Shown in pieces: positions 1-64,000 of a DNA stretch of 64,000 nucleotides. Position numbers and translations under genes: made by a program. Source of the DNA: Streptomyces paludis (lineage in GTDB: Bacteria; Actinomycetota; Actinomycetes; Streptomycetales; Streptomycetaceae); NCBI RefSeq assembly GCF_003344965.1, contig NZ_CP031194.1, forward strand, positions 4,092,001 through 4,156,000, read 5' to 3'. The notes under the pieces were generated by a model. The model worked only from the letters and a program-made list of their open reading frames with translations, was not told the origin of the DNA and made no database searches. Numbering within the stretch: the stretch's first letter is position 1; each line of letters opens with the position of its first letter.

Positions 1-1307
1 TTGAGCATCGTGCCCGCCTCGCTGGGGAACGCGGACTCGATCATCACCTGGTAGCGCCGCATGTCGACGATGTGGTCGATGTGCTCGATGTCCACCGGGC
101 ACTGCTCCACGCACGCGCCGCACGTCGTGCACGACCACAGGACGTCCGGGTCGATGACGCCGTTCTCCTCCAGCGTCCCGATCAGCGGGCGCTCCGCCTC
201 CGCGAGCGCCGCCGCGGGGACGCCCGCGAGCTGCTCCGCCGACGCCTTCTCCTCGCCCTCCATGGTCTTTCCGCCACCGGCCAGCAGATACGGCGCCTTG
301 GCGTGCGCGTGGTCGCGCAGGGACATGATCAGCAGCTTGGGGGAGAGCGGCTTGCCGGTGTTCCAGGCCGGGCACTGCGACTGGCAGCGCCCGCACTCCG
401 TGCAGGTCGAGAAGTCCAGCAGGCCCTTCCACGAGAACTGCTCCACCTGCGAGACACCGAAGACGTCGTCGTCGCCCGGCTCCTCGAAGTCGATCTCCTT
501 GCCGCCGCTGGTCATCGGCTGGAGCGCGCCCAGGGCCGTACCGCCGTCCGCCTCCCGCTTGAACCAGATGTTGGGGAAGGCGAGGAAGCGGTGCCAGGCG
601 ACGCCCATGTCGGTCTTGAGCGCGACCGTGATCATCCAGATGAAGGAGGTCGCGATCTTGAGGGCGGCGAAGAAGTACGTGAGGTTCTGGAGGGTGCTGA
701 AGCTGAGCCCCTTGAGGGCGGCGACCAGCGGATACGAGACGAAGAACGACGCCTCGTAGTGGTCGACGCCGTGCTGGGCGCCCTCCAGGGCGTGCAGCAT
801 CATGATGCACGTACCGACGATGAGGATGACGGCCTCGACGAAGTACGCCTGGCCGAAGTTGGAGCCCGCGAAGCGGGACTTGCGGCCGGCCTTGCCGGGC
901 GTGCTCAGCTGCCGGACGACGATCAGGGTCAGGATGCCGAGCACGGTCATCAGGCCGAGGAACTCGACGAAGACGTTGTACGGCGCCCATTCGCCGATGA
1001 CCGGCAGCAGCCAGTCGGCCTTGAACAGCTGGCCGACGGCGTTGACGATCGTCAGGAGCAGCGAGAAGAAGCCGATCGCCACGAACCAGTGCGCCACACC
1101 GACGACGCCCCAGCGGTTCATACGGGTGTGGCCGAGGAACTCCTTGGCCACGGTGAGGGTGCGCTGCGCGGGGTCGTCGGTGCGCGAGCCGGCGGGTACG
1201 GGCTGGCCGAGCCGCACGAAGCGGTAGATCTGGGCGATGGCACGGGCGAACAGCGCCAGGCCGACCACGATCAGGACCAGCGACACGATGATCGCGGCGA
1301 GTTGCAT
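1..1307 (-). CDS. Membrane-bound Fe-S (heterodisulfide reductase-like) oxidoreductase, 3' part outside window
   Basis: The ATG at 1305-1307 opens a frame that runs without a stop to the window edge, so about 435 N-terminal residues are visible. The first 240 or so residues hold several hydrophobic segments, like the cytochrome-b-like membrane part of narI/hdr-type proteins. Two ferredoxin-type 4Fe-4S motifs follow: CTECGRCQSQCP near residue 305 and CTTCGACVEQCP near residue 395. This order (membrane domain, then two Cys clusters, then normally CCG domains) is that of the actinobacterial '(Fe-S)-binding protein' related to HdrD/GlpC. It probably moves electrons between a membrane quinone pool and an unknown partner. 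The CCG half is not visible, so the substrate cannot be judged. Confidence 0.85.
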   Translation of the reverse strand, partial: MQLAAIIVSLVLIVVGLALFARAIAQIYRFVRLGQPVPAGSRTDDPAQRTLTVAKEFLGHTRMNRWGVVGVAHWFVAIGFFSLLLTIVNAVGQLFKADWLLPVIGEWAPYNVFVEFLGLMTVLGILTLIVVRQLSTPGKAGRKSRFAGSNFGQAYFVEAVILIVGTCIMMLHALEGAQHGVDHYEASFFVSYPLVAALKGLSFSTLQNLTYFFAALKIATSFIWMITVALKTDMGVAWHRFLAFPNIWFKREADGGTALGALQPMTSGGKEIDFEEPGDDDVFGVSQVEQFSWKGLLDFSTCTECGRCQSQCPAWNTGKPLSPKLLIMSLRDHAHAKAPYLLAGGGKTMEGEEKASAEQLAGVPAAALAEAERPLIGTLEENGVIDPDVLWSCTTCGACVEQCPVDIEHIDHIVDMRRYQVMIESAFPSEAGTML

Positions 1308-1368
1308 TTCGGGGCTCCTCGGGCCTGCGAGGCGGAAGCTTGATATGAGCTGATTACTAAGCGGTAAC

Positions 1369-1938
1369 TTATGGAACTCGTGCTGAGGGTACCCACTTAT
1401 TCCGCCGCAATGTAACGCCCGGTCGGTGATCTGTGTCGCTCAGGTGACCCTGACTCCGACCCTGACCGTAGCCCCGGCCGCGCCGGGCCAGTGCGGCCGG
1501 GGTCGCGGCGAGGACCGCCAGGTCCAGCCCGATCCAGTGGTGCTCCACGTAGTGCTGATCGAGCAGCGCAGGCTCGTCCCACGGCAGCGCCGAGTCCCGC
1601 CGTACCTGCGCCAGACCCGTCAGGCCGGGCCGTACGAGCTGACGCCAGGGCGCCGCCGCCCGGGGGGTGCCCGCCGGCAGCGGGGCCGGGCCGACCAGGG
1701 AGAGATCGCCGCGTACGACATGGGGCAGCCGGGACAGCAGGTCCAGCCGGTAGCGGCGGGTGCGCAGGGAACTCAGCGGGAAGGTTTGTCCGTTGAGTCC
1801 CGTGTGCGGGACGCGCACGAAAACACCGCCGGCGGGCCGGGAGAGGGCGACGGCGAGGGCGGCGGTGGCCAGGACAGGGGCCGCCAGCAGGAGCAGGATG
1901 GAACCGAGGGTCAGGTCCAGCAGTCGCTTCGTGGCCAT
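1369..1938 (-). CDS. Short bacterial sugar transferase-like protein (WbaP/PglC family)
   Basis: A 189-residue protein. The N-terminus KRLLDLTLGSILLLLAAPVL is the membrane re-entrant helix typical of polyprenyl-phosphate sugar-1-phosphate transferases. RGDLSLVGPAPLP and VRPGLTGLAQV match the family's later conserved blocks. Members usually have a central KxRTM...DAE block and an SLDELPQ block. Here that middle is compressed to LSSLRTRRYRLDLLSRLPHVV, with no DAE visible. The protein may be inactive or a diverged subfamily, so activity is doubtful. The start ATG at 1938 has only a weak purine stretch upstream. It lies divergent from dnaK and next to the Fe-S reductase, with no polysaccharide genes nearby. 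Confidence 0.7.
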   Translation of the reverse strand: MATKRLLDLTLGSILLLLAAPVLATAALAVALSRPAGGVFVRVPHTGLNGQTFPLSSLRTRRYRLDLLSRLPHVVRGDLSLVGPAPLPAGTPRAAAPWRQLVRPGLTGLAQVRRDSALPWDEPALLDQHYVEHHWIGLDLAVLAATPAALARRGRGYGQGRSQGHLSDTDHRPGVTLRRNKWVPSARVP

Positions 1939-2053
1939 GAATGACCGTTCTGTTGCGTTTCCTTAGGCTTTGGTACGGAACGATCCCAGGCGGGGCCGCG
2001 CCCGCCGCGCAGGCGCTCCGGCCGTACCCCTCGCCCCCCGGTACTACCTAGCG

Positions 2054-2067
2054 ACTATCACGATAGT
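2054..2067. promoter_or_regulatory. Perfect palindrome upstream of dnaK
   Basis: ACTATC-AC-GATAGT is a perfect 6-bp inverted repeat with a 2-bp centre. It lies just upstream of the degenerate HAIR. It may be an additional operator for dnaK or for the divergent sugar transferase. I do not recognise the binding factor. Confidence 0.4.
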
Positions 2068-2086
2068 TGAGCCACACCGACTCAGG
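2066..2086. promoter_or_regulatory. Degenerate HAIR (HspR-binding inverted repeat)
   Basis: GTTGAGC-N7-ACTCAGG keeps the 7-7-7 spacing of the HAIR consensus CTTGAGT-N7-ACTCAAG, with two mismatches in the left arm and one in the right. It sits 52 bp upstream of the better copy, as expected for the multiple HspR sites known at Streptomyces dnaK promoters. Confidence 0.55.
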
Positions 2087-2090
2087 TCTG

Positions 2091-4675
<2,585 letters not shown>

Positions 4676-4777
4676 CGCGGTGTCCGGCGCGGTGCCGGGC
4701 AGCGGCAGCCGCGAGGGGCGCTGTGCGGGTCGCCGCGCGGGTTGTTCAGGTGAAGTCGGAGAGGAGGGACGTCGGGA

Positions 4778-5977
4778 ATGAGCACCAAGGACTTCGTGGA
4801 GAAGGACTACTACAAGGTTCTCGGCGTCCCCAAGGACGCCACCGAGGCCGAGATCAAGAAGGCGTACCGGAAGCTCGCCCGCGAGTTCCACCCGGACGCC
4901 AACAAGGGCGACTCGAAGGCCGAGGAGCGCTTCAAGGAGATCTCCGAGGCGAATGACGTCCTCGGCGACCCCAAGCGGCGCAAGGAGTACGACGAGGCGC
5001 GCTCGCTGTTCGGCAACGGCGGCTTCCGCCCGGGGCCGGGCGCGGGCGGCAACGGCAACTTCAACTTCGACCTGGGCGACCTCTTCGGCGGCGGCCAGGG
5101 CGGTCCGCAGGCCGGCGGACCCGGCGCCGGCGCCGGTGGCTTCGGTGGCGGACTCGGGGACGTCTTCGGCGGGCTGTTCAACCGGGGCGGCGGTCCCGGT
5201 ACGCGCGCCCAGCCGCGCCGTGGCCAGGACATCGAGTCCGAGGTCACACTCAGCTTCAGCGAAGCGGTCGACGGGGCCACGGTCCCGCTGCGCATGTCCA
5301 GCCAGGCACCCTGCAAGGCGTGTTCGGGCACGGGCGACAAGAACGGCACCCCGCGGGTCTGCCCGACCTGTGTGGGCACCGGACAGGTGTCGCGCGGCTC
5401 CGGCGGCGGCTTCTCGCTGACCGACCCGTGTGTGGACTGCAAGGGCCGCGGGCTGATCGCCCAGGACCCGTGCGAGGTCTGCAAGGGCAGCGGGCGCGCC
5501 AGGTCCTCGCGGACGATGCAGGTACGGATCCCGGCGGGCGTCAGCGACGGCCAGCGGATCCGGCTGCGCGGCAAGGGCGCGCCGGGTGAGCGCGGCGGCC
5601 CGAACGGCGATCTGTACGTCGTCGTCCACGTCGACGCGCACCCGGTCTTCGGCCGCAGGGACGACAACCTCACCATCACCGTGCCCGTCACCTTCGCGGA
5701 GGCGGCGCTCGGCGGCGAGGTGAAGGTGCCGACCCTGGGCGGTCCCCCGGTGACGCTGAAACTGCCCGCGGGCACGCCCAACGGCCGTACGATGCGGGCC
5801 CGTGGGAAGGGCGCCGTCCGCAAGGACGGCAGCCGCGGCGACCTGCTGGTCACCGTCGAGGTCGTGGTGCCCAAGGATCTGGGCGCCGAGGCGCGCGACG
5901 CGCTGGAGGCGTACCGGAAGGCGACCGCGGACGAGAATCCGCGGGCGGAGCTGTTCCAGGCGGCGAAGGGAGCATGA
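4778..5977 (+). CDS. dnaJ: Chaperone DnaJ (Hsp40, DnaJ1 type)
   Basis: A 399-residue class I J-protein. The J domain (residues 8-75) contains the HPD motif in AREFHPDAN, a slightly variant context. A Gly/Phe-rich linker with DLGDLFGGG and DVFGGLFNRGGG follows. The zinc-binding region has four CxxCxGxG-type repeats: CKACSGTG, CPTCVGTG, CVDCKGRG and CEVCKGSG. The C-terminal substrate-binding domains follow. It stimulates DnaK ATP hydrolysis and delivers substrates. It sits 102 bp after grpE with its own GGAGAGGAGG ribosome site, and 4 bp before hspR. Confidence 0.98.
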   Translation: MSTKDFVEKDYYKVLGVPKDATEAEIKKAYRKLAREFHPDANKGDSKAEERFKEISEANDVLGDPKRRKEYDEARSLFGNGGFRPGPGAGGNGNFNFDLGDLFGGGQGGPQAGGPGAGAGGFGGGLGDVFGGLFNRGGGPGTRAQPRRGQDIESEVTLSFSEAVDGATVPLRMSSQAPCKACSGTGDKNGTPRVCPTCVGTGQVSRGSGGGFSLTDPCVDCKGRGLIAQDPCEVCKGSGRARSSRTMQVRIPAGVSDGQRIRLRGKGAPGERGGPNGDLYVVVHVDAHPVFGRRDDNLTITVPVTFAEAALGGEVKVPTLGGPPVTLKLPAGTPNGRTMRARGKGAVRKDGSRGDLLVTVEVVVPKDLGAEARDALEAYRKATADENPRAELFQAAKGA

Positions 5978-5981
5978 CCCG

Positions 5982-6455
5982 ATGGACAGGGACGGGCGGC
6001 GACGGCAGCCCTCAGCGGCGTTCGGCGGGCCCTACCAGCTGACTGAGGAGACCCCGGTCTACGTCATCTCGGTGGCGGCCCAGCTCTCCGGGCTGCACCC
6101 GCAGACCCTCCGGCAGTACGACCGGCTCGGGCTGGTCTCCCCGGACCGTACGGCGGGCCGGGGGCGGCGTTACTCGGCCCGCGACATCGAGCTGCTCCGC
6201 CAGGTGCAGCAGCTGTCGCAGGACGAGGGGATCAACCTCGCCGGCATCAAGCGCATCATCGAGCTGGAGAACCAGGTGGCCGCGCTCCAGTCGCGGATCG
6301 CCGAGCTGTCCTCGGCGGTCGACGGCGCGGCGGCGGCGATGCGGCAGCGCGAGGCACAGGTGCACGCCTCGTACCGCCGGGATTTGGTGCCGTACCAGGA
6401 CGTGCAGCAGGCGAGCGCGCTGGTGGTGTGGCGGCCCAAGCGGCCGACGGACTGA
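5982..6455 (+). CDS. hspR: Heat-shock repressor HspR (MerR family)
   Basis: A 157-residue MerR-type protein. The winged-helix domain is VYVISVAAQLSGLHPQTLRQ...YDRLGLVSPDRT, followed by the MerR wing GRGRRYSARDIE and a coiled coil around residues 90-130 (IIELENQVAALQSRIAELS). HspR represses the dnaK operon and clpB by binding HAIR sequences and uses DnaK as co-repressor (family knowledge). Both targets carry HAIRs in this window. The ATG at 5982 is 4 bp after the dnaJ stop. Longer in-frame extensions upstream lie inside dnaJ and are not needed. Confidence 0.97.
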   Translation: MDRDGRRRQPSAAFGGPYQLTEETPVYVISVAAQLSGLHPQTLRQYDRLGLVSPDRTAGRGRRYSARDIELLRQVQQLSQDEGINLAGIKRIIELENQVAALQSRIAELSSAVDGAAAAMRQREAQVHASYRRDLVPYQDVQQASALVVWRPKRPTD

Positions 6456-6461
6456 CGGGGA

Positions 6462-6485
6462 CGGCGCAGGCGGTTGGCTGCGCCG
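6462..6485 (+). terminator. Hairpin after hspR
   Basis: CGGCGCAG, an 8-nt loop, then CTGCGCCG form a perfect 8-bp stem 6 bp after the hspR stop. There is no U tract, as is common for Streptomyces terminators. The rest of the 180-bp convergent gap to the next gene is GC-rich with no clear signal. Confidence 0.55.
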
Positions 6486-6634
6486 GCGGCAGCGCCGCGC
6501 TGACGGCGCGCTGAGCGACGCGGGCGGGCCGGGTGGGACCGGGACACCGGGCCCCGCTCCGGCGCGCCCAGCGGCGCCCGGGAGGCCGTCTCCGGCCCGC
6601 TCGGCCGCGCTCGGCCGCGTCCGCGGGCCGGTCC

Positions 6635-7684
6635 TCAGCCCAGCTTGCGTTCCTTCGCCGCCGCCTCCGAACTCCACCACGCGCCGAGCGCGAACATCGT
6701 GTCGACGCCCACGGCCTCGTAGAGCTTGGTCAGGTCGTTGTTGACGGTCCGCAGGCTGACCCCCAGCTCGCTGGCGATCTGCTTGAGCGTACGGCCCTCC
6801 CTGAGCTTGTTGAGGATGCGCCGGGACCTGCTCGTCGTGAGCGTCTCCTCGCGCCGCCTGAACCGGCCCCCCGTCCACGGCTCGGCCCGCTCCCACTGGT
6901 GGTCGTAGACGTGGTGCAGAAGCGCCACCATGCCCGGATGGGTGATGCGGAACGCGTCGTCCCGCCCCGCGTCGGCCCGGTGGTCCGGGACGACGGCGAA
7001 ATTGCGGTCCACCAGGATCATGCGGACGAAGCCGGTGGCGCTCGTCCGTATCTCCGCGCCGTGCGCGCCCACCTTCGCGACCCACTCCTGCTCACCGGCC
7101 CGGGAGCGCGCCGTGTCCGGATAGAGCGTGCGGTACGAGATCCCGCGCCGCAGGATCGCGAGGTCGGAGACGGCGGCGCTGCGCAGTGTCCCGGCCGGTC
7201 TCTCGCCGGGGTGCGCCGTGCGGATGGTGCTCTTCGCCTTGTCCATCGCCCGGGTGATGGCCGCGGTGATGAGTTCGTTGCGGTCGAGGAACTCGACGCC
7301 GTTACCGCTGGGCAGTTCGGCGTTGCGCATCTGCCGGTGCAGCTCGGACAACTGCTCCATACGTCGCAGATGGCGCGCGATACCGGCGCGCTCCCGCGCC
7401 AGGGCCGTCTGCTCGGCGTGGTAGAGATCGGCCGCGCTCCACCGCCCGTGGTGCGGGTCGTGCACGGCCAGCCCGAGCGCGGCCAGCTCGGCGCACCCGG
7501 GGGCGGAGCCCTCGACGAGTTCGCCCTGGACGAGCCGGCGCAGCAGCGCGCGGGCCTCCGCCGACAGGTCGGGCGACGGCATGGGGAGGGAGGGCGACGG
7601 CACGGAGGGGGAGGGGGACGTGCTCTCGCGCGACGTTATGTCCGGTCCTTTCGTTTGATCCCTGCACGTTTCCGCAGCGCACAT
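6635..7684 (-). CDS. LuxR-type HTH regulator with N-terminal sensor region (paralogue 1)
   Basis: Up to 349 residues. The C-terminal HTH (LREGRTLKQIASELGVSLRT, then VNNDLTKLYEAVGV) is of the LuxR/GerE type. The remaining ~280 residues resemble the TrmB/PLD-like region of Streptomyces regulators (ISYRTLYPDTARSRAGEQEW, IRTSATGFVRMILVDR). There is no receiver and no autoinducer domain. The start is uncertain: the ATG at 7684 has no good ribosome site, and an ATG at 7582 would remove a Ser/Pro-rich leader. It has the same architecture as its neighbour at 7794-8804 (RGISYRTLY versus RGVSIRTLY; HPGMV versus HPGLV), so the two arose by duplication. Both lie beside a divergent repeat-peptide gene that they may control. 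Confidence 0.8.
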   Translation of the reverse strand: MCAAETCRDQTKGPDITSRESTSPSPSVPSPSLPMPSPDLSAEARALLRRLVQGELVEGSAPGCAELAALGLAVHDPHHGRWSAADLYHAEQTALARERAGIARHLRRMEQLSELHRQMRNAELPSGNGVEFLDRNELITAAITRAMDKAKSTIRTAHPGERPAGTLRSAAVSDLAILRRGISYRTLYPDTARSRAGEQEWVAKVGAHGAEIRTSATGFVRMILVDRNFAVVPDHRADAGRDDAFRITHPGMVALLHHVYDHQWERAEPWTGGRFRRREETLTTSRSRRILNKLREGRTLKQIASELGVSLRTVNNDLTKLYEAVGVDTMFALGAWWSSEAAAKERKLG

Positions 7685-7793
7685 CAGTGCAGCCGCTTGT
7701 CACTTGAACGGTACGGGCCGAACGCGCAGGGTGGAGAAGGCCGATGGCGTACAGGGGTCGCTGTCGGCCCGGGGTGGCGTGGGCGGTGGGCTG

Positions 7794-8804
7794 TCAGCCG
7801 TCCTGGTCCAGGATCTGCGAGTGGGCGATGAGATAGCCGAGCTGCGCGCGGCTGCCGCTGCCGAGGGTGGTGGCGAGCTTGGCGATATGGGCGCGGCAGG
7901 TCCGTACGTTCATCCCCAGCCGGCGGGCGATGGCCTCGTCCACGTACCCCTCGATGAGCAGCTTCGCGATCGACCGCTGGACGCCCGTGATGCCGTCGGG
8001 CGTCGGCTCGTACGCGACCTGCTCGGTCAGTGGGGTGGCCCGGCGCCAGAGCAGCTCGAAGACCTGGGCCAGATAGTCGACGAGCCCCGGGTGGCGGAGT
8101 TCGAGGGCGACCTGCCGGTCCGAGCGGGCGGGGATGTACGCGACCGTGCGGTCGAAGATGATCAGACGCTCGGTCAGCTCCTCCAGCGTGCGGATCTCCA
8201 TCTCGTCCCTGGCCAGCTGCTCCGCGTAGGCCATGGTGCCCTGGCTGTGCCGGACCGTGTGCTGGTAGAGCGTGCGGATGCTGACGCCCCGGTCCACCAC
8301 CGTACGGCCGCGCTCCAGGGCCTGGGAGAGCGAGTGCTCGCTGCGCCCGCCGCCCGGCTGCACGGTGAGGACCTCGGTCCGGCACTCGGCCGTGGAGAGG
8401 TCCAGCGCGGCGTTGATCCGGCTGTCGCCCTCCAGCACGGTGATCGCGTGGGTGGTGGGCGGGTCCTGGGCGGTGATGTTCATGAACGGCTCGAAAGCGT
8501 CGGTCAGCTCGATGGCGAAGTGCCGGCGCTCCTGGATCTCCCGCTCGACCGGATTGAGCCGCTGGGCGAGGGCCGCGGACGGCGGGACCGGGCGCAGCCA
8601 GTCGGAGTCGTCCGGGTCGGGATGCAGCAGGGGGAATTCCATCAGGCAGGGGGCCTGCTGGGCCTCGCCGCGGGTGATACGTCCCGAGCGCAGCGCGCTG
8701 GCGTAAAGCCGTCTCCCGTCATCGCACAATTCGGTGACGGGGTGGGGATGTGTCTGTTTCGCGTTGTTTGTGGTCAAAGCTCCACCCCCCAGGGTCTTGA
8801 ACAT
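7794..8804 (-). CDS. LuxR-type HTH regulator with N-terminal sensor region (paralogue 2)
   Basis: 336 residues from the ATG at 8804. A TTG ten codons downstream, closely preceded by GGTGGAG, is an alternative. The C-terminal HTH is RSIAKLLIEGYVDEAIARRL then GMNVRTCRAHIAKL. The middle part (DRGVSIRTLYQHTVRHSQGT, LIIFDRTVAYIPARSD, RHPGLVDYLAQ) aligns by eye with the preceding paralogue. It is transcribed away from the peptide gene at 8907, and the two starts are about 100 bp apart. The intergenic region contains a TGTCC/GGACA inverted repeat. It probably regulates that promoter, the paralogue, or both. The ligand is unknown. Confidence 0.82.
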   Translation of the reverse strand: MFKTLGGGALTTNNAKQTHPHPVTELCDDGRRLYASALRSGRITRGEAQQAPCLMEFPLLHPDPDDSDWLRPVPPSAALAQRLNPVEREIQERRHFAIELTDAFEPFMNITAQDPPTTHAITVLEGDSRINAALDLSTAECRTEVLTVQPGGGRSEHSLSQALERGRTVVDRGVSIRTLYQHTVRHSQGTMAYAEQLARDEMEIRTLEELTERLIIFDRTVAYIPARSDRQVALELRHPGLVDYLAQVFELLWRRATPLTEQVAYEPTPDGITGVQRSIAKLLIEGYVDEAIARRLGMNVRTCRAHIAKLATTLGSGSRAQLGYLIAHSQILDQDG

Positions 8805-8834
8805 GCAGGAACATGATGCCTCGTCCCGGTGGTG

Positions 8835-8855
8835 TTGACGTGTCCGGATAGGACA
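8835..8855 (+). promoter_or_regulatory. Putative -35 and inverted-repeat operator before the repeat-peptide gene
   Basis: TTGACG (8835-8840) is directly followed by TGTCC-GGATA-GGACA (8841-8855), a 5-bp inverted repeat that would sit in the promoter spacer. No convincing -10 could be picked. The divergent regulator gene starts at 8804, so a shared control region is plausible. Confidence 0.4.
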
Positions 8856-8906
8856 TCGTTCAGATGGCGGGGGAGAGGAATCCATCAAGTGAGGACGAAG
8901 CCGACT

Positions 8907-9143
8907 ATGTATAAGAGAATGCTTCGCGCGGTGGTTGCCACTGCTTTCTCTGCGGCTCTGGCCTTCGGTGCGCTGGCCGTCGGCGGGGACATCGCTTGGA
9001 ACGCGCCGGCCGGCACCACCACGCAGGCCGAGGCGCCGGGCGACATCGCATGGAACGTTCGGGCCGCGGGAGCGGGCGACATCGCGTGGAACTCCGTTCA
9101 CGGCGACATCGCCTGGACAGCGCCGGCCGACATCGGCGCATGA
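8907..9143 (+). CDS. Small exported peptide with four GDIAW repeats
   Basis: 78 residues, family not recognised. N-terminus: MYKRMLR (basic), then a hydrophobic stretch to about residue 24 (VVATAFSAALAFGALA), a likely Sec signal with AXA-type cleavage after ALA. The mature part is four copies of GDIAW(N/T) at residues 27-32, 45-50, 57-62 and 66-71, separated by short Ala/Pro/Gly linkers, and ends DIGA. The four repeats use all four alanine codons (GCT, GCA, GCG, GCC) before TGG, so the protein sequence rather than the DNA is being kept. Its stop overlaps the next start (ATGA). GAGGA lies about 10 bp before the ATG. It could be a signalling peptide, a RiPP precursor or a surface repeat peptide. 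Confidence 0.8.
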   Translation: MYKRMLRAVVATAFSAALAFGALAVGGDIAWNAPAGTTTQAEAPGDIAWNVRAAGAGDIAWNSVHGDIAWTAPADIGA

Positions 9144-9460
9144 CTGTCCCGCCGGACGACCGGGTCTTCCGGCGTGAGATGGCTACGGCATACCGATCGG
9201 GGTGGCACTTCATCGATCTGGTCACGGCCATCCCGCACCGGGGTGACTCGTTGATGGTCACTCTCTTCGGGGAGCCGGTCGTCGTCGTGCGTGAGGACGA
9301 CGAGGATGTCCGTGCCTACCGCTGCCTGCGCAGGCCGCGAGGGGCCCCGCGTCCCGTCCGATGTGCCATTCGATACGACATGATCTTCGTCAACCTCGAC
9401 CAGCGTGATCACCAGCTGGTCGGCCCAAGAACCACCATCGCCACCCCCCGCAGCGCCTGA
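9140..9460 (+). CDS. Small Rieske-like protein lacking both ligand histidines
   Basis: 106 residues, translationally coupled to the repeat peptide by ATGA at 9140-9143. Residues 20-60 (SGWHFIDLV...LFGEPVVVVREDDEDVRAYR) resemble the N-terminal strand region of Rieske oxygenases (GEPVVVVRDxDGxVRA). The cluster motifs would be CxHRGA and CxxHGW. Here they read C62-L-R64 followed by RPRGAP, and C75-A-I-R78, so both Cys remain but both His are Arg. The segment between them is shortened and no catalytic mononuclear-iron domain follows. FVNLD at 83-87 resembles a late Rieske strand. It cannot bind a normal 2Fe-2S Rieske centre. It is either a decayed domain or a repurposed fold acting with the peptide. 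Confidence 0.65.
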   Translation: MTVPPDDRVFRREMATAYRSGWHFIDLVTAIPHRGDSLMVTLFGEPVVVVREDDEDVRAYRCLRRPRGAPRPVRCAIRYDMIFVNLDQRDHQLVGPRTTIATPRSA

Positions 9461-9502
9461 GCGATTCCCCCGTCGTTGTAAATCGCTCAGACGCTTCCCC
9501 CA

Positions 9503-9547
9503 CACAGCGGCGCCATCGTGGACCTGAAACTCGATGGCGCCGCTGTG
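9503..9547 (+). terminator. Strong hairpin terminator after the peptide/Rieske-like pair
   Basis: CACAGCGGCGCCATCG (9503-9518) and its perfect complement (9532-9547) form a 16-bp stem with a 13-nt loop. It ends the plus-strand unit and also lies downstream of the convergent gene at 9643, so it may serve both strands. Confidence 0.85.
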
Positions 9548-9642
9548 CTGCCCGGGTACGGCGCGGAGCGCTCGGACGGCCCCGTCCGGAGCCGCCCCGC
9601 CGTACCCGGGCCTTTCCGTGCCCTCCGGAGCCACCGCGTACG

Positions 9643-10050
9643 TCAGCCGCGGCCGAGGGCCCGGTCCAGCGCGATCTCGATGACCACCCGGTCCGGGTTG
9701 GGCGCCGGTGTGCGGCCGTAGCGCTCCGCGTAACGGCTCACCGCGTCCGCGACGGTCTCCGCGTCCGTACGGACCGTGGCCCGGCCCTCCAGCGTCGACC
9801 AGTAGCCCTGCTTGACCTGGCACACGGCGACCCGGGGCGCCTCCGGGCCGGTCGCCGCCAGGATGTTCGCGACCTTGCGGCTGTGCCGGTTCGTGATGAC
9901 GCGCGCGATCCCGGCCTCCGGGTCGTATGTCACCCCCACCGGGACCACATGCGGGCTGCCGTCCGGCCGCAGGGTCGTCAGGGTGCACAGGTGGTGCTCG
10001 CGCCAGAACGCGAGAAGATCGGGACTGGGGGCGCGTACGTCAGGGGCCAT
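9643..10050 (-). CDS. PPOX-class (F420-dependent type) oxidoreductase
   Basis: 135 residues from the ATG at 10050. It has the split-barrel flavin/F420-binding fold: [20 protein letters not shown] near residues 21-40, then [15 protein letters not shown] and GRATVRTD. The family binds FMN or F420 and reduces various substrates. The specific substrate is not readable. It is divergent from clpB, whose HAIR lies in the shared 150-bp gap. A much longer frame continues upstream antisense to clpB but is only a GC-driven shadow. Confidence 0.85.
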
Positions 10051-10074
10051 GCCCGAAATCCTAGGGTGATTGCC

Positions 10075-10107
10075 CTTGAGTGACGCCTTGAGTGGCATAG
10101 ACTCAAC
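10075..10107. promoter_or_regulatory. HAIR operator (plus extra half-site) upstream of clpB
   Basis: CTTGAGT-GGCATAG-ACTCAAC (10087-10107) matches the HspR consensus with one mismatch. A further CTTGAGT half-site at 10075-10081 is in direct orientation 12 bp upstream. It lies 94 bp before the clpB start, consistent with known HspR control of clpB in Streptomyces. Confidence 0.88.
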
Positions 10108-10200
10108 TTTGCGCAGGCTGTGAGAGTCAGGGTGAGTCCCGGGACGGGATTCCCCGTACGGGAGCGCACCAGGGTTACGCACAGGTGAGGAGAGAGCGCA

Positions 10201-12855
<2,655 letters not shown>

Positions 12856-12903
12856 GATCATCCGCAATTGGCGTAATGGTTCGATAACGGGGAGTACGTA
12901 CCT

Positions 12904-13641
12904 ATGGGCGACGAGCGACGGGTCACTGTTGTCACGGGCGGCAGCCGGGGCATCGGCGCCGCGATCTGCGAGCGGCTCGCGGCGGACGGCCACCACGTCG
13001 CCCTCGGGTACCACTCCGACGAGACGGCGGCGGAGGCCGTCGCCGAGTCGGTACGGAAGGCGGGCGGGCGGTGTGCGGCCGTACGGGTCGACACCGCCGA
13101 CGAGGCGGCCGTCGACCGTCTCTTCGAGACGGCGGCGGCCGAACTCGGCCCGGTCACCGGCCTGGTGAACAACGCCGGGGTCAGCGGCCCCGTCGGCCCG
13201 CTCGCCGACGCGGACGCGGCGGGCATCCGGCGGGCGCTGGACGTCAACGTCGTCGGCTATCTGCTCTGCGCCCGGCGCGCGATCCGCGACATGACCCGTA
13301 CGGGCGGCGGCGCGATCGTCAACATCTCGTCGGCCGCCGCCACGCTCGGCAGCCCCGGCGAGTACGTGCACTACGCGGCGGCCAAGGGCGCCGTCGACAC
13401 GATGACCGTCGGCCTCTCGCAGGAGGTCGCGGCGGCCGGTATCCGCGTCAACGCGGTGGCCCCCGGCGTCATCTGGACCGGGTTCCACGCCGACCCCGAA
13501 CGCCCGCGGAAGCTCGCCCCCGGCATCCCGCTGGGCCGCGCCGGCCGCCCCGACGAGATCGCCGGCGCGGTCTCCTGGCTGCTCTCGGCGGACGCCTCGT
13601 ACACGACGGGCACGATCCTGCGGGTGGCGGGCGGGCGCTGA
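12904..13641 (+). CDS. SDR family oxidoreductase (FabG-like)
   Basis: 245 residues of classical short-chain dehydrogenase. It has the cofactor motif TGGSRGIGAAI near residue 11, NNAGVSGPVG near 87, catalytic Ser in IVNISSAAATLGSP near 142, YAAAKGA (Tyr/Lys, near 155-159), and VNAVAPGVIWTGF after it. It binds NADP(H) and reduces a ketone or oxidises an alcohol. The substrate is unknown. It starts 48 bp after clpB with no clear terminator between, so read-through is possible. Confidence 0.9.
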   Translation: MGDERRVTVVTGGSRGIGAAICERLAADGHHVALGYHSDETAAEAVAESVRKAGGRCAAVRVDTADEAAVDRLFETAAAELGPVTGLVNNAGVSGPVGPLADADAAGIRRALDVNVVGYLLCARRAIRDMTRTGGGAIVNISSAAATLGSPGEYVHYAAAKGAVDTMTVGLSQEVAAAGIRVNAVAPGVIWTGFHADPERPRKLAPGIPLGRAGRPDEIAGAVSWLLSADASYTTGTILRVAGGR

Positions 13642-13651
13642 GCGCGCCGGG

Positions 13652-13699
13652 ATTGCTTGACAGAATGAGTCTATCGAGTAAAGCTCGTATTGCTTGACA
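13652..13699 (+). promoter_or_regulatory. Duplicated ATTGCTTGACA promoter elements
   Basis: The 11-bp sequence ATTGCTTGACA occurs at 13652-13662 and 13689-13699. Each holds a perfect -35 TTGACA. The first could pair with TAAAGC (13679-13684, 16-bp spacer). A CGAG-N5-CTCG repeat lies between them. This is likely the promoter/operator of the SDR-tetR pair downstream. Confidence 0.45.
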
Positions 13700-13768
13700 T
13701 GTTCGGGGGTGGGGATCGGGGGCATCAGCCAGCATCGGCAGCGGAGAACCGCGGAGAAGGAGTCGGCC

Positions 13769-14761
13769 ATGACGCGCTGGACGTTCGACGACATTCCCGA
13801 CCAGACCGGCCGGACGGCCGTTGTCACCGGAGCGAATTCCGGGATCGGCTACGAGACGGCACGGATGCTCGCGCGGAAGGGCGCGCGGGTGGTGCTGGCG
13901 TGCCGGAGCGCGGCCAAGGGGGAGGCGGCGGTGCGCACCCTGCGGTCGGAAGGGGCGGGGGCGCCGGGGCCGGCGGAAGGCAGTGTGTCGGTGCAGGGCG
14001 GTGTGTCGACACAGGGCAGTGTGGAGTTCGCGGCGCTCGATCTGTCGGATCTGGACTCGGTGGCCGCGTTCGCCGAGCGGTTCACGGCGGAGAACGACCG
14101 GCTGGACCTGCTGGTGAACAACGCGGGCGTGATGGTGCCGCCGTTCACCCGTACCGAGCAGGGCTTCGAACTCCAGCTGGGGACCAACCACTTCGGCCAC
14201 TTCGCGCTGACCGGACGGCTGCTGCCGCTGCTGGAGCGCACGGCGGGCTCCCGTATCGTCACGGTCTCCAGCGCGGCCCACAGGATCGGGCGCATCGACT
14301 TCGACGACCTGAACTGGGCGCGCCGTACGTACAAGCCGATGGCGGCGTACGGACAGAGCAAGCTCGCGAACCTGATGTTCACACTGGAGCTGCGGCGCCG
14401 CCTCACGGCAGCCGGTTCCGCGGTACGCGCGACGGCCGCGCACCCCGGCTTCACCACGACGAACCTGGGGCGGACGGCCGGCGCCCCGGTGCACTTCCTT
14501 GAGCGCCTGGTCGGGATGGCATCCCATGACGGCGCCCTGCCGACACTCCTCGCGGCGACCGATCCGGCGGCGGAGAGCGGCAGTTACTGGGGCCCGGCGC
14601 ACCTCTTCGAGTCGCGGGGCGCTCCCGTACGCGCGCGCGTGTCGCGGCGGGCGAGGGACGAGGCGGTCGCGGGGCGGCTCTGGGAGGAGAGCGAGAAGGC
14701 CACCGGTGTTACGTTCGCGTTCACGTCGAACGGCGGCGACAGCGGTGGTACAGGGGTGTGA
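13769..14761 (+). CDS. SDR family oxidoreductase (retinol dehydrogenase-like)
   Basis: 330 residues from the ATG at 13769, which follows GGAGAAGGAG. TGANSGIGYETARMLARKGA is the dinucleotide motif near residue 20. NNAGVMVPP is near 120, the catalytic Ser is in VTVSSAAHRIG, and YGQSKLANLMF provides Tyr and Lys. The family acts on bulky hydrophobic alcohols or aldehydes. Between the second and third strands lies an extra VSVQGGVSTQGSVE-type insert made of near-identical 12-15-nt repeats. Its stop overlaps the GTG start of a TetR gene, so the TetR protein probably controls this SDR. Confidence 0.9.
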   Translation: MTRWTFDDIPDQTGRTAVVTGANSGIGYETARMLARKGARVVLACRSAAKGEAAVRTLRSEGAGAPGPAEGSVSVQGGVSTQGSVEFAALDLSDLDSVAAFAERFTAENDRLDLLVNNAGVMVPPFTRTEQGFELQLGTNHFGHFALTGRLLPLLERTAGSRIVTVSSAAHRIGRIDFDDLNWARRTYKPMAAYGQSKLANLMFTLELRRRLTAAGSAVRATAAHPGFTTTNLGRTAGAPVHFLERLVGMASHDGALPTLLAATDPAAESGSYWGPAHLFESRGAPVRARVSRRARDEAVAGRLWEESEKATGVTFAFTSNGGDSGGTGV

Positions 14762-15441
14762 ACGTGAGCGCGAATCCGGGTGCGGACGCGGGTGCGGGTG
14801 TGAGTGCCGGTGTGAGTGCGGGCGCGAGTGAGCGGGACATGGCGTCGGCGCGGCGCGACGAGATCACCGAGGCCGCGGCGGGAGTGTTCCTGAGGTACGG
14901 CTTCAAGAAGGCGTCGATGGACGACCTCGCGCGAGCGGCACGCATCTCCCGGCAGGGGCTCTACCTGCACTTCCGGACGAAGGACGCGCTCTTCGAGGCG
15001 GTCCTCGTACAGCTCGTGGCCCAGCTGCGGGCGGCGGCGGTCGCCGCGATCGACCGCGACGACCTGGAGCCGGAGGACCGGCTCGTGGGAGCGTTCGAGG
15101 CGTTCTGCGGCTACGCGGTCAGCAGCGTCGCGAGCGAAAGCTTCAACGAGCTTATGGAGACGGCGACTTCGGTGGGCGGCCCGCTCGTACGCGAGGCCGA
15201 GACCGAGTTCGTACGCGGCATCGCCGGCCTCCTGACCCGTACGGGAGTGGCCGAGACCTGGGCACCCGCCGGAATCCCACCGGAGGAACTGGCCAACCAC
15301 CTCTACGCGACCTCATCCGGCCTGAAACACCTGCGCACACCCCCGGAGGAGTACCGAGCCCGCATGCGCACCGCGGTGAGGATCGTACGGGCGGGGGGAC
15401 CGGGGGCGGGGTCCGGGCTGGGGTCTGGATCGGCCGCTTGA
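14758..15441 (+). CDS. TetR family repressor
   Basis: 227 residues if translation starts at the GTG overlapping the SDR stop (GTGA). The first 27 residues are an Ala/Gly/Ser repeat (AGVSAGVSAGAS), so a start at MASARRDEI near 14839 is possible. The HTH is ITEAAAGVFLRYGF...MDDLARAARISRQGLYLHFR. The ligand domain follows and the C-terminus is again Gly/Ser-rich. It is coupled to the SDR and probably represses the promoter near 13652. The 180 bp after it contain direct repeats of GGTGGGGGATCG but no gene. Confidence 0.88.
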   Translation: MNVSANPGADAGAGVSAGVSAGASERDMASARRDEITEAAAGVFLRYGFKKASMDDLARAARISRQGLYLHFRTKDALFEAVLVQLVAQLRAAAVAAIDRDDLEPEDRLVGAFEAFCGYAVSSVASESFNELMETATSVGGPLVREAETEFVRGIAGLLTRTGVAETWAPAGIPPEELANHLYATSSGLKHLRTPPEEYRARMRTAVRIVRAGGPGAGSGLGSGSAA

Positions 15442-15622
15442 GACGGAGGCGGCCTGTGGGCGGACGGGTGGTGGACGGGTGGGTGGAGAAGCGGGTGGGG
15501 GATCGGGTGGGGGATCGGGTGGAGCCGTCGCGGTGAAGACCAACCCGTGCTCCGATCCGCTCGCGGACGTACGCGCGGATCGTGGTGGGTGAGGGGGAAG
15601 CCGCGATCCGAGGAGGAACGTC

Positions 15623-16180
15623 ATGGTGTCCGAACTCACCCAGGCGATGATCGTCAATGGCGCTGTCCTGGCCGCCGTGTTGCACAGCGACCTCGGCCGC
15701 GCCCGCAGGATCGGTCCGATGCGCATCCTGCGCCCGCTCGTCATGGCGGGTGCCATCGTTCCGCTCTTCATCGAGCGGCCGGTCACCCACGGCACGGGAC
15801 TCGCCCTCGAACTCGCCGGCGCCGCCGCGGGCGTCCTGTGCGGCCTCGCGGCCCTCGCCCTGATGCGCGTCCACCGCGCCGGGGACACCGGACAGCCGGT
15901 CAGCGGCGCGGGCGCGCCGTACGCGGCCCTGTGGATCGTGGTCATCGGCGCCCGCGCGGCCTTCTCGTACGGTGCCTCGCACTGGTTCCCGGCGCAGCTG
16001 ACGGCCTGGTGCGTCACCCACCAGGTCCCGGGCGCGGCCCTCACGGACGGTCTGATCCTCATGGCCGTCGCGATGCTGCTGACCCGCACGATCGGCCTCG
16101 CCGTCCGCGCCCACCGGCTCCCGCCGACGACGGGCCGGGGCGCCCGGGCGCGGGGCGGCGCGGTGGCCGTCAGCCGCTGA
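15623..16180 (+). CDS. Small integral membrane protein, unknown function
   Basis: 185 residues from the ATG at 15623, preceded by GAGGAGGAA. Four to five hydrophobic helices are visible (MIVNGAVLAAVLH, LVMAGAIVPLFI, LALELAGAAAGVLCGLAALA, LWIVVIGARAAF, GLILMAVAMLLTRTIGLAVR). The Arg-rich C-terminal tail is cytoplasmic-like. A conserved-looking SHWFPAQLT lies in a loop. It resembles DUF1453-type actinobacterial membrane proteins, but I cannot assign a family with certainty. It stands alone between tetR and the YbjN gene. Confidence 0.75.
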   Translation: MVSELTQAMIVNGAVLAAVLHSDLGRARRIGPMRILRPLVMAGAIVPLFIERPVTHGTGLALELAGAAAGVLCGLAALALMRVHRAGDTGQPVSGAGAPYAALWIVVIGARAAFSYGASHWFPAQLTAWCVTHQVPGAALTDGLILMAVAMLLTRTIGLAVRAHRLPPTTGRGARARGGAVAVSR

Positions 16181-16307
16181 GGGACGGGCTCGCTCGGGCC
16201 GCGGACCGCGGATGACGAATCCGTGACCCGCTGAGATGCCGATGGGGTTGCCACCCGTGGCCCGGGATGGGGGAGGATGGCAGGAACCGTACGAAGGGAA
16301 ATTCACG

Positions 16308-16838
16308 GTGAGCATCGACCCGTCCTCGATTCCGAATTTCGGGGGCAGCCAGCCCCAACCGCAGGGTGCAGGACCGGCGGGCCCCGTCGTCCCTGACCAG
16401 GACCTGGTCAAGCAGCTCCTGGAACAGATGGAGCTGAAGTACGTCGTCGACGACGAGGGTGACCTCGCGGCGCCGTGGGAGGAGTTCCGGACGTACTTCA
16501 TGTTCCGGGGCGAGGACGACCAGCAGGTCTTCTCGGTGCGGACGTTCTACGACCGCCCGCACCCGGTCACGGACAAGTCCAAGATCCTCGACGCGATCGA
16601 CGACTGGAACCGCCGCACCCTGTGGCCCAAGGTCTACACGCACGTGCACGAGGAGGGCGACGGTCCGCCGACCGTGCGGCTCATCGGTGAGGCGCAGATG
16701 CTGATCGGCATGGGCGTCAACCTTGAGCACTTTGTGTCGTCCACGGTCAGCTGGGTGCGTGCATCGATCGAGTTCGACAAGTGGCTCGTCGAGCAGTTCG
16801 GCCTGGAGCCGGGCGACGAGAAGCCCGAGGACGTCTGA
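16308..16838 (+). CDS. YbjN domain-containing protein
   Basis: 176 residues from the GTG at 16308 (VSIDPSSIPNFGG). A longer frame from 16236 has no better ribosome site. The YbjN fold is seen in LVKQLLEQMELKYVVDDEGD, MFRGEDDQQVFSVRTFYDR and LIGEAQMLIGMGVNLEHF. These type III secretion chaperone-like proteins are conserved in actinobacteria with an unproven role. It is followed by one of the few hairpin-plus-U-tract terminators in the window. Confidence 0.88.
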   Translation: MSIDPSSIPNFGGSQPQPQGAGPAGPVVPDQDLVKQLLEQMELKYVVDDEGDLAAPWEEFRTYFMFRGEDDQQVFSVRTFYDRPHPVTDKSKILDAIDDWNRRTLWPKVYTHVHEEGDGPPTVRLIGEAQMLIGMGVNLEHFVSSTVSWVRASIEFDKWLVEQFGLEPGDEKPEDV

Positions 16839-16882
16839 GCCACGTGGGCTGAGCCGTCGGGGCCGGACTACGGTCTGCCTGT

Positions 16883-16932
16883 CCGGCCGGGGGTGCGATC
16901 ACTGGGATCGTGCCCCCGGCCGGTGTTTTTTT
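16883..16932 (+). terminator. Intrinsic terminator with U tract
   Basis: An 18-bp stem (arms 16883-16900 and 16906-16923, with two G-U wobbles) has a 5-nt loop and is followed by TGTTTTTTT. A U tract this long is uncommon in Streptomyces. Confidence 0.92.
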
Positions 16933-16975
16933 ATCCGGTCGCGGTCCGGGGGCGTGCGCTCTAGGGTCGTCCCCC

Positions 16976-17698
16976 GTGACTGAACCCGAGCTCGAAGCTG
17001 AAGCCGAAGCTGGACGCGCGCCGGAGTCGGCGGAGTCGCCGGAGTCTCCGGAGCCGGCGTACTCGGCGTACTCGTCGTATCTCTCCGTGACCATGGATGC
17101 CTACGACGCCATCGCCGTTCTCTACGCAGGTCTCGCCCGCGACGACCTCAACACACTCCCGCTGGACCGCGCGATCCTCGCCGCGTTCGCGGAGCGGGTG
17201 CGGGCCACCGGTGCCGGGCCCGTCGCCGAGCTGGGGTGTGGCCCCGGGCCGGTGACCGCACATCTGCGGGACCTGGGGCTGGATGTCTCCGGTGTGGACC
17301 TGTCTCCGGTGATGATCGGCCTGGCCCGGGAGACATACCCCGACCTACGCTTCGAGACCGGGTCGATGGACGCCTTGGAGATGGCCGACGGCGAGCTGGG
17401 CGGCGTTGTGTCCTGGTACTCGGTCATCCACGCTCCGCCGGGTGAAGTCCCTTCGTACTTGGCCGAGTTCCGCCGCGTCCTGGCCGTGGACGGCACACTC
17501 CTGCTCGGCTTTTTCGAGTCCGAGGGCGGCCCGGTGACATCGTTCGACCACAAGGTGACGACGGCGTACCGCTGGCCGATCGACGACCTCGCCGGGCTGG
17601 CCCGGGAGGCCGGGTTCACCGAGATCGGCCGGATGCTGCGCGAGCCGTGTGAGGGGGAGCGGTTCCGGCGGGGGCATCTGCTGATGCGGGCGCGGTAG
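16976..17698 (+). CDS. SAM-dependent class I methyltransferase
   Basis: 240 residues from the GTG at 16976, or about 201 from the ATG at 17093 (MDAYDAIAVLYAGLARDD), where homologues usually begin. The SAM motif I is VAELGCGPGPVTAHL and motif II is DVSGVDLSPVMI. FETGSMDALEMADGELG and GTLLLGFFESEGG follow. The extra N-terminal stretch is low-complexity Glu/Ala/Ser/Pro (ESAESPESPEPAYSAYSSY), which favours the later start. The substrate is unknown. Confidence 0.85.
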   Translation: MTEPELEAEAEAGRAPESAESPESPEPAYSAYSSYLSVTMDAYDAIAVLYAGLARDDLNTLPLDRAILAAFAERVRATGAGPVAELGCGPGPVTAHLRDLGLDVSGVDLSPVMIGLARETYPDLRFETGSMDALEMADGELGGVVSWYSVIHAPPGEVPSYLAEFRRVLAVDGTLLLGFFESEGGPVTSFDHKVTTAYRWPIDDLAGLAREAGFTEIGRMLREPCEGERFRRGHLLMRAR

Positions 17699-17720
17699 CG
17701 GTAGCAGTAGCGGTGACGGG

Positions 17721-18445
17721 CTACCGGGCGTTGTTACGCAGGGCCAGTTCCTCGGCGATACGGGGCAGGAGGGCGGTCCCTCCGGAGGTGGCGAGCGCCT
17801 GGTTCTGGCGTACGAACTCCCTGATCCGGCCCTCGTACGCGGCGAAGGCGGCCGAGTGGGCAGCCAGGCCGGTGCGGGCGGAGCGGCCGGCGCGCCCGGC
17901 GTGGGAGGGGACGTACGCGCCCACCAGCGCGAGGCTCGAACCCTGCCCCGAGAGGAACGACGGGGCGTGTGCGGCATCCCCGACGAAGGCGACGAGGCCG
18001 GTGGACCAGCGGGGCAGATGTATCGTCCACACCGCCGTCGTGGTCGTGGAGGGGTGGTGATCGAGTCCTCGAAGAGGAACTCGACGTCGTGGCGGACGGT
18101 GTCGTAGAGGGCGTCGGCGAGATCGCCACGGGGCACTTCGATGTCACGGCCCTCGACACTGCCGGTGAGGGTCGCCGGCCGTAGCGTGGCCACTCGGCCG
18201 CCGTTGGCGTCGACGAAAGAGATCTCACGGCTGTCGATGTGCGCCGCCCGGAGCCGCGGGAGGAGGCCCATCCGCGCGACCACCTCCAGCGCGGTGCCGC
18301 GGATGTCGATGGGGTAGCCGCCACCGCGTATGGCGTCGGCCTTCTCCACGACGGTGACGTCGAAGCCGTAACGGTGGAGCCAGTGGGCGAGGGCGGGTCC
18401 GGCGATGCTGGCGCCGGAGATGAGGACGGTCCGGGGATACGTAAT
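17721..18445 (-). pseudogene. Decayed FAD-dependent monooxygenase
   Basis: The N-terminal FAD-binding part reads TVLISGASIAGPALAHWL then VVEKADAIRGGGYPIDIRG. The C-terminal part reads GLVAFVGDAAHAPSFLSGQG then SLALVGAYVP, both classic for tetracycline-hydroxylase/UbiH-type enzymes. They are in different frames and joined near 18040 right after EFLFEDSITT, so about 150-200 central residues are missing. No start codon precedes the first part: where ATG is expected there is ATT (18443-18445) in ATT-ACG-TAT-CCC, just after a stop. It is almost certainly non-functional. The divergent MarR gene was probably its regulator. Confidence 0.85.
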
Positions 18446-18455
18446 TTAGGTACGT
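18439..18455. promoter_or_regulatory. Imperfect palindrome between monooxygenase remnant and MarR gene
   Basis: ACGTAATTTAGGTACGT is an AT-rich island in very GC-rich DNA, with outer ACGTA/TACGT arms, at the divergent start region. It is the typical place for a MarR operator. Confidence 0.5.
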
Positions 18456-18848
18456 TTGTCGAGCGCGCGAGGGACTTCGGGCGTGCGCGCCGACCTCGCC
18501 GTGGAGGCCGCCGCGATCCACGTGGACCGGTCGGCGCTGTCCGTGCTTCTGTCGCTGCACACGGCGGACCGCCCGCTGCGGATCGGCGAGATCGCCGCGC
18601 GGATGCAGGTCGTGGGCCCGCACGTCACCCGCCAGGTGAACGAGTTGGAACGGCGCGGTCTGGTCGTACGCGTCACCGACCCCGACGACCAACGGGCCCG
18701 CCTCATCGAGGCGACCCCCGACAGCGCGAAGGCGACCGAACGCTACATCGGCGCCATCATCGACTGGCTCGCGGACGCCTTGGCCGACGACATCACCACA
18801 CGCCTCACGGCCTTGGACGACGAGCCGCCGACTGCGTCTTCGGGGTGA
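18456..18848 (+). CDS. MarR family regulator, N-terminally shortened
   Basis: 130 residues from TTG at 18456, or 121 from GTG at 18483. The winged helix is clear: RSALSVLLSLHTADRPLRIG, EIAARMQVVGPHVTRQVNEL, ERRGLVVRVTDPDDQRARL. Full MarR proteins have about 20 more N-terminal residues (helix 1), which are absent, and no usable ATG or ribosome site is visible. The 5' end has probably been damaged together with the adjacent monooxygenase. Read as a likely degenerate copy; the DNA-binding part is intact. Confidence 0.65.
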   Translation: MSSARGTSGVRADLAVEAAAIHVDRSALSVLLSLHTADRPLRIGEIAARMQVVGPHVTRQVNELERRGLVVRVTDPDDQRARLIEATPDSAKATERYIGAIIDWLADALADDITTRLTALDDEPPTASSG

Positions 18849-18937
18849 GCGGGGGGCGTTGTGTTGTTGGGTGCGTTGTCGGGTGCGGGTCAATACGGGC
18901 GCCAGGTGTGGTGGGCGCCGGCGAGCGTGGAGTGCGG

Positions 18938-19047
18938 GGCCGCCCCTCCTGCTTTGAGTGTCGCGTCTCCGGTGGAGGTGTAAAGGGCGCTCCTTCGTCG
19001 CGTCGCTGCGCGATGGGCTGCGCCCACCCTTGACACCTCCCCCGGAG
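18938..19047. repeat. Palindromic repeat element, copy A-left
   Basis: About 110 bp that can fold on itself: GGAGGTGTAAAGGG near 18974 pairs with CCCTTGACACCTCC near 19028 with one mismatch. The first 68 bp (18938-19005) reappear inverted at 21369-21437. It is MITE- or REP-like. No gene lies here. Confidence 0.7.
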
Positions 19048-19239
19048 TCGCAAGTGCAGGTGCGGGAGGGGCGGCCGGGGGGAAGGGGGGCCCAGGAGGT
19101 ACGCGGGAGCGCGGGCCGGTTCAGGGTCCGGCGGCCGGTGGGCCCTGCGGGGCGCGCGGCAGAGGAATGGGGCTGCCCGGCTCGTCTCAGCGTCTGACGG
19201 CCGCCCGTTGGCCGGGACACATGCGCCGCTGGTCACCGT
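19033..19239. repeat. Left arm of ~207-bp inverted repeat B
   Basis: This segment is repeated in inverted orientation at 19465-19671. The core 19133-19173 matches the other arm at about 38 of 42 positions. Further matches are ACACCTCCCC at the outer end and CCGCTGGTCACCGT at the inner end. Between the arms (19240-19464) I see no gene. The whole stretch 18849-19790 holds no convincing coding sequence. Confidence 0.75.
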
Positions 19240-19464
19240 GGTGTGGGTTGTGGGGTTACTGGGACGCGGGTGGCGGCAAGTGGGCCCCTGAAGGCCGTCC
19301 ATGCGTCTAGGAGGGCCGCTAACGCACCTGAGGACACATGTGCCGTCCGAGGGAACTCCCAACAGCTCACCAAACCGCCCTATATTGGACAGGCTGGCAA
19401 GGGGGCGGCCCGCAGGCCCGGCCCGGGCCGCAGAACCCGTCCGCCTTCCGGGCGCCACAACGCA

Positions 19465-19671
19465 ACGGTGACCAGCGGGGCTTGAGTCGCAACCAACAGC
19501 GGACGGTCGGCCGCTGAGCCGGTGTGGGGCCGCCCCATTCCTCTGTCGCGTAGCCCCGCAGGGCCCACCGGCCTGCCAGCCCCTGAGCCGAGTGGCAGTA
19601 CGGCGGACCCCTTGGGCCCCCTCCCCCCGGCCGCCCCCCCTCTTCCGTACGCGCGCCGGAAGGGGAGGTGT
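19465..19671. repeat. Right arm of ~207-bp inverted repeat B
   Basis: Inverted partner of 19033-19239 with equal length and co-linear blocks. It ends in GGGGAGGTGT, the complement of the outer end of the left arm. The arms have diverged by point changes and small gaps, so the duplication is not recent. Confidence 0.75.
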
Positions 19672-19790
19672 AAGTAGCTGTTGTCTTTCCGGACATGGTT
19701 GGTGGGTTTTTGCTGGTCGGGCATGGGTTCTGCGGCATTGAGGAAGGGTCGGGCTGTCGTGTTTGCCCGGGGATGGTGCGGAGGTTGTCG

Positions 19791-20285
19791 GTGGTTTCGG
19801 TCATGGGTTTGCTGGAGGCGCGGGAGAGGGCTGCGTTGGTTCGGGTTGAGGAGCTTCGTGGGGAGGTGGAGCGGGTGCTGGCGGGTCTTGCCGAGGCGGA
19901 GGCGGTGTTGGAGCGGCGGGTGATTGCGCGTGTGGAGCTGGCTGAGGCTCTGGCTTCGCCGGGGCCGGGGTTGGAGGCCGACGGGGAGCCGGTTGCGGTG
20001 GCGGTGGTGACCAGGGTTCCGGTGGTGGGGTCGGTGGTGCCGTACTGGCGGGAGGGTTTGTCGGTGGAGGTGCTTGCGCCGGATTATCGGCGGATGGTGG
20101 GTGTGGTGGCGGAGGCGGGTGGGAGTGGGGTGCGGGCGCGGGAGTTGGCGGGGCGGTTGGGTTTGGAGGTGGTGCCGTTGAGGATCGAGGGGTTGCGGAG
20201 GAAGGTGAAGCGGTTGGTGGAGCGGGGCTGGGTGGCTGAGGCGCGTCCCGGGGTGTTCACGCCGCGGCGGGCGACGGCAGGGTGA
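19791..20285 (+). CDS. Orphan protein with C-terminal winged-helix-like region, IS-associated
   Basis: 164 residues from a GTG at 19791 with GGAGG six bases before it. Residues 1-50 form a coiled coil (LLEARERAALVRVEELRGEV, RVLAGLAEAEAVLERR). The C-terminal 70 residues look like a DNA-binding winged helix (VRARELAGRLGLEVV, LRIEGLRRKVKRLVERGWV). I recall similar proteins scattered beside insertion sequences in Streptomyces, but with no known function. Codon use is less G/C-biased at third positions than its neighbours (many TTG and GTG codons). Its last 29 bp overlap the 3' end of the opposing transposase, so the insertion probably hit this gene's end. Confidence 0.65.
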   Translation: MVSVMGLLEARERAALVRVEELRGEVERVLAGLAEAEAVLERRVIARVELAEALASPGPGLEADGEPVAVAVVTRVPVVGSVVPYWREGLSVEVLAPDYRRMVGVVAEAGGSGVRARELAGRLGLEVVPLRIEGLRRKVKRLVERGWVAEARPGVFTPRRATAG

Positions 20286-21087
20286 CATTGCGGGTGCGGG
20301 TGAGTCTGCGGCCGAGGGGCATGGTCATTGACCACAGGACGGCGGCTTCGCTGCTGTCTGGCCGCCTCTCGTAGTCCCGGGCCAGACGTCGTGAGCGCAT
20401 CAGCCAGCCCAGCGTTCTTTCCACCACCCATCTGCGCGGCAGGACCGTGAACCCGCGTGTACTGTCGCTGCGTTTCACGATTTTGAGGGTGAGCTGGAGT
20501 GTTTCGGCCGTCCAGTCGACCAGGCGGCCGGAGTAGCCGCCGTCGGCCCAGACCAGGCGGATCTTCCGGTGCCGGGCACGGAGCTGTTCCAGGAGATCGC
20601 AGGCGGCCTCGCGGTCGGTCACATCAGCCGCTGTGACCTGCACTGTGAGCAGCAGGCCGAGGCAGTCCACGATGATGTGGCGTTTGCGTCCGTTGATCTT
20701 TTTGGCGCCGTCGTAGCCGCGTGAGGCGGCGGGCACCGATGCGGCTGCTTTGACCGACTGGGAGTCGATGACTGCGGCTGTGGGCTCCGGGCCGCGGCCC
20801 TCGTTCTCGCGGATTTTCCCGCGCAGCCGGTCGTGGAACTCGGCGGTCAGCCCTGTGTCGCGCCAGCGCCGCCAGAAGGCGTAGACCCGGTCCCAGACGG
20901 GGAAATCGGCGGGCATCGACCGCCACTTGATGCCGTTGTCGACCAGGTAGCGGACCGCGTCGATCATCTGCCGGTGGCAGTAGCCCTCCGGCCGGCCACC
21001 CCGCCCGTTCATCCACGCTGGCACCGGCAGCAGTCCCCGCACCGCCGCCCACTCCTCATCCGTCATGTCCGACGGATACCGCCGCAC
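20257..21087 (-). mobile_element. IS5-family DDE transposase
   Basis: 276 residues from a GTG at 21087 (RRYPSDMTDEEWAAVRGLLP), or ATG at 21066. The DDE triad is intact: Asp in AVIDSQSVKAA, Asp in VWADGGYSGRL, Glu in RWVVERTLGWL. It has the DUF4096-type N-terminus with MIDAVRYLVDNGIKWRSMP. No frameshift is seen, so it may be active. The C-terminal tail NVTLPSPAAA reads into flanking DNA shared with the opposing ORF. The insertion-sequence ends could not be fixed by eye: no clean terminal inverted repeat pair was found. Confidence 0.88.
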
Positions 21088-21192
21088 ACGATCACCATGA
21101 TCAGCGGCATTCCCGTACAGGTGCGCGAGACAATCACACGACCGGGCAACCGAGCTGGACTCACGCCACGCGAACACGCAAGACTGCAACAA

Positions 21193-21251
21193 GCAGGGCC
21201 TCCTGTTGCTCGAAGGACTTCAACACCCACGAGCTGCACAGGAGGCCCTGC
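21193..21251. repeat. Perfect 14-bp inverted repeat beside the transposase
   Basis: GCAGGGCCTCCTGT (21193-21206) and its complement (21238-21251) are separated by 31 bp. It lies upstream of the transposase start and may be an end or a remnant of a second element. It is not the matching terminus of the IS5-type gene. Confidence 0.6.
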
Positions 21252-21368
21252 CTTCATGCACCCACCACCCCACGACCACCCCACCGGGAACCCCCGTTCG
21301 ATCGCCAAGCGAACCTTCCGGTAGAACAACGGCTTCTCAAGGGCGGAGCGCAGCGGAGTCGGCGTAGC

Positions 21369-21437
21369 CGACGCGACGGAGGAGCGCCCTTTACTCCTCC
21401 CCTGGAGGCGCGACACTGGCAGGAGGAGGGGCGGCCC
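21369..21437. repeat. Palindromic repeat element, copy A-right
   Basis: Inverted copy of 18938-19005 with high identity (for example GTAAAGGGCGCTCCT and GTCGCGTCG blocks). Together the copies bracket repeat B, the orphan ORF and the transposase in a 2.5-kb segment. Confidence 0.7.
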
Positions 21438-21514
21438 GGCAGGCACCTGGCGTTCAGCTTCTCGCTCCCGTACACCCCGGTCTACCTCTTGGTACTGACC
21501 CGCAGCCGACGGCT

Positions 21515-22594
21515 CTAGGGACGTTGTGACGGGACCGGTTGGAGTGTGGGCCAGTGGGTGAGCATCGATTCGCGCAGGGTCCTGGCGAGCCGGCCCAGTT
21601 CCTCAAGCTCGCTGCCGTTGGTGGCCATGCCGCCGATGACTCCGAGCCGGTGGACGAGCCGTTGCCGGGCCGTCGCCGTCCCCCATTGCCAGTCCTCGTG
21701 GGGGATCTTGGCCAGATGGTCGGTTGCCCCTCGGTACGTGCGCTGCACCAGCGCGTCGCCGCGAATCAGCCAGCCCGCGCACGCGTCGGTGAGGTTGCCA
21801 CCGGCCTCTGTGCCCGTGGCGTGGCGCCAGGACGTGCGGTAGGCCGCCTCTGCCGCGTCCAGCAGCGGTTCGGCGGGAGCGGTGACGCACCAGCAGGTCG
21901 GAAAGCCGATCCGTAGGTAGGCGAGTTCCATGAGGCCGTCGCCGAGTGCGGCCTGTTCGAAGTCGATGAACCTGATGCCGCCGCCCGCGCTGCTGGTGTG
22001 CAAGTCGTTGCCGGGGCAAGGGTCTCCGTGCAGCAGGGCGGGCCGGCCCGGTGGCCGCGCCAGGCGGTCGACGAGGTCGGCCAGTGCGGTCCGTACTCCG
22101 GAGGACACCGAACAGCCGAGCGTCCGGGCCAGCCCGAGGAAGGACTCGACGTCCTCGTGGGTGGGGCCGGACCACTGGGGGAGGACCGTGGTGGCGGCGG
22201 TTGTGGCCGTGGTTGTGGCCTTGGCTGTCGTCGTGGCGGGGGTGTTCGCGGCGTGGAGCCGGGCCAGTGCTTCGGCGTAGTCGACCACCCAGTCGTCGGC
22301 CGGTGGCCGGTGTTCCACGTACTCCAGGACCAGCATCCGCTCGACGGGGTCGGTCCCGAGGAGCGTGGGTACGACCGGCGGCTCCACCCTGGACGCCAGC
22401 CGCAGCGCAGTCGCCTCGCGCGCGTACCTGTCGGCCGCCTCCGGCCCCTCGATGAGCTGCTTGACCACGACCGGTGTGCCCGACAGCTCGGCCTGCCAGA
22501 CCCGTGATCGCGGGCTGCTGGTCAGCCGTCGAGCGTTGCGCGGCGAACCCAGCTCGGCCCGCAGCTTCTCACTGAACAGCAGTGGTGACTCCAT
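21515..22594 (-). CDS. Aminoglycoside phosphotransferase (APH)-family kinase
   Basis: 359 residues from the ATG at 22594 (MESPLLFSEKLRAELG). The kinase-like fold has the ATP lysine in TPVVVKQLIEGPEAADRY, hinge LVLEYVEHRPP, catalytic loop ALLHGDPCPGNDLH (HGDxxxxN, near residue 185) and metal site IRFIDFEQAALGD. The family phosphorylates small molecules such as aminoglycosides, choline or homoserine. There is no basis for a resistance claim. An Ala/Thr repeat (ATTTAKATTTATTAATT) near residue 130 is a low-complexity insert. It is transcribed toward the repeat region and has no partner genes. Confidence 0.82.
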   Translation of the reverse strand: MESPLLFSEKLRAELGSPRNARRLTSSPRSRVWQAELSGTPVVVKQLIEGPEAADRYAREATALRLASRVEPPVVPTLLGTDPVERMLVLEYVEHRPPADDWVVDYAEALARLHAANTPATTTAKATTTATTAATTVLPQWSGPTHEDVESFLGLARTLGCSVSSGVRTALADLVDRLARPPGRPALLHGDPCPGNDLHTSSAGGGIRFIDFEQAALGDGLMELAYLRIGFPTCWCVTAPAEPLLDAAEAAYRTSWRHATGTEAGGNLTDACAGWLIRGDALVQRTYRGATDHLAKIPHEDWQWGTATARQRLVHRLGVIGGMATNGSELEELGRLARTLRESMLTHWPTLQPVPSQRP

Positions 22595-23105
22595 GGAGCG
22601 ATTATCCGGCGGGGCGGGGCGGGGCCGAAAGCTATTCGAGAGCTGCGGGCGCTGGTCGAGAATCGTGGCTTCCGGCGCCTTGCGTCCTTCTGGGATTCGC
22701 GTGAATTCGGCTTTTCTGTAAGGGAGTTGACGAAACGAGTTGAACTCGGGTGCAGGGAAATGAGGGAGTTGACCGGTGGGCAGCGGTGAGGCCCGCACGG
22801 TGCAGCAGTTGGGGCCGGGGGCTGATCGTGCGGCTCGTGTGGGCCGTTACGCGGTGCGCGGTGTTCGGGCTGGGTATGTGGTGGGGCCTGTTTAGGTAGT
22901 TCTCCGCGCCGGTAAGGTGCTTGAGCCGTCGTCGGCGGCGTGCTGACGGGCGCGCTCGTGCGATGCCACGGTTGGCATTGTTCGGGCAGCGCATTTATGC
23001 GTGGCAGCGTGGGGAGACGTTCCTTTCCGCGCGGTTGCGAGCGGACGAAGACGCCTTGTACGCAAGGATTTTCGGTTCTGTTCCGCAGGGAGAAGGACGT
23101 CGAGG
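22595..23105. other. 511-bp gap without a convincing gene
   Basis: Two GGGAGTTGAC repeats (near 22722 and 22765), each containing a TTGAC -35-like core, and a CGAGTTGAACTCG palindrome lie in the relatively AT-rich first half. A CCTTG-N4-CAAGG hairpin is just before the next gene. These may be regulatory for the divergent genes at 22594 and 23106. No open frame here has family features. Confidence 0.4.
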
Positions 23106-23441
23106 ATGACAAGAGCGACGATGGTTCTGCTGTCGGCCACGGATTGCCGTTACTGCGAGGCGTGTTGGGTCAATCCCGTCGCGCGGGCGCGGATGAGGGT
23201 GGCGGTCGACGAGGGGGAAGGCGTGCGGGATCTGCTGTGCGTGCGTTGCGCGCAGGGGAATTTCTCCCGACGGGTCGATCTCTTCCCGCCGTTCGGAATC
23301 TACCGGCTCACCTGCCGCATGGTGCCGCTGTGCAACGGCAAGCACGGAAAGCCGGGGCCGCCGAAGATGCCGCCCGACCAGGGGCCCGCGCTACCGCCCG
23401 GCCCCAAGCCGCAGAGCCCGCCCGGGACTCCGCCGGTGTAG
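23106..23441 (+). CDS. Small Cys-rich protein with Pro-rich tail, unknown
   Basis: 111 residues from the ATG at 23106, after GGAGAAGGACGTCGAGG. Cysteines are arranged as CRYCEAC (near 14-20), LLCVRC (near 43) and LTCRMVPLC (near 70), suggesting a zinc-binding knuckle or redox pairs. The last 40 residues are Pro/Gly/Lys-rich (PGPPKMPPDQGPALPPGPKP). No family is recognised. It is followed by a Pro/Arg-coding tandem repeat region. Confidence 0.55.
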   Translation: MTRATMVLLSATDCRYCEACWVNPVARARMRVAVDEGEGVRDLLCVRCAQGNFSRRVDLFPPFGIYRLTCRMVPLCNGKHGKPGPPKMPPDQGPALPPGPKPQSPPGTPPV

Positions 23442-23530
23442 TCGCCGTCCGGCCGTATCCCCAGGGCCCGGGCCAGGGGCCTGAACCTGGGCCCGGACCC
23501 GGGCCCAGGCCGGGAACCGGCCCCCGCCTC

Positions 23531-23590
23531 GCCCCCGTACGGCACGCGCCCCCGTACGGCACGCGCCCCCGTACGGCACGCGCCCCCGTG
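23531..23590. repeat. 17-bp tandem repeat, about 3.5 copies
   Basis: The unit CCCCCGTACGGCACGCG is repeated head to tail, then decays into CCCCCGTGCCG. It is intergenic, between the Cys-rich gene and tpx, and probably length-variable between strains. Confidence 0.8.
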
Positions 23591-23650
23591 CCGCCGGGGG
23601 GCGGCGGGGGCGGCCGCCCGTCGTGGGCCGTAACGGGGGCGCGGGTGGGG

Positions 23651-24154
23651 TTACTTGAGGGCGGCGAGGGCGGCCTCGTAGTTGGGCTCCTCGGTGATCT
23701 CTTCGACCAGCTCGGTGTAGATGACCTTGTCGTTCTCGTCGAGGACGATCACGGCGCGGGCCGCCAGGCCGGCGAGGGGGCCCTCGGCCAGGTCGACGCC
23801 GTAGTTCTCGACGAACGCGCGGCTGCGGAAGGTGGAGAGGGTCTTGACGTTCTCCAGGCCCTCGGCGCCGCAGAACCGGCCCTGGGCGAACGGCAGGTCC
23901 GCCGAGACGCAGAGCACCGCGGTGTTCTCCAGGCCGGCCGCCACCTCGTTGAACTTACGGACCGACGCGGCGCAGGTGCCCGTGTCGACGCTCGGGAAGA
24001 TGTTGAGGACCTTCCGCTGTCCGGCGAAGGTCTCCAGCGTCGCCGTCGAGAGGTCGCCCGCCACCAGGTCGAAGGCGGGGGCCTCGGAGCCGACCTTGGG
24101 GAAGTCGCCGTTGACGTTGACGGGGTTGCTCTTGAAATTGACGGTGCTCGGCAT
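23651..24154 (-). CDS. tpx: Thiol peroxidase
   Basis: 167 residues. It is an atypical 2-Cys peroxiredoxin of the Tpx type: the peroxidatic Cys is in [17 protein letters not shown] near residue 61, the resolving Cys in [15 protein letters not shown] near 95, and the tail is [18 protein letters not shown]. It reduces H2O2 and alkyl peroxides in the cytosol using thioredoxin. Full length with normal ends; monocistronic. The start ATG at 24154 follows a GGAGGATC ribosome site. Confidence 0.96.
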
Positions 24155-24312
24155 GTGATCCTCCGGGATACGGATACGGGAAACGGGAAACGGACTCTCT
24201 CCCCGACGCTACCGCCTTCGGATTTCATCCCGTGCCAAGGCTCCCGTGTCAAAGCTCCCGTGCTCAGGGCTCCCGTGCTCAGGGCTTCCGCGCCGGGGCT
24301 CCCGCCCCGACG

Positions 24313-24344
24313 CTCCCGCGCCGGTCCTTCGGCCGGCGCGGGAG
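24313..24344 (-). terminator. Hairpin after the DUF4157-like locus
   Basis: CTCCCGCGCCGG and its perfect complement form a 12-bp stem with an 8-nt loop, 27 bp past the stop of the minus-strand gene. Nearby direct repeats of GGGCTCCCGTGCTCA (24250-24290) carry no gene. Confidence 0.7.
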
Positions 24345-24370
24345 AGGGTCGCAGTGGTGCTCAGCGGCAC

Positions 24371-24940
24371 TCAGTAGTAGCGGGTGTGCCTTCCGCTGGA
24401 GCTGCCGCCACCGCCGTGGTACCCGCCGCCGTTCGAGTAGCGGTCGTTCCGGTACGGGTCATCCCGATCCCTTGTCGACAGGTGCTGCATTCCGCTGGAG
24501 ATGATGTCGATATCGTCCCGGTCCATACCGTAGGAACCCCGCCCGCCGCTCCGGCCGCCCCACCCGTTCGTGTCGATGGTCATGTAACCCATGTTTTGGG
24601 TTATTTCGTCCACCGGGTCGTAGTCTCTCGTTGACAAGTGCCTCATACGGCTGGTGATGTCATCGACCGGGCCTTGGGGCCGGAAGGAGTAGAAGTCGCC
24701 GTCGATGATGTCTATGTCGCCCTCGTAGGTGTGTCTGACCATCGCCGTGGAGCCGAGGACCGTGGTCTGGAGGATGTTGGCGATGTTCCGGGCGGGGGCG
24801 GAGTGGGCGTCCACGGCGCGGCGCCCGGCGTTGCAGACCACCAGCCGCACTTCTCTGCCGCCCCCCGGCCGGAAGCCGGCATTGAGGACCGCGCGTGCCG
24901 CGCTGCTGCCACTGCCGATCTCCGAGCCGTGCCCGATGAT
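24371..24940 (-). pseudogene. C-terminal half of the DUF4157-like gene, downstream of an in-frame TGA
   Basis: This stretch continues the frame of the gene at 24941-25690 after one TGA codon. The first residues, IIGHGSEIGSGSSAARAVL, and VRLVVCNAGRRAVDAHS about 30 residues later look like the His and Cys blocks of clan CD (caspase/C80-like) peptidases. The rest has internal repeats (DDITSRMRHLSTRDYD versus DDIDIISSGMQHLSTRDRDD) and a Gly/His/Ser tail. There is no ribosome site for independent translation; the first ATG in frame (24850) would cut off the His block. It is either a nonsense mutant or read through. Confidence 0.6.
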
Positions 24941-25690
24941 TCAGAGGACTTCGCCTGGGCGTACGCCAGCCAGGTCGCTGCTCAGTCCGTAGCGATTCCT
25001 GAAGTTCTGCGCGAGCGCCACGGATTCGCCGGCGCCCGTCGCGATGTAGGCACTCCTGCGCTGGATGGGCGCCGCCGCCGTGGAGGCGGCGGAGGCGGGG
25101 TCGGAGGCGTTCTGTACGGCGTGGCTTTCCGTGACGTGCGCGTGTGCGTGCGCGTGCGCGTGCTGAGGATCCTGCGTGGCGCCGCCCGCGTCCGTACCGA
25201 GGGTGGGAGCCGGTCCGCGCATCACCCGCTGGGCGTTGGCCTCGGCCTCGCGCTCGAACCGGTCGGAAGGGTCGCTCACCCGCAGGCCGCTGCCGTTGTC
25301 CGTACCGGCCACGGGGCCCTGCCGCTGCTGGATGACATGGGTGAGTTCATGGGCGAGGGTGTGCTTGTCCCCGCCGCCCCGGCCGATGACGACATGGCTG
25401 CCGGACGTGTTACGCGCGCGCACCCAGCTCCGACGCGGAAGCCTGCGCGGCGCTGCCCGTGTGGAGGGTGTCTCCGTGTGGCCGCAGCCGGAGCCGTGCT
25501 CGTGCCGCTCCTCGGCCCACTGGTGGCCGGTCTGCCGCAGCATCTGGACGACCGCCGCGTTCCCGGCCGTGCTCTGGAGTCCGGGAATTCCGCGGGCGCT
25601 TTTGGATGCCGGACGGGCCGGAGCCGCGGGGCGGTGGCGACGAGCTGTCCCGGTTTCTGCTACGGACGCTTTGTCCTGTGCAGAAGCCAT
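24941..25690 (-). CDS. DUF4157-family (putative metallopeptidase) protein, truncated by TGA
   Basis: 249 residues up to the TGA at 24941-24943. HTLAHELTHVIQQRQGP (HExxH at residues 114-118) and DRFEREAEANAQRVM are signatures of DUF4157, found in contractile-injection (eCIS) and polymorphic-toxin cargo. The usual preceding block (PLD...FGxDFSxVRVHTD) is missing: TPSTRAAPRRLPRRSWVRAR joins straight to NTSGSHVVIGRGGGDKH, so there is an internal deletion or frame damage. An HAHAHAHAH run lies near residue 178. No injection-system structural genes are in the window. It is probably a decaying toxin/effector gene. Confidence 0.75.
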   Translation of the reverse strand: MASAQDKASVAETGTARRHRPAAPARPASKSARGIPGLQSTAGNAAVVQMLRQTGHQWAEERHEHGSGCGHTETPSTRAAPRRLPRRSWVRARNTSGSHVVIGRGGGDKHTLAHELTHVIQQRQGPVAGTDNGSGLRVSDPSDRFEREAEANAQRVMRGPAPTLGTDAGGATQDPQHAHAHAHAHVTESHAVQNASDPASAASTAAAPIQRRSAYIATGAGESVALAQNFRNRYGLSSDLAGVRPGEVL

Positions 25691-25820
25691 AGTTCTCCCT
25701 CAGCTTAGTGAGTCACCAAGTTCTAACTTGGGTCACTGGGTGCGGTCCAGGTAGGCAAGGGCAGACTCCGGCGCTTCAGGGGCAGCCCCCTCGTCCGGCC
25801 GGACTCCGCCTGCGGGACTC

Positions 25821-26987
25821 TCAGGCGGAGTCCCGCAAACCCCGCAGCCGCTCCGCCGCCTCGCGCAGCACCTCGTCCCGCTTGCAGAACGCGAAGCGCA
25901 CGAACGGCGCGCCCTCCTTCTCGTGGTCGTAGAACACCGCGTTCGGGATGGCCACCACCCCGCAGCGCTCCGGCAGCGCGCGGCAGAAGGCGAAGCCGTC
26001 GGTCTCGCCCAGGGGGCGGATGTCGGTCGTGATGAAGTACGTGCCCGCCGGGCGGTAGACGTCGAAGCCCGCGGCGGTCAGCCCGTCCGCGAGGATGTCG
26101 CGCTTGACGCGCAGGTCCGCGCGCAGGGTGTCGAAGTAGCTGTCGGGCAGGCTCAGGGCCTCCGCGATCGCGTACTGGAACGGGCCGGAGGCCACGTACG
26201 TCAGGAACTGCTTCGCCGACCGTACGGCCGTGACCAGCGCCGGTACGCCGGTGACCCAGCCGACCTTCCAGCCGGTGAACGAGAACGTCTTGCCGGCGCT
26301 GCTGATCGTCAGCGTCCGCTCGCGCATGCCGGGGAAGGACGCGAGGGGGAGGTGCTCGCCGTCGAGGACGAGGTGCTCGTAGACCTCGTCCGTGACGACG
26401 AGCAGATCGCGCTCGACGGCGAGTTCCGCGACGGCGGCCAGTTCGGCGCGGGTGAGGACGGTGCCGGTGGGGTTGTGGGGGGTGTTGAGGAGGATGAGGC
26501 GGGTGCGGTCGGTGACGGCGTCCCGCAGTTCGTCCAGGTCGAGGTGGTACGCGCCGTCGCGGGGGCGCAGGGTGACCGGCACCCTGACCCCGCCCGCCAT
26601 ACCGATGCAGGCGGCGTACGAGTCGTAGTACGGCTCCAGGGCGATGACCTCGTCGCCGGGGCCGACGAGCGCGAGCAGCGTCGCGGCGATCGCCTCGGTG
26701 GCGCCGGCGGTGACCAGGATCTCGGTGTCGGGGTCGTACGTCAGGCCGTACCGCCGCCGCTGGTGGTCGGCCACGGCGGTACGCAGCTCGGGGACGCCGG
26801 GGCCCGGCGGGTACTGGTTGCCGCGGCCGTCGCGCAGGGCCCGGACCGCCGCCTCCCGTACGGATTCGGGGCCGTCGGTGTCGGGGAAGCCCTGGCCGAG
26901 GTTGATCGCACCGGTCCGCAGGGCGAGTGCCGACATCTCCGCGAAGATCGTGGTGCCGCCGAGCCATTCTTTCGTCATGGCGGCCAT
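25821..26987 (-). CDS. Class I/II PLP-dependent aminotransferase
   Basis: 388 residues. It has the fold-type I aminotransferase signatures INLGQGFPDTDGP, GNQYPPGPGVPELR, TPHNPTGTVLTR, VTDEVYEHLVLDG and the PLP lysine in TISSAGKTFSFTGWKVGW. Closest to the MetB/DapC/kynurenine-aminotransferase subgroup (many are named N-succinyldiaminopimelate aminotransferase DapC). Substrate cannot be set from sequence alone. It transfers an amino group from an amino acid to a 2-oxoacid in the cytosol. It stands alone, between the DUF4157-like locus and a divergent membrane protein. Confidence 0.9.
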   Translation of the reverse strand: MAAMTKEWLGGTTIFAEMSALALRTGAINLGQGFPDTDGPESVREAAVRALRDGRGNQYPPGPGVPELRTAVADHQRRRYGLTYDPDTEILVTAGATEAIAATLLALVGPGDEVIALEPYYDSYAACIGMAGGVRVPVTLRPRDGAYHLDLDELRDAVTDRTRLILLNTPHNPTGTVLTRAELAAVAELAVERDLLVVTDEVYEHLVLDGEHLPLASFPGMRERTLTISSAGKTFSFTGWKVGWVTGVPALVTAVRSAKQFLTYVASGPFQYAIAEALSLPDSYFDTLRADLRVKRDILADGLTAAGFDVYRPAGTYFITTDIRPLGETDGFAFCRALPERCGVVAIPNAVFYDHEKEGAPFVRFAFCKRDEVLREAAERLRGLRDSA

Positions 26988-27223
26988 CCTGCGCCGAACC
27001 TCTGGAGTTGCTCAAGTCGGCTTTGGGCCCGCGGCGGCGCGGGGACAACCCACTCACGTACAGCGGGAAGCGGACGGAGCGGAAGCGGAAGCGGAAGCGG
27101 ATACGGGGGCGGCGGGCGCGGGCGGGGGGCGTGCGCGACGCGGCGGGTGTGCGTGACACGGACGGTCTGCGCGACGTGGGGGCTTCTCGCTTCGGGGGAA
27201 CGGAAGGACGGGGGAGAGCGACA

Positions 27224-27706
27224 GTGAGTGCGAACGGGGTGGTGGCTCTGCTGATCGCGATCGCGTTCGTCGGGGTCGTGTCGAGTCTGGGCAGCCGGGA
27301 CAAGCGCAGGACCCGCCGCCGCCTGACCGCGGCGAGGCGGAGCACGGCGGGCACGGGTGCGGCCGACAAGAGCGCGGCCGGCGTGAGCGCGGCCGGCGTG
27401 AGCGCGGCGGGCGGGGGCGCGGCGGATCGTGTGCTGAACAAGGTCAACAAGGGTGGGCCGCGACGTCGCCCGCGGGGCGGGCGGTCGAGCGAGCGCAGCT
27501 GGTGGGCCACCGGTGGTGGCGGGGGCGTGTCGGGTGTCGCCGGCGGCGCCCCGGGCTGTGGAAGCGCAAGCTCCTCCGACGGCCACTCGGGCGGTCATTC
27601 GGGCGGTCACTCCGGTGGCCATTCCGGTGGCCACTCGTGCGGCGGAGGAGGCGGGCACTCGTCCTGCGGGGGCGGCGGGGGCTGCGGGGGCGGCGGAGGC
27701 GGCTGA
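27224..27706 (+). CDS. Single-span membrane protein with Gly/His/Cys-rich tail
   Basis: 160 residues from a GTG at 27224. One N-terminal hydrophobic helix (GVVALLIAIAFVGVVSSLG) is followed by an Arg-rich stretch, Ala/Gly repeats (AAGVSAAGVSAAGGG) and a tail with four to five GGHS units, then GHSCGGGGGHSSCGGGGGC. The tail could bind metal. It resembles tails of TIGR04222-type actinobacterial membrane proteins, without the rest of that domain. Function unknown. The 200 bp before it contain GAAGCG hexamer repeats. Confidence 0.65.
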   Translation: MSANGVVALLIAIAFVGVVSSLGSRDKRRTRRRLTAARRSTAGTGAADKSAAGVSAAGVSAAGGGAADRVLNKVNKGGPRRRPRGGRSSERSWWATGGGGGVSGVAGGAPGCGSASSSDGHSGGHSGGHSGGHSGGHSCGGGGGHSSCGGGGGCGGGGGG

Positions 27707-27725
27707 CACGGGGCAGTCGGTCCGT

Positions 27726-27759
27726 GGTGCCCGGCGGGGAGCAAATCCCGCCGGGCACC
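27726..27759 (+). terminator. Perfect 13-bp stem terminator
   Basis: GGTGCCCGGCGGG, an 8-nt loop, then its exact complement, 20 bp after the stop at 27706. The following 300 bp to 28057 contain an imperfect CTGTT...AACAG palindrome near 27815 and no gene. Confidence 0.85.
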
Positions 27760-28056
27760 GTCGCGTTGGGCTTTCGGCGGTGGGCGAGTGCGCCGACGCG
27801 CGCCGTGAATGCACCTGTTTCTTGTGAACAGTTGAACTCTTGGGCCCCCGAGGGGATGGAAACCCCGCCAAGTTGGGTAAAAACACTGCGAGCGTCGCGT
27901 ACCTCGTGATTCCCTCGTCGTTGAGAGCTTCCTGCCCTCGGGCCTCATATGGCACCGAGTCGGCGATCTCCCCCCACAAGTTCCCTCGCTCATTGTCCGG
28001 GACGTCCGACGTGACGCCTCCCGGTTCACCGTCAAGCGTGTTTGCGGAGCCGACCC

Positions 28057-28575
28057 ATGCTCACCACCCTCAATACCGCCTACACCGACACCCGTGCCGC
28101 CGATCTGGCCTGGGCGTTGGGCCGGGGCCCCGTCCCGGCGCTGGCCGTCCTCGACCTCGATCTCGCCGGCGCCGGGGTCCAGCTGAGGCTGCTCGGCGCC
28201 TCCCACCAGGTGATTCTGGAGGAGGAGGGAGGCACCTGCTCCGAGACCGTCGCCTGCATCCCCGGCAGCAGCACGCCGCTGCCGCTCGGCGTGTCGAAGC
28301 GGGTGGGGGAGTGGGAGTACGAATTCGCCGCGCGCGTCGAGACGCTCTCGCACAGCTCGTTCGCGGGGCGCGCGCAGGAGCTGCTCGCGCTGGTCGCGGA
28401 TCACCCGAACGGATTAGCCGGTACGTTCCCGGGCGACCCCAACGCGTTTACGGCGATGCTGGCGCAGCGCGACGAGGGGCAGGTGAGGTGGCGTACGTGG
28501 CACGCGTATCCACAGGAAGGCCGGCTCGTCGTGACGCGGACGCGCGTCGGCGTACGTATGCCTGCCGTGGCCTGA
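28057..28575 (+). CDS. DUF2617 family protein
   Basis: 172 residues from the ATG at 28057 (MLTTLNTAYTDTRAADLAW). Features such as LGASHQVILEEEGG, ETVACIPGS, EYEFAARVETLSHSSFAGRA and WRTWHAYPQEGRLVVTRT fit DUF2617, an actinobacterial family of unknown role. In Streptomyces it regularly precedes a spermidine-synthase-like gene, as here, 54 bp upstream of one. A near-perfect 11-bp inverted pair (ATTACACCCGT / ACGGGTGTGAT) lies in that gap, with its right arm covering the next GTG start. Confidence 0.85.
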   Translation: MLTTLNTAYTDTRAADLAWALGRGPVPALAVLDLDLAGAGVQLRLLGASHQVILEEEGGTCSETVACIPGSSTPLPLGVSKRVGEWEYEFAARVETLSHSSFAGRAQELLALVADHPNGLAGTFPGDPNAFTAMLAQRDEGQVRWRTWHAYPQEGRLVVTRTRVGVRMPAVA

Positions 28576-28629
28576 TTACACCCGTGTGGGTGACAAACCG
28601 GAATGTATTCGTGACGTAGCGTTACGGGT

Positions 28630-30432
28630 GTGATCGAGCAGCAGTCCGCGTCTTCGCCGCCCCGGGATGGCGCGCGGCTGCCTCGGGGCCGGTTGCCGGG
28701 GTCGCGGTTTCGGTCGCGGTTTCGCTCACGGCTGGGCGATCGGGCCGCCGCCGCCCGCTTTCTGATCCTCACGGTGGTCTTCATCTGCTCGGCGTGCGGA
28801 CTGGTGTACGAACTGGAGCTGGTCGCGCTCGCCTCGTATCTGATCGGTGATTCCGTCACCCAGGCGTCCGTCGTGCTGTCGGTCATGGTCTTCGCGATGG
28901 GCATCGGGTCGCTCTGCGCCAAGCGGCTGCGCTGCCGGGCCGCGTTCGGGTTCGGGCTGCTGGAGGCGGGTCTCGCGCTGCTCGGCGGCTGCTCGGCCCT
29001 CGTGCTGTACGCGGCGTTCGCGTGGACGGGCGAGGCGCGGTACACGCTGGTGGGGTTCTCGCTGGCCATCGGCGGGCTCATCGGCGCGGAGATCCCGCTG
29101 CTGATGACGCTTATCCAGCGGTTCTCCCGGCAGGAGGTGGACGGGACCGTCGCGGATCTCTTCGCCGCGGACTACGTGGGCGCGCTCATCGGCGGGCTCG
29201 CCTTCCCGTTCCTGCTGCTGCCCCGGCTCGGGCAGTTGACGGGCGCACTGCTGACGGGCGCGGTGAACGTGGTGGCGGGCGGGGCGCTGGTCCTGTGCCT
29301 CTTCGGGCGCGATCTGACGCCGCGCTCGCGATGGGTGCTGGTGGTCGTGAACCTGCTGGTGCTGGCCGCGCTCGCCACGGCCGCCGTCCTGGTGGACGAC
29401 TTCGAGCGGGCGGCGCGGCGCGCGGTGTACGGGGACGGGGTGCGGGTCGCCGTCCATACGGAGGTGCAGGAGGTCGTACTGACCGGGGGCGGTGCGGGGG
29501 GAGGGGCTGGTGGGGCCGGCAGATCCGGTGCGGCTGATGGATCCGTTGGGGCTGGTGGATCCGGTGCGGCTGGTGGTGCGGGGAAGGCCCGGGACGCGCC
29601 GGATGCCCGGGACGCGCCGCTGGAGTTGTATCTCGACGGGCGGCTGCGGGTCAGCGCGCGCGACGAGTTCCGCTACCACGAAGCGCTGGTGCACCCCGCG
29701 ATGTCCGGGCCCCACGCGCGCGTGCTCATCCTCGGCGGCGGCGACGGGCTGGCCGCGCGCGAGGTGCTGCGGTACGGGGACGTGCGCTCGGTCACCGTGG
29801 TCGAGCTGGACCCGGGCGTCGTACGGCTGGCCCGTACGGACCCGGCGCTGTCGGCGCTCAACGGGCACGCGTACGACGATCCCCGGGTGCGGGTGGTGTA
29901 CGGGGACGCGTTCAGCAGGCTGCGTTCGGAACGGGCGGGGCGATTGCGGCAGTCGGGGCGGGCACCGGCCGTGTACGACGTGGTGATCTGCGATCTGCCG
30001 AATCCCGGCATCACGCCCAGCACGAAGCTGTACTCGGAGGAGTTCTACGGTCTCGCCGCGCGCGTGCTCGCGGACGGCGGGCGGCTCGCGGTGCACTCGG
30101 GGTCGCCCACGGCCCGGCCGCGTACGTACTGGACGGTCGACGCGACCCTGCGCGCGGCCGGTTTCGGGACCAGCCCGTACCGGGTGGCGGGCCGGCCGCC
30201 CGGCTTCACGGCCGGGCCCGACCGGGCGAAGCACGGCGGGGCGGCCCCGGACGACTGGGGCTTCGAGCTGGCCCGCATGGGCGCGCGCCCACCCCTCGCG
30301 CTCGCCCCGGACGCGCCCGCGCTGCGGTCGCTGACGGCGTCCGCGCTGGCGGCGGGAGCACGGGAGGCGGCGCGGACGCGGGTGCCCGGGCTGGAACCGT
30401 CGACGCTGGTGCATCCGCGCTACGCGGAGTGA
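28630..30432 (+). CDS. Membrane-fused polyamine aminopropyltransferase (spermidine synthase-like)
   Basis: 600 residues from a GTG at 28630. Residues 40-255 hold about seven hydrophobic helices ([35 protein letters not shown]). The C-terminal 280 residues are the SpeE Rossmann fold: [75 protein letters not shown] Gly/Ala/Ser repeat linker ([20 protein letters not shown]) lies near 300. It would transfer aminopropyl groups from decarboxylated SAM, or another group if diverged, at the membrane. It is coupled with DUF2617. Confidence 0.88.
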
Positions 30433-30620
30433 GGCGGCAGCGGCCGGGGTACGGGACGGGCGGGGTACGGGACCGGCGGGACGGGACCGGCGGGGCGGGC
30501 CTTCCGGCTCCCGGTCTTCGGCCCGGTCTTCCGGCTTCTGGCCTTCGGCTTTCCGGCCTCCCGTACGACCTGTGCCAAGAAGCTCCCCGCTCCGGCCGTA
30601 CGGCACTACGCTCGGGTTCC

Positions 30621-31556
30621 ATGGAGCTTGAGGTGTTCGTTCCGGTTTCGGCAGAGGCTCTTCGGCAGACGTTGCGGGACCCCGCCCGGGTCGCCCGCTG
30701 CGTTCCCGGGCTCCAACAGGACGCCCGGGACGGCGAGGCCGCCCCGGAGTCTTCGGTGGGCGCGCTGGCCGGACGTATGAAGGTGCGGATCGGCGGCCAT
30801 ACGATCACCTACCGCGGCGCGCTGACGCTCACCGAGCGGGACGGCGCCTTCGACGTGGCGGGCGAGGGCGTGGCGGTCCGGGGTACGGGCTCCGCCAAGT
30901 TCACGCTCGCGATCCGGGTGACGGACGCGCCCCAGGACGACGACGGCGCGAGCGGGGCGACGGTCGTTCTTACGGGGAGTACGCGGGCGGAGGGCCGGCT
31001 GGCGGAGCTGCCCGCCGAAACGGTCACGGCCGCCGCGAGCCGCCTGCTGGACCGTGTCGTCACGCGGCTGGCTGAGGAGGCCGCGGCCCTCGCCGCCGAA
31101 GACCCCGACGGGGCCGATGGTGCCGAAGACCCCGGTGGAGCGGACCCAGTGGACCCGGCGGACGGGCTGGGGGAACTGGCCGATCTGGCGGATCTCGAAG
31201 GGCTGGAACGGTTGGAGCGGCTGGAAGGTCTGGAAGGGCTGGAGCAACTGGGTGGATTCGACGGCCCCCAGGGCGAGACCGTCTACAGCACCGGGGACTT
31301 CCACCTCCCCGGCGGCCCCGGCACCCCCGGCGCCTCCTCCGACGAGCCGCCCGCCGAGGCCGCGCACGCGCGCCGCACCATGATCGGCCGCAGCGCCGAG
31401 GAGGTCGACCACGCCCCGCCGCGCGGCCGTTACGCACCGGTGCCCGCGCCCGACACCGTCGGCGGCGGAGGCACCATGCGCTGGATCGCGCCCGCCGCGG
31501 CGCTCGCGCTCGCTTCGGCCGTGGTGGTCGGGCGCGCCCTGCGGCGTCGCCGGTAA
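30621..31556 (+). CDS. SRPBCC (CoxG-like) protein with Leu/Glu repeats and C-terminal anchor
   Basis: 311 residues from the ATG at 30621. Residues 1-155 are a START/SRPBCC domain of the CoxG type (MELEVFVPVSAEALRQTL, RVARCVPGL, GRMKVRIGGHTITYRGALTL, GSTRAEGRLAELP). An acidic repeat region follows (LADLEGLERLERLEGLEGLE), and a C-terminal helix MRWIAPAAALALASAVVVG with RALRRRR, a tail anchor. CoxG helps mature CO dehydrogenase, but no cox genes are here, so the role is open. It ends 9 bp before the epimerase gene. Confidence 0.82.
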   Translation: MELEVFVPVSAEALRQTLRDPARVARCVPGLQQDARDGEAAPESSVGALAGRMKVRIGGHTITYRGALTLTERDGAFDVAGEGVAVRGTGSAKFTLAIRVTDAPQDDDGASGATVVLTGSTRAEGRLAELPAETVTAAASRLLDRVVTRLAEEAAALAAEDPDGADGAEDPGGADPVDPADGLGELADLADLEGLERLERLEGLEGLEQLGGFDGPQGETVYSTGDFHLPGGPGTPGASSDEPPAEAAHARRTMIGRSAEEVDHAPPRGRYAPVPAPDTVGGGGTMRWIAPAAALALASAVVVGRALRRRR

Positions 31557-31565
31557 TGTCGGAGT

Positions 31566-32363
31566 GTGAGTAGCAGCGAAGAGAGCATCCGACTGGCGGC
31601 GGGCGACGCCGAGTTGACCATCACCCCGGCGAACGGCTGCCGTATCAGCAGCCTGCGCGTCGGCGGTACCGAACTGCTGCGCCAAGGGGAGCGGTACGGC
31701 TGCTTCCCGATGGTGCCGTGGTGCGGACGGATCGGGAACGGGCAGTTCAGGAACGGCGGCGAGCAGCATCAGATGCCGCTCAACTCCCCGCCGCACGCCA
31801 TCCACGGCACCGGCCGCAACACCGCCTGGAGCACCGTACGCGCGGACAAGAGCGAGGCGGTGTTCTCGTACGACCTGGCCGCCCCGTGGCCGTACAGCGG
31901 CCGGGTCACCCAGATCTTCGAGCTGACCGAGGACGGGCTGACGCTGACTCTCGGCGTAGAGGCGTCCGACACGTCCTTCCCGGCGCAGGCCGGCTGGCAC
32001 CCCTGGTTCCAGCGCAGTCTGGCGGGCGGGCGCGAGGTGGAGATCGACTTCTCGCCCGGGTGGCAGGAGGAGCGCGGTGACGACCATCTGCCGACCGGCC
32101 GCAGGATCACGCCGCTCCCCGGGCCGTGGGACGACTGCTTCGGGATGCCGGACGGCGTGGATGTGAAGCTCACCTGGCCGGAGCAGCTGGAGCTGACGGT
32201 CAAGAGCCGCGCCGAGTGGGTGGTGGTCTACGACGAGCAGGCGGAGGCGGTCTGTGTGGAGCCGCAGTCGGGCCCGCCGAACGGGCTCAACACGCTGCCC
32301 CGGCTCGTCACGAAGATCGACCCGCTGGAGATCGCGTCGACATGGAGCTGGCGACGCCTCTGA
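31566..32363 (+). CDS. Aldose 1-epimerase family protein
   Basis: 265 residues from a GTG at 31566. The galactose-mutarotase-like beta-sandwich shows in ANGCRISSLRVGGTELLRQG, MVPWCGRIGNGQF, PHAIHGTGRNTAW (His general acid), and GWHPWFQRSL. VYDEQAEAVCVEPQSGPPN carries the late Glu. It interconverts anomers of free or phosphorylated hexoses. It is compact, as in many bacterial members, and sits just ahead of pyrE, only 9 bp from the preceding gene, so the two may be cotranscribed. Confidence 0.88.
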   Translation: MSSSEESIRLAAGDAELTITPANGCRISSLRVGGTELLRQGERYGCFPMVPWCGRIGNGQFRNGGEQHQMPLNSPPHAIHGTGRNTAWSTVRADKSEAVFSYDLAAPWPYSGRVTQIFELTEDGLTLTLGVEASDTSFPAQAGWHPWFQRSLAGGREVEIDFSPGWQEERGDDHLPTGRRITPLPGPWDDCFGMPDGVDVKLTWPEQLELTVKSRAEWVVVYDEQAEAVCVEPQSGPPNGLNTLPRLVTKIDPLEIASTWSWRRL

Positions 32364-32471
32364 GGGAGCTGCGACGCCTCCGAGGAGCGCCGGCGACGGC
32401 TCCGGGAGGCGCGGCGCGGTCGGTGGCGGGGTGTGGAGGGGTGCTCCCCGGGCGGACGTAAGCTCATGGCC

Positions 32472-33011
32472 ATGACTGACGTACGGGCTGAGCTGCTCCA
32501 GCTGATCAAGGACAAGGCCGTGGTGCACGGCAAGGTGACCCTCTCCTCGGGCCTGGAGGCCGACTGGTACACCGACCTCCGCCGGATCACGCTGGACGGC
32601 CACGCCGCGCCGCTGGTCGGGCAGGTCATGCTCGACGCCACCGCCGAGCTGGACTTCGACTGTGTCGGCGGGCTGACGCTGGGCGCCGACCCGGTCGCGA
32701 CGTCGATGCTGCACGCCTCCGCCGCGCGCGGGAAGCGCCTCGACGCGTTCGTCGTCCGCAAGGCGCAGAAGACGCACGGCCTCCAGCGCCGGATCGAGGG
32801 CACGGACGTCAAGGGCCGCCGCTGCCTGGTGGTCGAGGACACCTCGACCACGGGCGGCTCGCCGCTGACCGCGGTGGAGGCGGTACGGGAGGCGGGCGGC
32901 GAGGTCGTCGCGGTCGCGGTCATCGTGGAGCGGGGCGCGGCGCCGGCGATCGCGGAGGCGGGGCTTCCGTACCTCAATGTGTACGGGCTCGACGAGCTGG
33001 GTCTCGACTGA
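32472..33011 (+). CDS. pyrE: Orotate phosphoribosyltransferase
   Basis: 179 residues from the ATG at 32472 (MTDVRAELLQLIKDKAVVHG). An ATG two codons earlier is the alternative. GKVTLSSGLEADWYTDLR is the orotate-binding block and CLVVEDTSTTGGSPLTAVEA is the PRPP loop. It forms OMP from orotate and PRPP in de novo UMP synthesis. The other pyr genes are not here, which is usual for Streptomyces. Ends DELGLD, as do relatives. Confidence 0.96.
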   Translation: MTDVRAELLQLIKDKAVVHGKVTLSSGLEADWYTDLRRITLDGHAAPLVGQVMLDATAELDFDCVGGLTLGADPVATSMLHASAARGKRLDAFVVRKAQKTHGLQRRIEGTDVKGRRCLVVEDTSTTGGSPLTAVEAVREAGGEVVAVAVIVERGAAPAIAEAGLPYLNVYGLDELGLD

Positions 33012-33066
33012 CGGTCGGGCGACAGCCCCGTATCGGTCTCTGAACTGCGGCTTCTTCCCGTATTCC

Positions 33067-33088
33067 GGCTGTTTCACGTGAAACAGCC
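33067..33088. promoter_or_regulatory. parS: parS site (ParB-binding centromere palindrome)
   Basis: The centre of a perfect 22-bp palindrome is GTTTCACGTGAAAC, exactly the parS sequence described for Streptomyces. It is intergenic, between pyrE and fbaA. ParB nucleates here for chromosome segregation, which places this window in the oriC-proximal region. Confidence 0.95.
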
Positions 33089-33212
33089 AGGACCACCGTG
33101 GAGCCCGCGGAGGAGTCTGGAAAGATGGGGGCGACGATGACGTCGCCACCGGGGGATGCCCCCTAGGTCAGGGACAAGCACCTCATACCCGCACATCACA
33201 AGGAGCGGCCCG

Positions 33213-34244
33213 ATGCCCATCGCAACCCCAGACGTCTACAACGAGATGCTCGACCGGGCCAAGGCAGGCAAGTTCGCCTACCCGGCCATCAATGTCACCT
33301 CGTCCCAGACCCTGCACGCTGCGCTGCGCGGCTTCGCGGAGGCCGAGAGCGACGGCATCATCCAGATGTCCACGGGTGGTGCGGAGTTCCTCGGCGGCCA
33401 GTACAACAAGGACATGGTGACCGGCGCGGTCGCGCTCGCCGAGTTCGCGCACATCGTCGCCGCCAAGTACGACATCACCGTCGCGCTGCACACCGACCAC
33501 TGCCCCAAGGACAAGCTGGACGGCTATGTCCGGCCGCTGCTCGACATCTCCGCCGAGCGTGTGAAGGCCGGCCGTAACCCGCTCTTCCAGTCGCACATGT
33601 GGGATGGCTCCGCCGAGACCCTGGCCGACAACCTCGCCATCGGTGAGGAGCTGCTCGCCAAGGCCGCCGCCGCGAAGATCATCCTTGAGGTCGAGATCAC
33701 CCCGACCGGTGGCGAGGAGGACGGCGTCACCCACGAGATCAACGACGAGCTGTACACCACCGTCGATGACGCGCTGCGCACCGCCGAGGCCCTCGGCCTG
33801 GGCGAGAAGGGCCGCTACCTGCTGGCCGCGTCCTTCGGCAACGTCCACGGCGTCTACAAGCCGGGCAATGTCGTGCTCCGCCCCGAGCTGCTCAAGGACC
33901 TTCAGGAGGGCGTCGGTTCGAAGTACGGCAAGCCCGCCGGCAGCCAGCCCTTCGACTTCGTCTTCCACGGCGGCTCCGGCTCCACGGCCGAGGAGATCGC
34001 CACCGCGCTGGAGAACGGCGTCGTGAAGATGAACCTCGACACCGACACCCAGTACGCCTTCACCCGCCCCGTTGTGGACCACGTGTTCCGCAACTACGAC
34101 GGCGTGCTGAAGGTCGACGGCGAGGTCGGCTCCAAGAAGACCTATGACCCCCGCACCTGGGGCAAGCTGGCCGAGGCCGGCATGGCCCAGCGCGTCACAG
34201 AGGCGTGCGCGGCGCTCCGTTCCACGGGCACCAAGCTCAAGTAG
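33213..34244 (+). CDS. fbaA: Class II fructose-bisphosphate aldolase
   Basis: 343 residues from the ATG at 33213, after AAGGAG. Zinc and catalytic residues are visible: VALHTDHCPKDKLD (zinc His and catalytic Asp, near residue 93-98), EVEITPTGGEEDGV, LAASFGNVHGVYKPGNV and FVFHGGSGSTAEE, then VKMNLDTDTQYAFTRPV. It cleaves fructose-1,6-bisphosphate in glycolysis and makes it in gluconeogenesis. Codon use is strongly optimised, as expected for a highly expressed gene. A direct repeat TCAAGTAGTGCGGCAG occurs twice across its stop. Confidence 0.98.
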   Translation: MPIATPDVYNEMLDRAKAGKFAYPAINVTSSQTLHAALRGFAEAESDGIIQMSTGGAEFLGGQYNKDMVTGAVALAEFAHIVAAKYDITVALHTDHCPKDKLDGYVRPLLDISAERVKAGRNPLFQSHMWDGSAETLADNLAIGEELLAKAAAAKIILEVEITPTGGEEDGVTHEINDELYTTVDDALRTAEALGLGEKGRYLLAASFGNVHGVYKPGNVVLRPELLKDLQEGVGSKYGKPAGSQPFDFVFHGGSGSTAEEIATALENGVVKMNLDTDTQYAFTRPVVDHVFRNYDGVLKVDGEVGSKKTYDPRTWGKLAEAGMAQRVTEACAALRSTGTKLK

Positions 34245-34297
34245 TGCGGCAGATCAAGTAGTGCGGCAGCCGGGCCCGTAGGGCTCGCTCCGTGGGT

Positions 34298-34332
34298 GCG
34301 CCGGTCCGCTGTTGAGCGGGCCGGCGCTGTTT
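34298..34332 (+). terminator. Intrinsic terminator of fbaA
   Basis: A 13-bp stem (arms 34298-34310 and 34315-34327, one G-U pair) with GTTG loop, followed by TGTTTT. It abuts the stop codon of the convergent AraC gene. Confidence 0.9.
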
Positions 34333-35171
34333 TATGCGCGCGCGGCTTCTCCGGTGCTTCGGGTTCTGGTGCGGGCGGTACGGGCCGCGTACCGGCCGGG
34401 GGTGGTGCCCACGATGCGCTTGAAGTGCCGGGTGAGGTGGGACTGGTCGTAGAAGCCGGCCGCGCTCGCCACCTCGCCCGCCGGCTGTCCGTCGAGCAGC
34501 AGCCGGCGCGCCAGGCCGACGCGGCGGGACATCAGGTACTGGTGCGGGGCGATCCCGAAGGCGCCACTGAAGGCCCGTACGAGATGCGCGGGGTGGGCGT
34601 GGACCAGACGCGCGGCCTCCTCCAGGGCGATGCCGTCGAGCAGCCGCTCGTCGAGAAGGTCCCGCAGGCCCCGGGCGATACCGGCGCCCGCGGGCGCCGG
34701 GCCGCCGAAGTCCGGCCGCGGGCGCAGATGCGCGCGCAGCCGCTCGCTGATGAGGGCGAGCCTGCTCTCCGCCTCGAACTCGTCGCCCGGCTCCGCGAGA
34801 GCTGTGTGCAGTTGTCCGACGCGCTGGCGCAGCACGGGATCGGTGAGGTCCGGGCCGGCCACCGCGGGCCCGATGAAGCGCTCGTCCAGCTGCGTCATGT
34901 CGAGGTAGATCACGCGCTTGCGGAAGCCGTCCGGGGTGGCGGGCGACCCGTTGTGCGGGACCTGCGGCGGGAGCAGACTCACGGTGTCGCGCGGGGTGGC
35001 GCGCTCGTAGCGGTCCAGGTCGTAGCGGACCGTGCCGTCGTCGACGATCAGCAGGGTCCAGGAGTCATGGACATGCATGGGGTACGCGTGCTCGGTGAAG
35101 TGGGCGTGGAAGACCTCCACGACACCCGCGACCCGCGGGCGCCAGGCGGAGATCTCCGGCCGAGGCGTCAC
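34332..35171 (-). CDS. AraC family transcriptional regulator
   Basis: 279 residues from a GTG at 35171 (TPRPEISAWRPRVAGVVEVF). A longer frame to 35222 would overlap the divergent start codon. The N-terminal cupin-type sensor has HFTEHAYPMHVHDSW and VSLLPPQVPHNG. The double HTH is LEEAARLVHAHPAHLVRAFS, GIAPHQYLMSRRVGLARRLL, EVASAAGFYDQSHLTRHFKR and VGTTPGRYA. It shares a 49-bp gap with a DUF2000 gene and probably controls it. The effector is unknown. Confidence 0.92.
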   Translation of the reverse strand: MTPRPEISAWRPRVAGVVEVFHAHFTEHAYPMHVHDSWTLLIVDDGTVRYDLDRYERATPRDTVSLLPPQVPHNGSPATPDGFRKRVIYLDMTQLDERFIGPAVAGPDLTDPVLRQRVGQLHTALAEPGDEFEAESRLALISERLRAHLRPRPDFGGPAPAGAGIARGLRDLLDERLLDGIALEEAARLVHAHPAHLVRAFSGAFGIAPHQYLMSRRVGLARRLLLDGQPAGEVASAAGFYDQSHLTRHFKRIVGTTPGRYAARTARTRTRSTGEAARA

Positions 35172-35220
35172 GCATAAAACGTACAAGACGGGACGGGTGC
35201 GTGCGCGGGAGTCTCGACGC

Positions 35221-35688
35221 ATGAGAGATGACCCGAGAGATGACCCGAGAGACGACCCGAGAGATCAGGACGCGCCGGTGCGCTTCGACACCAAGATCGC
35301 CGTCCTGCTGCGCGACGACCTGGAGTCCTGGCAGCGGCTGAATGTGACCGCCTTCCTGGTCAGCGGGCTCGGTACGACGGTCCCCGAGGTGATCGGCGAG
35401 CCGTACGCGGACGCCGACGACACCGCGTATCTGCCGATGTTCCGCCAGCCCGTGCTGGTCTTCGAGGGGGCGAAGGAGACGCTGACCGCCGCGCACGGAC
35501 GCGCGCTGTCCCGTGCGCTGCCGAGGGCCGTGTTCACGTCGGATCTGTTCGGCACGGGCAACGACCGGGACAACCGGGCGGCGGTGCGGGCCGTGGGCAA
35601 GGATCAGCTCGACCTTGTGGGGCTGGCTGTTTACGGGCCGCGCAACGCGGTGGACAAGGTCCTCAAGGGGGCGCGGATGCACCACTGA
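35221..35688 (+). CDS. DUF2000 family protein
   Basis: 155 residues from the ATG at 35221. TKIAVLLRDDLESWQRLNVT, FLVSGLGTT, MFRQPVLVFEG and DLFGTGNDRDNRAAV match DUF2000, which has a peptidyl-tRNA-hydrolase-2-like fold and often accompanies AraC genes. The first 15 residues (RDDPRDDPRDDPRD) come from a 12-bp tandem repeat GAGAGATGACCC at the very 5' end, where slippage could also shift the start. A later start near 35280 is not excluded. Confidence 0.85.
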   Translation: MRDDPRDDPRDDPRDQDAPVRFDTKIAVLLRDDLESWQRLNVTAFLVSGLGTTVPEVIGEPYADADDTAYLPMFRQPVLVFEGAKETLTAAHGRALSRALPRAVFTSDLFGTGNDRDNRAAVRAVGKDQLDLVGLAVYGPRNAVDKVLKGARMHH

Positions 35689-35775
35689 GACGTGTCCTTC
35701 CTCCCTCGGCGGTGTCTCTGGGCCGACTGCTGCCGTCCGCTCGCTGCCCGTTCGAAGGGCGGGGATGATTCCCGT

Positions 35776-37317
35776 ATGGAGATCAGGCTGGCCTCGGGGC
35801 GGGGGCGCTGGGTGGTTTTCACCACGGTCCTCGGGTCGAGCATGGCGTTGCTGGACTCGACCGTGGTCAATGTGGCGCTGCCGCACATCGGGGCGTCGCT
35901 CAACGCGGATCTGGCCGTGCTCCAGTGGACCGTGAACGCCTACATGCTGACGCTGGCCGGGCTGATTCTGCTCGGCGGGGCGCTGGGGGACCGCTACGGG
36001 CGGCGGCGGGTGTTCGTGGTGGGGGTGGTGTGGTTCGCGGCGGGGTCGCTGCTGTGCGGGGTGGCGCCCGGGGCGGCGGTGCTGATCGTGGCCCGCGCCG
36101 TGCAGGGGGTGGGCGGGGCGCTGCTGGTGCCGGGGTCGCTGGCGATCATTCAGGCGAGCTTCCACCCGGACGACCGGGCGCGGGCCGTCGGGCTCTGGTC
36201 GGGGCTCGGCGGGGTCGGGGCGGCCGTCGGGCCGTTCCTGGGCGGCTGGCTGGTCGACGGGCCCGGCTGGCGGTGGGTGTTCCTGATCAATGTGCCGCTG
36301 GCCGCGCTGTGTGTGCCGGTGGCGCTGCGGCACGTACCGGAGACCAGGGACCCGGCGGCGCACGGTCGGTTCGACGCGCTGGGAGCCGGGCTGGGGGCGG
36401 TGGCGCTGGCGCTCGTCACGTACGCGCTCATCGGGCGGGTGTGGTGGGCGGGGCTGCTGGGCGTGCTGGTGGCGGTCGGTTTCGTACGGGTGGAACGGCG
36501 TCGGCCGGATCCGATGCTGCCGCTGTCGATCTTCCGGTCCCGGCTGTTCACCTCGGTCAATCTGGTCACGCTCTGCGTGTACGCGGCGTTCGGCGGGTTC
36601 TTCTTCCTCGCCGCGCTCCAGCTCCAGGTCGTCGTGGGCTACTCGGCGCTCGGCGCGGGCGCGGCGCTGCTGCCGACGACGGTGCTGATGCTGCTGCTGT
36701 CCGCGCGGTCCGGCGCGCTGGCCGAGCGCATCGGGCCGCGTATCCCGCTGACCGTCGGCCCGCTGCTGTGCGCCGCCGGGATGCTGCTGATGCTGCGCGT
36801 GGGCGAGCACGCCACGTATCTCACGGATGTGCTGCCCGCGCTGGTGGTCATGGGGGCGGGGATGGTCTCGCTGGTCGCGCCGCTGACGGCGACCGTGCTC
36901 GGCTCCGTGGACACCGCGCGCGCCGGGCTGGCCAGCGGCATCAACAACGCCGCCGCCCGCGCGGCCGGGCTGCTCGCGGTGGCCGCGCTGCCGCTGCTGG
37001 CGGGCATGGGCCCGGAGGCGTACCGCTCGGCGGCGGAGTTCGGCGCCACGTTCCGGCGGGCGATGCCGATGTGCGCGGGGGTGCTGGTGCTGGGCGCGCT
37101 GATCGCCTGGACGACGGTACGTACCCCGGCCGGGGCGCCGGGTGAGACCCCCGTCCGGGCGCCGGCCGAGGTCCCGGCCGTAGCGGAAGGTACGGCGTCG
37201 GTCCGGCCCGAGTGCCGCGTCCACTGCGGGCTGACGGCGCCGCCGCTGGAGCCGAGGACCACCGCGGGCCGCGCCGGGGGCGTTGGGGGAGACGGAAGCG
37301 ACGGGGGCGGCGGGTGA
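35776..37317 (+). CDS. MFS exporter, DHA2 (14-TMS, EmrB/QacA) type
   Basis: 513 residues from the ATG at 35776. About 14 hydrophobic helices are present. Family motifs: SSMALLDSTVVNVALPHIG (motif D1), GALGDRYGRRRVF (motif A), SGLGGVGAAVGPFLGGWLVD (motif C). It exports small molecules by proton antiport. The substrate is unknown. The last 45 residues form a Pro/Ala then Gly-rich cytoplasmic tail. It lies 87 bp after the DUF2000 gene, and no regulator is adjacent except the AraC gene. Confidence 0.92.
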   Translation: MEIRLASGRGRWVVFTTVLGSSMALLDSTVVNVALPHIGASLNADLAVLQWTVNAYMLTLAGLILLGGALGDRYGRRRVFVVGVVWFAAGSLLCGVAPGAAVLIVARAVQGVGGALLVPGSLAIIQASFHPDDRARAVGLWSGLGGVGAAVGPFLGGWLVDGPGWRWVFLINVPLAALCVPVALRHVPETRDPAAHGRFDALGAGLGAVALALVTYALIGRVWWAGLLGVLVAVGFVRVERRRPDPMLPLSIFRSRLFTSVNLVTLCVYAAFGGFFFLAALQLQVVVGYSALGAGAALLPTTVLMLLLSARSGALAERIGPRIPLTVGPLLCAAGMLLMLRVGEHATYLTDVLPALVVMGAGMVSLVAPLTATVLGSVDTARAGLASGINNAAARAAGLLAVAALPLLAGMGPEAYRSAAEFGATFRRAMPMCAGVLVLGALIAWTTVRTPAGAPGETPVRAPAEVPAVAEGTASVRPECRVHCGLTAPPLEPRTTAGRAGGVGGDGSDGGGG

Positions 37318-37344
37318 TCCGGCCGGGCAGGGCAGACTGTAGGT

Positions 37345-37758
37345 ATGGCCATGCATGAAAACCTCCTGGGGGGACCTCCCCCCACTCAGCTGCCCGATGA
37401 CCCCAAGCCCCGTGAGCTGCTCGCGAACGGTACGCCGCCCGCCGAGGTCGCCGCGGAGTATCCGACCTCCTCGCTCGCCTGGGCACAGCTCGCCGATGGC
37501 GCGTTCGAGGGCGGGCGGGTCGTCGAGTCGTACGCGTACGCGCGGACCGGATACCACCGCGGGCTCGACTCGTTGCGGCGCAGCGGCTGGAAGGGACACG
37601 GGCCCGTGCCGTGGGAGCACGAGCCGAACCGGGGCTTCCTGCGCGCGCTGCACGCGCTCGCCCGGGCCGCGCAGGCGATCGGTGAGGAGGCGGAGTACGA
37701 GCGCTGCGCGACGTTCCTGCGCGATTCCTCGCCGCTGGCGGCCGACACCCTCGGCTGA
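37345..37758 (+). CDS. DUF3151 family protein
   Basis: 137 residues. HENLLGGPPPTQLPDDPKPR, SSLAWAQLADGAFEGGRVVE, ARTGYHRGLDSLRRSGWKG, VPWEHEPNRGFLRALHALAR match this conserved actinobacterial family of unknown role, with a TPR-like helical look. The ATG at 37345 or the one two codons on (37351) may be used. Usually found near fbaA in Streptomyces, as here. Confidence 0.9.
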   Translation: MAMHENLLGGPPPTQLPDDPKPRELLANGTPPAEVAAEYPTSSLAWAQLADGAFEGGRVVESYAYARTGYHRGLDSLRRSGWKGHGPVPWEHEPNRGFLRALHALARAAQAIGEEAEYERCATFLRDSSPLAADTLG

Positions 37759-37879
37759 CGCGCCGCGCCGCGCCGGCCGCTCGCGTCACATGAGCCGGTG
37801 CGGGCCGCTCACCCAGCGTGAGCTGCCCCGTTCCACCAGGTGCTCGTGAGTCTCGTCACTGCGTGAAAGTGGAACCGTA

Positions 37880-37946
37880 CGAAGGCCCCGCCCGTATCCC
37901 TGGGCGCGGGCCTTCGCTTGTTCGATCGCGCGCACTGTCGAACAAG
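37880..37946 (+). promoter_or_regulatory. Two consecutive hairpins in front of the DUF3152 gene
   Basis: Hairpin 1: arms 37880-37893 and 37902-37916 (GAAGGCCC/GGGCCTTC), terminator-like. Hairpin 2: CTTGTTCGA (37917-37925) with TCGAACAAG (37938-37946); its right arm covers the first bases of the AAGGAGA ribosome site at 37944-37950. The pair could terminate the DUF3151 transcript and gate translation of the next gene. Confidence 0.5.
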
Positions 37947-37956
37947 GAGACCGTTT

Positions 37957-38844
37957 GTGGGCCAGCGTGCTGTCACCCTCCAAGGCCGCCGTCGGCGTCG
38001 GCCCTCCGCGCCGCTGGCGGTGGTCGGGCTGGTGGTGGCCACCGCGGTGATAGGCGGCGGCGTCGCCCTCGCCTCCTGGCGGGACAGCGGGGGTGCCGGG
38101 AGCGCGGCTGGTGGTACGGGCGCCGATGCCGCTCCCGGGGCCGTCGTTCCGGCCCCCGGCGCGGGGGCGCCCGCGGCCTCGGCGCCGGCCTCGCCCTCCG
38201 TGGAGCCGCTGCCCACGCCCACTCCTACCCCGACCCCCACCCCCACGCCGACGCCCACCCCGACCCCCACCAGCGTTCCCGTCTCCGGGCCCGGCACCTT
38301 CACCACCGCGCGGGCGCAGGGCGACCGGACCGGCTCCGGGCCGCTGCGCCGCTACCTCGTACAGGTCGAGGACGGGATCGATGTCTCGGCCGCCGGGGCC
38401 GCCGAGGAGATCCAGCAGATCCTGGCCCATCCGCAGGGCTGGGCCGCGCACGGCCGGGGCTCCTTCCAGCTGGTCTCCCAGGAGGCCGCCGCCGACTTCA
38501 TCATCCGGATCGCCACCCCCACCACCGCCGACAACCTCTGCGCCAAGGAGGGCCTCAACACCCGCGGTGAGCTGAACTGCGAGACCACCGAGGGCGTCGT
38601 GGTCAATCTGCGGCGCTGGATGCTCGGATCGCCGAAGTTCGACGGACCGCCGTCGGAGTACCGGCACCTGATCATCAACCACGAGGTCGGGCACGAGATC
38701 GGTATCCGCCAGCACATGGGCTGCGGCGGCCCCGGCAAGCTCGCGCCCGTAATGATGCAGCAGATCAAGGGCCTCGACGGGTGCCGGTCCAACGCGTGGC
38801 CGTACGACAAGGACGGGGAGTTCATCGAGGGTCCGATCGTCTGA
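37957..38844 (+). CDS. DUF3152 protein, membrane-anchored putative metallopeptidase
   Basis: 295 residues from a GTG at 37957, 6 bp after AAGGAGA. An Arg-rich N-terminus and one hydrophobic helix (LAVVGLVVATAVIGGGVALA) suggest a type II anchor or signal. A Pro/Thr repeat (about 11 PT units) near residue 90 forms an extracellular stalk. The DUF3152 domain has HLIINHEVGHEIGIRQHMGC, an HExxHxxGxxxH zinc-peptidase motif near residue 240, and four Cys that could form disulphides. A secreted-side protease of unknown substrate. Confidence 0.88.
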   Translation: MGQRAVTLQGRRRRRPSAPLAVVGLVVATAVIGGGVALASWRDSGGAGSAAGGTGADAAPGAVVPAPGAGAPAASAPASPSVEPLPTPTPTPTPTPTPTPTPTPTSVPVSGPGTFTTARAQGDRTGSGPLRRYLVQVEDGIDVSAAGAAEEIQQILAHPQGWAAHGRGSFQLVSQEAAADFIIRIATPTTADNLCAKEGLNTRGELNCETTEGVVVNLRRWMLGSPKFDGPPSEYRHLIINHEVGHEIGIRQHMGCGGPGKLAPVMMQQIKGLDGCRSNAWPYDKDGEFIEGPIV

Positions 38845-39000
38845 CGGCCCGACCCGGGGCGGGCGGCGGGCGCCGGGTATCTCCTGGGGCGTGAGGTGCT
38901 CGTGGGGCGACCGTCCTATGATGCGAGGAGGGGACCGGGGCTCCATAGCCAATCGGAAAGGGGCGGACCGCTACCCGGCAGCCATATCGAGGAGACAGCG

Positions 39001-39846
39001 ATGTCGCATACCCCCGATGCTCCCGGAGCCGGTTCGGACGCCCCGAACCTCGACTTCGCCGGGACCACTCCGTACGAGGACTACGTCCAGGCCGACGTCC
39101 TCACCCATTTGCAGCAGCCGCGCTCCGACGACCCCGGTGAGCTGGTCTTTCTCGTCACCACCCAGGTCATGGAACTGTGGTTCACGGTGATCGTCCACGA
39201 GTGGGAGACCGCCGCTCGGGCGCTGCGCGAGGACCGTGTGCCGCGCGCCCTGGACGCGCTCAAGCGGTCCGTACGGGAGCTGGAGGCGCTCAACGCCTCC
39301 TGGAAACCGCTCGGCCAGCTGACCCCCGCGCAGTTCAACGCGTACCGGAGCGCGCTCGGTGAGGGCTCCGGCTTCCAGTCGGCGATGTACCGGCGGATGG
39401 AGTTCCTGCTCGGCGAGAAGTCCGCGTCCATGCTCGTACCGCACCGGGGCGCGCCGCGCGTCCACGCAGAGCTGGAGAAGGCCCTCCAGGAACCCAGCCT
39501 GTACGACGAGGCCCTCGCGTTCCTCGCCCGGCGCGGGCTGCCGGTGCCGCGGACGGTCCTCGACCGCGATCCGGCGCTGCGTTACGAGCCGTCGCCCGAG
39601 GTCGAGGCGGTCTGGGCCGGGATCTACGCGGACCCCGACCAGAACGCCGAACTCGTACGGCTGGGCGAGGCGTTGACGGATGTCGGGGAGCTGGTCTGGC
39701 GATGGCGCAACGACCATCTCGTGGCCACCCGGCGCGCGATGGGCGCCAAGACGGGCACGGGCGGCTCCGCGGGTGTCGCGTGGCTGGAGAAGCGGGCCAC
39801 GAAGAGCGTGTTCCCCGAGCTGTGGACGGCGCGCAGCCATGTCTGA
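39001..39846 (+). CDS. kynA: Tryptophan 2,3-dioxygenase
   Basis: 281 residues from the ATG at 39001, after GGAGACAGC. TTPYEDYVQADVLTHLQQPR, DELVF-like DPGELVFLVTTQVMELWFTV (haem-side His replaced region follows IVHEWE), FQSAMYRRMEFLLGEKS and WRWRNDHLVATRRAMGAKTG (proximal His and substrate loop) identify the family. It opens the indole ring of L-Trp with O2 to N-formylkynurenine. The end overlaps kynU by 8 bp, so the two are cotranslated. Confidence 0.96.
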   Translation: MSHTPDAPGAGSDAPNLDFAGTTPYEDYVQADVLTHLQQPRSDDPGELVFLVTTQVMELWFTVIVHEWETAARALREDRVPRALDALKRSVRELEALNASWKPLGQLTPAQFNAYRSALGEGSGFQSAMYRRMEFLLGEKSASMLVPHRGAPRVHAELEKALQEPSLYDEALAFLARRGLPVPRTVLDRDPALRYEPSPEVEAVWAGIYADPDQNAELVRLGEALTDVGELVWRWRNDHLVATRRAMGAKTGTGGSAGVAWLEKRATKSVFPELWTARSHV

Positions 39847-41191
39847 GTCCTCGGCCGGGAAGATACCGGCACACACGGCGAACGCCACGGGCACGGTGCA
39901 CACCGCGAGCGCCGCGCACACCGCCCTCGCGCTCAAAGCCCGCGCCCTCGACGCCGCCGACGAACTCGCTCCCCTGCGCGACCTGTTCGCCCTCGACGAC
40001 GCGTCCGTCTACCTCGACGGCAACTCGCTCGGCGCCCTCCCCGCCCATGTCCCCGCCCGGGTCCAGGATGTGATCACCCGTCAGTGGGGTGAACTCCGTA
40101 TCCGCTCCTGGTCCGAGGGCGACTGGTGGACCGCGCCCGAGCGCATCGGTGACCGTATCGCGCCGCTCGTCGGCGCGGGCCCCGGCCAGATCGTGGTCGG
40201 CGACTCGACCAGCGTCAACATCTTCAAGGCGGTGGTCGGCGCCGTACGCCTGCTGGACACCGAACGGGCGGACGAACCCGCGCGGGACGAGATCCTGGTG
40301 GATGCCACGACCTTCCCCACGGACGGCTATATCGCCGCCTCCGCCGCCCGGATGACCGGCCGGCCCGTCGTGCCCGTCGACCCCGGGCGGGTGCTCGGCT
40401 CGCTCGGGCCGCGTACCGCCGTCGTCCTCCTCAACCACGTCGACTTCCGCACCGGACGCCTCCACGACCTGCCGGGCATCACGGCCGCCGCGCACAAGGC
40501 GGGCGCGCTCGTCGTCTGGGACCTGTGCCACAGCGCGGGCGCCCTGCCGGTCGGGCTGGACGCGCACGGCGTCGACCTCGCCGTGGGCTGCACGTACAAG
40601 TACCTGAACGGCGGGCCGGGTTCGCCCGCGTTCCTCTATGTCGCAGAGCGCCACCAGTCGCGCTTCGACTCCCCGCTGCCGGGGTGGAATTCGCACGCCG
40701 ATCCGTTCGCGATGGACCAGGCGTACACGGCGGCGGACGGCGCGGTACGCGGCCGGGTCGGCACCCCCGACATCCTCTCCATGCTGGCGCTGGAGGCGTC
40801 CCTCGACGTGTGGGACGGGGTGAGCGTGGCGGCCGTACGGGAGAAGAGCCTCGCCCTCACCGATCTCTTCCTGGAGTGCGTGGAGGCGTACGCGCCGAAG
40901 GCCGGCGCCGGTTCCGTCGTACCGCTGACCCCCGTCGCGCACGCCGAGCGCGGCAGCCAGGTCGCGCTGCGCTGCGCGGCGGCGCCCGCTGTCATGGCCG
41001 CGCTCATCGCGCGCGGGATCGTCGGGGACCTGCGCAGGCCGGATGTGCTGCGCTTCGGGTTCACACCGCTGTACACGGGGTTCGCGGAGGTGGAGCGGGC
41101 GGCGCGGGTGCTGGGGGAGGTGCTGGCGGCGGTTGGTGATGTCGCTGATGTTGTCGAGGTTAGTGATGTTGCTGAGGACCCGTTGAGGTGA
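39839..41191 (+). CDS. kynU: Kynureninase
   Basis: 450 residues from the ATG at 39839, inside the kynA end. A PLP fold-type I enzyme: VYLDGNSLGALPAHV, WWTAPERIGDRIAPLVGAG, VGDSTSVNIFKAVVGA, LVVWDLCHSAGALPVGLD, and the PLP lysine in LAVGCTYKYLNGGPGSPAFL (near residue 260). It cleaves kynurenine to anthranilate and alanine. The first 35 residues are an Ala/Thr/His-rich leader not typical of the family, so a later start is possible. Coupled with kynA; a kynB-like gene follows. Confidence 0.96.
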   Translation: MSESSAGKIPAHTANATGTVHTASAAHTALALKARALDAADELAPLRDLFALDDASVYLDGNSLGALPAHVPARVQDVITRQWGELRIRSWSEGDWWTAPERIGDRIAPLVGAGPGQIVVGDSTSVNIFKAVVGAVRLLDTERADEPARDEILVDATTFPTDGYIAASAARMTGRPVVPVDPGRVLGSLGPRTAVVLLNHVDFRTGRLHDLPGITAAAHKAGALVVWDLCHSAGALPVGLDAHGVDLAVGCTYKYLNGGPGSPAFLYVAERHQSRFDSPLPGWNSHADPFAMDQAYTAADGAVRGRVGTPDILSMLALEASLDVWDGVSVAAVREKSLALTDLFLECVEAYAPKAGAGSVVPLTPVAHAERGSQVALRCAAAPAVMAALIARGIVGDLRRPDVLRFGFTPLYTGFAEVERAARVLGEVLAAVGDVADVVEVSDVAEDPLR

Positions 41192-41266
41192 GGTAGAGGC
41201 GGGTTCGGGGGACTTCGTCGGTGCCGGTATTGGTGCTTGCGAGGCTTGTGTGACGGGTGCTCAGGG

Positions 41267-41296
41267 AGGGGCGCGGGCCGAAGCGGCCCCGCCCCT
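41267..41296 (+). terminator. Hairpin between kynU and the kynB-like gene
   Basis: Arms 41267-41280 and 41284-41296 (AGGGGCGC... / ...CGCCCCT) pair over about 13 bp with one bulge and an AAG loop. This suggests that the downstream hydrolase has its own promoter in the remaining 100 bp. Confidence 0.6.
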
Positions 41297-41398
41297 GCCC
41301 CCACCCCGGGGCCGGGCAGGTGATCAACCCCCGCCGGGGCTGATAGCGTCCCCGCTGATCAGGTCAATTCGGCCCCCGCACCGAAAGGTTGGAGCAAG

Positions 41399-42319
41399 AT
41401 GCCGGACCCCGCCGCGCACGATGCCGTTGCTCGTGACGCCGCAGAGACCGAATCGGTCTTCGCCCATCCGGTTGTCCGGCCCGATGCCACCGCCGCGTAC
41501 GGCGAACATCCTGATCAGGTGATCGACTTCTACGCCCCCCGGGGCGACCGCGATCACGACCGCGTACCGCTGGTCGTGATCCTGCACGGCGGCGCGTGGC
41601 GCGCGCCGTACGACCGGGCGCATGTGACGCCGTTCGCGGCATTCCTGGCGCGGCGCGGTTACGCCGTCGCCAACGTCGAGTACCGGCGCGGGCCGGGTAC
41701 GGAGGAGCCGGGCGGGGAGCGGGCGGCAGCGGCCGGGGCGCAGGGCGGGGGCCCGGTGGCCGGGCGCTGGCCCGAGACGTTCGACGACATCGCCGCCGCG
41801 ATGGACGCCCTGCCCGCGCTCGCCGCCGACGCGCTGCCGCAGGCCGACGCCCGGCGGACCGTGGTGACCGGGCACTCCGCCGGTGGCCATCTCGCGCTCT
41901 GGGCCGCGGCCCGCCATGTGCTGCCCCCGGGCTCGCCCTGGCGGCTCGACGGGCCGCCGCCGCTGCGCGGGGTCGTCGCGCTGGCACCGATCGCGGATCT
42001 CGTACGGGCCGCCGAACTGGGTGTGTGCGGCGGGGCGATTCACCAACTCCTCGGTGGCGAGGAGGAGTTCAAGCAGCGCAAGGAACACGCGGACCCGGCC
42101 GCGCTGCTGCCGACGGGCATCGCGACGGCGGTGGTTCAGGGCCGTACGGACCTCACCGTGCCGTACGAGGTCGCCGAGGCGTTCGTGGACGCGGCGGCGC
42201 GGGCCGGCGAGATGGTCGGGCTGACGCTACTGGAGGAGGTCGGCCACTTCCCGCTGATCGACCCGGCGGCGGACGCGTGCGCGGTGGTGGCGGAGGAGAT
42301 CGCCCAGCTGGCCTGGTGA
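41399..42319 (+). CDS. kynB: Alpha/beta hydrolase, probable kynurenine formamidase
   Basis: 306 residues from the ATG at 41399. Oxyanion motif VVILHGGAWRAPYDR near residue 60, nucleophile elbow VTGHSAGGHLALWAA near 157, acid in VQGRTDLTVPYEVA, and the catalytic His in LEEVGHFPLIDP near 282. This HGGxW/GxSxGG class includes arylformamidases. The call rests on its place right after kynA-kynU, which otherwise lack the deformylation step. A Gly/Ala insert near residue 100 is low-complexity. Note that classical bacterial kynB is an unrelated cyclase-like fold, so the symbol denotes role, not family. Confidence 0.75.
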   Translation: MPDPAAHDAVARDAAETESVFAHPVVRPDATAAYGEHPDQVIDFYAPRGDRDHDRVPLVVILHGGAWRAPYDRAHVTPFAAFLARRGYAVANVEYRRGPGTEEPGGERAAAAGAQGGGPVAGRWPETFDDIAAAMDALPALAADALPQADARRTVVTGHSAGGHLALWAAARHVLPPGSPWRLDGPPPLRGVVALAPIADLVRAAELGVCGGAIHQLLGGEEEFKQRKEHADPAALLPTGIATAVVQGRTDLTVPYEVAEAFVDAAARAGEMVGLTLLEEVGHFPLIDPAADACAVVAEEIAQLAW

Positions 42320-42326
42320 GGGGGAG

Positions 42327-42371
42327 CGGGGCGGAGCGGGGGCGTTGGTCCTCCAGCGTCGTTCCGCCCCG
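42327..42371. terminator. Possible convergent terminator
   Basis: CGGGGCGGA and TCCGCCCCG are exact complements 27 nt apart, in the 82-bp gap between two convergent genes. The loop is long, so this is only moderately convincing. Confidence 0.4.
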
Positions 42372-42401
42372 TCCCGCCGGGGCGGCCCCGTCAGCGCGTC
42401 A

Positions 42402-43298
42402 TCAGCGCGCCATCAGCCCGCGCAGCTCCTCGGCGATCTTCGCCGGGGCCTCCTCCGCCATGAAGTGCCCGTACGCCACACTGCTGTGCCGCAGATCCGG
42501 CGCCCACGCGCGCCACAGCGCCGCCGCGTCGAAGCCGAGCGCGGCGCCCCAGTCCTGCTGGAGCACGGTGACCGGCATACGCAACCGACGGCCGGCGGCC
42601 CGGTCGGCGCGGTCGTCGTCGAGGTCGGGGCCGGCGGAGGCGCGGTAGTCGGCGACGATCGAGGGCACCGCGTCGCGGCAGGCTGCGAGATAGGCGGCGC
42701 GGACATCGGCGGGGATCGCGTGCGGGTCGTTGGTCCAGATGTCGAGGAAGTGCCCGAAGAACGCGTCCGGGCTCGCCGCGATCATCCGCTCCGGCAGGCC
42801 CGGCGGCTGGGCCATCAGATACAGGTGGAAGCCGACGGCGGCCGTGACGCCGTGCATCACGTCCCACATGTCGAGGGTGGGCAGCACGTCGAGGCAGGCC
42901 AGGTGGGTGACCGTCGCGGGGTGGTCGAGCGCCGTACGGAACGCGACGAGGGCGCCGCGGTCGTGCCCGGCGAGTGCGAAGGTCTCGTGGCCGAGGGCGC
43001 GGGCGAGGGCGACGATGTCGGCGCCCATGGTGCGCTTGGAGTAGGTGGCCGCCGTGTCCGCCTCGGCTGGTTTGTCGCTCGCGCCGTAACCGCGCAGGTC
43101 GGGGCAGATCACGGTGTGGTCGGCCGCGAGGTCGGCGGCGACGTGCCGCCACATCAGATGGGTCTGTGGGAAGCCGTGCAGCAGCACGATCGGGGTGCCC
43201 GTACCCGTGCCCGCGGTGGCTACGTTGAGGGAGACGCCGTCGGCGACGGGGACGCGCCGGTAGTCGAAGCCGGGGATGACGGGGACGGCGGGGGCCAT
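42402..43298 (-). CDS. Alpha/beta hydrolase of the haloacetate dehalogenase/epoxide hydrolase type
   Basis: 298 residues. PIVLLHGFPQTHLMWRHVA, PDLRGYGASDKP, and the nucleophile elbow FALAGHDRGALVAFRTALDH (Asp nucleophile) are those of fluoroacetate dehalogenases. The catalytic His is in VAYGHFMAEEAP. Members hydrolyse C-halogen or epoxide bonds through an Asp-ester; the real substrate is unknown. It starts 122 bp from the divergent SARP gene, which may regulate it. Confidence 0.85.
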   Translation of the reverse strand: MAPAVPVIPGFDYRRVPVADGVSLNVATAGTGTGTPIVLLHGFPQTHLMWRHVAADLAADHTVICPDLRGYGASDKPAEADTAATYSKRTMGADIVALARALGHETFALAGHDRGALVAFRTALDHPATVTHLACLDVLPTLDMWDVMHGVTAAVGFHLYLMAQPPGLPERMIAASPDAFFGHFLDIWTNDPHAIPADVRAAYLAACRDAVPSIVADYRASAGPDLDDDRADRAAGRRLRMPVTVLQQDWGAALGFDAAALWRAWAPDLRHSSVAYGHFMAEEAPAKIAEELRGLMAR

Positions 43299-43420
43299 GG
43301 TTTGCTCTTCTCCGTAGGCGTGCTTGTGCTCGTGCTTGTGCTTCGACGAGCTTGCCGCGCGCGGATGAGCATCTGGTCAGCACACGCGGGAGATGCGGCG
43401 AGAGAGGTGAGGTGACGGGT

Positions 43421-45871
43421 ATGCCGGAGCCGCGGTCGCAGCCGCAGTCGCAGTCGGAGCAGGTCGGGTTCGGCGTGCTGGGGCCAGTGACGGCCTGGGA
43501 CGCCGCCGGGGATCCGATTCCGCTGAAGGGGCCCCGGCACCGTGCCGTACTCGCCCGGCTGATCGTCGCGCGGCGGCGTGTCGTTCCGGTCGGCCGGCTG
43601 GTCGAGGAGCTGTGGGTGGTGCCGCCGCCGGGGGCGGTGGGGGCCGTACGTACGTTCGTGGCCGCGCTCCGGCGCGCGCTGGAGCCCGAGCGCCCGCCGC
43701 GCGCGCCCGCGCGGCTCCTGGTCACGGAGGGCCCGGGATACGCGCTGCGCGCTGGGGCGGACGCGGTGGATGCCTGGCGGTTCGAACGGGCGGTGGCCGC
43801 GGCCCCGGAGCCCTCGTCCTGGGCGGGGGCGTTCGGGGACGGGGACGGGGGCGGGGAGGTGCTCGTACGGCTCGAAGAGGCGCTCGGGTGGTGGCGCGGG
43901 CCCGCGTACGCGGAGTTCGCCGATGAGCCGTGGGCGCGCGCGGAGCGGTCGCGCCTGGCGGAGCTGCGGCTGCACGCCGTGGAGCGGCTGGCCGGGGCGC
44001 GGCTGGCGCTCGGCCCGGCCGCGGCGGCGGTACCGGATCTCGACGCGCATGTCGCCGAGCACCCCTGGCGCGAGGACGCCTGGCGGCTGCTGGCGCTCGC
44101 GCTGTACCGCTCCGGCCGCCAGGGCGACGCGCTCGCCGTGCTGCGCCGGGCCCGTACGCTCCTGGTCGAGCAGCTGGGGGTGGACCCGGGCCCGGGGCTG
44201 CGCGCCCTGGAGGCGGACATCCTCGCGCAGGCGGAGCACCTGGCGGCTCCTTCTTCGGCTGGGGCCTCGGCCGCCGCTTCCGTGTGGGCGGAGGCCGCCG
44301 CCGCGTACGACCGTACGGTGTCGGCCGGCGCCCGCGCCCGCCTGGAGTCGACCGTGGGCCTCCTGCGCAACCTCGCGGTGACCGGGGGCGGCGGCCTGGA
44401 GGCGGCCCGCGGCCACCGGGTACGGGCCATCGCGGCGGCCGAGGAGCTGGGCGACGCGGAGCTGACCGCCCGGGTGATCGGCGCGTACGACGTCCCGGCG
44501 GTCTGGACCCGCTCCGACGACCCCGGCCAGGCGGCCCGCGTCGTATCCGTCGCCGAACGCACCCTGGCGGCGCTGCCCGCCACCGGCGGAGAACCGGCCC
44601 GGGCCCGGCTGCTGGCGACGATCGCCGTGGAGTCGCGCGGGGGCGACCGGCGGTCGGCAGGGCCCGCCGCGCGGCAGGCCGAGCGGATCGCCCGGGGGCT
44701 GGACGATCCGGCCCTGCTGGCGTTCGCCCTCAACGGCGTGTTCATGCAGACCTGCCACCGCGCGGGCCTCGCCCCGGAACGCGACGCGATCGGCGCCGAG
44801 CTGATCACGCTGTCGGCCCGCCACGGCCTGGTCGGCTTCGAGGTGCTCGGCCACCTCGTCCGCCTCCAGGCCCGCAGCGCACTCGCCGACTTCACCACCG
44901 CCGACACGCACGCCGCCGCGGCCGACCGCCTGGCCGAACGCCACGAGGTGCCGCTGGTCGCCGTATTCACGCGGTGGTACCGAGCACTACGCCTCGCCGC
45001 GACGGGCAAGGCAACGCCCGCCGAACAGGCAACGGCCTACCACGAGGCCGCCGCCCCACTAGCCGACGCCGGCATGCCCGGCCTACGCGACGGCCTACTC
45101 CCGCTGGCGCTGCTCAGCATTTACGTACGCACGGAGTTCGCGGGGCGGGTGGGGCCGGTGGGGCCTTCAGGGCCCACGGGGCGTACGGGGCCTGTGACGC
45201 CAGTGGTGCCCGCGACGCCTGCGGTGCCCGTGGTGCCCGCGACGCCCGTCGTGTCCACGGCGCCGACGGGGGGCCTGGGGCCCGTAGCGCCTGCCGCGCC
45301 CACGAAGCCTGCGGCACCCGCAGGGTCCCCGGCGGGCACCGGTCCCATGGCGCCTGCGGAGCCCGCGACGAGCACAGCACCGGCATCGCCCACCGCACCT
45401 GCGGCCCGCACCGGGCCCGAGGCGCCCGCATCGCAGGCGGCAGCCATACAGCCCGCGCCCGCGGAATCGGCGCCCGCCGCACCCGCAGAATCTACGGACG
45501 CCGCCGCAGGCATCGCGGCATGGACCACCGTCGACTGGGGGCCCTACGCCCCCTGGGCGCGGCCCCTCGTGCATCTTGCGCAGGGGCGTCGCGACGACGC
45601 CGCCGACGCGTTGCGTCGTACCCCTGAGCCCGCCCGTGACCTGCTGTTCGAGGCGATGTGGTGCCTTACCGCGTGGGCGGCGCTTGTGCTTGGTGATCGG
45701 GAGGTGATGGCGCGGGCGCGGCGGGCGCTTGCGCCGGCTGTTGGGGAGTTGGCCGGGGCGGGCAGCGGGCTGCTGACGTTGGGGCCGGTCTCCGGGTGGC
45801 TCGACGCGCTCGATGGCGCCCTGCGCTGCGGAAGGGCCGGACGGGCCGGAAGGGCCGGACCATCCGCGTAG
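43421..45871 (+). CDS. SARP (AfsR/BTAD) family regulator
   Basis: 816 residues from the ATG at 43421, or earlier at 43352. Residues 10-100 are the OmpR-like winged helix (VGFGVLGPVTAWDAAGDPIP, RHRAVLARLIVARRRVVPVG). Residues 105-270 are the BTAD (HPWREDAWRLLALALYRSGR, LRRARTLLVEQLGVDPGPGL). There is no NB-ARC or AAA domain; the remainder is TPR-like. A roughly 120-residue Pro/Ala/Gly/Thr-rich insert (residues about 570-690, GPVGPSGPTGRTGPVTPVVP...) splits it before the last helices. SARPs activate secondary-metabolite genes; none is adjacent. Confidence 0.88.
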   Translation: MPEPRSQPQSQSEQVGFGVLGPVTAWDAAGDPIPLKGPRHRAVLARLIVARRRVVPVGRLVEELWVVPPPGAVGAVRTFVAALRRALEPERPPRAPARLLVTEGPGYALRAGADAVDAWRFERAVAAAPEPSSWAGAFGDGDGGGEVLVRLEEALGWWRGPAYAEFADEPWARAERSRLAELRLHAVERLAGARLALGPAAAAVPDLDAHVAEHPWREDAWRLLALALYRSGRQGDALAVLRRARTLLVEQLGVDPGPGLRALEADILAQAEHLAAPSSAGASAAASVWAEAAAAYDRTVSAGARARLESTVGLLRNLAVTGGGGLEAARGHRVRAIAAAEELGDAELTARVIGAYDVPAVWTRSDDPGQAARVVSVAERTLAALPATGGEPARARLLATIAVESRGGDRRSAGPAARQAERIARGLDDPALLAFALNGVFMQTCHRAGLAPERDAIGAELITLSARHGLVGFEVLGHLVRLQARSALADFTTADTHAAAADRLAERHEVPLVAVFTRWYRALRLAATGKATPAEQATAYHEAAAPLADAGMPGLRDGLLPLALLSIYVRTEFAGRVGPVGPSGPTGRTGPVTPVVPATPAVPVVPATPVVSTAPTGGLGPVAPAAPTKPAAPAGSPAGTGPMAPAEPATSTAPASPTAPAARTGPEAPASQAAAIQPAPAESAPAAPAESTDAAAGIAAWTTVDWGPYAPWARPLVHLAQGRRDDAADALRRTPEPARDLLFEAMWCLTAWAALVLGDREVMARARRALAPAVGELAGAGSGLLTLGPVSGWLDALDGALRCGRAGRAGRAGPSA

Positions 45872-45988
45872 TCCCACGTGCCCGCACCCCGCACCGCCCC
45901 CGTCACCCCCCGTAGTACCTGCGACGGACGCCCGAGGATCCCCTTCCGTAGGGACGACCCCGGCCCGTCGTCCGCCTACCGTGGCAGC

Positions 45989-47311
45989 GTGACCGAGACA
46001 ACCACCGGGGAGACCCGGAGCCCTGAGTTCCACCTGGCGGCCAGGGCCTTCGCCGGACTGCGCCAGGACCTCATCCACGATGCCTTCGCGTACCGTCCGC
46101 TGCGGCCCCTGCGTACGCTCGGCCCGTTCGACCGGGTGGTTCCGCGCCGGATACGCGCGCTCGCCGCGTGGGTGCCGCACGCCGTGGTCGTCTTCGGTGC
46201 GCTGATGGTGTTCGCCGTCGCCATGGGGAGCGCCGGCCCGGTCTTCGCGCTCATGATCACACTGCCGGTGCTGCTGACGATGGCCCGGCCGGTCGGCGCG
46301 TGGTGGCTGGCGCTGGGGGTCTCCGGTGCGGTGAGCATCCTCACGTTCGGCGGCTGGCCGTGGACGGCGGGGACCTTCGCCGGATACCTCGTGGTGATCG
46401 CCATCGTGGGCGCCCGTACCCGGCCGCGCGTCGCTGTCTGGATGTGGTTGATCACGGCGGCGTACTCGCTGTTCGCCGGGATCTTCTTCGACCGCGGTTA
46501 CAGCAACGTCGGCAGCGCGGTCCCCATGCTCTTCCTCTCCGCCATCGCGCTGCTCAGCGTGAGCATGGTGCACGTACGCCGCGAGGCGGAACACCAGGTC
46601 GCCGAGCAGCAGAGCGTCACCGCCGTCGAACGCGGCCGGCGCACACTGCTGGAGGAGCGCACCACCATCGCCCGCGAGCTGCACGACGTCGTCGCCCACC
46701 ACATGTCCGTCGTGGCGATCCAGGCGGAGGCCGCGCCGTACCGGGTGGAGAATCCACCGCCCGAACTGGAGCAGGCGTTCGTCACCATCCGCGAGAACGC
46801 CGTCGCCGCGCTGACCGAGCTGCGCCGCATCCTCGGTGTCGTACGGGCCGACGACTACGAGGCGCCCGACGCCCCGCAGCCCACCCTCGCCGAACTCGAC
46901 GGGCTGCTCGACAACGTCCGCGACGCCGGGCTGACCGTGGAGAAGACGGTCACCGGCTCGGTACGGGAGCTGCCGCCGGGCGTCGAGCTGTCGGCGTACC
47001 GCATCGTGCAGGAGGCGCTGAGCAACGCGCTGCGGCACGCGCCGGGGGCGACGGCACGGGTCGAGATCAGTTACGTACTCGGCGGGCTGGGCCTGCGGAT
47101 CGTCAACACCGCGCCGCGCGGCCTGGTCAAGCCGTCGCCAGGGGCGGGGCACGGCATCACCGGGATGCGGGAGCGGGTGTCCATGCTGAACGGCGAGATG
47201 ACCGCGGAGCCCACGGAGGACGGCGGCTACGAGGTCGCGGCGTTCATTCCGGTGGCGCTGGTGAGGGACACCGACAGGGACGGCGACAAGGGCAAGGGCG
47301 GTAACGCGTGA
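45989..47311 (+). CDS. NarL-type sensor histidine kinase
   Basis: 440 residues from a GTG at 45989. Residues 60-215 contain about five to six membrane helices with short loops (VVVFGALMVFAVAMG, WTAGTFAGYLVVIAIVGA). The HisKA_3 box is ERTTIARELHDVVAHHMSVV (phosphorylated His near residue 230). The HATPase part is YRIVQEALSNALRHAPGA and GHGITGMRERVSMLNGEM. It phosphorylates the response regulator encoded immediately after (ATGA-type overlap). The signal is unknown, and the sensor has almost no extracellular domain, as in cell-envelope-stress kinases. Confidence 0.94.
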   Translation: MTETTTGETRSPEFHLAARAFAGLRQDLIHDAFAYRPLRPLRTLGPFDRVVPRRIRALAAWVPHAVVVFGALMVFAVAMGSAGPVFALMITLPVLLTMARPVGAWWLALGVSGAVSILTFGGWPWTAGTFAGYLVVIAIVGARTRPRVAVWMWLITAAYSLFAGIFFDRGYSNVGSAVPMLFLSAIALLSVSMVHVRREAEHQVAEQQSVTAVERGRRTLLEERTTIARELHDVVAHHMSVVAIQAEAAPYRVENPPPELEQAFVTIRENAVAALTELRRILGVVRADDYEAPDAPQPTLAELDGLLDNVRDAGLTVEKTVTGSVRELPPGVELSAYRIVQEALSNALRHAPGATARVEISYVLGGLGLRIVNTAPRGLVKPSPGAGHGITGMRERVSMLNGEMTAEPTEDGGYEVAAFIPVALVRDTDRDGDKGKGGNA

Positions 47312-48018
47312 TGACGGACCGCACCGGGAGCGCGGGCGGCGGCGCTGGAGCCTCCGCCCCCACCATCAAAGTGCTCATCGTGGACGACCAGGTCATGGTC
47401 CGCGAGGGCTTCTCCGTCCTGCTGAACGCCATGCCCGACATCGAGGTCGTCGGCGAGGCGGTGAACGGCCGCGAGGCGGTGGGCCGGGTCGCCGCGCTCC
47501 GCCCCGACGTGGTGCTGATGGACATCCGTATGCCGGAGCTGAACGGTATCGACGCGACCCGCGAGATCGTCGCGGCGAACGCCGACGCGAAGGTGCTCGT
47601 CCTCACCACCTTCGACCTGGACGAGTACGTCTACCAGGCGCTGCGCGCGGGCGCCTCCGGCTTTCTGCTCAAGGATGCCTCGGCGCGCCAACTGGCCGAC
47701 GGTGTAAGGGTGGTGGCGTCCGGCGAGGCGCTGCTGGCACCGGCGGTCACCCGGCGCCTCATCACCGAGTTCGCCCGCCTGGCCGACAACCCCCGGGCGC
47801 CCGCGATGGCCCGGATAGGGGAACTGACCGAGCGCGAGACGGAGGTGCTGGTACTGATCGCGCAGGGCCTGTCGAACGCGGAGATCGCGGAGCATCTGGT
47901 GGTCGCGGAGTCCACGATCAAGACACATGTGAGCCGGATCCTGGTGAAACTGGGCCTCCGCGACCGCACACAGGCGGCGGTCTTCGCGTACGAGGCGCGC
48001 TTGGTGACGCCGGGGTGA
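47308..48018 (+). CDS. LuxR/NarL-type response regulator
   Basis: 236 residues. The receiver has VLIVDDQVMVREG, the phospho-Asp in DVVLMDIRMPELNG near residue 70, and the Lys in SGFLLKDASARQLADG. The HTH is LTERETEVLVLIAQGLSNAE, IAEHLVVAESTIKTHVSRIL. The ATG overlaps the kinase stop. Its last codons (VTPG and stop) are part of a ~737-bp tandem duplication that produced the two Uma2 genes downstream. Confidence 0.95.
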   Translation: MMTDRTGSAGGGAGASAPTIKVLIVDDQVMVREGFSVLLNAMPDIEVVGEAVNGREAVGRVAALRPDVVLMDIRMPELNGIDATREIVAANADAKVLVLTTFDLDEYVYQALRAGASGFLLKDASARQLADGVRVVASGEALLAPAVTRRLITEFARLADNPRAPAMARIGELTERETEVLVLIAQGLSNAEIAEHLVVAESTIKTHVSRILVKLGLRDRTQAAVFAYEARLVTPG

Positions 48019-48120
48019 GGCGGCGCCGGTGATCACTCACACGGGTGATCGCACCGGCATATGCCTCCGAGCCCGCCGTCCGTATCGCGATGCTGGCATC
48101 CGTCTGGCAGGAGGTGCACG
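48003..48120 (+). repeat. Left copy of duplicated 5' region (unit 1)
   Basis: From the last codons of the response regulator through the ribosome site CAGGAGGTGCACG this segment is almost identical to 48740-48857. It includes GTGATCAC, 6 bp, then GGTGATCRCACC, a repeated palindrome that looks like an operator. Confidence 0.85.
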
Positions 48121-48726
48121 ATGACAGTTATGGCAGAGCGAACGTCGAAGGTTACGCCGCGGATGTCGGTGGAGGAGTTCGAGAGGATCGCCGAGTTTGC
48201 CGCCGTGGAGTCCGAGAGCGTCAGGCTGGAATTCATCGGCGGGCGAATCGGAGTCAGGAAGATGCCGGACGGGGATCACGGCGCGATCATCATGTGGCTG
48301 ATTCGGCAGTGCATGCAGTTGAGGCCGGATCTGGACCTCGACAACATGCAGGGTCTGAGAGTGGGCAAGTACCGCAAAGGCCGCGCCCGGCCGGACGGCG
48401 CACTGGCGCCCGTCGGGCACTTCGAGGGGGAGGGCGAGTGGGCTGACCCCGACGGCGTACTGATGGTCCTGGAGGTCACCTCGTTCGACTCGGACACCCA
48501 CAACCGGGACCGCAAGGAGAAGCCGTCCGCCTATGCGGATGCAGGTATCCCGGCGTATCTGCTGATCGACCGCGACGATTTCACCCTCACCGTGCACAGC
48601 GTTCCGGACGCGGCCACCGGCGCCTACCGCCACCGCGAAACGGTCGCCTTCGGAGAGCGGGTCGTCCTGCCGGACCCCATCGGCATCGAGCTGGATACCG
48701 AGAATCTGAAGAGGTATATGCGCTGA
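48121..48726 (+). CDS. Uma2-family (DUF820, PD-(D/E)XK-like) protein 1
   Basis: 201 residues from the ATG at 48121, after AGGAGGTG. MSVEEFERIAEFAAVESESV, RLEFIGGRIGVRKMPDGDH, RARPDGALAPVGHFEGEGEW, VLMVLEVTSFDSDTHNRDR, KEKPSAYADAGIPAYLLID are the Uma2 hallmarks, with the Asp...Glu-x-Thr/Ser core of a restriction-endonuclease fold. Role in the cell is not established; the family is often amplified in actinobacteria and cyanobacteria. About 60-65% like its neighbour by eye. Confidence 0.9.
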   Translation: MTVMAERTSKVTPRMSVEEFERIAEFAAVESESVRLEFIGGRIGVRKMPDGDHGAIIMWLIRQCMQLRPDLDLDNMQGLRVGKYRKGRARPDGALAPVGHFEGEGEWADPDGVLMVLEVTSFDSDTHNRDRKEKPSAYADAGIPAYLLIDRDDFTLTVHSVPDAATGAYRHRETVAFGERVVLPDPIGIELDTENLKRYMR

Positions 48727-48739
48727 CGGTGGTGGCCGT

Positions 48740-48857
48740 GGTGACGCCGGGGTGAGGTGGCGGCGGTGATCACTCACACGGGTGATCACACCGGCATATG
48801 CCTCCGCGCCCGCCGTCCGTTTCGCCATGCTGGCATCCGTCTGGCAGGAGGTGCACG
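48740..48857 (+). repeat. Right copy of duplicated 5' region (unit 2)
   Basis: Near-identical to 48003-48120, including the former end of the response regulator (GTGACGCCGGGGTGA), now a non-coding fossil, and the operator-like repeat. The non-coding parts are better conserved than the coding parts of the two genes. Confidence 0.85.
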
Positions 48858-49451
48858 ATGACAGTTATGGCAGAGCACGTGAGTTACATGTCCGTCGAGG
48901 AGTTCGAGAGGCTGGCCAAGCTCGTCGAGAAGGAATCCGACGCCGTCAGGCTGGAATTCATCAACGGACGGATCGGGCTCAAGTACATGACGGATGGTGA
49001 TCACAGCGAGATCATCAGGTGGCTCCAGAAGCGCTGTATGCAGGCCCGGCCGGACCTCTGGCTGTACGCGGGCGGCGAGATCGGGCTGCTGGTCGAGGCG
49101 TACCGGAAGGGCCGGGCCAAGCCGGACGCCGTTCTCGCGCCGGAGAAGGCGTTCGTTGGGCAGGGCGACTGGGCCGACCCGGCGCTGTCGCTGATGACGG
49201 TCGAGGTCACCTCGTACGACTCCGACACGGACCGGCGGGACCGCAAGGAGAAGCCGGCCGCCTACGCGGCGGCGGGCATCCCCGTCTATCTGCTGATCGA
49301 TCGCGACCATTGCACGGTCAGTGTGTTCACGGAGCCGTCGGCCGACGGTTACGGGTACTGCCAAGTGGCCGACTTCGGCAAGAGGGTGATGCTCCCGGAC
49401 CCGGTCGGTATCGAACTCGACACCGAAGAGCTGAAGGAGTACGTGCGCTGA
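48858..49451 (+). CDS. Uma2-family (DUF820, PD-(D/E)XK-like) protein 2
   Basis: 197 residues from the ATG at 48858, after the same AGGAGGTGCACG. Same family blocks: VRLEFINGRIGLKYMTDGDH, YRKGRAKPDAVLAPEKAFVG, LMTVEVTSYDSDTDRRDRKE, YAAAGIPVYLLIDRDHCTV. It shares the N-terminal MTVMAE with its twin. The core Asp (KPDAV) and Glu (VEVTS) are kept in both copies, so both may be functional and diverging. Confidence 0.9.
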   Translation: MTVMAEHVSYMSVEEFERLAKLVEKESDAVRLEFINGRIGLKYMTDGDHSEIIRWLQKRCMQARPDLWLYAGGEIGLLVEAYRKGRAKPDAVLAPEKAFVGQGDWADPALSLMTVEVTSYDSDTDRRDRKEKPAAYAAAGIPVYLLIDRDHCTVSVFTEPSADGYGYCQVADFGKRVMLPDPVGIELDTEELKEYVR

Positions 49452-49565
49452 GGGGAGCGGCGCGGCAGGTTTTGCAGCTTCCTCCACACCCTGTGGAGGA
49501 AACCGGCCGCCGTTGCCGGCGGTGTTACGGCGCGCCCCCTCACCCGGGCCACCGGTCCACCCCCC

Positions 49566-51209
49566 TCACCCCCGCAGATCGCGCCGTCGTAGCCCCGCCA
49601 GCCCGCCCGCCACCAGCGCCCCCGCCAGTGCCGTCATGATGAGTGCCGGGGGCCACGCCATCTCCCCGCCCGGTAGCTTCGGCAGTCGGTCGAATGGGGA
49701 CAGGTCCATCGCCCAGGGCGGCAGGTTCAGTGCTGGGCCCAGCCAGCCCAGGGCCAGGGCGAGGCCGGTGGCTGCCCATGTGGTGGTGGGGGCGGCGCTT
49801 GGGGTGAGGCCGTACAGGAGGACTGCCAGGCCGCCCAGGAGCCAGATCGCGGGCAGGCGCAGCAGCGCGGCGCCCAGGATGCCGGCCGGGTCGTGGCCGT
49901 AGCCGATGGACAGGCCGACGCCGCCCAGCGCCATGATCAGCGCCGCGCCGCCGAAGGCGATCGTCAGGTGGCCCGCCGCCCAGCGCAGCCGGCCGACCGG
50001 TGACGCGAGGAGTGGTTCGGCGCGGCCTGCGGTCTCCTCGCCGTGCAGTCGGAGGACCGAGGCGACGGTGAACAGCGCCGCGACCATGCCGAGCATGCCG
50101 ACCATGGACGCGAGGAACGCGTCCGTGAGCCCCCGCTGACCGCCCATGCGCTCGAAGATCCGCCGGGTCGCCTCGTTGTCGCCGACCAGCTCCGCCGCGC
50201 CGTTGGCCAGCCCGCCGAAGGCGATTCCGGCCAGCAGGAAGCCACCGGCCCAGCCGGCCAGGCCGCCGCGCTGGAGCCGCAGCGCCAGCGCGCCCGCCGT
50301 GCCGAGCGCGCCGGCCGCCGGGCCCGGCCTGGCCGGCAGGAAGCTCATGCCGAGGTCGCGCCGGCCCGCCAGGGTGTACGCGACGACGGCCTGGAGCGCG
50401 AACGCGGCGACCGGCAGCAGCAGGACCCACCAGCGCTCGGCGCCGAAGGCGCGCACGTGCTCGGCCCAGCCCATCGGCGACAGCCATGTTGTCGGTACGG
50501 GGGACGAACCGGCGCCCGCCGCCGCGTCCCCCACCGCCTTCAGCGCGAACGCCGCCCCCAGCGCGGCGGCCGTCAGCCCCTTCGCCAGCCGGGCGTTCCC
50601 GGTGAGCTGCGCGGCGACGGCCGCCGTACCGGCGAAGACCATACCGGCGCCACCGACCGCCGCCCCCAGCGCGACCGAACCGGCCACCCCCGCACCGGAG
50701 TTCACCATCCCGGCGACAATCACCAGCATCAGCGCCGCATTGGCGGCGAGCGCCGCCAGCAGCCCCGCCGTCAGCGCCGCCCGGCGCCCGACCATCGCCG
50801 CCGACAGCATCTCCTGACGGCCCGTCTCCTCTTCCTCCCGGGTGTGCCGTACGACGATCACCAGGCTCATCGCACCGGCGAGCGCCGCCCCGGTCCCGGC
50901 CATCCGCCATGCCGTCAGCCCGCCCACGGAGTCCGCGAAGACCGGACCGTACAGCGCGCGCACGGTGCCGTTCGCGGCCACCGACCGCGCGAACTCGGCG
51001 CGCGCCGCGTCCGTTTCGTACAGCGCGGCCAGCGAGCGCGCCACGGACGCGAAGGAGCCGCCGAGCGCGAGCGCCCAGAGGGGGATCAGGAGCCGGTCGC
51101 GGCGCAGGGCGAGACGCAACAGCGTTCCCGTTCCGGCGAGTTGCTCCGTCGTCGTACGGATCCTGCGGGAGTCGGCGCGGGGGACGGCGGGTACGGTCGT
51201 GGTCGTCAT
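49566..51209 (-). CDS. ABC transporter permease (ABC-2 exporter type)
   Basis: 547 residues with about 12 hydrophobic helices in two halves, each with the ABC-2 layout ([40 protein letters not shown], and in the second half [20 protein letters not shown]). The two E-E-T-G-R motifs show an internal duplication typical of actinobacterial 'TcmA-like' exporters. The start overlaps the ATPase stop by 4 bp. It forms an exporter with that ATPase; substrate probably a hydrophobic drug or lipid. Confidence 0.9.
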
Positions 51210-52228
51210 CGCGCGCTCACCGCCGCGCCGCCGTCAGTCCCGGCCGCTCCGTCCGCCGCGTAATGCCGCAGGAACAGCTCCTCCAGCGTCGGCGGTGTGC
51301 TCGTCAGCGACCGCACCCCGGCCGCGCTCAGCACCCGTAGTACGGCGTCCAGCTTGTCGGTGTCGACCTGGAGCCGCACCCGCCGCCCGCCCCGCACGTC
51401 CGGGCCCCGCACGTCCGGGCCCCGCACGTCCGGGCCCCGTACGTCCAGGTCCCGTACGTCCAGGTCCCGTACGTCCAGGTCCCGTACGTCCAGATCGTGC
51501 ACGCCGGGCAGCCCCGCCAGCCCCTCCGGCGGCCCGGCCAGCTCCGCGCTCACGCTCGTACGGGTCAGATGCCGCAGCTCCGCGAGCGAACCCGACTCGA
51601 CGGTCACCCCCTTGCGGATGATGCTCACCCGGTCGCACAACGCCTCGACCTCGCTCAGCACATGGCTCGACAGCAGCACCGTCCGGCCCCGGTCGCGCTC
51701 CTCCCGCACACACCGCTGGAACACCTCCTCCATCAGCGGATCGAGCCCCGAGGTCGGCTCGTCGAGGATCAGGAGGTCGACGTCGGACGCGAACGCGGCG
51801 ACCAGCGCGACCTTCTGCCGGTTGCCCTTCGAGTACGCGCGCCCCTTCTTCGTGGGGTCCAGCTCGAAGCGTTCGACCAGCTCCGCCCGGCGCGCCGGAT
51901 CGAGCCCGCCGCGCAGCCGCCCGTACAGGTCGATGACCTCCCCGCCGGAGAGGCCGCGCCACAGGGTCACGTCCCCGGGTACGTACGCGACACGCCGGTG
52001 CAGCCGTACGGCGTCCCGCCACGGGTCCCCGCCGAGGAGCTGGGCCGCGCCGGAGTCGGCGCGCAGCAGGCCGAGGAGGACCCGGATGGTGGTGGACTTG
52101 CCGGCGCCGTTGGGGCCGAGGAAGCCGTGGACCTCGCCGGTTTCTACGGCGAGATCGAGACCGTCCAGCGCGTGGGTGGTGCGGCCGAACGACTTGTGGA
52201 GTCCGGCGACGCTGATTGCCTTCGTCAT
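51206..52228 (-). CDS. ABC transporter ATP-binding protein with internal pentapeptide repeat
   Basis: 340 residues from the ATG at 52228 ([20 protein letters not shown]); an ATG four codons upstream exists. Walker A is [13 protein letters not shown] near residue 40, signature [15 protein letters not shown], Walker [15 protein letters not shown]. It is a DrrA-like drug-exporter ATPase. After the core, seven pentapeptides (four DLDVR, then three GPDVR-type) come from a 15-bp tandem repeat before the C-terminal DUF4162-like part. Coupled to the permease and divergent from a GbsR/MarR gene. Confidence 0.93.
51391..51495. repeat. 15-bp in-frame tandem repeat, seven copies
   Basis: Three units CCCGCACGTCCGGGC are followed by four units CCCGTACGTCCAGGT (last one ends AGAT). 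Because 15 is a multiple of three, copy-number changes would lengthen or shorten the ATPase linker without frameshift. Confidence 0.95.
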
Positions 52229-52246
52229 GTTTCCGAACATACGCTA

Positions 52247-52265
52247 CTTTCACAAAATCGTGAAG
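52247..52265. promoter_or_regulatory. Operator-like inverted repeat between ABC genes and regulator
   Basis: CTTTCAC-AAAATC-GTGAAG (arms TTCAC/GTGAA) lies 19 bp from the ATPase start and 77 bp from the regulator start in an AT-rich island. A likely binding site of the GbsR/MarR protein for control of both directions. Confidence 0.6.
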
Positions 52266-52341
52266 TTAAGGAAGCGTCAAAAGCTCCCTATAAGATCGGA
52301 GACGGCGAGACGGGGACGACGGGACGACGGGGACGAGCGAG

Positions 52342-52914
52342 ATGAGTAGGGACATGAGCGGTACGTCGATCGACGGCGAAAGCGCGCGGAACTCGGAGGC
52401 CGTGTCGCGCTTCGTGGAGCGCTTTGCCGCCGAGATGACCGAGGCCGGCATGCAGCGGACCGCGTCGCGTGTCTTCGCCGCGCTGCTCGCCTCGGACGAC
52501 GCGAGCCTGACCTCGGCCGAGCTGAGCGAACGGCTCGGCATCAGCCCGGCGGCCGTCTCGGGCGCGGTCCGCTATCTCACTCAGGTCGGCATGGTCAGCC
52601 GGGAGCGCGACCCCGGCACCCGCCGGGACCGCTACCGGCTGCACACCCAGCTCTGGTACACCACGTTCACGCAGCGGGACGCGATCCTCACCCGCTGGGA
52701 GCACACCCTGCGCGACGGTGTGGACTCGCTCGGCGAGGACACCCCGGCCGGGGCGCGGATGGCGGAGACGGCCGAGTTCTTCGCGTACGTCCAGGAGGAG
52801 CTGGAGCAGATGATGGAGCGGTGGCGGGAGCGCCAGGAGGAGCGGCGCGGGGCCATCATCGAGAAGCGTGGGACCGCCACCGAGAAGAAGCAGCGGGGAG
52901 CCGCAGGGGCATGA
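52342..52914 (+). CDS. GbsR/MarR family regulator
   Basis: 190 residues. The winged helix is MQRTASRVFAALLASDDASL, TSAELSERLGISPAAVSGAV, RYLTQVGMVSRERDPGTRRD. The long C-terminal helical part (EFFAYVQEELEQMMERWRER) and Lys/Glu/Arg tail are usual for this DrrA-linked group. Divergent to the ABC exporter, which it probably represses. The stop codon is inside the stem of the terminator that follows. Confidence 0.92.
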   Translation: MSRDMSGTSIDGESARNSEAVSRFVERFAAEMTEAGMQRTASRVFAALLASDDASLTSAELSERLGISPAAVSGAVRYLTQVGMVSRERDPGTRRDRYRLHTQLWYTTFTQRDAILTRWEHTLRDGVDSLGEDTPAGARMAETAEFFAYVQEELEQMMERWRERQEERRGAIIEKRGTATEKKQRGAAGA

Positions 52915-52954
52915 AACCGTAGGCGGAACCCCCGTACCGGCCTACGGTTTCATG
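52910..52954 (+). terminator. 15-bp perfect-stem terminator overlapping the stop codon
   Basis: CATGAAACCGTAGGC (52910-52924) pairs exactly with 52940-52954; the loop is 15 nt. The TGA stop of the regulator (52912-52914) lies in the left arm. Confidence 0.85.
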
Positions 52955-53060
52955 CCACTGCGGTCCCCGCATACGCGGGTTCCCTGGCTGGTCAACCTCA
53001 CGGACTACTCTAATTTCGCTGGAACCCGACGTCGTTGACGATCTGTCCACGACCTGTTGA

Positions 53061-54071
53061 TCAGGAGTCCACACTTCCGGTGGCGCCCGTCGCGCCGGTG
53101 GCGATTTCGGCGAGCGCCTCGTACCGGCACTCGCGCGGGGAGATCCCGTACTCCGTCCGGAACGCCCGGCTGAAGACCGCGTAGTGGGCGAAGCCCCAGC
53201 GGGCGGCGATATGGCCGATGGGCACGGTGGCCTGCGAGGGATCGGTGAGGTCGCGCCGGGCGCGTTCGAGGCGCAGGCGCCGGATCCACGCCGACACCGT
53301 CGTCTCCTCGCTCCGGAACAGCCCGTGCAGATAGCTGCTGGAGATGTGGTGCGAGGCGGCGACGGCACTGGCCGTGAGCTGCGGATCGCCCAGGTTCTCG
53401 CGGATGAACGCCTTCACGGACAGCGCCAGCGCGCTCCTGCGCGCGTGCGGCGGCAGTTCGTCCTCCGCCTCCATGCCGTGCGCCAGGGTCGCGATGAAGA
53501 GATCGAGGAGGATGGCGTCCAGCCGGGACGCCTCCGCCGTGCCGGGGCGCGGGACGTCACGGGCGATGCGGGTGAGGAAGTCCGCGAGGTACGCGCCGAT
53601 CCCCTCGCGCCCGGAGAGCTGCCGGGCCAGCAGCCGTTCCACCCGGCCGGTGGGCAGCGGTACGAGCTGCTTGGGTATCTCCAGGCCGATGCCCCGCATC
53701 TCGCTGCCGGTGGTCCGGCACACGAACGGGCGGTCGGTGTCGACCACGTACAGCTGGCGCCGGTAGTGAACGCTCCGGTAGGACATCTGCTCCACGTCCA
53801 CCCGTCCGCTCAGCGGCAGGGAGAGGTGGTAGAGCCCGGGGTCGGAGCGCCGGATCATCCGGTCCGTCCGCACCATGTGCACCGGCGGCAGCTGCGTCGA
53901 CCACACCACGGCGGAACCGAGCGGGATCACCCGCATCTCCGCCCGGAAGTCCCCGGCGGTCGGGCAGCGCAGGTCCATCGGGCAGACGGTGTCCGACATG
54001 AGCGCGCTCCAGTAGGCGAAGCGGTCGGACGCCGGGATGTCGGCGCTGCGGAAGACCGTCTCAGTCGTCAT
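53061..54071 (-). CDS. AraC family regulator (AraC-binding-like N-terminus)
   Basis: 336 residues. The N-terminal half is the AraC_binding_2 type (FAYWSALMSDTVCPMDLRCP, GLYHLSLPLSGRVDVEQMS, QLYVVDTDRPFVCR). The HTH is LTASAVAASHHISSSYLHGL, FRSEETTVSAWIRRLRLERA, IGHIAARWGFAHYAVFSRAF, RTEYGISPRECRYEA. The start overlaps the end of the upstream membrane-protein gene by 4 bp, so both are in one operon. The last residues are a GATGATG repeat. Target and effector unknown. Confidence 0.92.
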   Translation of the reverse strand: MTTETVFRSADIPASDRFAYWSALMSDTVCPMDLRCPTAGDFRAEMRVIPLGSAVVWSTQLPPVHMVRTDRMIRRSDPGLYHLSLPLSGRVDVEQMSYRSVHYRRQLYVVDTDRPFVCRTTGSEMRGIGLEIPKQLVPLPTGRVERLLARQLSGREGIGAYLADFLTRIARDVPRPGTAEASRLDAILLDLFIATLAHGMEAEDELPPHARRSALALSVKAFIRENLGDPQLTASAVAASHHISSSYLHGLFRSEETTVSAWIRRLRLERARRDLTDPSQATVPIGHIAARWGFAHYAVFSRAFRTEYGISPRECRYEALAEIATGATGATGSVDS

Positions 54072-56047
54072 GTGTCACCTTGGGCGGCGGTGGTGCCGGG
54101 CGCGGATGCTGATGCGGGTGCGTTCGGGTACGGGGACGGGGACGGCGGCGCGAGGCGCTCCAGATACGTCCGGGTCTCCGGATCGCCCGGGTTGATTTGC
54201 CGGTACGGGTGCCGGGGCCAGAGCGGGCGGCCGTCGATCCACGGTACGACGGTCGGCGCGGCGTCCAGCCAGCCGCGCAGCTCAGCCGTCCCCACCGGCG
54301 CCACCGGCAGCCCGGTCCAGGGCCGCCCGGCCGGACCGGGGGCGAGGATCCCGAGCAGCGCCTCGGGTTGGTCGCTGTCGCCGCCGTGCGCGGGGAAGAG
54401 CAGCAGCAGCGGTCCGCCGCTGTCCGGATCGTGCAGCAGGACATACCGCCTGGGTACGGGTACGGGCGCGCGCCCGGCCCGCTGGAGCCGCCGGGCGGTG
54501 GGCGCGCCGTGGCGGAGCAGCCGGTGGAGGGAGTGCAGCCCGACGGCCGTGAAGAACGCGCAGAACACCACGCGTTGGAGTCCCAGCGCCCATCCGCCGC
54601 CGTTCGAGGCGAACCCCACGGCCGCCTGCGCGACGGCGCCGCCGAGGCCGAGCACGGTACCGGCCAGCGTCGTCGAACTCCGCAACGTCCGCACCCGCCA
54701 CCACGGCACCTCCCGGATATCCCGCTCCGGCCGCGCATACCGCACGGCCCACCGATTCCCGGCCCGGGGCAACGGCACGGGAACGTACAGCCGCCGCGCC
54801 TCAGCGGCGAAGACACCGAAGGAGAGGGGACGGGCCGGCTGAGAGCCGAGGCGATGAGAGCGGACGCGGTGAGAGCTGACGCTCTCGGGGCTGGCGGCGG
54901 GGCCGGCGCCGTGGCCAGGTGCGGCGGCCTCCGCGCCAGGGGCGGCGGGCGCCGTGGGCGTGGCGGGTGCGGAGGGCAAGTCCTCGTGCCCAGACACGAT
55001 CTGGCCCCCGGGCGCGGGCGCGTCCTCGGCCCTGGGCTCAGCCGTCCCGGCCGTGGCGTTATCCACGGCGGGCGTGGTCGGCACGCCTCCGTACCCGGGG
55101 CCCTCCGCGCCAGGTGCGGCGGGTGCGCCGGGCAAGTCCTCGTGCCCGGGCGCGGGTGCGGCCTCGGCCCTGGCTTCGGCGTCTGTCCCGGCCTCGGCCC
55201 CGGGCCTGGCCAAGGGCGCGACATCGGTCCCGGTGTTGGCGTCGGTCGTGGTCCCGTACCCGCCGGATCCGGCCGCGCTTGCGGCCTCGACCGCAACCCT
55301 GGGGGCGGTCTCAGCCGCCCCGGCCGTGGAGTTATCGACGGCGGGTGGGACGGGCATGCCCCCGTACGTGGGTACGGTCTTGCGCCCCGGCGCGGGCGAG
55401 GGCCCGTCCCCACCCGCCCCCGCCCCCGGGCGGTCCATCAGTCCCGCCTGTTCCGCTGCTCGGACTGCTCGGCGGCGGGTCAAGGGGCTGCGTATGGGGG
55501 TTGCCCAGACGACTTCGCCGCCGCCCGGTGGGGCCAGGACGCCGCCGGTGGAATCCTTGGTCGGGTCGCCGCACCACCACAGGAGGCCGATGGACAGGGG
55601 CTGGACCAGTGACTGGCGGCGGGCGGTCGCGATGACGGTCATCGGTCGCAGTCCGTCGGTCACCGGGTCGCGCAGCACCAGGAGCGCGGGCCGCGAGCCG
55701 CGTGGTACGGCGGCCGCGACGCAGGTCGTCCAGCGTGTCGCCGCCAAGCGGCGCCGCATCAGGCGGGACAGCCGCAGGGAGGCGAGGCCCATCGCCAGCA
55801 GGCCGATGGAGAGCCCCATGAGGCTTCCCGTTGCCTCAAGCACCCAGTCGTCGAACCCCTTCGCCCGCGCCGTCGCGGCGATCGCCGACAGACCGGCGAT
55901 CAGGGCCACGCCGACCCTGATCCACAGGGCCGCGCGGGCGCGGTGGCGGGCCAGCGCGGCGGCGGTGGCGGCGCCGTCCAGCGCCGCTGCCGATGCCGCC
56001 GTCGGCTCGGAAGATCTGTCGTCAGATCTGTCGCCGCTGTCCCGCAT
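54068..56047 (-). CDS. Repeat-rich membrane protein, unknown function
   Basis: 659 residues. Two helices near residues 42-62 and 72-92 (LWIRVGVALIAGLSAIAATA, GSLMGLSIGLLAMGLASLRL), and two more near 475-520 (TLAGTVLGLGGAVAQAAVGF). Between them is a ~190-residue Ala/Pro/Gly region with internal repeats (YGGMPVPPAVDNSTAGAAE and YGGVPTTPAVDNATAGTAE; GHEDLPGAP and GHEDLPSAP). The soluble ends contain RRYVLLHDPDSGGPLLLLFP and DAAPTVVPWIDGRPLWPRHP. No family is recognised. Translationally coupled to the AraC gene after it. Confidence 0.75.
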   Translation of the reverse strand: MRDSGDRSDDRSSEPTAASAAALDGAATAAALARHRARAALWIRVGVALIAGLSAIAATARAKGFDDWVLEATGSLMGLSIGLLAMGLASLRLSRLMRRRLAATRWTTCVAAAVPRGSRPALLVLRDPVTDGLRPMTVIATARRQSLVQPLSIGLLWWCGDPTKDSTGGVLAPPGGGEVVWATPIRSPLTRRRAVRAAEQAGLMDRPGAGAGGDGPSPAPGRKTVPTYGGMPVPPAVDNSTAGAAETAPRVAVEAASAAGSGGYGTTTDANTGTDVAPLARPGAEAGTDAEARAEAAPAPGHEDLPGAPAAPGAEGPGYGGVPTTPAVDNATAGTAEPRAEDAPAPGGQIVSGHEDLPSAPATPTAPAAPGAEAAAPGHGAGPAASPESVSSHRVRSHRLGSQPARPLSFGVFAAEARRLYVPVPLPRAGNRWAVRYARPERDIREVPWWRVRTLRSSTTLAGTVLGLGGAVAQAAVGFASNGGGWALGLQRVVFCAFFTAVGLHSLHRLLRHGAPTARRLQRAGRAPVPVPRRYVLLHDPDSGGPLLLLFPAHGGDSDQPEALLGILAPGPAGRPWTGLPVAPVGTAELRGWLDAAPTVVPWIDGRPLWPRHPYRQINPGDPETRTYLERLAPPSPSPYPNAPASASAPGTTAAQGDT

Positions 56048-56080
56048 GGAATGAGCCCCCCGTCGTACCCCGTACCCCGC

Positions 56081-57034
56081 CTACCGATCCGGCCCGAGGC
56101 TACCGGGCCCGGATGTACGGACCGCCCCCGCCGGGAGCATCAGCCCCCACGCCCCCGGACGCAGCGTCCACGTCCGTGTCCGTACGGGCCCGGTGACCCG
56201 GGCGTCCGCCCGGTAGCGGAAGTCCGCGCCCGAGACCGTCACGGACAGCGCGCTCGCCCGGAGCGGCTCCGCCGACGCGCGCCTGCGGATCACCACCTCG
56301 GCGCGCCCGTCCCGCGACCGTACGGTCACACCCTCGACGGGCTCGTCCAGATCGCTCAGCAGGACCCCGTCCGCCTCGACACGCAGCCGGTGCGTGTGGC
56401 CGGATATCGACTGCGGTACGGGGCGTACCAGCGTACGGACCAGGGAGCGGCACGTGTGCCACATATGCGCGGCAGCCGGCCCGACCCCGGCGCCAGGCGC
56501 AGAGGCGGCCGATGCGCCGGATTCGCCGAACGCGCCGGCAGCCGCGCCGGCCGGGGGCACCGGGGCCAGCGCCGTCCCGGCCACCGGCAGCGCCGGGATC
56601 CGGAGATCCCCCAGCACCACCCCGTCGCTGTCGTCCACCAGCAGATCCAGCCGCCGCACCGCCCCGTCCAGCACCGCGCGCGCCGCCGCCACCGCGCCCG
56701 TGGGCACGCCGAGCGAGGCCGCCAGCTCCACCGACGCGCCGATCGGTACGAGCGAGAGCGCGCCCGAGGACAGCTCCCGCTCCCGGTGGAGCAGCGCGAC
56801 CATCCGCAGCAGCGCCCGGTCGTCGCCGACCAGCACCGGGCGCCGGTTCCCCCGTCTGGCCAGCGCCCGGGACAGCTCCTCAGGGCCCTCGGGGAAGCAG
56901 AGTTTCACCGCCGCTCCGCCGCTCAGCACATCTTTCGCGATCCGCACGGATTCGCCGTCGGTCCGGCCCGCGACCGGGTCGATGACCACCAGAAGCTGCT
57001 GCGCGCCGTTCTCGGCGGGCTCTGGAGCCGACAC
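56081..57034 (-). CDS. Diacylglycerol kinase-like protein
   Basis: 317 residues from a GTG at 57034 (SAPEPAENGAQQLLVVIDPV). The DAGK catalytic fold is suggested by LLVVIDPVAGRTDGESVRIA, the variant glycine loop VLVGDDRALLRMV in place of GGDGT, and LVPIGASVELAASLGVPTG for the PxGTGNDxA motif. Both key motifs are degenerate (VGDDR, IGASVELA), so lipid-kinase activity is doubtful. The C-terminal half keeps the beta-sandwich (RLRVEADGVLLSDLDEPVEG). Divergent from purA, as I recall for other Streptomyces. Confidence 0.75.
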   Translation of the reverse strand: MSAPEPAENGAQQLLVVIDPVAGRTDGESVRIAKDVLSGGAAVKLCFPEGPEELSRALARRGNRRPVLVGDDRALLRMVALLHRERELSSGALSLVPIGASVELAASLGVPTGAVAAARAVLDGAVRRLDLLVDDSDGVVLGDLRIPALPVAGTALAPVPPAGAAAGAFGESGASAASAPGAGVGPAAAHMWHTCRSLVRTLVRPVPQSISGHTHRLRVEADGVLLSDLDEPVEGVTVRSRDGRAEVVIRRRASAEPLRASALSVTVSGADFRYRADARVTGPVRTRTWTLRPGAWGLMLPAGAVRTSGPGSLGPDR

Positions 57035-57068
57035 CTCGGTCCTTCCTCGGGTAGCATCTTTGTGCAAG

Positions 57069-57096
57069 AGCCCCTTGCGCTATTGCGCCAGGGGCT
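57069..57096 (+). terminator. Hairpin in the purA leader region
   Basis: AGCCCCTTGCGC, loop TATT, GCGCCAGGGGCT: 12-bp stem with one mismatch, followed by TCGTCTATTCC. It lies between two divergent genes with no upstream gene to terminate, so it may be an attenuator for purA or a barrier to antisense transcription. Confidence 0.6.
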
Positions 57097-57150
57097 TCGT
57101 CTATTCCGGGGCATCCGGTTCGACGGTCGGATCTGTGCCGTGCAGCGCGC

Positions 57151-57199
57151 CGTACATCTCGTACAGCGTGTCGTACAGCGCTCTGTGTGACGTACAGCG
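57151..57199 (+). promoter_or_regulatory. Repeated CGTACAGCG motif upstream of purA
   Basis: CGTACAGCG occurs at 57160-57168, 57172-57180 and 57191-57199, with a variant CGTACATCT at 57151. Spacing of 12 and 19 bp. Possibly a regulator array or a small tandem repeat; the binding factor is unknown. Confidence 0.45.
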
Positions 57200-57255
57200 T
57201 TGTGCGCCGCCCGCCCTGACCTTGGACATGCCCCGCCCGGAAGGGGTGTACGCCT

Positions 57256-58539
57256 GTGCCCGCACTTGTGCTGCTCGGTGCTCAGTGGGGTGACGAAGGC
57301 AAGGGAAAGGCCACCGACCTGCTCGGTGGATCCGTGGACTATGTAGTGCGCTATCAGGGCGGCAACAACGCCGGCCATACGGTCGTCGTCGGCGACCAGA
57401 AGTACGCACTGCATCTCCTCCCTTCCGGAATCCTCTCCCCCGGTTGTACCCCGGTGATCGGTAATGGAGTGGTCGTCGACCCGGCCGTCCTGCTCTCCGA
57501 GCTGAGCGGGCTCAACGAGCGTGGTGTCGACACATCCAAGTTGCTGATCAGCGGTAACGCTCATCTGATCACGCCGTACAACGTGACCGTCGACAAGGTG
57601 ACGGAACGGTTCCTCGGCAAGCGGAAGATCGGTACGACCGGCCGTGGCATCGGTCCGACGTACGCCGACAAGATCAACCGTACGGGCATCCGTGTCCAGG
57701 ACCTCTACGACGAGTCGATCCTCGTCCAGAAGGTCGAGGCGGCGCTGGAGTCCAAGAATCAGCTGCTCGCCAAGGTCTTCAACCGGCGGGCCATAGAGGC
57801 CGGCCAGATCGTCGAGGAGCTGCTGAGCTTCGCGGACCAGCTCAAGCCGTACGTTTCGGACACGACCCTCGTCCTGAACAATGCGATCGACGCGGGCAAG
57901 GTCGTCCTCTTCGAGGGGGGCCAGGGCACACTGCTCGACGTCGATCACGGCACGTACCCCTTCGTCACGTCCTCCAACCCTACGGCGGGCGGCGCCTGCA
58001 CGGGCGCGGGCGTCGGACCGACGAAGATCAGCCGGGTCATCGGCATCCTCAAGGCGTACACCACGCGCGTCGGCGCCGGTCCGTTCCCGACCGAGCTGCT
58101 CGACGAGGACGGCGAGGCGCTGCGCCGCATCGGCGGCGAGCGCGGTGTCACGACGGGCCGCGACCGCCGCTGCGGCTGGTTCGACGCGGTGATCGCGCGC
58201 TACGCGACCCGGGTCAACGGTCTGACGGACTTCTTCCTCACCAAGCTGGACGTGCTGACCGGCTGGGAGCAGATCCCGGTGTGTGTGGCGTACGAGATCG
58301 ACGGCCGCCGCGTCGAGGAACTCCCGTACAACCAGACCGACTTCCACCACGCGAAGCCGGTGTACGAGTACCTGCCGGGCTGGTCGGAGGACATCACGAA
58401 GGCCAAGACCTTCGCTGATCTCCCGAAGAACGCGCAGGCGTACGTGAAGGCGCTGGAGGCCATGTCGGGCGCGCCGATCTCGGCGATCGGTGTGGGTCCG
58501 GGCCGTACGGAGACGATCCAGATCAACTCCTTCATCTGA
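57256..58539 (+). CDS. purA: Adenylosuccinate synthetase
   Basis: 427 residues from a GTG at 57256. [20 protein letters not shown] is the N-terminal GTP-binding signature; [40 protein letters not shown] and [20 protein letters not shown] are the family blocks, and [15 protein letters not shown] is near 300. It couples IMP and aspartate with GTP hydrolysis in AMP synthesis. Normal length. The 220-bp leader has a hairpin and repeats that may regulate it. Confidence 0.98.
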
Positions 58540-58565
58540 ACCGGCTCGCACGACTGCGAGAACAG

Positions 58566-58610
58566 CACGACGGCCCGGACCCACGGTGTACGTGGGGCCG
58601 GGCCATCGTG
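58566..58610. terminator. Terminator between purA and the convergent subtilase gene
   Basis: A 20-bp stem with two mismatches (arms 58566-58585 and 58591-58610), 5-nt loop, followed by TCGTTCC. Located between convergent stops, so probably bidirectional. Confidence 0.85.
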
Positions 58611-58638
58611 TCGTTCCGCTCAGTGGCGGTACGTACCG

Positions 58639-61600
58639 CTACTTCAGCAGGTACGCCTTCTCGATGGTGACGTCGTAGACATTGCCGCTCTTGTCCGTGA
58701 GCTTCGCCTTGAAGGAGACCGACTTCGCCTTCTTCGGGTGGGTCAGGGCGAGGCTCCGCTTACCGCTCTTCGTGTTGACGGGCGCCTTCGACCACTTCTT
58801 GCCCCCGTCGTACGAGACCTGCACGGCCAGCGACTTGAAGTTCTTCGCCGCCGGGCCCTGGATCGTCAGCGGGACCGTGAACTTCTTGCCCGCCGGCGCG
58901 GTGCTCGCCAGGTCCAGCTTCGGGGCGAAGCGGACCGAGGAGAGCGGAAGCGGTGTGGAGTTGCCGCCCGAGGGCTTCTTCGAGAGGAACGTCCAGGCCG
59001 CGACGAGCCGGGTGGAGACACCGGTGACCTTCGCCGGCCGGGTCACATCCGTGCTGATCCGGTACTTGGCGGACGCGGCCGGCACGGGCAGGACGTACTG
59101 GCAGAACGGGTCCTTGACGTTGAGGAGCTGCTTGCCGTCACGCGTGACAACGGTCCGCTGCTTCGCCGGCTCCGAATGAACGACGTTCCCGGAGCTGTCC
59201 GTGAACTCCTCGACGCAGAAGTTGAGTTCGTTGCCCCACCGCCAGTTGGCGTCGGCCCTGCCGATCCTGGGGCTCATCACCCCGACGTTGAACGTCTTCG
59301 TGTACGTCTTCTTGGGCTGGTACGCCGCGGGGGAGGTCCGGTCGAAGCTGACGTCCTGTTCGTAGGAGCTGCGCGGCTCCAACTGCCCAGGAGCGAAGCT
59401 CCACTTGGCGCCCTTCGGGACGTTGACATACGTCTTCGCAGTGGCGGGCAGCGCGAACGGGTTGCTCTCCGCCTCGAACCCGCTGCCCGAGGGCAGCTCC
59501 CAGGCCGTGGCGATCTTGCCCTTGCGGTTCTTGTTGGACGCGCCGATCTTCAGGTTCATCAGGGCCAGTTCGCTCGCGGCGACCTTGTGGGTGAGCCCGG
59601 GATGCAGAGAGCCGGTGCGGTTGTAGACGAGGTTGTAGGTGGTGCTGCCCTTCTGCCAGACACCGCCCAGCTGCGCGTCGAACTCCTTCGCCGTCACCGT
59701 GGGACCGACATGACCGGTGCGGATTCCCTTGAAGGAGCCGAAGGTGAAGATCGAGCTGTAGTACGTCGACTTCGTGCTCAGGGCGTAGTTCAGATAGCCC
59801 TGAACCTGCTTGGCGGACCCCGGCGCGGTGATGTTCACCGGCTTCGTCTTGCGGGCGTCGAAGGTCACCGTGGTGTTCTTGGTGAGGGAGAGCTTCGGCT
59901 GCACCATGAGCGCGTAGTCCGTGCCGTTTTTCTGCCCGGTGGGGATCGAGACCGCGGAGTCCAGCAGATACGTGCCCTTCGGCAGCCGCACCTTGACCGT
60001 GCCGTCGCCGTCCTCGTCGTAGTGGTAGCTCATCCCGGCGTTGTCGCCGTGACCCTGGATCTGCGTGCCCGACTGGGAAGGCTTGCCCTTGGTGTCGAGG
60101 TATTTCAGGGTGAGGGTGTGCGCCTCGGACTCGCGCTCGACCGCGAAGGTGGTACGGACACTCTGGCCGCCCGTGGCCGCCTTGGCGACGAGTGTGCCGG
60201 CGAAGACACCGTCCTGGCTGCCGACACTGGTGTTGGCGGTGAGATCGACGCGCGCCGTACCGCCCGCCGGGACGGTGATCTGCGGCGCGCCGGTGGTGAA
60301 GAAGCCGGCCGGGGCCGCCTTGCCCTTGGGGCCGATGGTCTCCAGCGTCAGATCGAGGGTGACCGGGGCCGTACCGGTGTTGCGGTAGGTGATCTGCTGG
60401 GTGATCGGCTTGTCATCGGCGTGCGGCCACTGCTGCATACCGAAGTTGAGCGACGCCTGCTCGCTGAGTACGGTCTGCGTGATCGCCTTCGTCAGATCGG
60501 TGCGGCCCGCGCCCTGCTGGTACGGGGTGAGCCCGGCGCTGGGCTTGGCGGAGGAGATCAGCGCCTGCTTGATCTGCCGGCCGGTCCAGTCGGGGTGCTG
60601 CTGGGCGAGGATGGCGGCGGCGCCCGCGACATGCGGGGTGGCCATCGACGTACCGGACAGAGCAACGTAGCCGTCGGTGGCCGGGTCGCCGATGAAGCCC
60701 TTGGCGGCCTTCGCGGCGACGATGTCCACACCGGGGGCGGTGATGTCCGGCTTCAGCGAACCGTCGGCCGTCGGGCCCACGCTGGAGAAGTCCGCGATCT
60801 TGTTCTTGCGGTCGACCGCGCCGACGGTGAGCGCGGACGGCGCGCTGCCCGGCGAACCGATTGTCTTCGCCTCGGGGCCCTCGTTGCCCGCCGCGACGAC
60901 GAAGAGAACGTCCTTCTGCGCCGAGATCCGCTCTACTGCGGCCTCCAGCGGGTCGACCTCCGGGACGTCCTCGCGGCCGAGGGACATGTTGACTATCTTG
61001 GCGCCCTGGTCGGCGGCCCACTGCATCCCCGCGATGATCCCGGACTCGCCGCCGAACCCGTCGTCCCCGAGGACCTTGCCGTCCAGGATCTTCGCGCCGG
61101 GCGCGACCCCCTTGAACTTCCCGCCGGACTTCGCGCCCGAACCGGCCAGGGTCGACGCGACATGCGTGCCGTGGCCGAACTTGTCGACCGTGCTGCCCGA
61201 GCCGGAGAAGTCCTTACGGAGGATGGAGACGCCCTTGAGGTCGGGGTTTGTCTGGTCGACCCCGGTGTCGAGGACGGCGACCTTCACGCCCTTGCCGTCG
61301 TAACCGGCCTGCCAGGCCGTCGGCGCGCCGATCTGCGGGACGCTCTTGTCGAGGAGCGCCTTGAGCTTGCCGTCCAGCCACACCCGCTCGATCCCGGGGG
61401 CCGTCGTACGCTCCTCGGTTTCGGTGTCGCCGGCCTCGGTGAGCGCGTCCCAGACGTCGGACGACTCGTCCTTGGGCGCGCTGAGCGCCTCGCCGGTGAT
61501 GGTCGGCAGCGTACGGCGCACCGAGACATCCGCCTCCGCGAGGGCCGCCTTCGCGGTGGCGCGGTTCTTGCCGTACGAGACGATCAGCGGCACCGAACCG

Positions 61601-62019
61601 CGGTGCGCGTCGTCGTACTTGGCCTTCAGCAGCCCCGTCACATCGAACAGTCGACGGTCCACCTTGCGCTGGCCGATCAGCGCCAGGGCGTCGGACGGGA
61701 AGACATAGGTGCTGTCCCCGGAGCGCGTGATGGACATCCGGATGTTCTCGCGGCCCTCACCGGGCTGTACGCGGATCACCCGGCCCTCGGCGTTGACGTA
61801 CACGCGGTCGCCGGTGATCAGTGTGATCACGGACGCGGTGTTCCGCGCGGTGCCCGGCGCGGTGTGCTGCTGGGTGTCTCCGGCGCCCCCCGGACCGGAG
61901 ACGGAGGTCGTGCCGAACGCCGTGCCGGACGTGGCGCCGGACGCGGCACCTGACGTGAGTCCGGCCGTGAGCAGCGCGGCGACCATGGCCGCACCCGCTC
62001 GCCTCTTGTTCGTGAGCAA
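58639..62019 (-). CDS. Secreted S8 subtilisin-like protease
   Basis: 1126 residues with a Sec signal peptide (MLTNKRRAGAAMVAALLTAG). Inhibitor-like propeptide to about residue 200. Catalytic triad: Asp251 in VAVLDTGVDQTNPDLKG, His283 in FGHGTHVASTLAGSG, Ser458 in VALSGTSMATPHVAGAAAIL. The oxyanion Asn is in FVVAAGNEGPEAK. The remaining ~600 residues are beta-rich domains, ending in a module (LQVSYDGGKKWSKAPV-like, then TIEKAYLLK) that is also found in the truncated gene at 63326. An extracellular protease, common in multiple copies in Streptomyces. Confidence 0.95.
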   Translation of the reverse strand: MLTNKRRAGAAMVAALLTAGLTSGAASGATSGTAFGTTSVSGPGGAGDTQQHTAPGTARNTASVITLITGDRVYVNAEGRVIRVQPGEGRENIRMSITRSGDSTYVFPSDALALIGQRKVDRRLFDVTGLLKAKYDDAHRGSVPLIVSYGKNRATAKAALAEADVSVRRTLPTITGEALSAPKDESSDVWDALTEAGDTETEERTTAPGIERVWLDGKLKALLDKSVPQIGAPTAWQAGYDGKGVKVAVLDTGVDQTNPDLKGVSILRKDFSGSGSTVDKFGHGTHVASTLAGSGAKSGGKFKGVAPGAKILDGKVLGDDGFGGESGIIAGMQWAADQGAKIVNMSLGREDVPEVDPLEAAVERISAQKDVLFVVAAGNEGPEAKTIGSPGSAPSALTVGAVDRKNKIADFSSVGPTADGSLKPDITAPGVDIVAAKAAKGFIGDPATDGYVALSGTSMATPHVAGAAAILAQQHPDWTGRQIKQALISSAKPSAGLTPYQQGAGRTDLTKAITQTVLSEQASLNFGMQQWPHADDKPITQQITYRNTGTAPVTLDLTLETIGPKGKAAPAGFFTTGAPQITVPAGGTARVDLTANTSVGSQDGVFAGTLVAKAATGGQSVRTTFAVERESEAHTLTLKYLDTKGKPSQSGTQIQGHGDNAGMSYHYDEDGDGTVKVRLPKGTYLLDSAVSIPTGQKNGTDYALMVQPKLSLTKNTTVTFDARKTKPVNITAPGSAKQVQGYLNYALSTKSTYYSSIFTFGSFKGIRTGHVGPTVTAKEFDAQLGGVWQKGSTTYNLVYNRTGSLHPGLTHKVAASELALMNLKIGASNKNRKGKIATAWELPSGSGFEAESNPFALPATAKTYVNVPKGAKWSFAPGQLEPRSSYEQDVSFDRTSPAAYQPKKTYTKTFNVGVMSPRIGRADANWRWGNELNFCVEEFTDSSGNVVHSEPAKQRTVVTRDGKQLLNVKDPFCQYVLPVPAASAKYRISTDVTRPAKVTGVSTRLVAAWTFLSKKPSGGNSTPLPLSSVRFAPKLDLASTAPAGKKFTVPLTIQGPAAKNFKSLAVQVSYDGGKKWSKAPVNTKSGKRSLALTHPKKAKSVSFKAKLTDKSGNVYDVTIEKAYLLK

Positions 62020-62165
62020 AGCTCCCCCACCCTTGAGATGCCTGATCGACTGTGTGGTCGCGCACGCGTTCGCTTCCGCAGTGTCAGATGCGATTTCTGG
62101 AGCGGGAGTTGCAGTCTGTCAGGCACTTTCGTTCGAGAGGCTCGGTCGGTCGCTCGGTCGCTCGA

Positions 62166-63245
62166 TCAGGCGGGCGGCGGGGCCAGGACCGCGATGTCGT
62201 TGCCGGACCCCACCACCAGCCGCCCGTCCGGCGCCATGGTCACCGCGGTCACCTCCGAGGGGAACACCACATCGGAGCCCACCTGGCGGTGGGAGGCGAG
62301 GTTCCAGACCCGTACCGTACGGTCGTCGCCGCCGGTGACCACGAGCGGCCGGCCGCCGACCACGGCGCTGGCGACGGCCCACACCGGACCGGCGTGGGCG
62401 GTCAGGGGCGCGGGCCCCGCCGCTTCCGTACGCGTGGCCACGTCCCACACCTCGATCCGGCCGTCCCAGCAGCCGGTGACGGCGACGAGACGGCCGTCCA
62501 CGACGGCGACGGCCAGCGCCACCCGCTGGCGGGGTCCTCCGGCCGGAGGCAGGACCCGGCTCTCGTGCTGACGCTCCGTCAGATCCCATACGTGGACGGT
62601 GCTGTCGTCGTGCAGGGTGAGGGCCTTGGGGCGGCCGTCCACCACGGCCGTCACCACGGTCACCACAGCGCCGAGGCGGAGTCGGTCCGTGGAGGGGTTC
62701 GTCGCGAGGACCCCCAAGGGCTCGCCCGTGGCCGGGTCCCACAGTCGCAGCTGCTGAGCATTTCCGCCGCTTCCGCCGCTTCCGCCGCTTCCGCCGCCTC
62801 CGCCGGTGAGGACCACGGAACGGCCGTCCACCACGGCCGTTGCCGCCGTCGACGCCCCGCCGTCGAGTTCCGCCAGAGGCCGGGGCCCGGTCAGCTCCCA
62901 CGACCGCGCCTGCCTGGACGGATCCGCGACAACGGCGACGGGCCGGCCGTCCACCGTCGCCGTCACCACCGCCCACACCGAACCACGGGCGGGCAGGGCG
63001 TCGCCCATCCGCTCACCGGTCGCCAGGTCCCACATCAGCACGGTCTCGTCGTCGCCGCCGGTGAGGGCGACCGCGCGCCCGTCGACCACCGCCGTCGTGG
63101 CCGACCGTACGCAGTCCGCATGGCCGACCGCGCCGGCGGCCGTACCGTCGACCGCACCCACGGTCGCGCGCATCAGGCCGCCGGTGGCCCATACCGGCCG
63201 CCACCCCGCCACCGCGTCCGCCCGCCCTTCAGATCCGTCGCTCAT
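62166..63245 (-). CDS. WD40-repeat protein
   Basis: 359 residues from the ATG at 63245. About six to seven blades, with recurring units VVDGRAVALTGGDDETVLMW, VVDGRPKALTLHDDSTVHVW, VVGGRPLVVTGGDDRTVRVW and RIEVWDVATR. No kinase domain is fused. It is probably a beta-propeller scaffold of unknown partner. A Ser/Gly run (GGGSGGSGGSGGN) interrupts one blade. It lies between two related subtilase genes in the same direction, so it may be cotranscribed with them. Confidence 0.88.
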   Translation of the reverse strand: MSDGSEGRADAVAGWRPVWATGGLMRATVGAVDGTAAGAVGHADCVRSATTAVVDGRAVALTGGDDETVLMWDLATGERMGDALPARGSVWAVVTATVDGRPVAVVADPSRQARSWELTGPRPLAELDGGASTAATAVVDGRSVVLTGGGGGSGGSGGSGGNAQQLRLWDPATGEPLGVLATNPSTDRLRLGAVVTVVTAVVDGRPKALTLHDDSTVHVWDLTERQHESRVLPPAGGPRQRVALAVAVVDGRLVAVTGCWDGRIEVWDVATRTEAAGPAPLTAHAGPVWAVASAVVGGRPLVVTGGDDRTVRVWNLASHRQVGSDVVFPSEVTAVTMAPDGRLVVGSGNDIAVLAPPPA

Positions 63246-63325
63246 GATCGGGAGGTTAACGCGAAACCTCCACCGGCCCGAGGTTCCGGACCGATGGAGG
63301 CTGCTGCTGCACGTCGGAAGGCCGG

Positions 63326-64000
63326 CTACTTCAGCAGGTACGCCTTCTCGACGGTGACGTTGTACGTGTTGCCGCTCTTGTCGGTGAGCTTCGCCTTGAA
63401 GGAGACGGACTCCGCCTTCTTCGGGTGGTTCAGCTTCAGGCTCTTCTTGCCGTTCTTCGCGGTGGTCACCGGGGCCTTCGACCACTTCTTGCCGCCGTCG
63501 TACGAGACCTGCACGGCCAGCGACTTGAAGCTCTTCGCCGCCGGGCCCTGGAGGGTCAGCGGGACGGTGAACGTCTTGCCCGCCGGGGCAGTGCTCGTCA
63601 GGCTCAGCTTCGGGACGAAGCGGACGGTCGACAGCGGCAGGGTCGCGGTCTTGCCGGCCGCGGGCTTCTTCGACGTGAACGCCCAGTCCGCGATCAGGCG
63701 GGTGGTGACACCGGCGACCTTGGTGGAGCGGGACGCGTCCGTATAGATGCGGTACTTCGCGGACTTGGCCGGCACACCGGCGATGTCCTCGCCGCCGCAG
63801 AGCGTGCTCACCACGGTCTTCTTGCCGTTGACGGAGATGAAGCTCCGCTGCTTGGTCGTCAGCGACAGGCCCTCGTTGCCGGAGCTGTCCGTGAACTCGG
63901 GCATGCAGAACCACATGTCATTGCCCGACCGCCACGCGCCGCTGTACGAACCGATCCGCGGGCTGAACACACCGACGTTGAAGGTCCGCTCGTACGTCTT
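63326..64000 (-). CDS. C-terminal part of a second S8-type secreted protease (5' end outside window)
   Basis: At least 224 residues reach the window edge without a start. They match, by eye at very high identity, the C-terminus of the subtilase at 58639: LAVQVSYDGGKKWSKAPV, HPKKAESVSFKAKLTDKSGN, TVEKAYLLK, VGVFSPRIG. It also keeps the pair EFTDSSGN and the Cys near MWFCMPEF. The catalytic domain is not visible; only the shared tail module is certain. Confidence 0.85.
   Translation of the reverse strand, partial: KTYERTFNVGVFSPRIGSYSGAWRSGNDMWFCMPEFTDSSGNEGLSLTTKQRSFISVNGKKTVVSTLCGGEDIAGVPAKSAKYRIYTDASRSTKVAGVTTRLIADWAFTSKKPAAGKTATLPLSTVRFVPKLSLTSTAPAGKTFTVPLTLQGPAAKSFKSLAVQVSYDGGKKWSKAPVTTAKNGKKSLKLNHPKKAESVSFKAKLTDKSGNTYNVTVEKAYLLK

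Follow-up and report, generated by a model that had tools for sequence, protein, structure and literature searches.

D-x-x-W repeat peptides co-vary with a neighbouring LuxR-type regulator across Streptomyces, a candidate pheromone system

In Streptomyces, a small repeat peptide, the regulator encoded next to it (Reg2) and a Rieske-derived protein (Rsk) form a conserved unit, and residue 145 of Reg2 changes in step with the repeated word of the peptide, which points to an unrecognised pair of peptide signal and receptor. The repeats are concerted, and the covariation between receptor and ligand is absent from tandem paralogs and neighbouring genes, as computed here. The peptide is probably a pheromone with species dialects, read by a receptor that combines a phospholipase-D-like (PLD) fold with a LuxR-type helix-turn-helix (HTH). 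The stretch of DNA analysed, hereafter the window, is 64,000 nucleotides from Streptomyces paludis, and holds the following features.

6635..7684, minus strand: Reg1, lineage-specific Reg2 paralog, 349 aa.
7794..8804, minus strand: Reg2, putative receptor, 336 aa from ATG 8804.
8319..8321, minus strand: Reg2 codon 162 (Ala), which may set specificity towards motif residue 3, by covariation.
8370..8372, minus strand: Reg2 codon 145 (Val), specificity position for motif residue 2, by covariation.
8805..8906, no strand: conserved divergent promoter/operator region, 102 bp, 206 loci aligned.
8907..9143, plus strand: repeat-peptide precursor with a signal-like N terminus and four GDIAW(N/T) repeats, 78 aa (84 aa from GTG 8889).
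9140..9460, plus strand: Rsk, a Rieske-oxygenase-derived protein without cluster ligands, 106 aa.
9503..9547, no strand: perfect 16-bp stem with 13-nt loop (arms 9503-9518 and 9532-9547) between Rsk and a convergent PNPOx-like gene.

A strong Rsk match was found in 158 of 199 Streptomyces genomes. Reg2 and a repeat peptide lay alongside Rsk at all 221 Rsk loci inspected, with a locus script that favoured ORFs having DxxW-like words and the start closest to 102 bp, and Rsk was also present at 30/30 loci fetched via the peptide alone. The unit was not found in 37 of the 199 genomes searched, and two weak cases were left out of inspection. In the window the locus is flanked by dnaJ and clpB; clpB is near the locus in 80/80 named loci, as is a gene for a PNPOx-like flavoprotein, convergent with Rsk in the window. 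No importer gene is linked to the Reg2/peptide locus. The structural observation of the original prediction holds, and extends to a unit conserved in most sampled Streptomyces. That prediction was to fall if the peptide were not conserved or if its neighbours varied at random; peptide matches at E<=1e-3 were obtained for 147 of the 199 genomes, and the immediate neighbours are fixed at the inspected loci, so that it withstood both checks.

Two same-strand paralogous regulators had been described, and a Reg2 query indeed finds Reg1 at E 4.4e-19 with 27% identity. The pairing of the two as part of the system was not borne out: close Reg1 orthologs (67% and 85%) exist in only 2 of the 80 named loci. 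Other tandem Reg2 paralogs are common at the loci, and Reg1 is probably outside the conserved unit.

The peptide of the window is as first described, 78 residues long with four copies of GDIAW, the residue after each being N, N, N and T in that order. Its N terminus has a K/R-rich start and then a hydrophobic stretch, and was judged by eye to be signal-like. The Ala codon differs in each of the four DIAW copies (GCT, GCA, GCG, GCC). Since 147 of 199 Streptomyces genomes have a peptide match, the repeat is not due to chance. Across 206 unique loci the repeat takes the form D/E/N-x-x-W in 42 versions. Precursors are 48-150 aa long and carry 1-10 near-identical cores; all copies share the same motif in 160 of the 172 multi-copy precursors, the other 12 being mixed, and only 4 of 646 copies are off-class. 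No Cys was found beyond residue 25 in any of the 206 peptides. An in-frame GTG at 8889, 18 nt upstream of the peptide ATG, is preceded by GGGGGAGAGGA, conserved in the locus alignment, and could be the true start in the lineage of the window.

Reg2 and the peptide are divergent, with the expected spacing of 102 bp (ATG 8804 versus ATG 8907). This region contains the conserved element GCAGGAACATGATG (14-mer found exactly once in the whole genome), and its conservation makes autoregulation plausible. The predicted ATGA overlap is present, the peptide TGA occupying 9141-9143 and the Rsk ATG starting at 9140. As for the terminator said to close the unit, the perfect inverted repeat exists, but it has no T-run and a simple scan made no terminator call; the stem is possibly a bidirectional terminator.

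Reg2 comprises a TrmB/phospholipase-D-like sensor (residues ~118-261) and a C-terminal LuxR-type HTH (~266-330). The sensor models as a PLD/TrmB fold, with the character of a PLD-like effector-binding domain. No TPR family was detected in Reg2 by Pfam or NCBIfam (E<=1), nor any Pfam TrmB match, and in agreement with the original prediction, neither Reg1 nor Reg2 has a known autoinducer domain (Pfam, E<=1). The structural alignment of TrmBL2 begins at Reg2 residue 21, at 18.7 A rmsd. At one locus, Reg2 looks truncated.

Motif similarity correlated with Reg2 divergence (rho -0.585), as compared with -0.15 to -0.20 for divergence of Rsk, PNPOx or clpB. The first 22 residues of the peptide follow the motif too (-0.465; partial -0.43), so joint inheritance of peptide and receptor accounts for some of the correlation with Reg2. 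What exceeds joint inheritance is the code at residue 145. Ser at motif residue 2 goes with Met at Reg2 residue 145 (67/67), Pro with Leu (39/39), and Ile, Thr, Leu or Val with Val, Ile or Ala (99/99). These classes were drawn after viewing the table, and the true test is the 24 later loci only, in which the code held 24 times out of 24 (the identity comparison of these with the earlier loci leaves out nine). The code switches 25 times on the best Reg2 tree, or 11 times counting only branches of at least 0.95 support, and is not followed by the tandem Reg2 paralogs. Scoring along the clpB tree gave z values between 5 and 7.6 for further Reg2 columns as well; for Rsk, the top column had 3.6. 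Residue 145 lies at the beginning of a strand. For motif residue 3 the code is looser, Thr occurring with Gly162 in 30 of 32 cases and Ser with either Ala (33) or Gly (31); residue 162 possibly helps to specify it. For Reg2, this covariation strongly supports the original suggestion of the peptide, or its repeats, as ligand of a neighbouring regulator.

We propose that the signal-like N terminus exports the precursor, which would be cut to short peptides holding the D-x-x-W core, in the window probably around GDIAWN. Back in the cytosol, the peptide would bind the PLD-like sensor of Reg2, adjacent to residue 145 and perhaps also to 162. This would alter the action of the HTH on the promoter that reg2 shares with the peptide gene, and on further targets. 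Peptide and receptor would co-diverge into dialects, so that each lineage would hear mainly its own. Direct binding, export, processing, import and autoregulation are what we infer here.

Could the peptide act in its own cell instead? It could bind Reg2 prior to export, for instance, or while anchored as an inhibitor, and serve as a feedback sensor of its own expression or of secretion stress. All the covariation would be explained equally well, the heat-shock setting (dnaJ and clpB around the window locus, clpB in all named loci) fits, and so does the lack of a linked importer gene. However, the repeated motif switches among close species with little change in the flanks, which resembles pherotype diversification, as do the many copies per precursor, needless for a purely internal loop; we regard this explanation as unlikely. 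If the correlation arose instead via a third partner or shared inheritance, with the repeats structural on the hyphal surface, one would expect adjacent genes that seem to be exchanged together and a signal part that also follows the motif, as is the case. Linkage does not account for a code in which residues correspond almost one to one and which has switched 25 times on the Reg2 tree itself (11 on well-supported branches), nor for its lack in same-locus paralogs and in the equally linked Rsk, and we give this explanation hardly any credence.

The nature of Rsk bears on a further proposal, of an antimicrobial or RiPP-like peptide that has the repeats as its cores and Reg2 as its self-sensing regulator. 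Rsk aligns to the N-terminal Rieske half of ring-hydroxylating oxygenase alpha subunits (5xbp, E 1.6e-4) and scores 34 bits against the GbcA NCBIfam. Calling it Rieske-like is thus right as to sequence similarity, but its Pfam Rieske score, 15.2 bits, is below the 20.3 cut-off. Its structure model (pLDDT 68.6) had no significant fold match. Unlike the oxygenase subunits, Rsk has only 106 aa and no catalytic domain, and C-x-H or C-x-x-H ligands were found in none of 206 aligned sequences. It also barely tracks the motif, and both facts speak against the peptide modification suggested originally. Repeated cores, rapid divergence, the coupled Rieske-type relative and the nearby PNPOx-like flavoprotein gene would suit a RiPP-like product. 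Still, known modification or RiPP enzymes were absent among the five window proteins scanned, Rsk lacks its ligands throughout, the peptides lack Cys beyond residue 25, and the variable residues track a regulator, which makes such a product very improbable.

The proposed pheromone system resembles RRNPP systems of Bacillota (Rap/NprR/PlcR/PrgX/Rgg and their propeptides), in which a small exported propeptide sits beside a cytosolic receptor of 250-500 aa; here a peptide with predicted export adjoins Reg2 (336 aa in the window) at 221/221 loci, and the proposed mature signal is likewise a few residues. Intragenic repeat duplication is reported for RRNPP propeptides in PMC10075063, which sets a limit of 100 aa that some peptides here exceed. 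RRNPP receptors are TPR proteins, whereas Reg2 is of PLD/TrmB fold with a LuxR HTH; near-identical multiple cores and a coupled Rieske-derived protein are further differences, and the D-x-x-W system was found here in Streptomyces only. Of the archaeal TrmB/TrmBL2 regulators, TrmB has an N-terminal DNA-binding domain, unlike the C-terminal LuxR-type HTH of Reg2, and binds sugars (by its entry title), whereas Reg2 has a peptide-linked code. From LuxR/VqmA-type receptors, Reg2 differs by a PLD-like sensor in place of an autoinducer-binding domain (Pfam). Yeast alpha-factor type precursors hold several identical pheromone copies in one exported precursor, as proposed here, but this system is bacterial, its core is much shorter, and the proposed receptor is a cytosolic regulator. 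Gamma-butyrolactones are small molecules with unrelated receptors. They and the 655-Da peptide, which the oligopeptide importer BldK is reported to import (PMC9640686), are known Streptomyces signals; the present peptide is, like them, a candidate signal upstream of antibiotic production or development.

In its widest form, the claim is of a genus-wide, previously unrecognised pheromone language of D-x-x-W peptides and PLD-fold/LuxR-HTH receptors, in which residue 145 reads peptide residue 2 and 162 helps with residue 3, and dialects are switched repeatedly by matched changes of receptor and repeat. In S. coelicolor the probable receptor would be SCO3664; disrupting it reportedly increases actinorhodin over 50-fold. 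We hold this claim as a whole for evenly balanced. Streptomyces is the source of many antibiotics, and a pheromone-receptor pair in most sampled species would, if true, offer a direct way to influence both antibiotic production and development. It would also make testable the old question of which peptide BldK carries (PMC9640686), the link between BldK and the present peptides being our conjecture. A code that predicts the fit of peptide and receptor would, if true, provide a natural series for the evolution of signal specificity.

In the 8.45 Mb genome containing the window, the unit is flanked by dnaK-grpE-dnaJ-hspR on one side and by clpB on the other (gene names from reading of the ORFs). 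Its features are:

6635-7684, minus strand: Reg1, a regulator paralogous to Reg2 and in the same direction
7794-8804, minus strand: Reg2, the putative receptor (336 aa), in the same direction as Reg1
8907-9143, plus strand: the peptide, a 78-aa precursor with a signal-like N terminus and four GDIAW(N/T) repeats, divergent from Reg2, 102 bp from the Reg2 start
9140-9460, plus strand: Rsk, a 106-aa Rieske-like product, its start overlapped by the peptide stop
9503-9547: perfect 16-bp stem, downstream of Rsk
9643-10050, minus strand: PNPOx-like gene, between Rsk and clpB

An imperfect 15-nt inverted repeat (93%) also lies at 9452-9495, across the Rsk stop codon and before the perfect stem. The Reg2 C terminus matched LuxR-type HTH families and its middle DUF7436/TbsP, all under the curated cut-offs. 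Among 80 named loci, close Reg1 orthologs were present only in L034 (85%) and L032 (67%).

Matches to the peptide alignment were found in 147 of 199 Streptomyces genomes, and to the Rsk alignment in 168, of which 158 were strong (E < 1e-57) and 10 weak (5.9e-4 to 1.0e-17). All 147 peptide genomes fell within the 158 strong ones (lists compared by eye). Eight of the ten weak genomes, all but G008 and G138, were searched again: in four (G047, G050, G105, G184), a short but divergent Rsk was accompanied by Reg2 and a peptide, and in the four others the matches were long reading frames (414-551 aa). A phylum sample of 396 genomes gave 11 strong hits, and a family sample of 121 genomes gave strong hits in 23, every one within the genus; neither set contained a strong short Rsk outside it.

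Loci were obtained for 140 of the 158 strong hits, and later for 15 more (156 of 158 with the window). The set analyzed, selected by Rsk, comprised the window, the 80 named loci and 140 sampled ones. In all 221, a divergent Reg2 was present with a peptide ORF in between. At loci found through the peptide alone (best 30 of 147 genomes), Reg2 and Rsk were present in 30 of 30. Matches to clpB and the PNPOx-like protein lay inside the locus in all 80 named, Rsk-fetched loci; the PNPOx-like gene was not found in L314, and Reg2 of L090 looks truncated. The script calling the peptide ORF gave preference to words resembling DxxW and to whichever start codon lay closest to 102 bp, which accounts in part for the Reg2-peptide spacing of 98-110 bp. 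The stop codon of the peptide ranged from 10 bases inside the Rsk start to 5 bases before it. Removal of 15 loci repeating the same peptide and Reg2 left 206 unique loci.

A D/E/N-x-x-W motif (here DIAW) was present in the peptide at all 206 unique loci, in 1 to 10 copies and 42 versions. Only 10 tryptophans were found outside motif words. The four letters were identical in every copy in 160 of 172 multi-copy precursors, and 602 of 614 copies agreed with the majority of their own precursor. In an independent protein search, the motif was present in 120 of 120 among the matches listed, of 612 found, and 101 of 112 multi-copy relatives among those listed were homogeneous. Codon agreement between copies was 88, 73 and 54% at residues 1, 2 and 3, versus 83, 54 and 45% expected under independent choice. 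Thus the copies are not merely recent DNA duplicates: some duplication occurred, yet in many copies the same residue is encoded by a different codon. In the window, four different Ala codons are used across the copies. The last core lies almost at the very end of the protein in some lineages (P0207 from S. coelicoflavus and P0210 from S. parvulus terminate in ...DDSAWS), and in 32 of 206 peptides one residue follows the last motif. This near-terminal position suggests a mature peptide of about D-x-x-W-x. Public annotation calls several such peptides 5'-nucleotidase or CDK5RAP3 family protein, names incompatible with repetitive peptides of roughly 60-120 aa.

A Reg2 that reads the peptide would be expected to diverge in step with the motif, unlike its linked genes. 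Motif similarity and protein distance were compared over 16,653 pairs by Spearman correlation, which gave -0.585 for Reg2, as compared with -0.146 for clpB, -0.195 for Rsk and -0.196 for the PNPOx-like protein. With clpB and PNPOx controlled for, Reg2 stood at -0.56 and Rsk at -0.11. The peptide's own N-terminal 22 residues also tracked the motif (-0.465, partial -0.43), as would be expected if peptide and Reg2 move together; with these residues and Rsk further controlled for, Reg2 retained -0.41. Among pairs with near-identical clpB, those with different motifs (54 pairs) had a median distance of 0.25 for Reg2 and 0.02 for Rsk, and those with the same motif (17 pairs) a Reg2 distance of 0.02. 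Reg2 and the peptide are thus exchanged or remodelled as a pair, with little change in the flanks.

In a scan of Reg2 columns on the Reg2 tree, column 145, proposed to read motif residue 2, stood alone. Ser at motif residue 2 went with Met145 in 67 of 67 cases, Pro with Leu145 in 39 of 39 (one gap), and Ile, Thr, Leu or Val with Val, Ile or Ala145 in 99 of 99. Because tip agreement is full, the two reconstructions must coincide, and the informative figure is the number of switches. On a Reg2 tree rebuilt without residues 140-165, at least 25 class switches were counted, in motif and residue 145 alike, mostly Ser-Thr with Met-Val; column 145 reached z 12.9 there, and no column of clpB, PNPOx or Rsk exceeded 2.5. 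At least 15 or 11 switches were left after collapsing branches below 0.9 or 0.95 support. The clpB tree gave 44 shared switches, with column 145 first (13.9), ahead of other Reg2 columns (5 to 7.6) and the top Rsk column (3.6). Among disjoint pairs of relatives, 27 had a different motif residue 2, and residue 145 differed in 24 of these, versus 0 of 81 with the same motif. Residue 162 followed motif residue 3 more loosely (23 of 45 versus 10 of 81 pairs): of 32 ungapped cases with Thr, 30 had Gly162; Gly went with Ala or Ser162 in 47 of 48, and Ser with Ala162 in 33 and Gly162 in 31. The simplest reading would be that a larger peptide side chain goes with a smaller receptor side chain.

At many named loci (L078, L081, L084, L087, L101, L108, L110, L111 and others), one to three extra Reg2-like genes lie in tandem upstream of Reg2 and may encode receptors for different dialects or ligands. 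The 30 such paralogs passing the length filter served as a control. They were off the residue-145 rule, with Met in 1 of 13 at Ser-motif loci and Leu in 0 of 2 at Pro-motif loci; at other loci, Val or Ile, their usual residue, was found in 15 of 15. All 24 further loci read after the rule was fixed fitted it; for 15 of these, distinctness from all earlier loci was established. Four of the 24 are the divergent-Rsk loci, where Reg2 has Leu145 and the peptide terminates in DPAWD or DPTWG.

The Pfam Rieske match of Rsk stayed below threshold, and its match to the glycine-betaine monooxygenase N terminus, at 34 bits, was far under the model cut-off; among ring-hydroxylating oxygenases, Rsk could be aligned with the Rieske half (5xbp, E 1.6e-4). 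Neither C-x-H nor C-x-x-H was present in any of the 206 Rsk sequences. Strong conservation, with no tracking of the motif, means that Rsk is not a determinant of specificity. Since it is coupled to the peptide, our guess is that it may act in feedback with Reg2 or may itself be the output. In genome G048, a 414-aa Rieske-oxygenase-type frame (L310) scored 53 bits with the Rsk profile, other long frames scoring at most 31.5; Rsk may have arisen by shortening of an ancestor closely related to this frame.

In S. coelicolor, SCO3665 (327 aa) and SCO3666 (394 aa) appear in a list of LuxR-family regulators (PMC3282765), and an insertion in SCO3664 (‘regulator’) is listed among those raising actinorhodin more than 50-fold (PMC6585502). 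A complementing plasmid is also listed there, and 12 of 16 tested regulator mutants, possibly including that of SCO3664, are reported as restored (PMC6585502). In G091, whose peptide carries DSAW as in S. coelicoflavus (P0207), the order from clpB is Rsk, peptide, Reg2, then a second and a third Reg2-like gene. Reasoning from gene numbers, SCO3664 would be Reg2 if S. coelicolor is arranged alike.

What the original prediction described is real, and its central proposal, that a neighbouring regulator reads the peptide, is strongly supported for Reg2, from the residue-145 code and from divergence with the motif. The Reg2-peptide unit would work like a peptide quorum-sensing pair, but membership of the AHL LuxR family was rejected for Reg2, as was RRNPP membership: the receptor, when tested, was not a TPR protein. 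We file the unit as a form of peptide signalling whose receptor belongs to an unrelated class.
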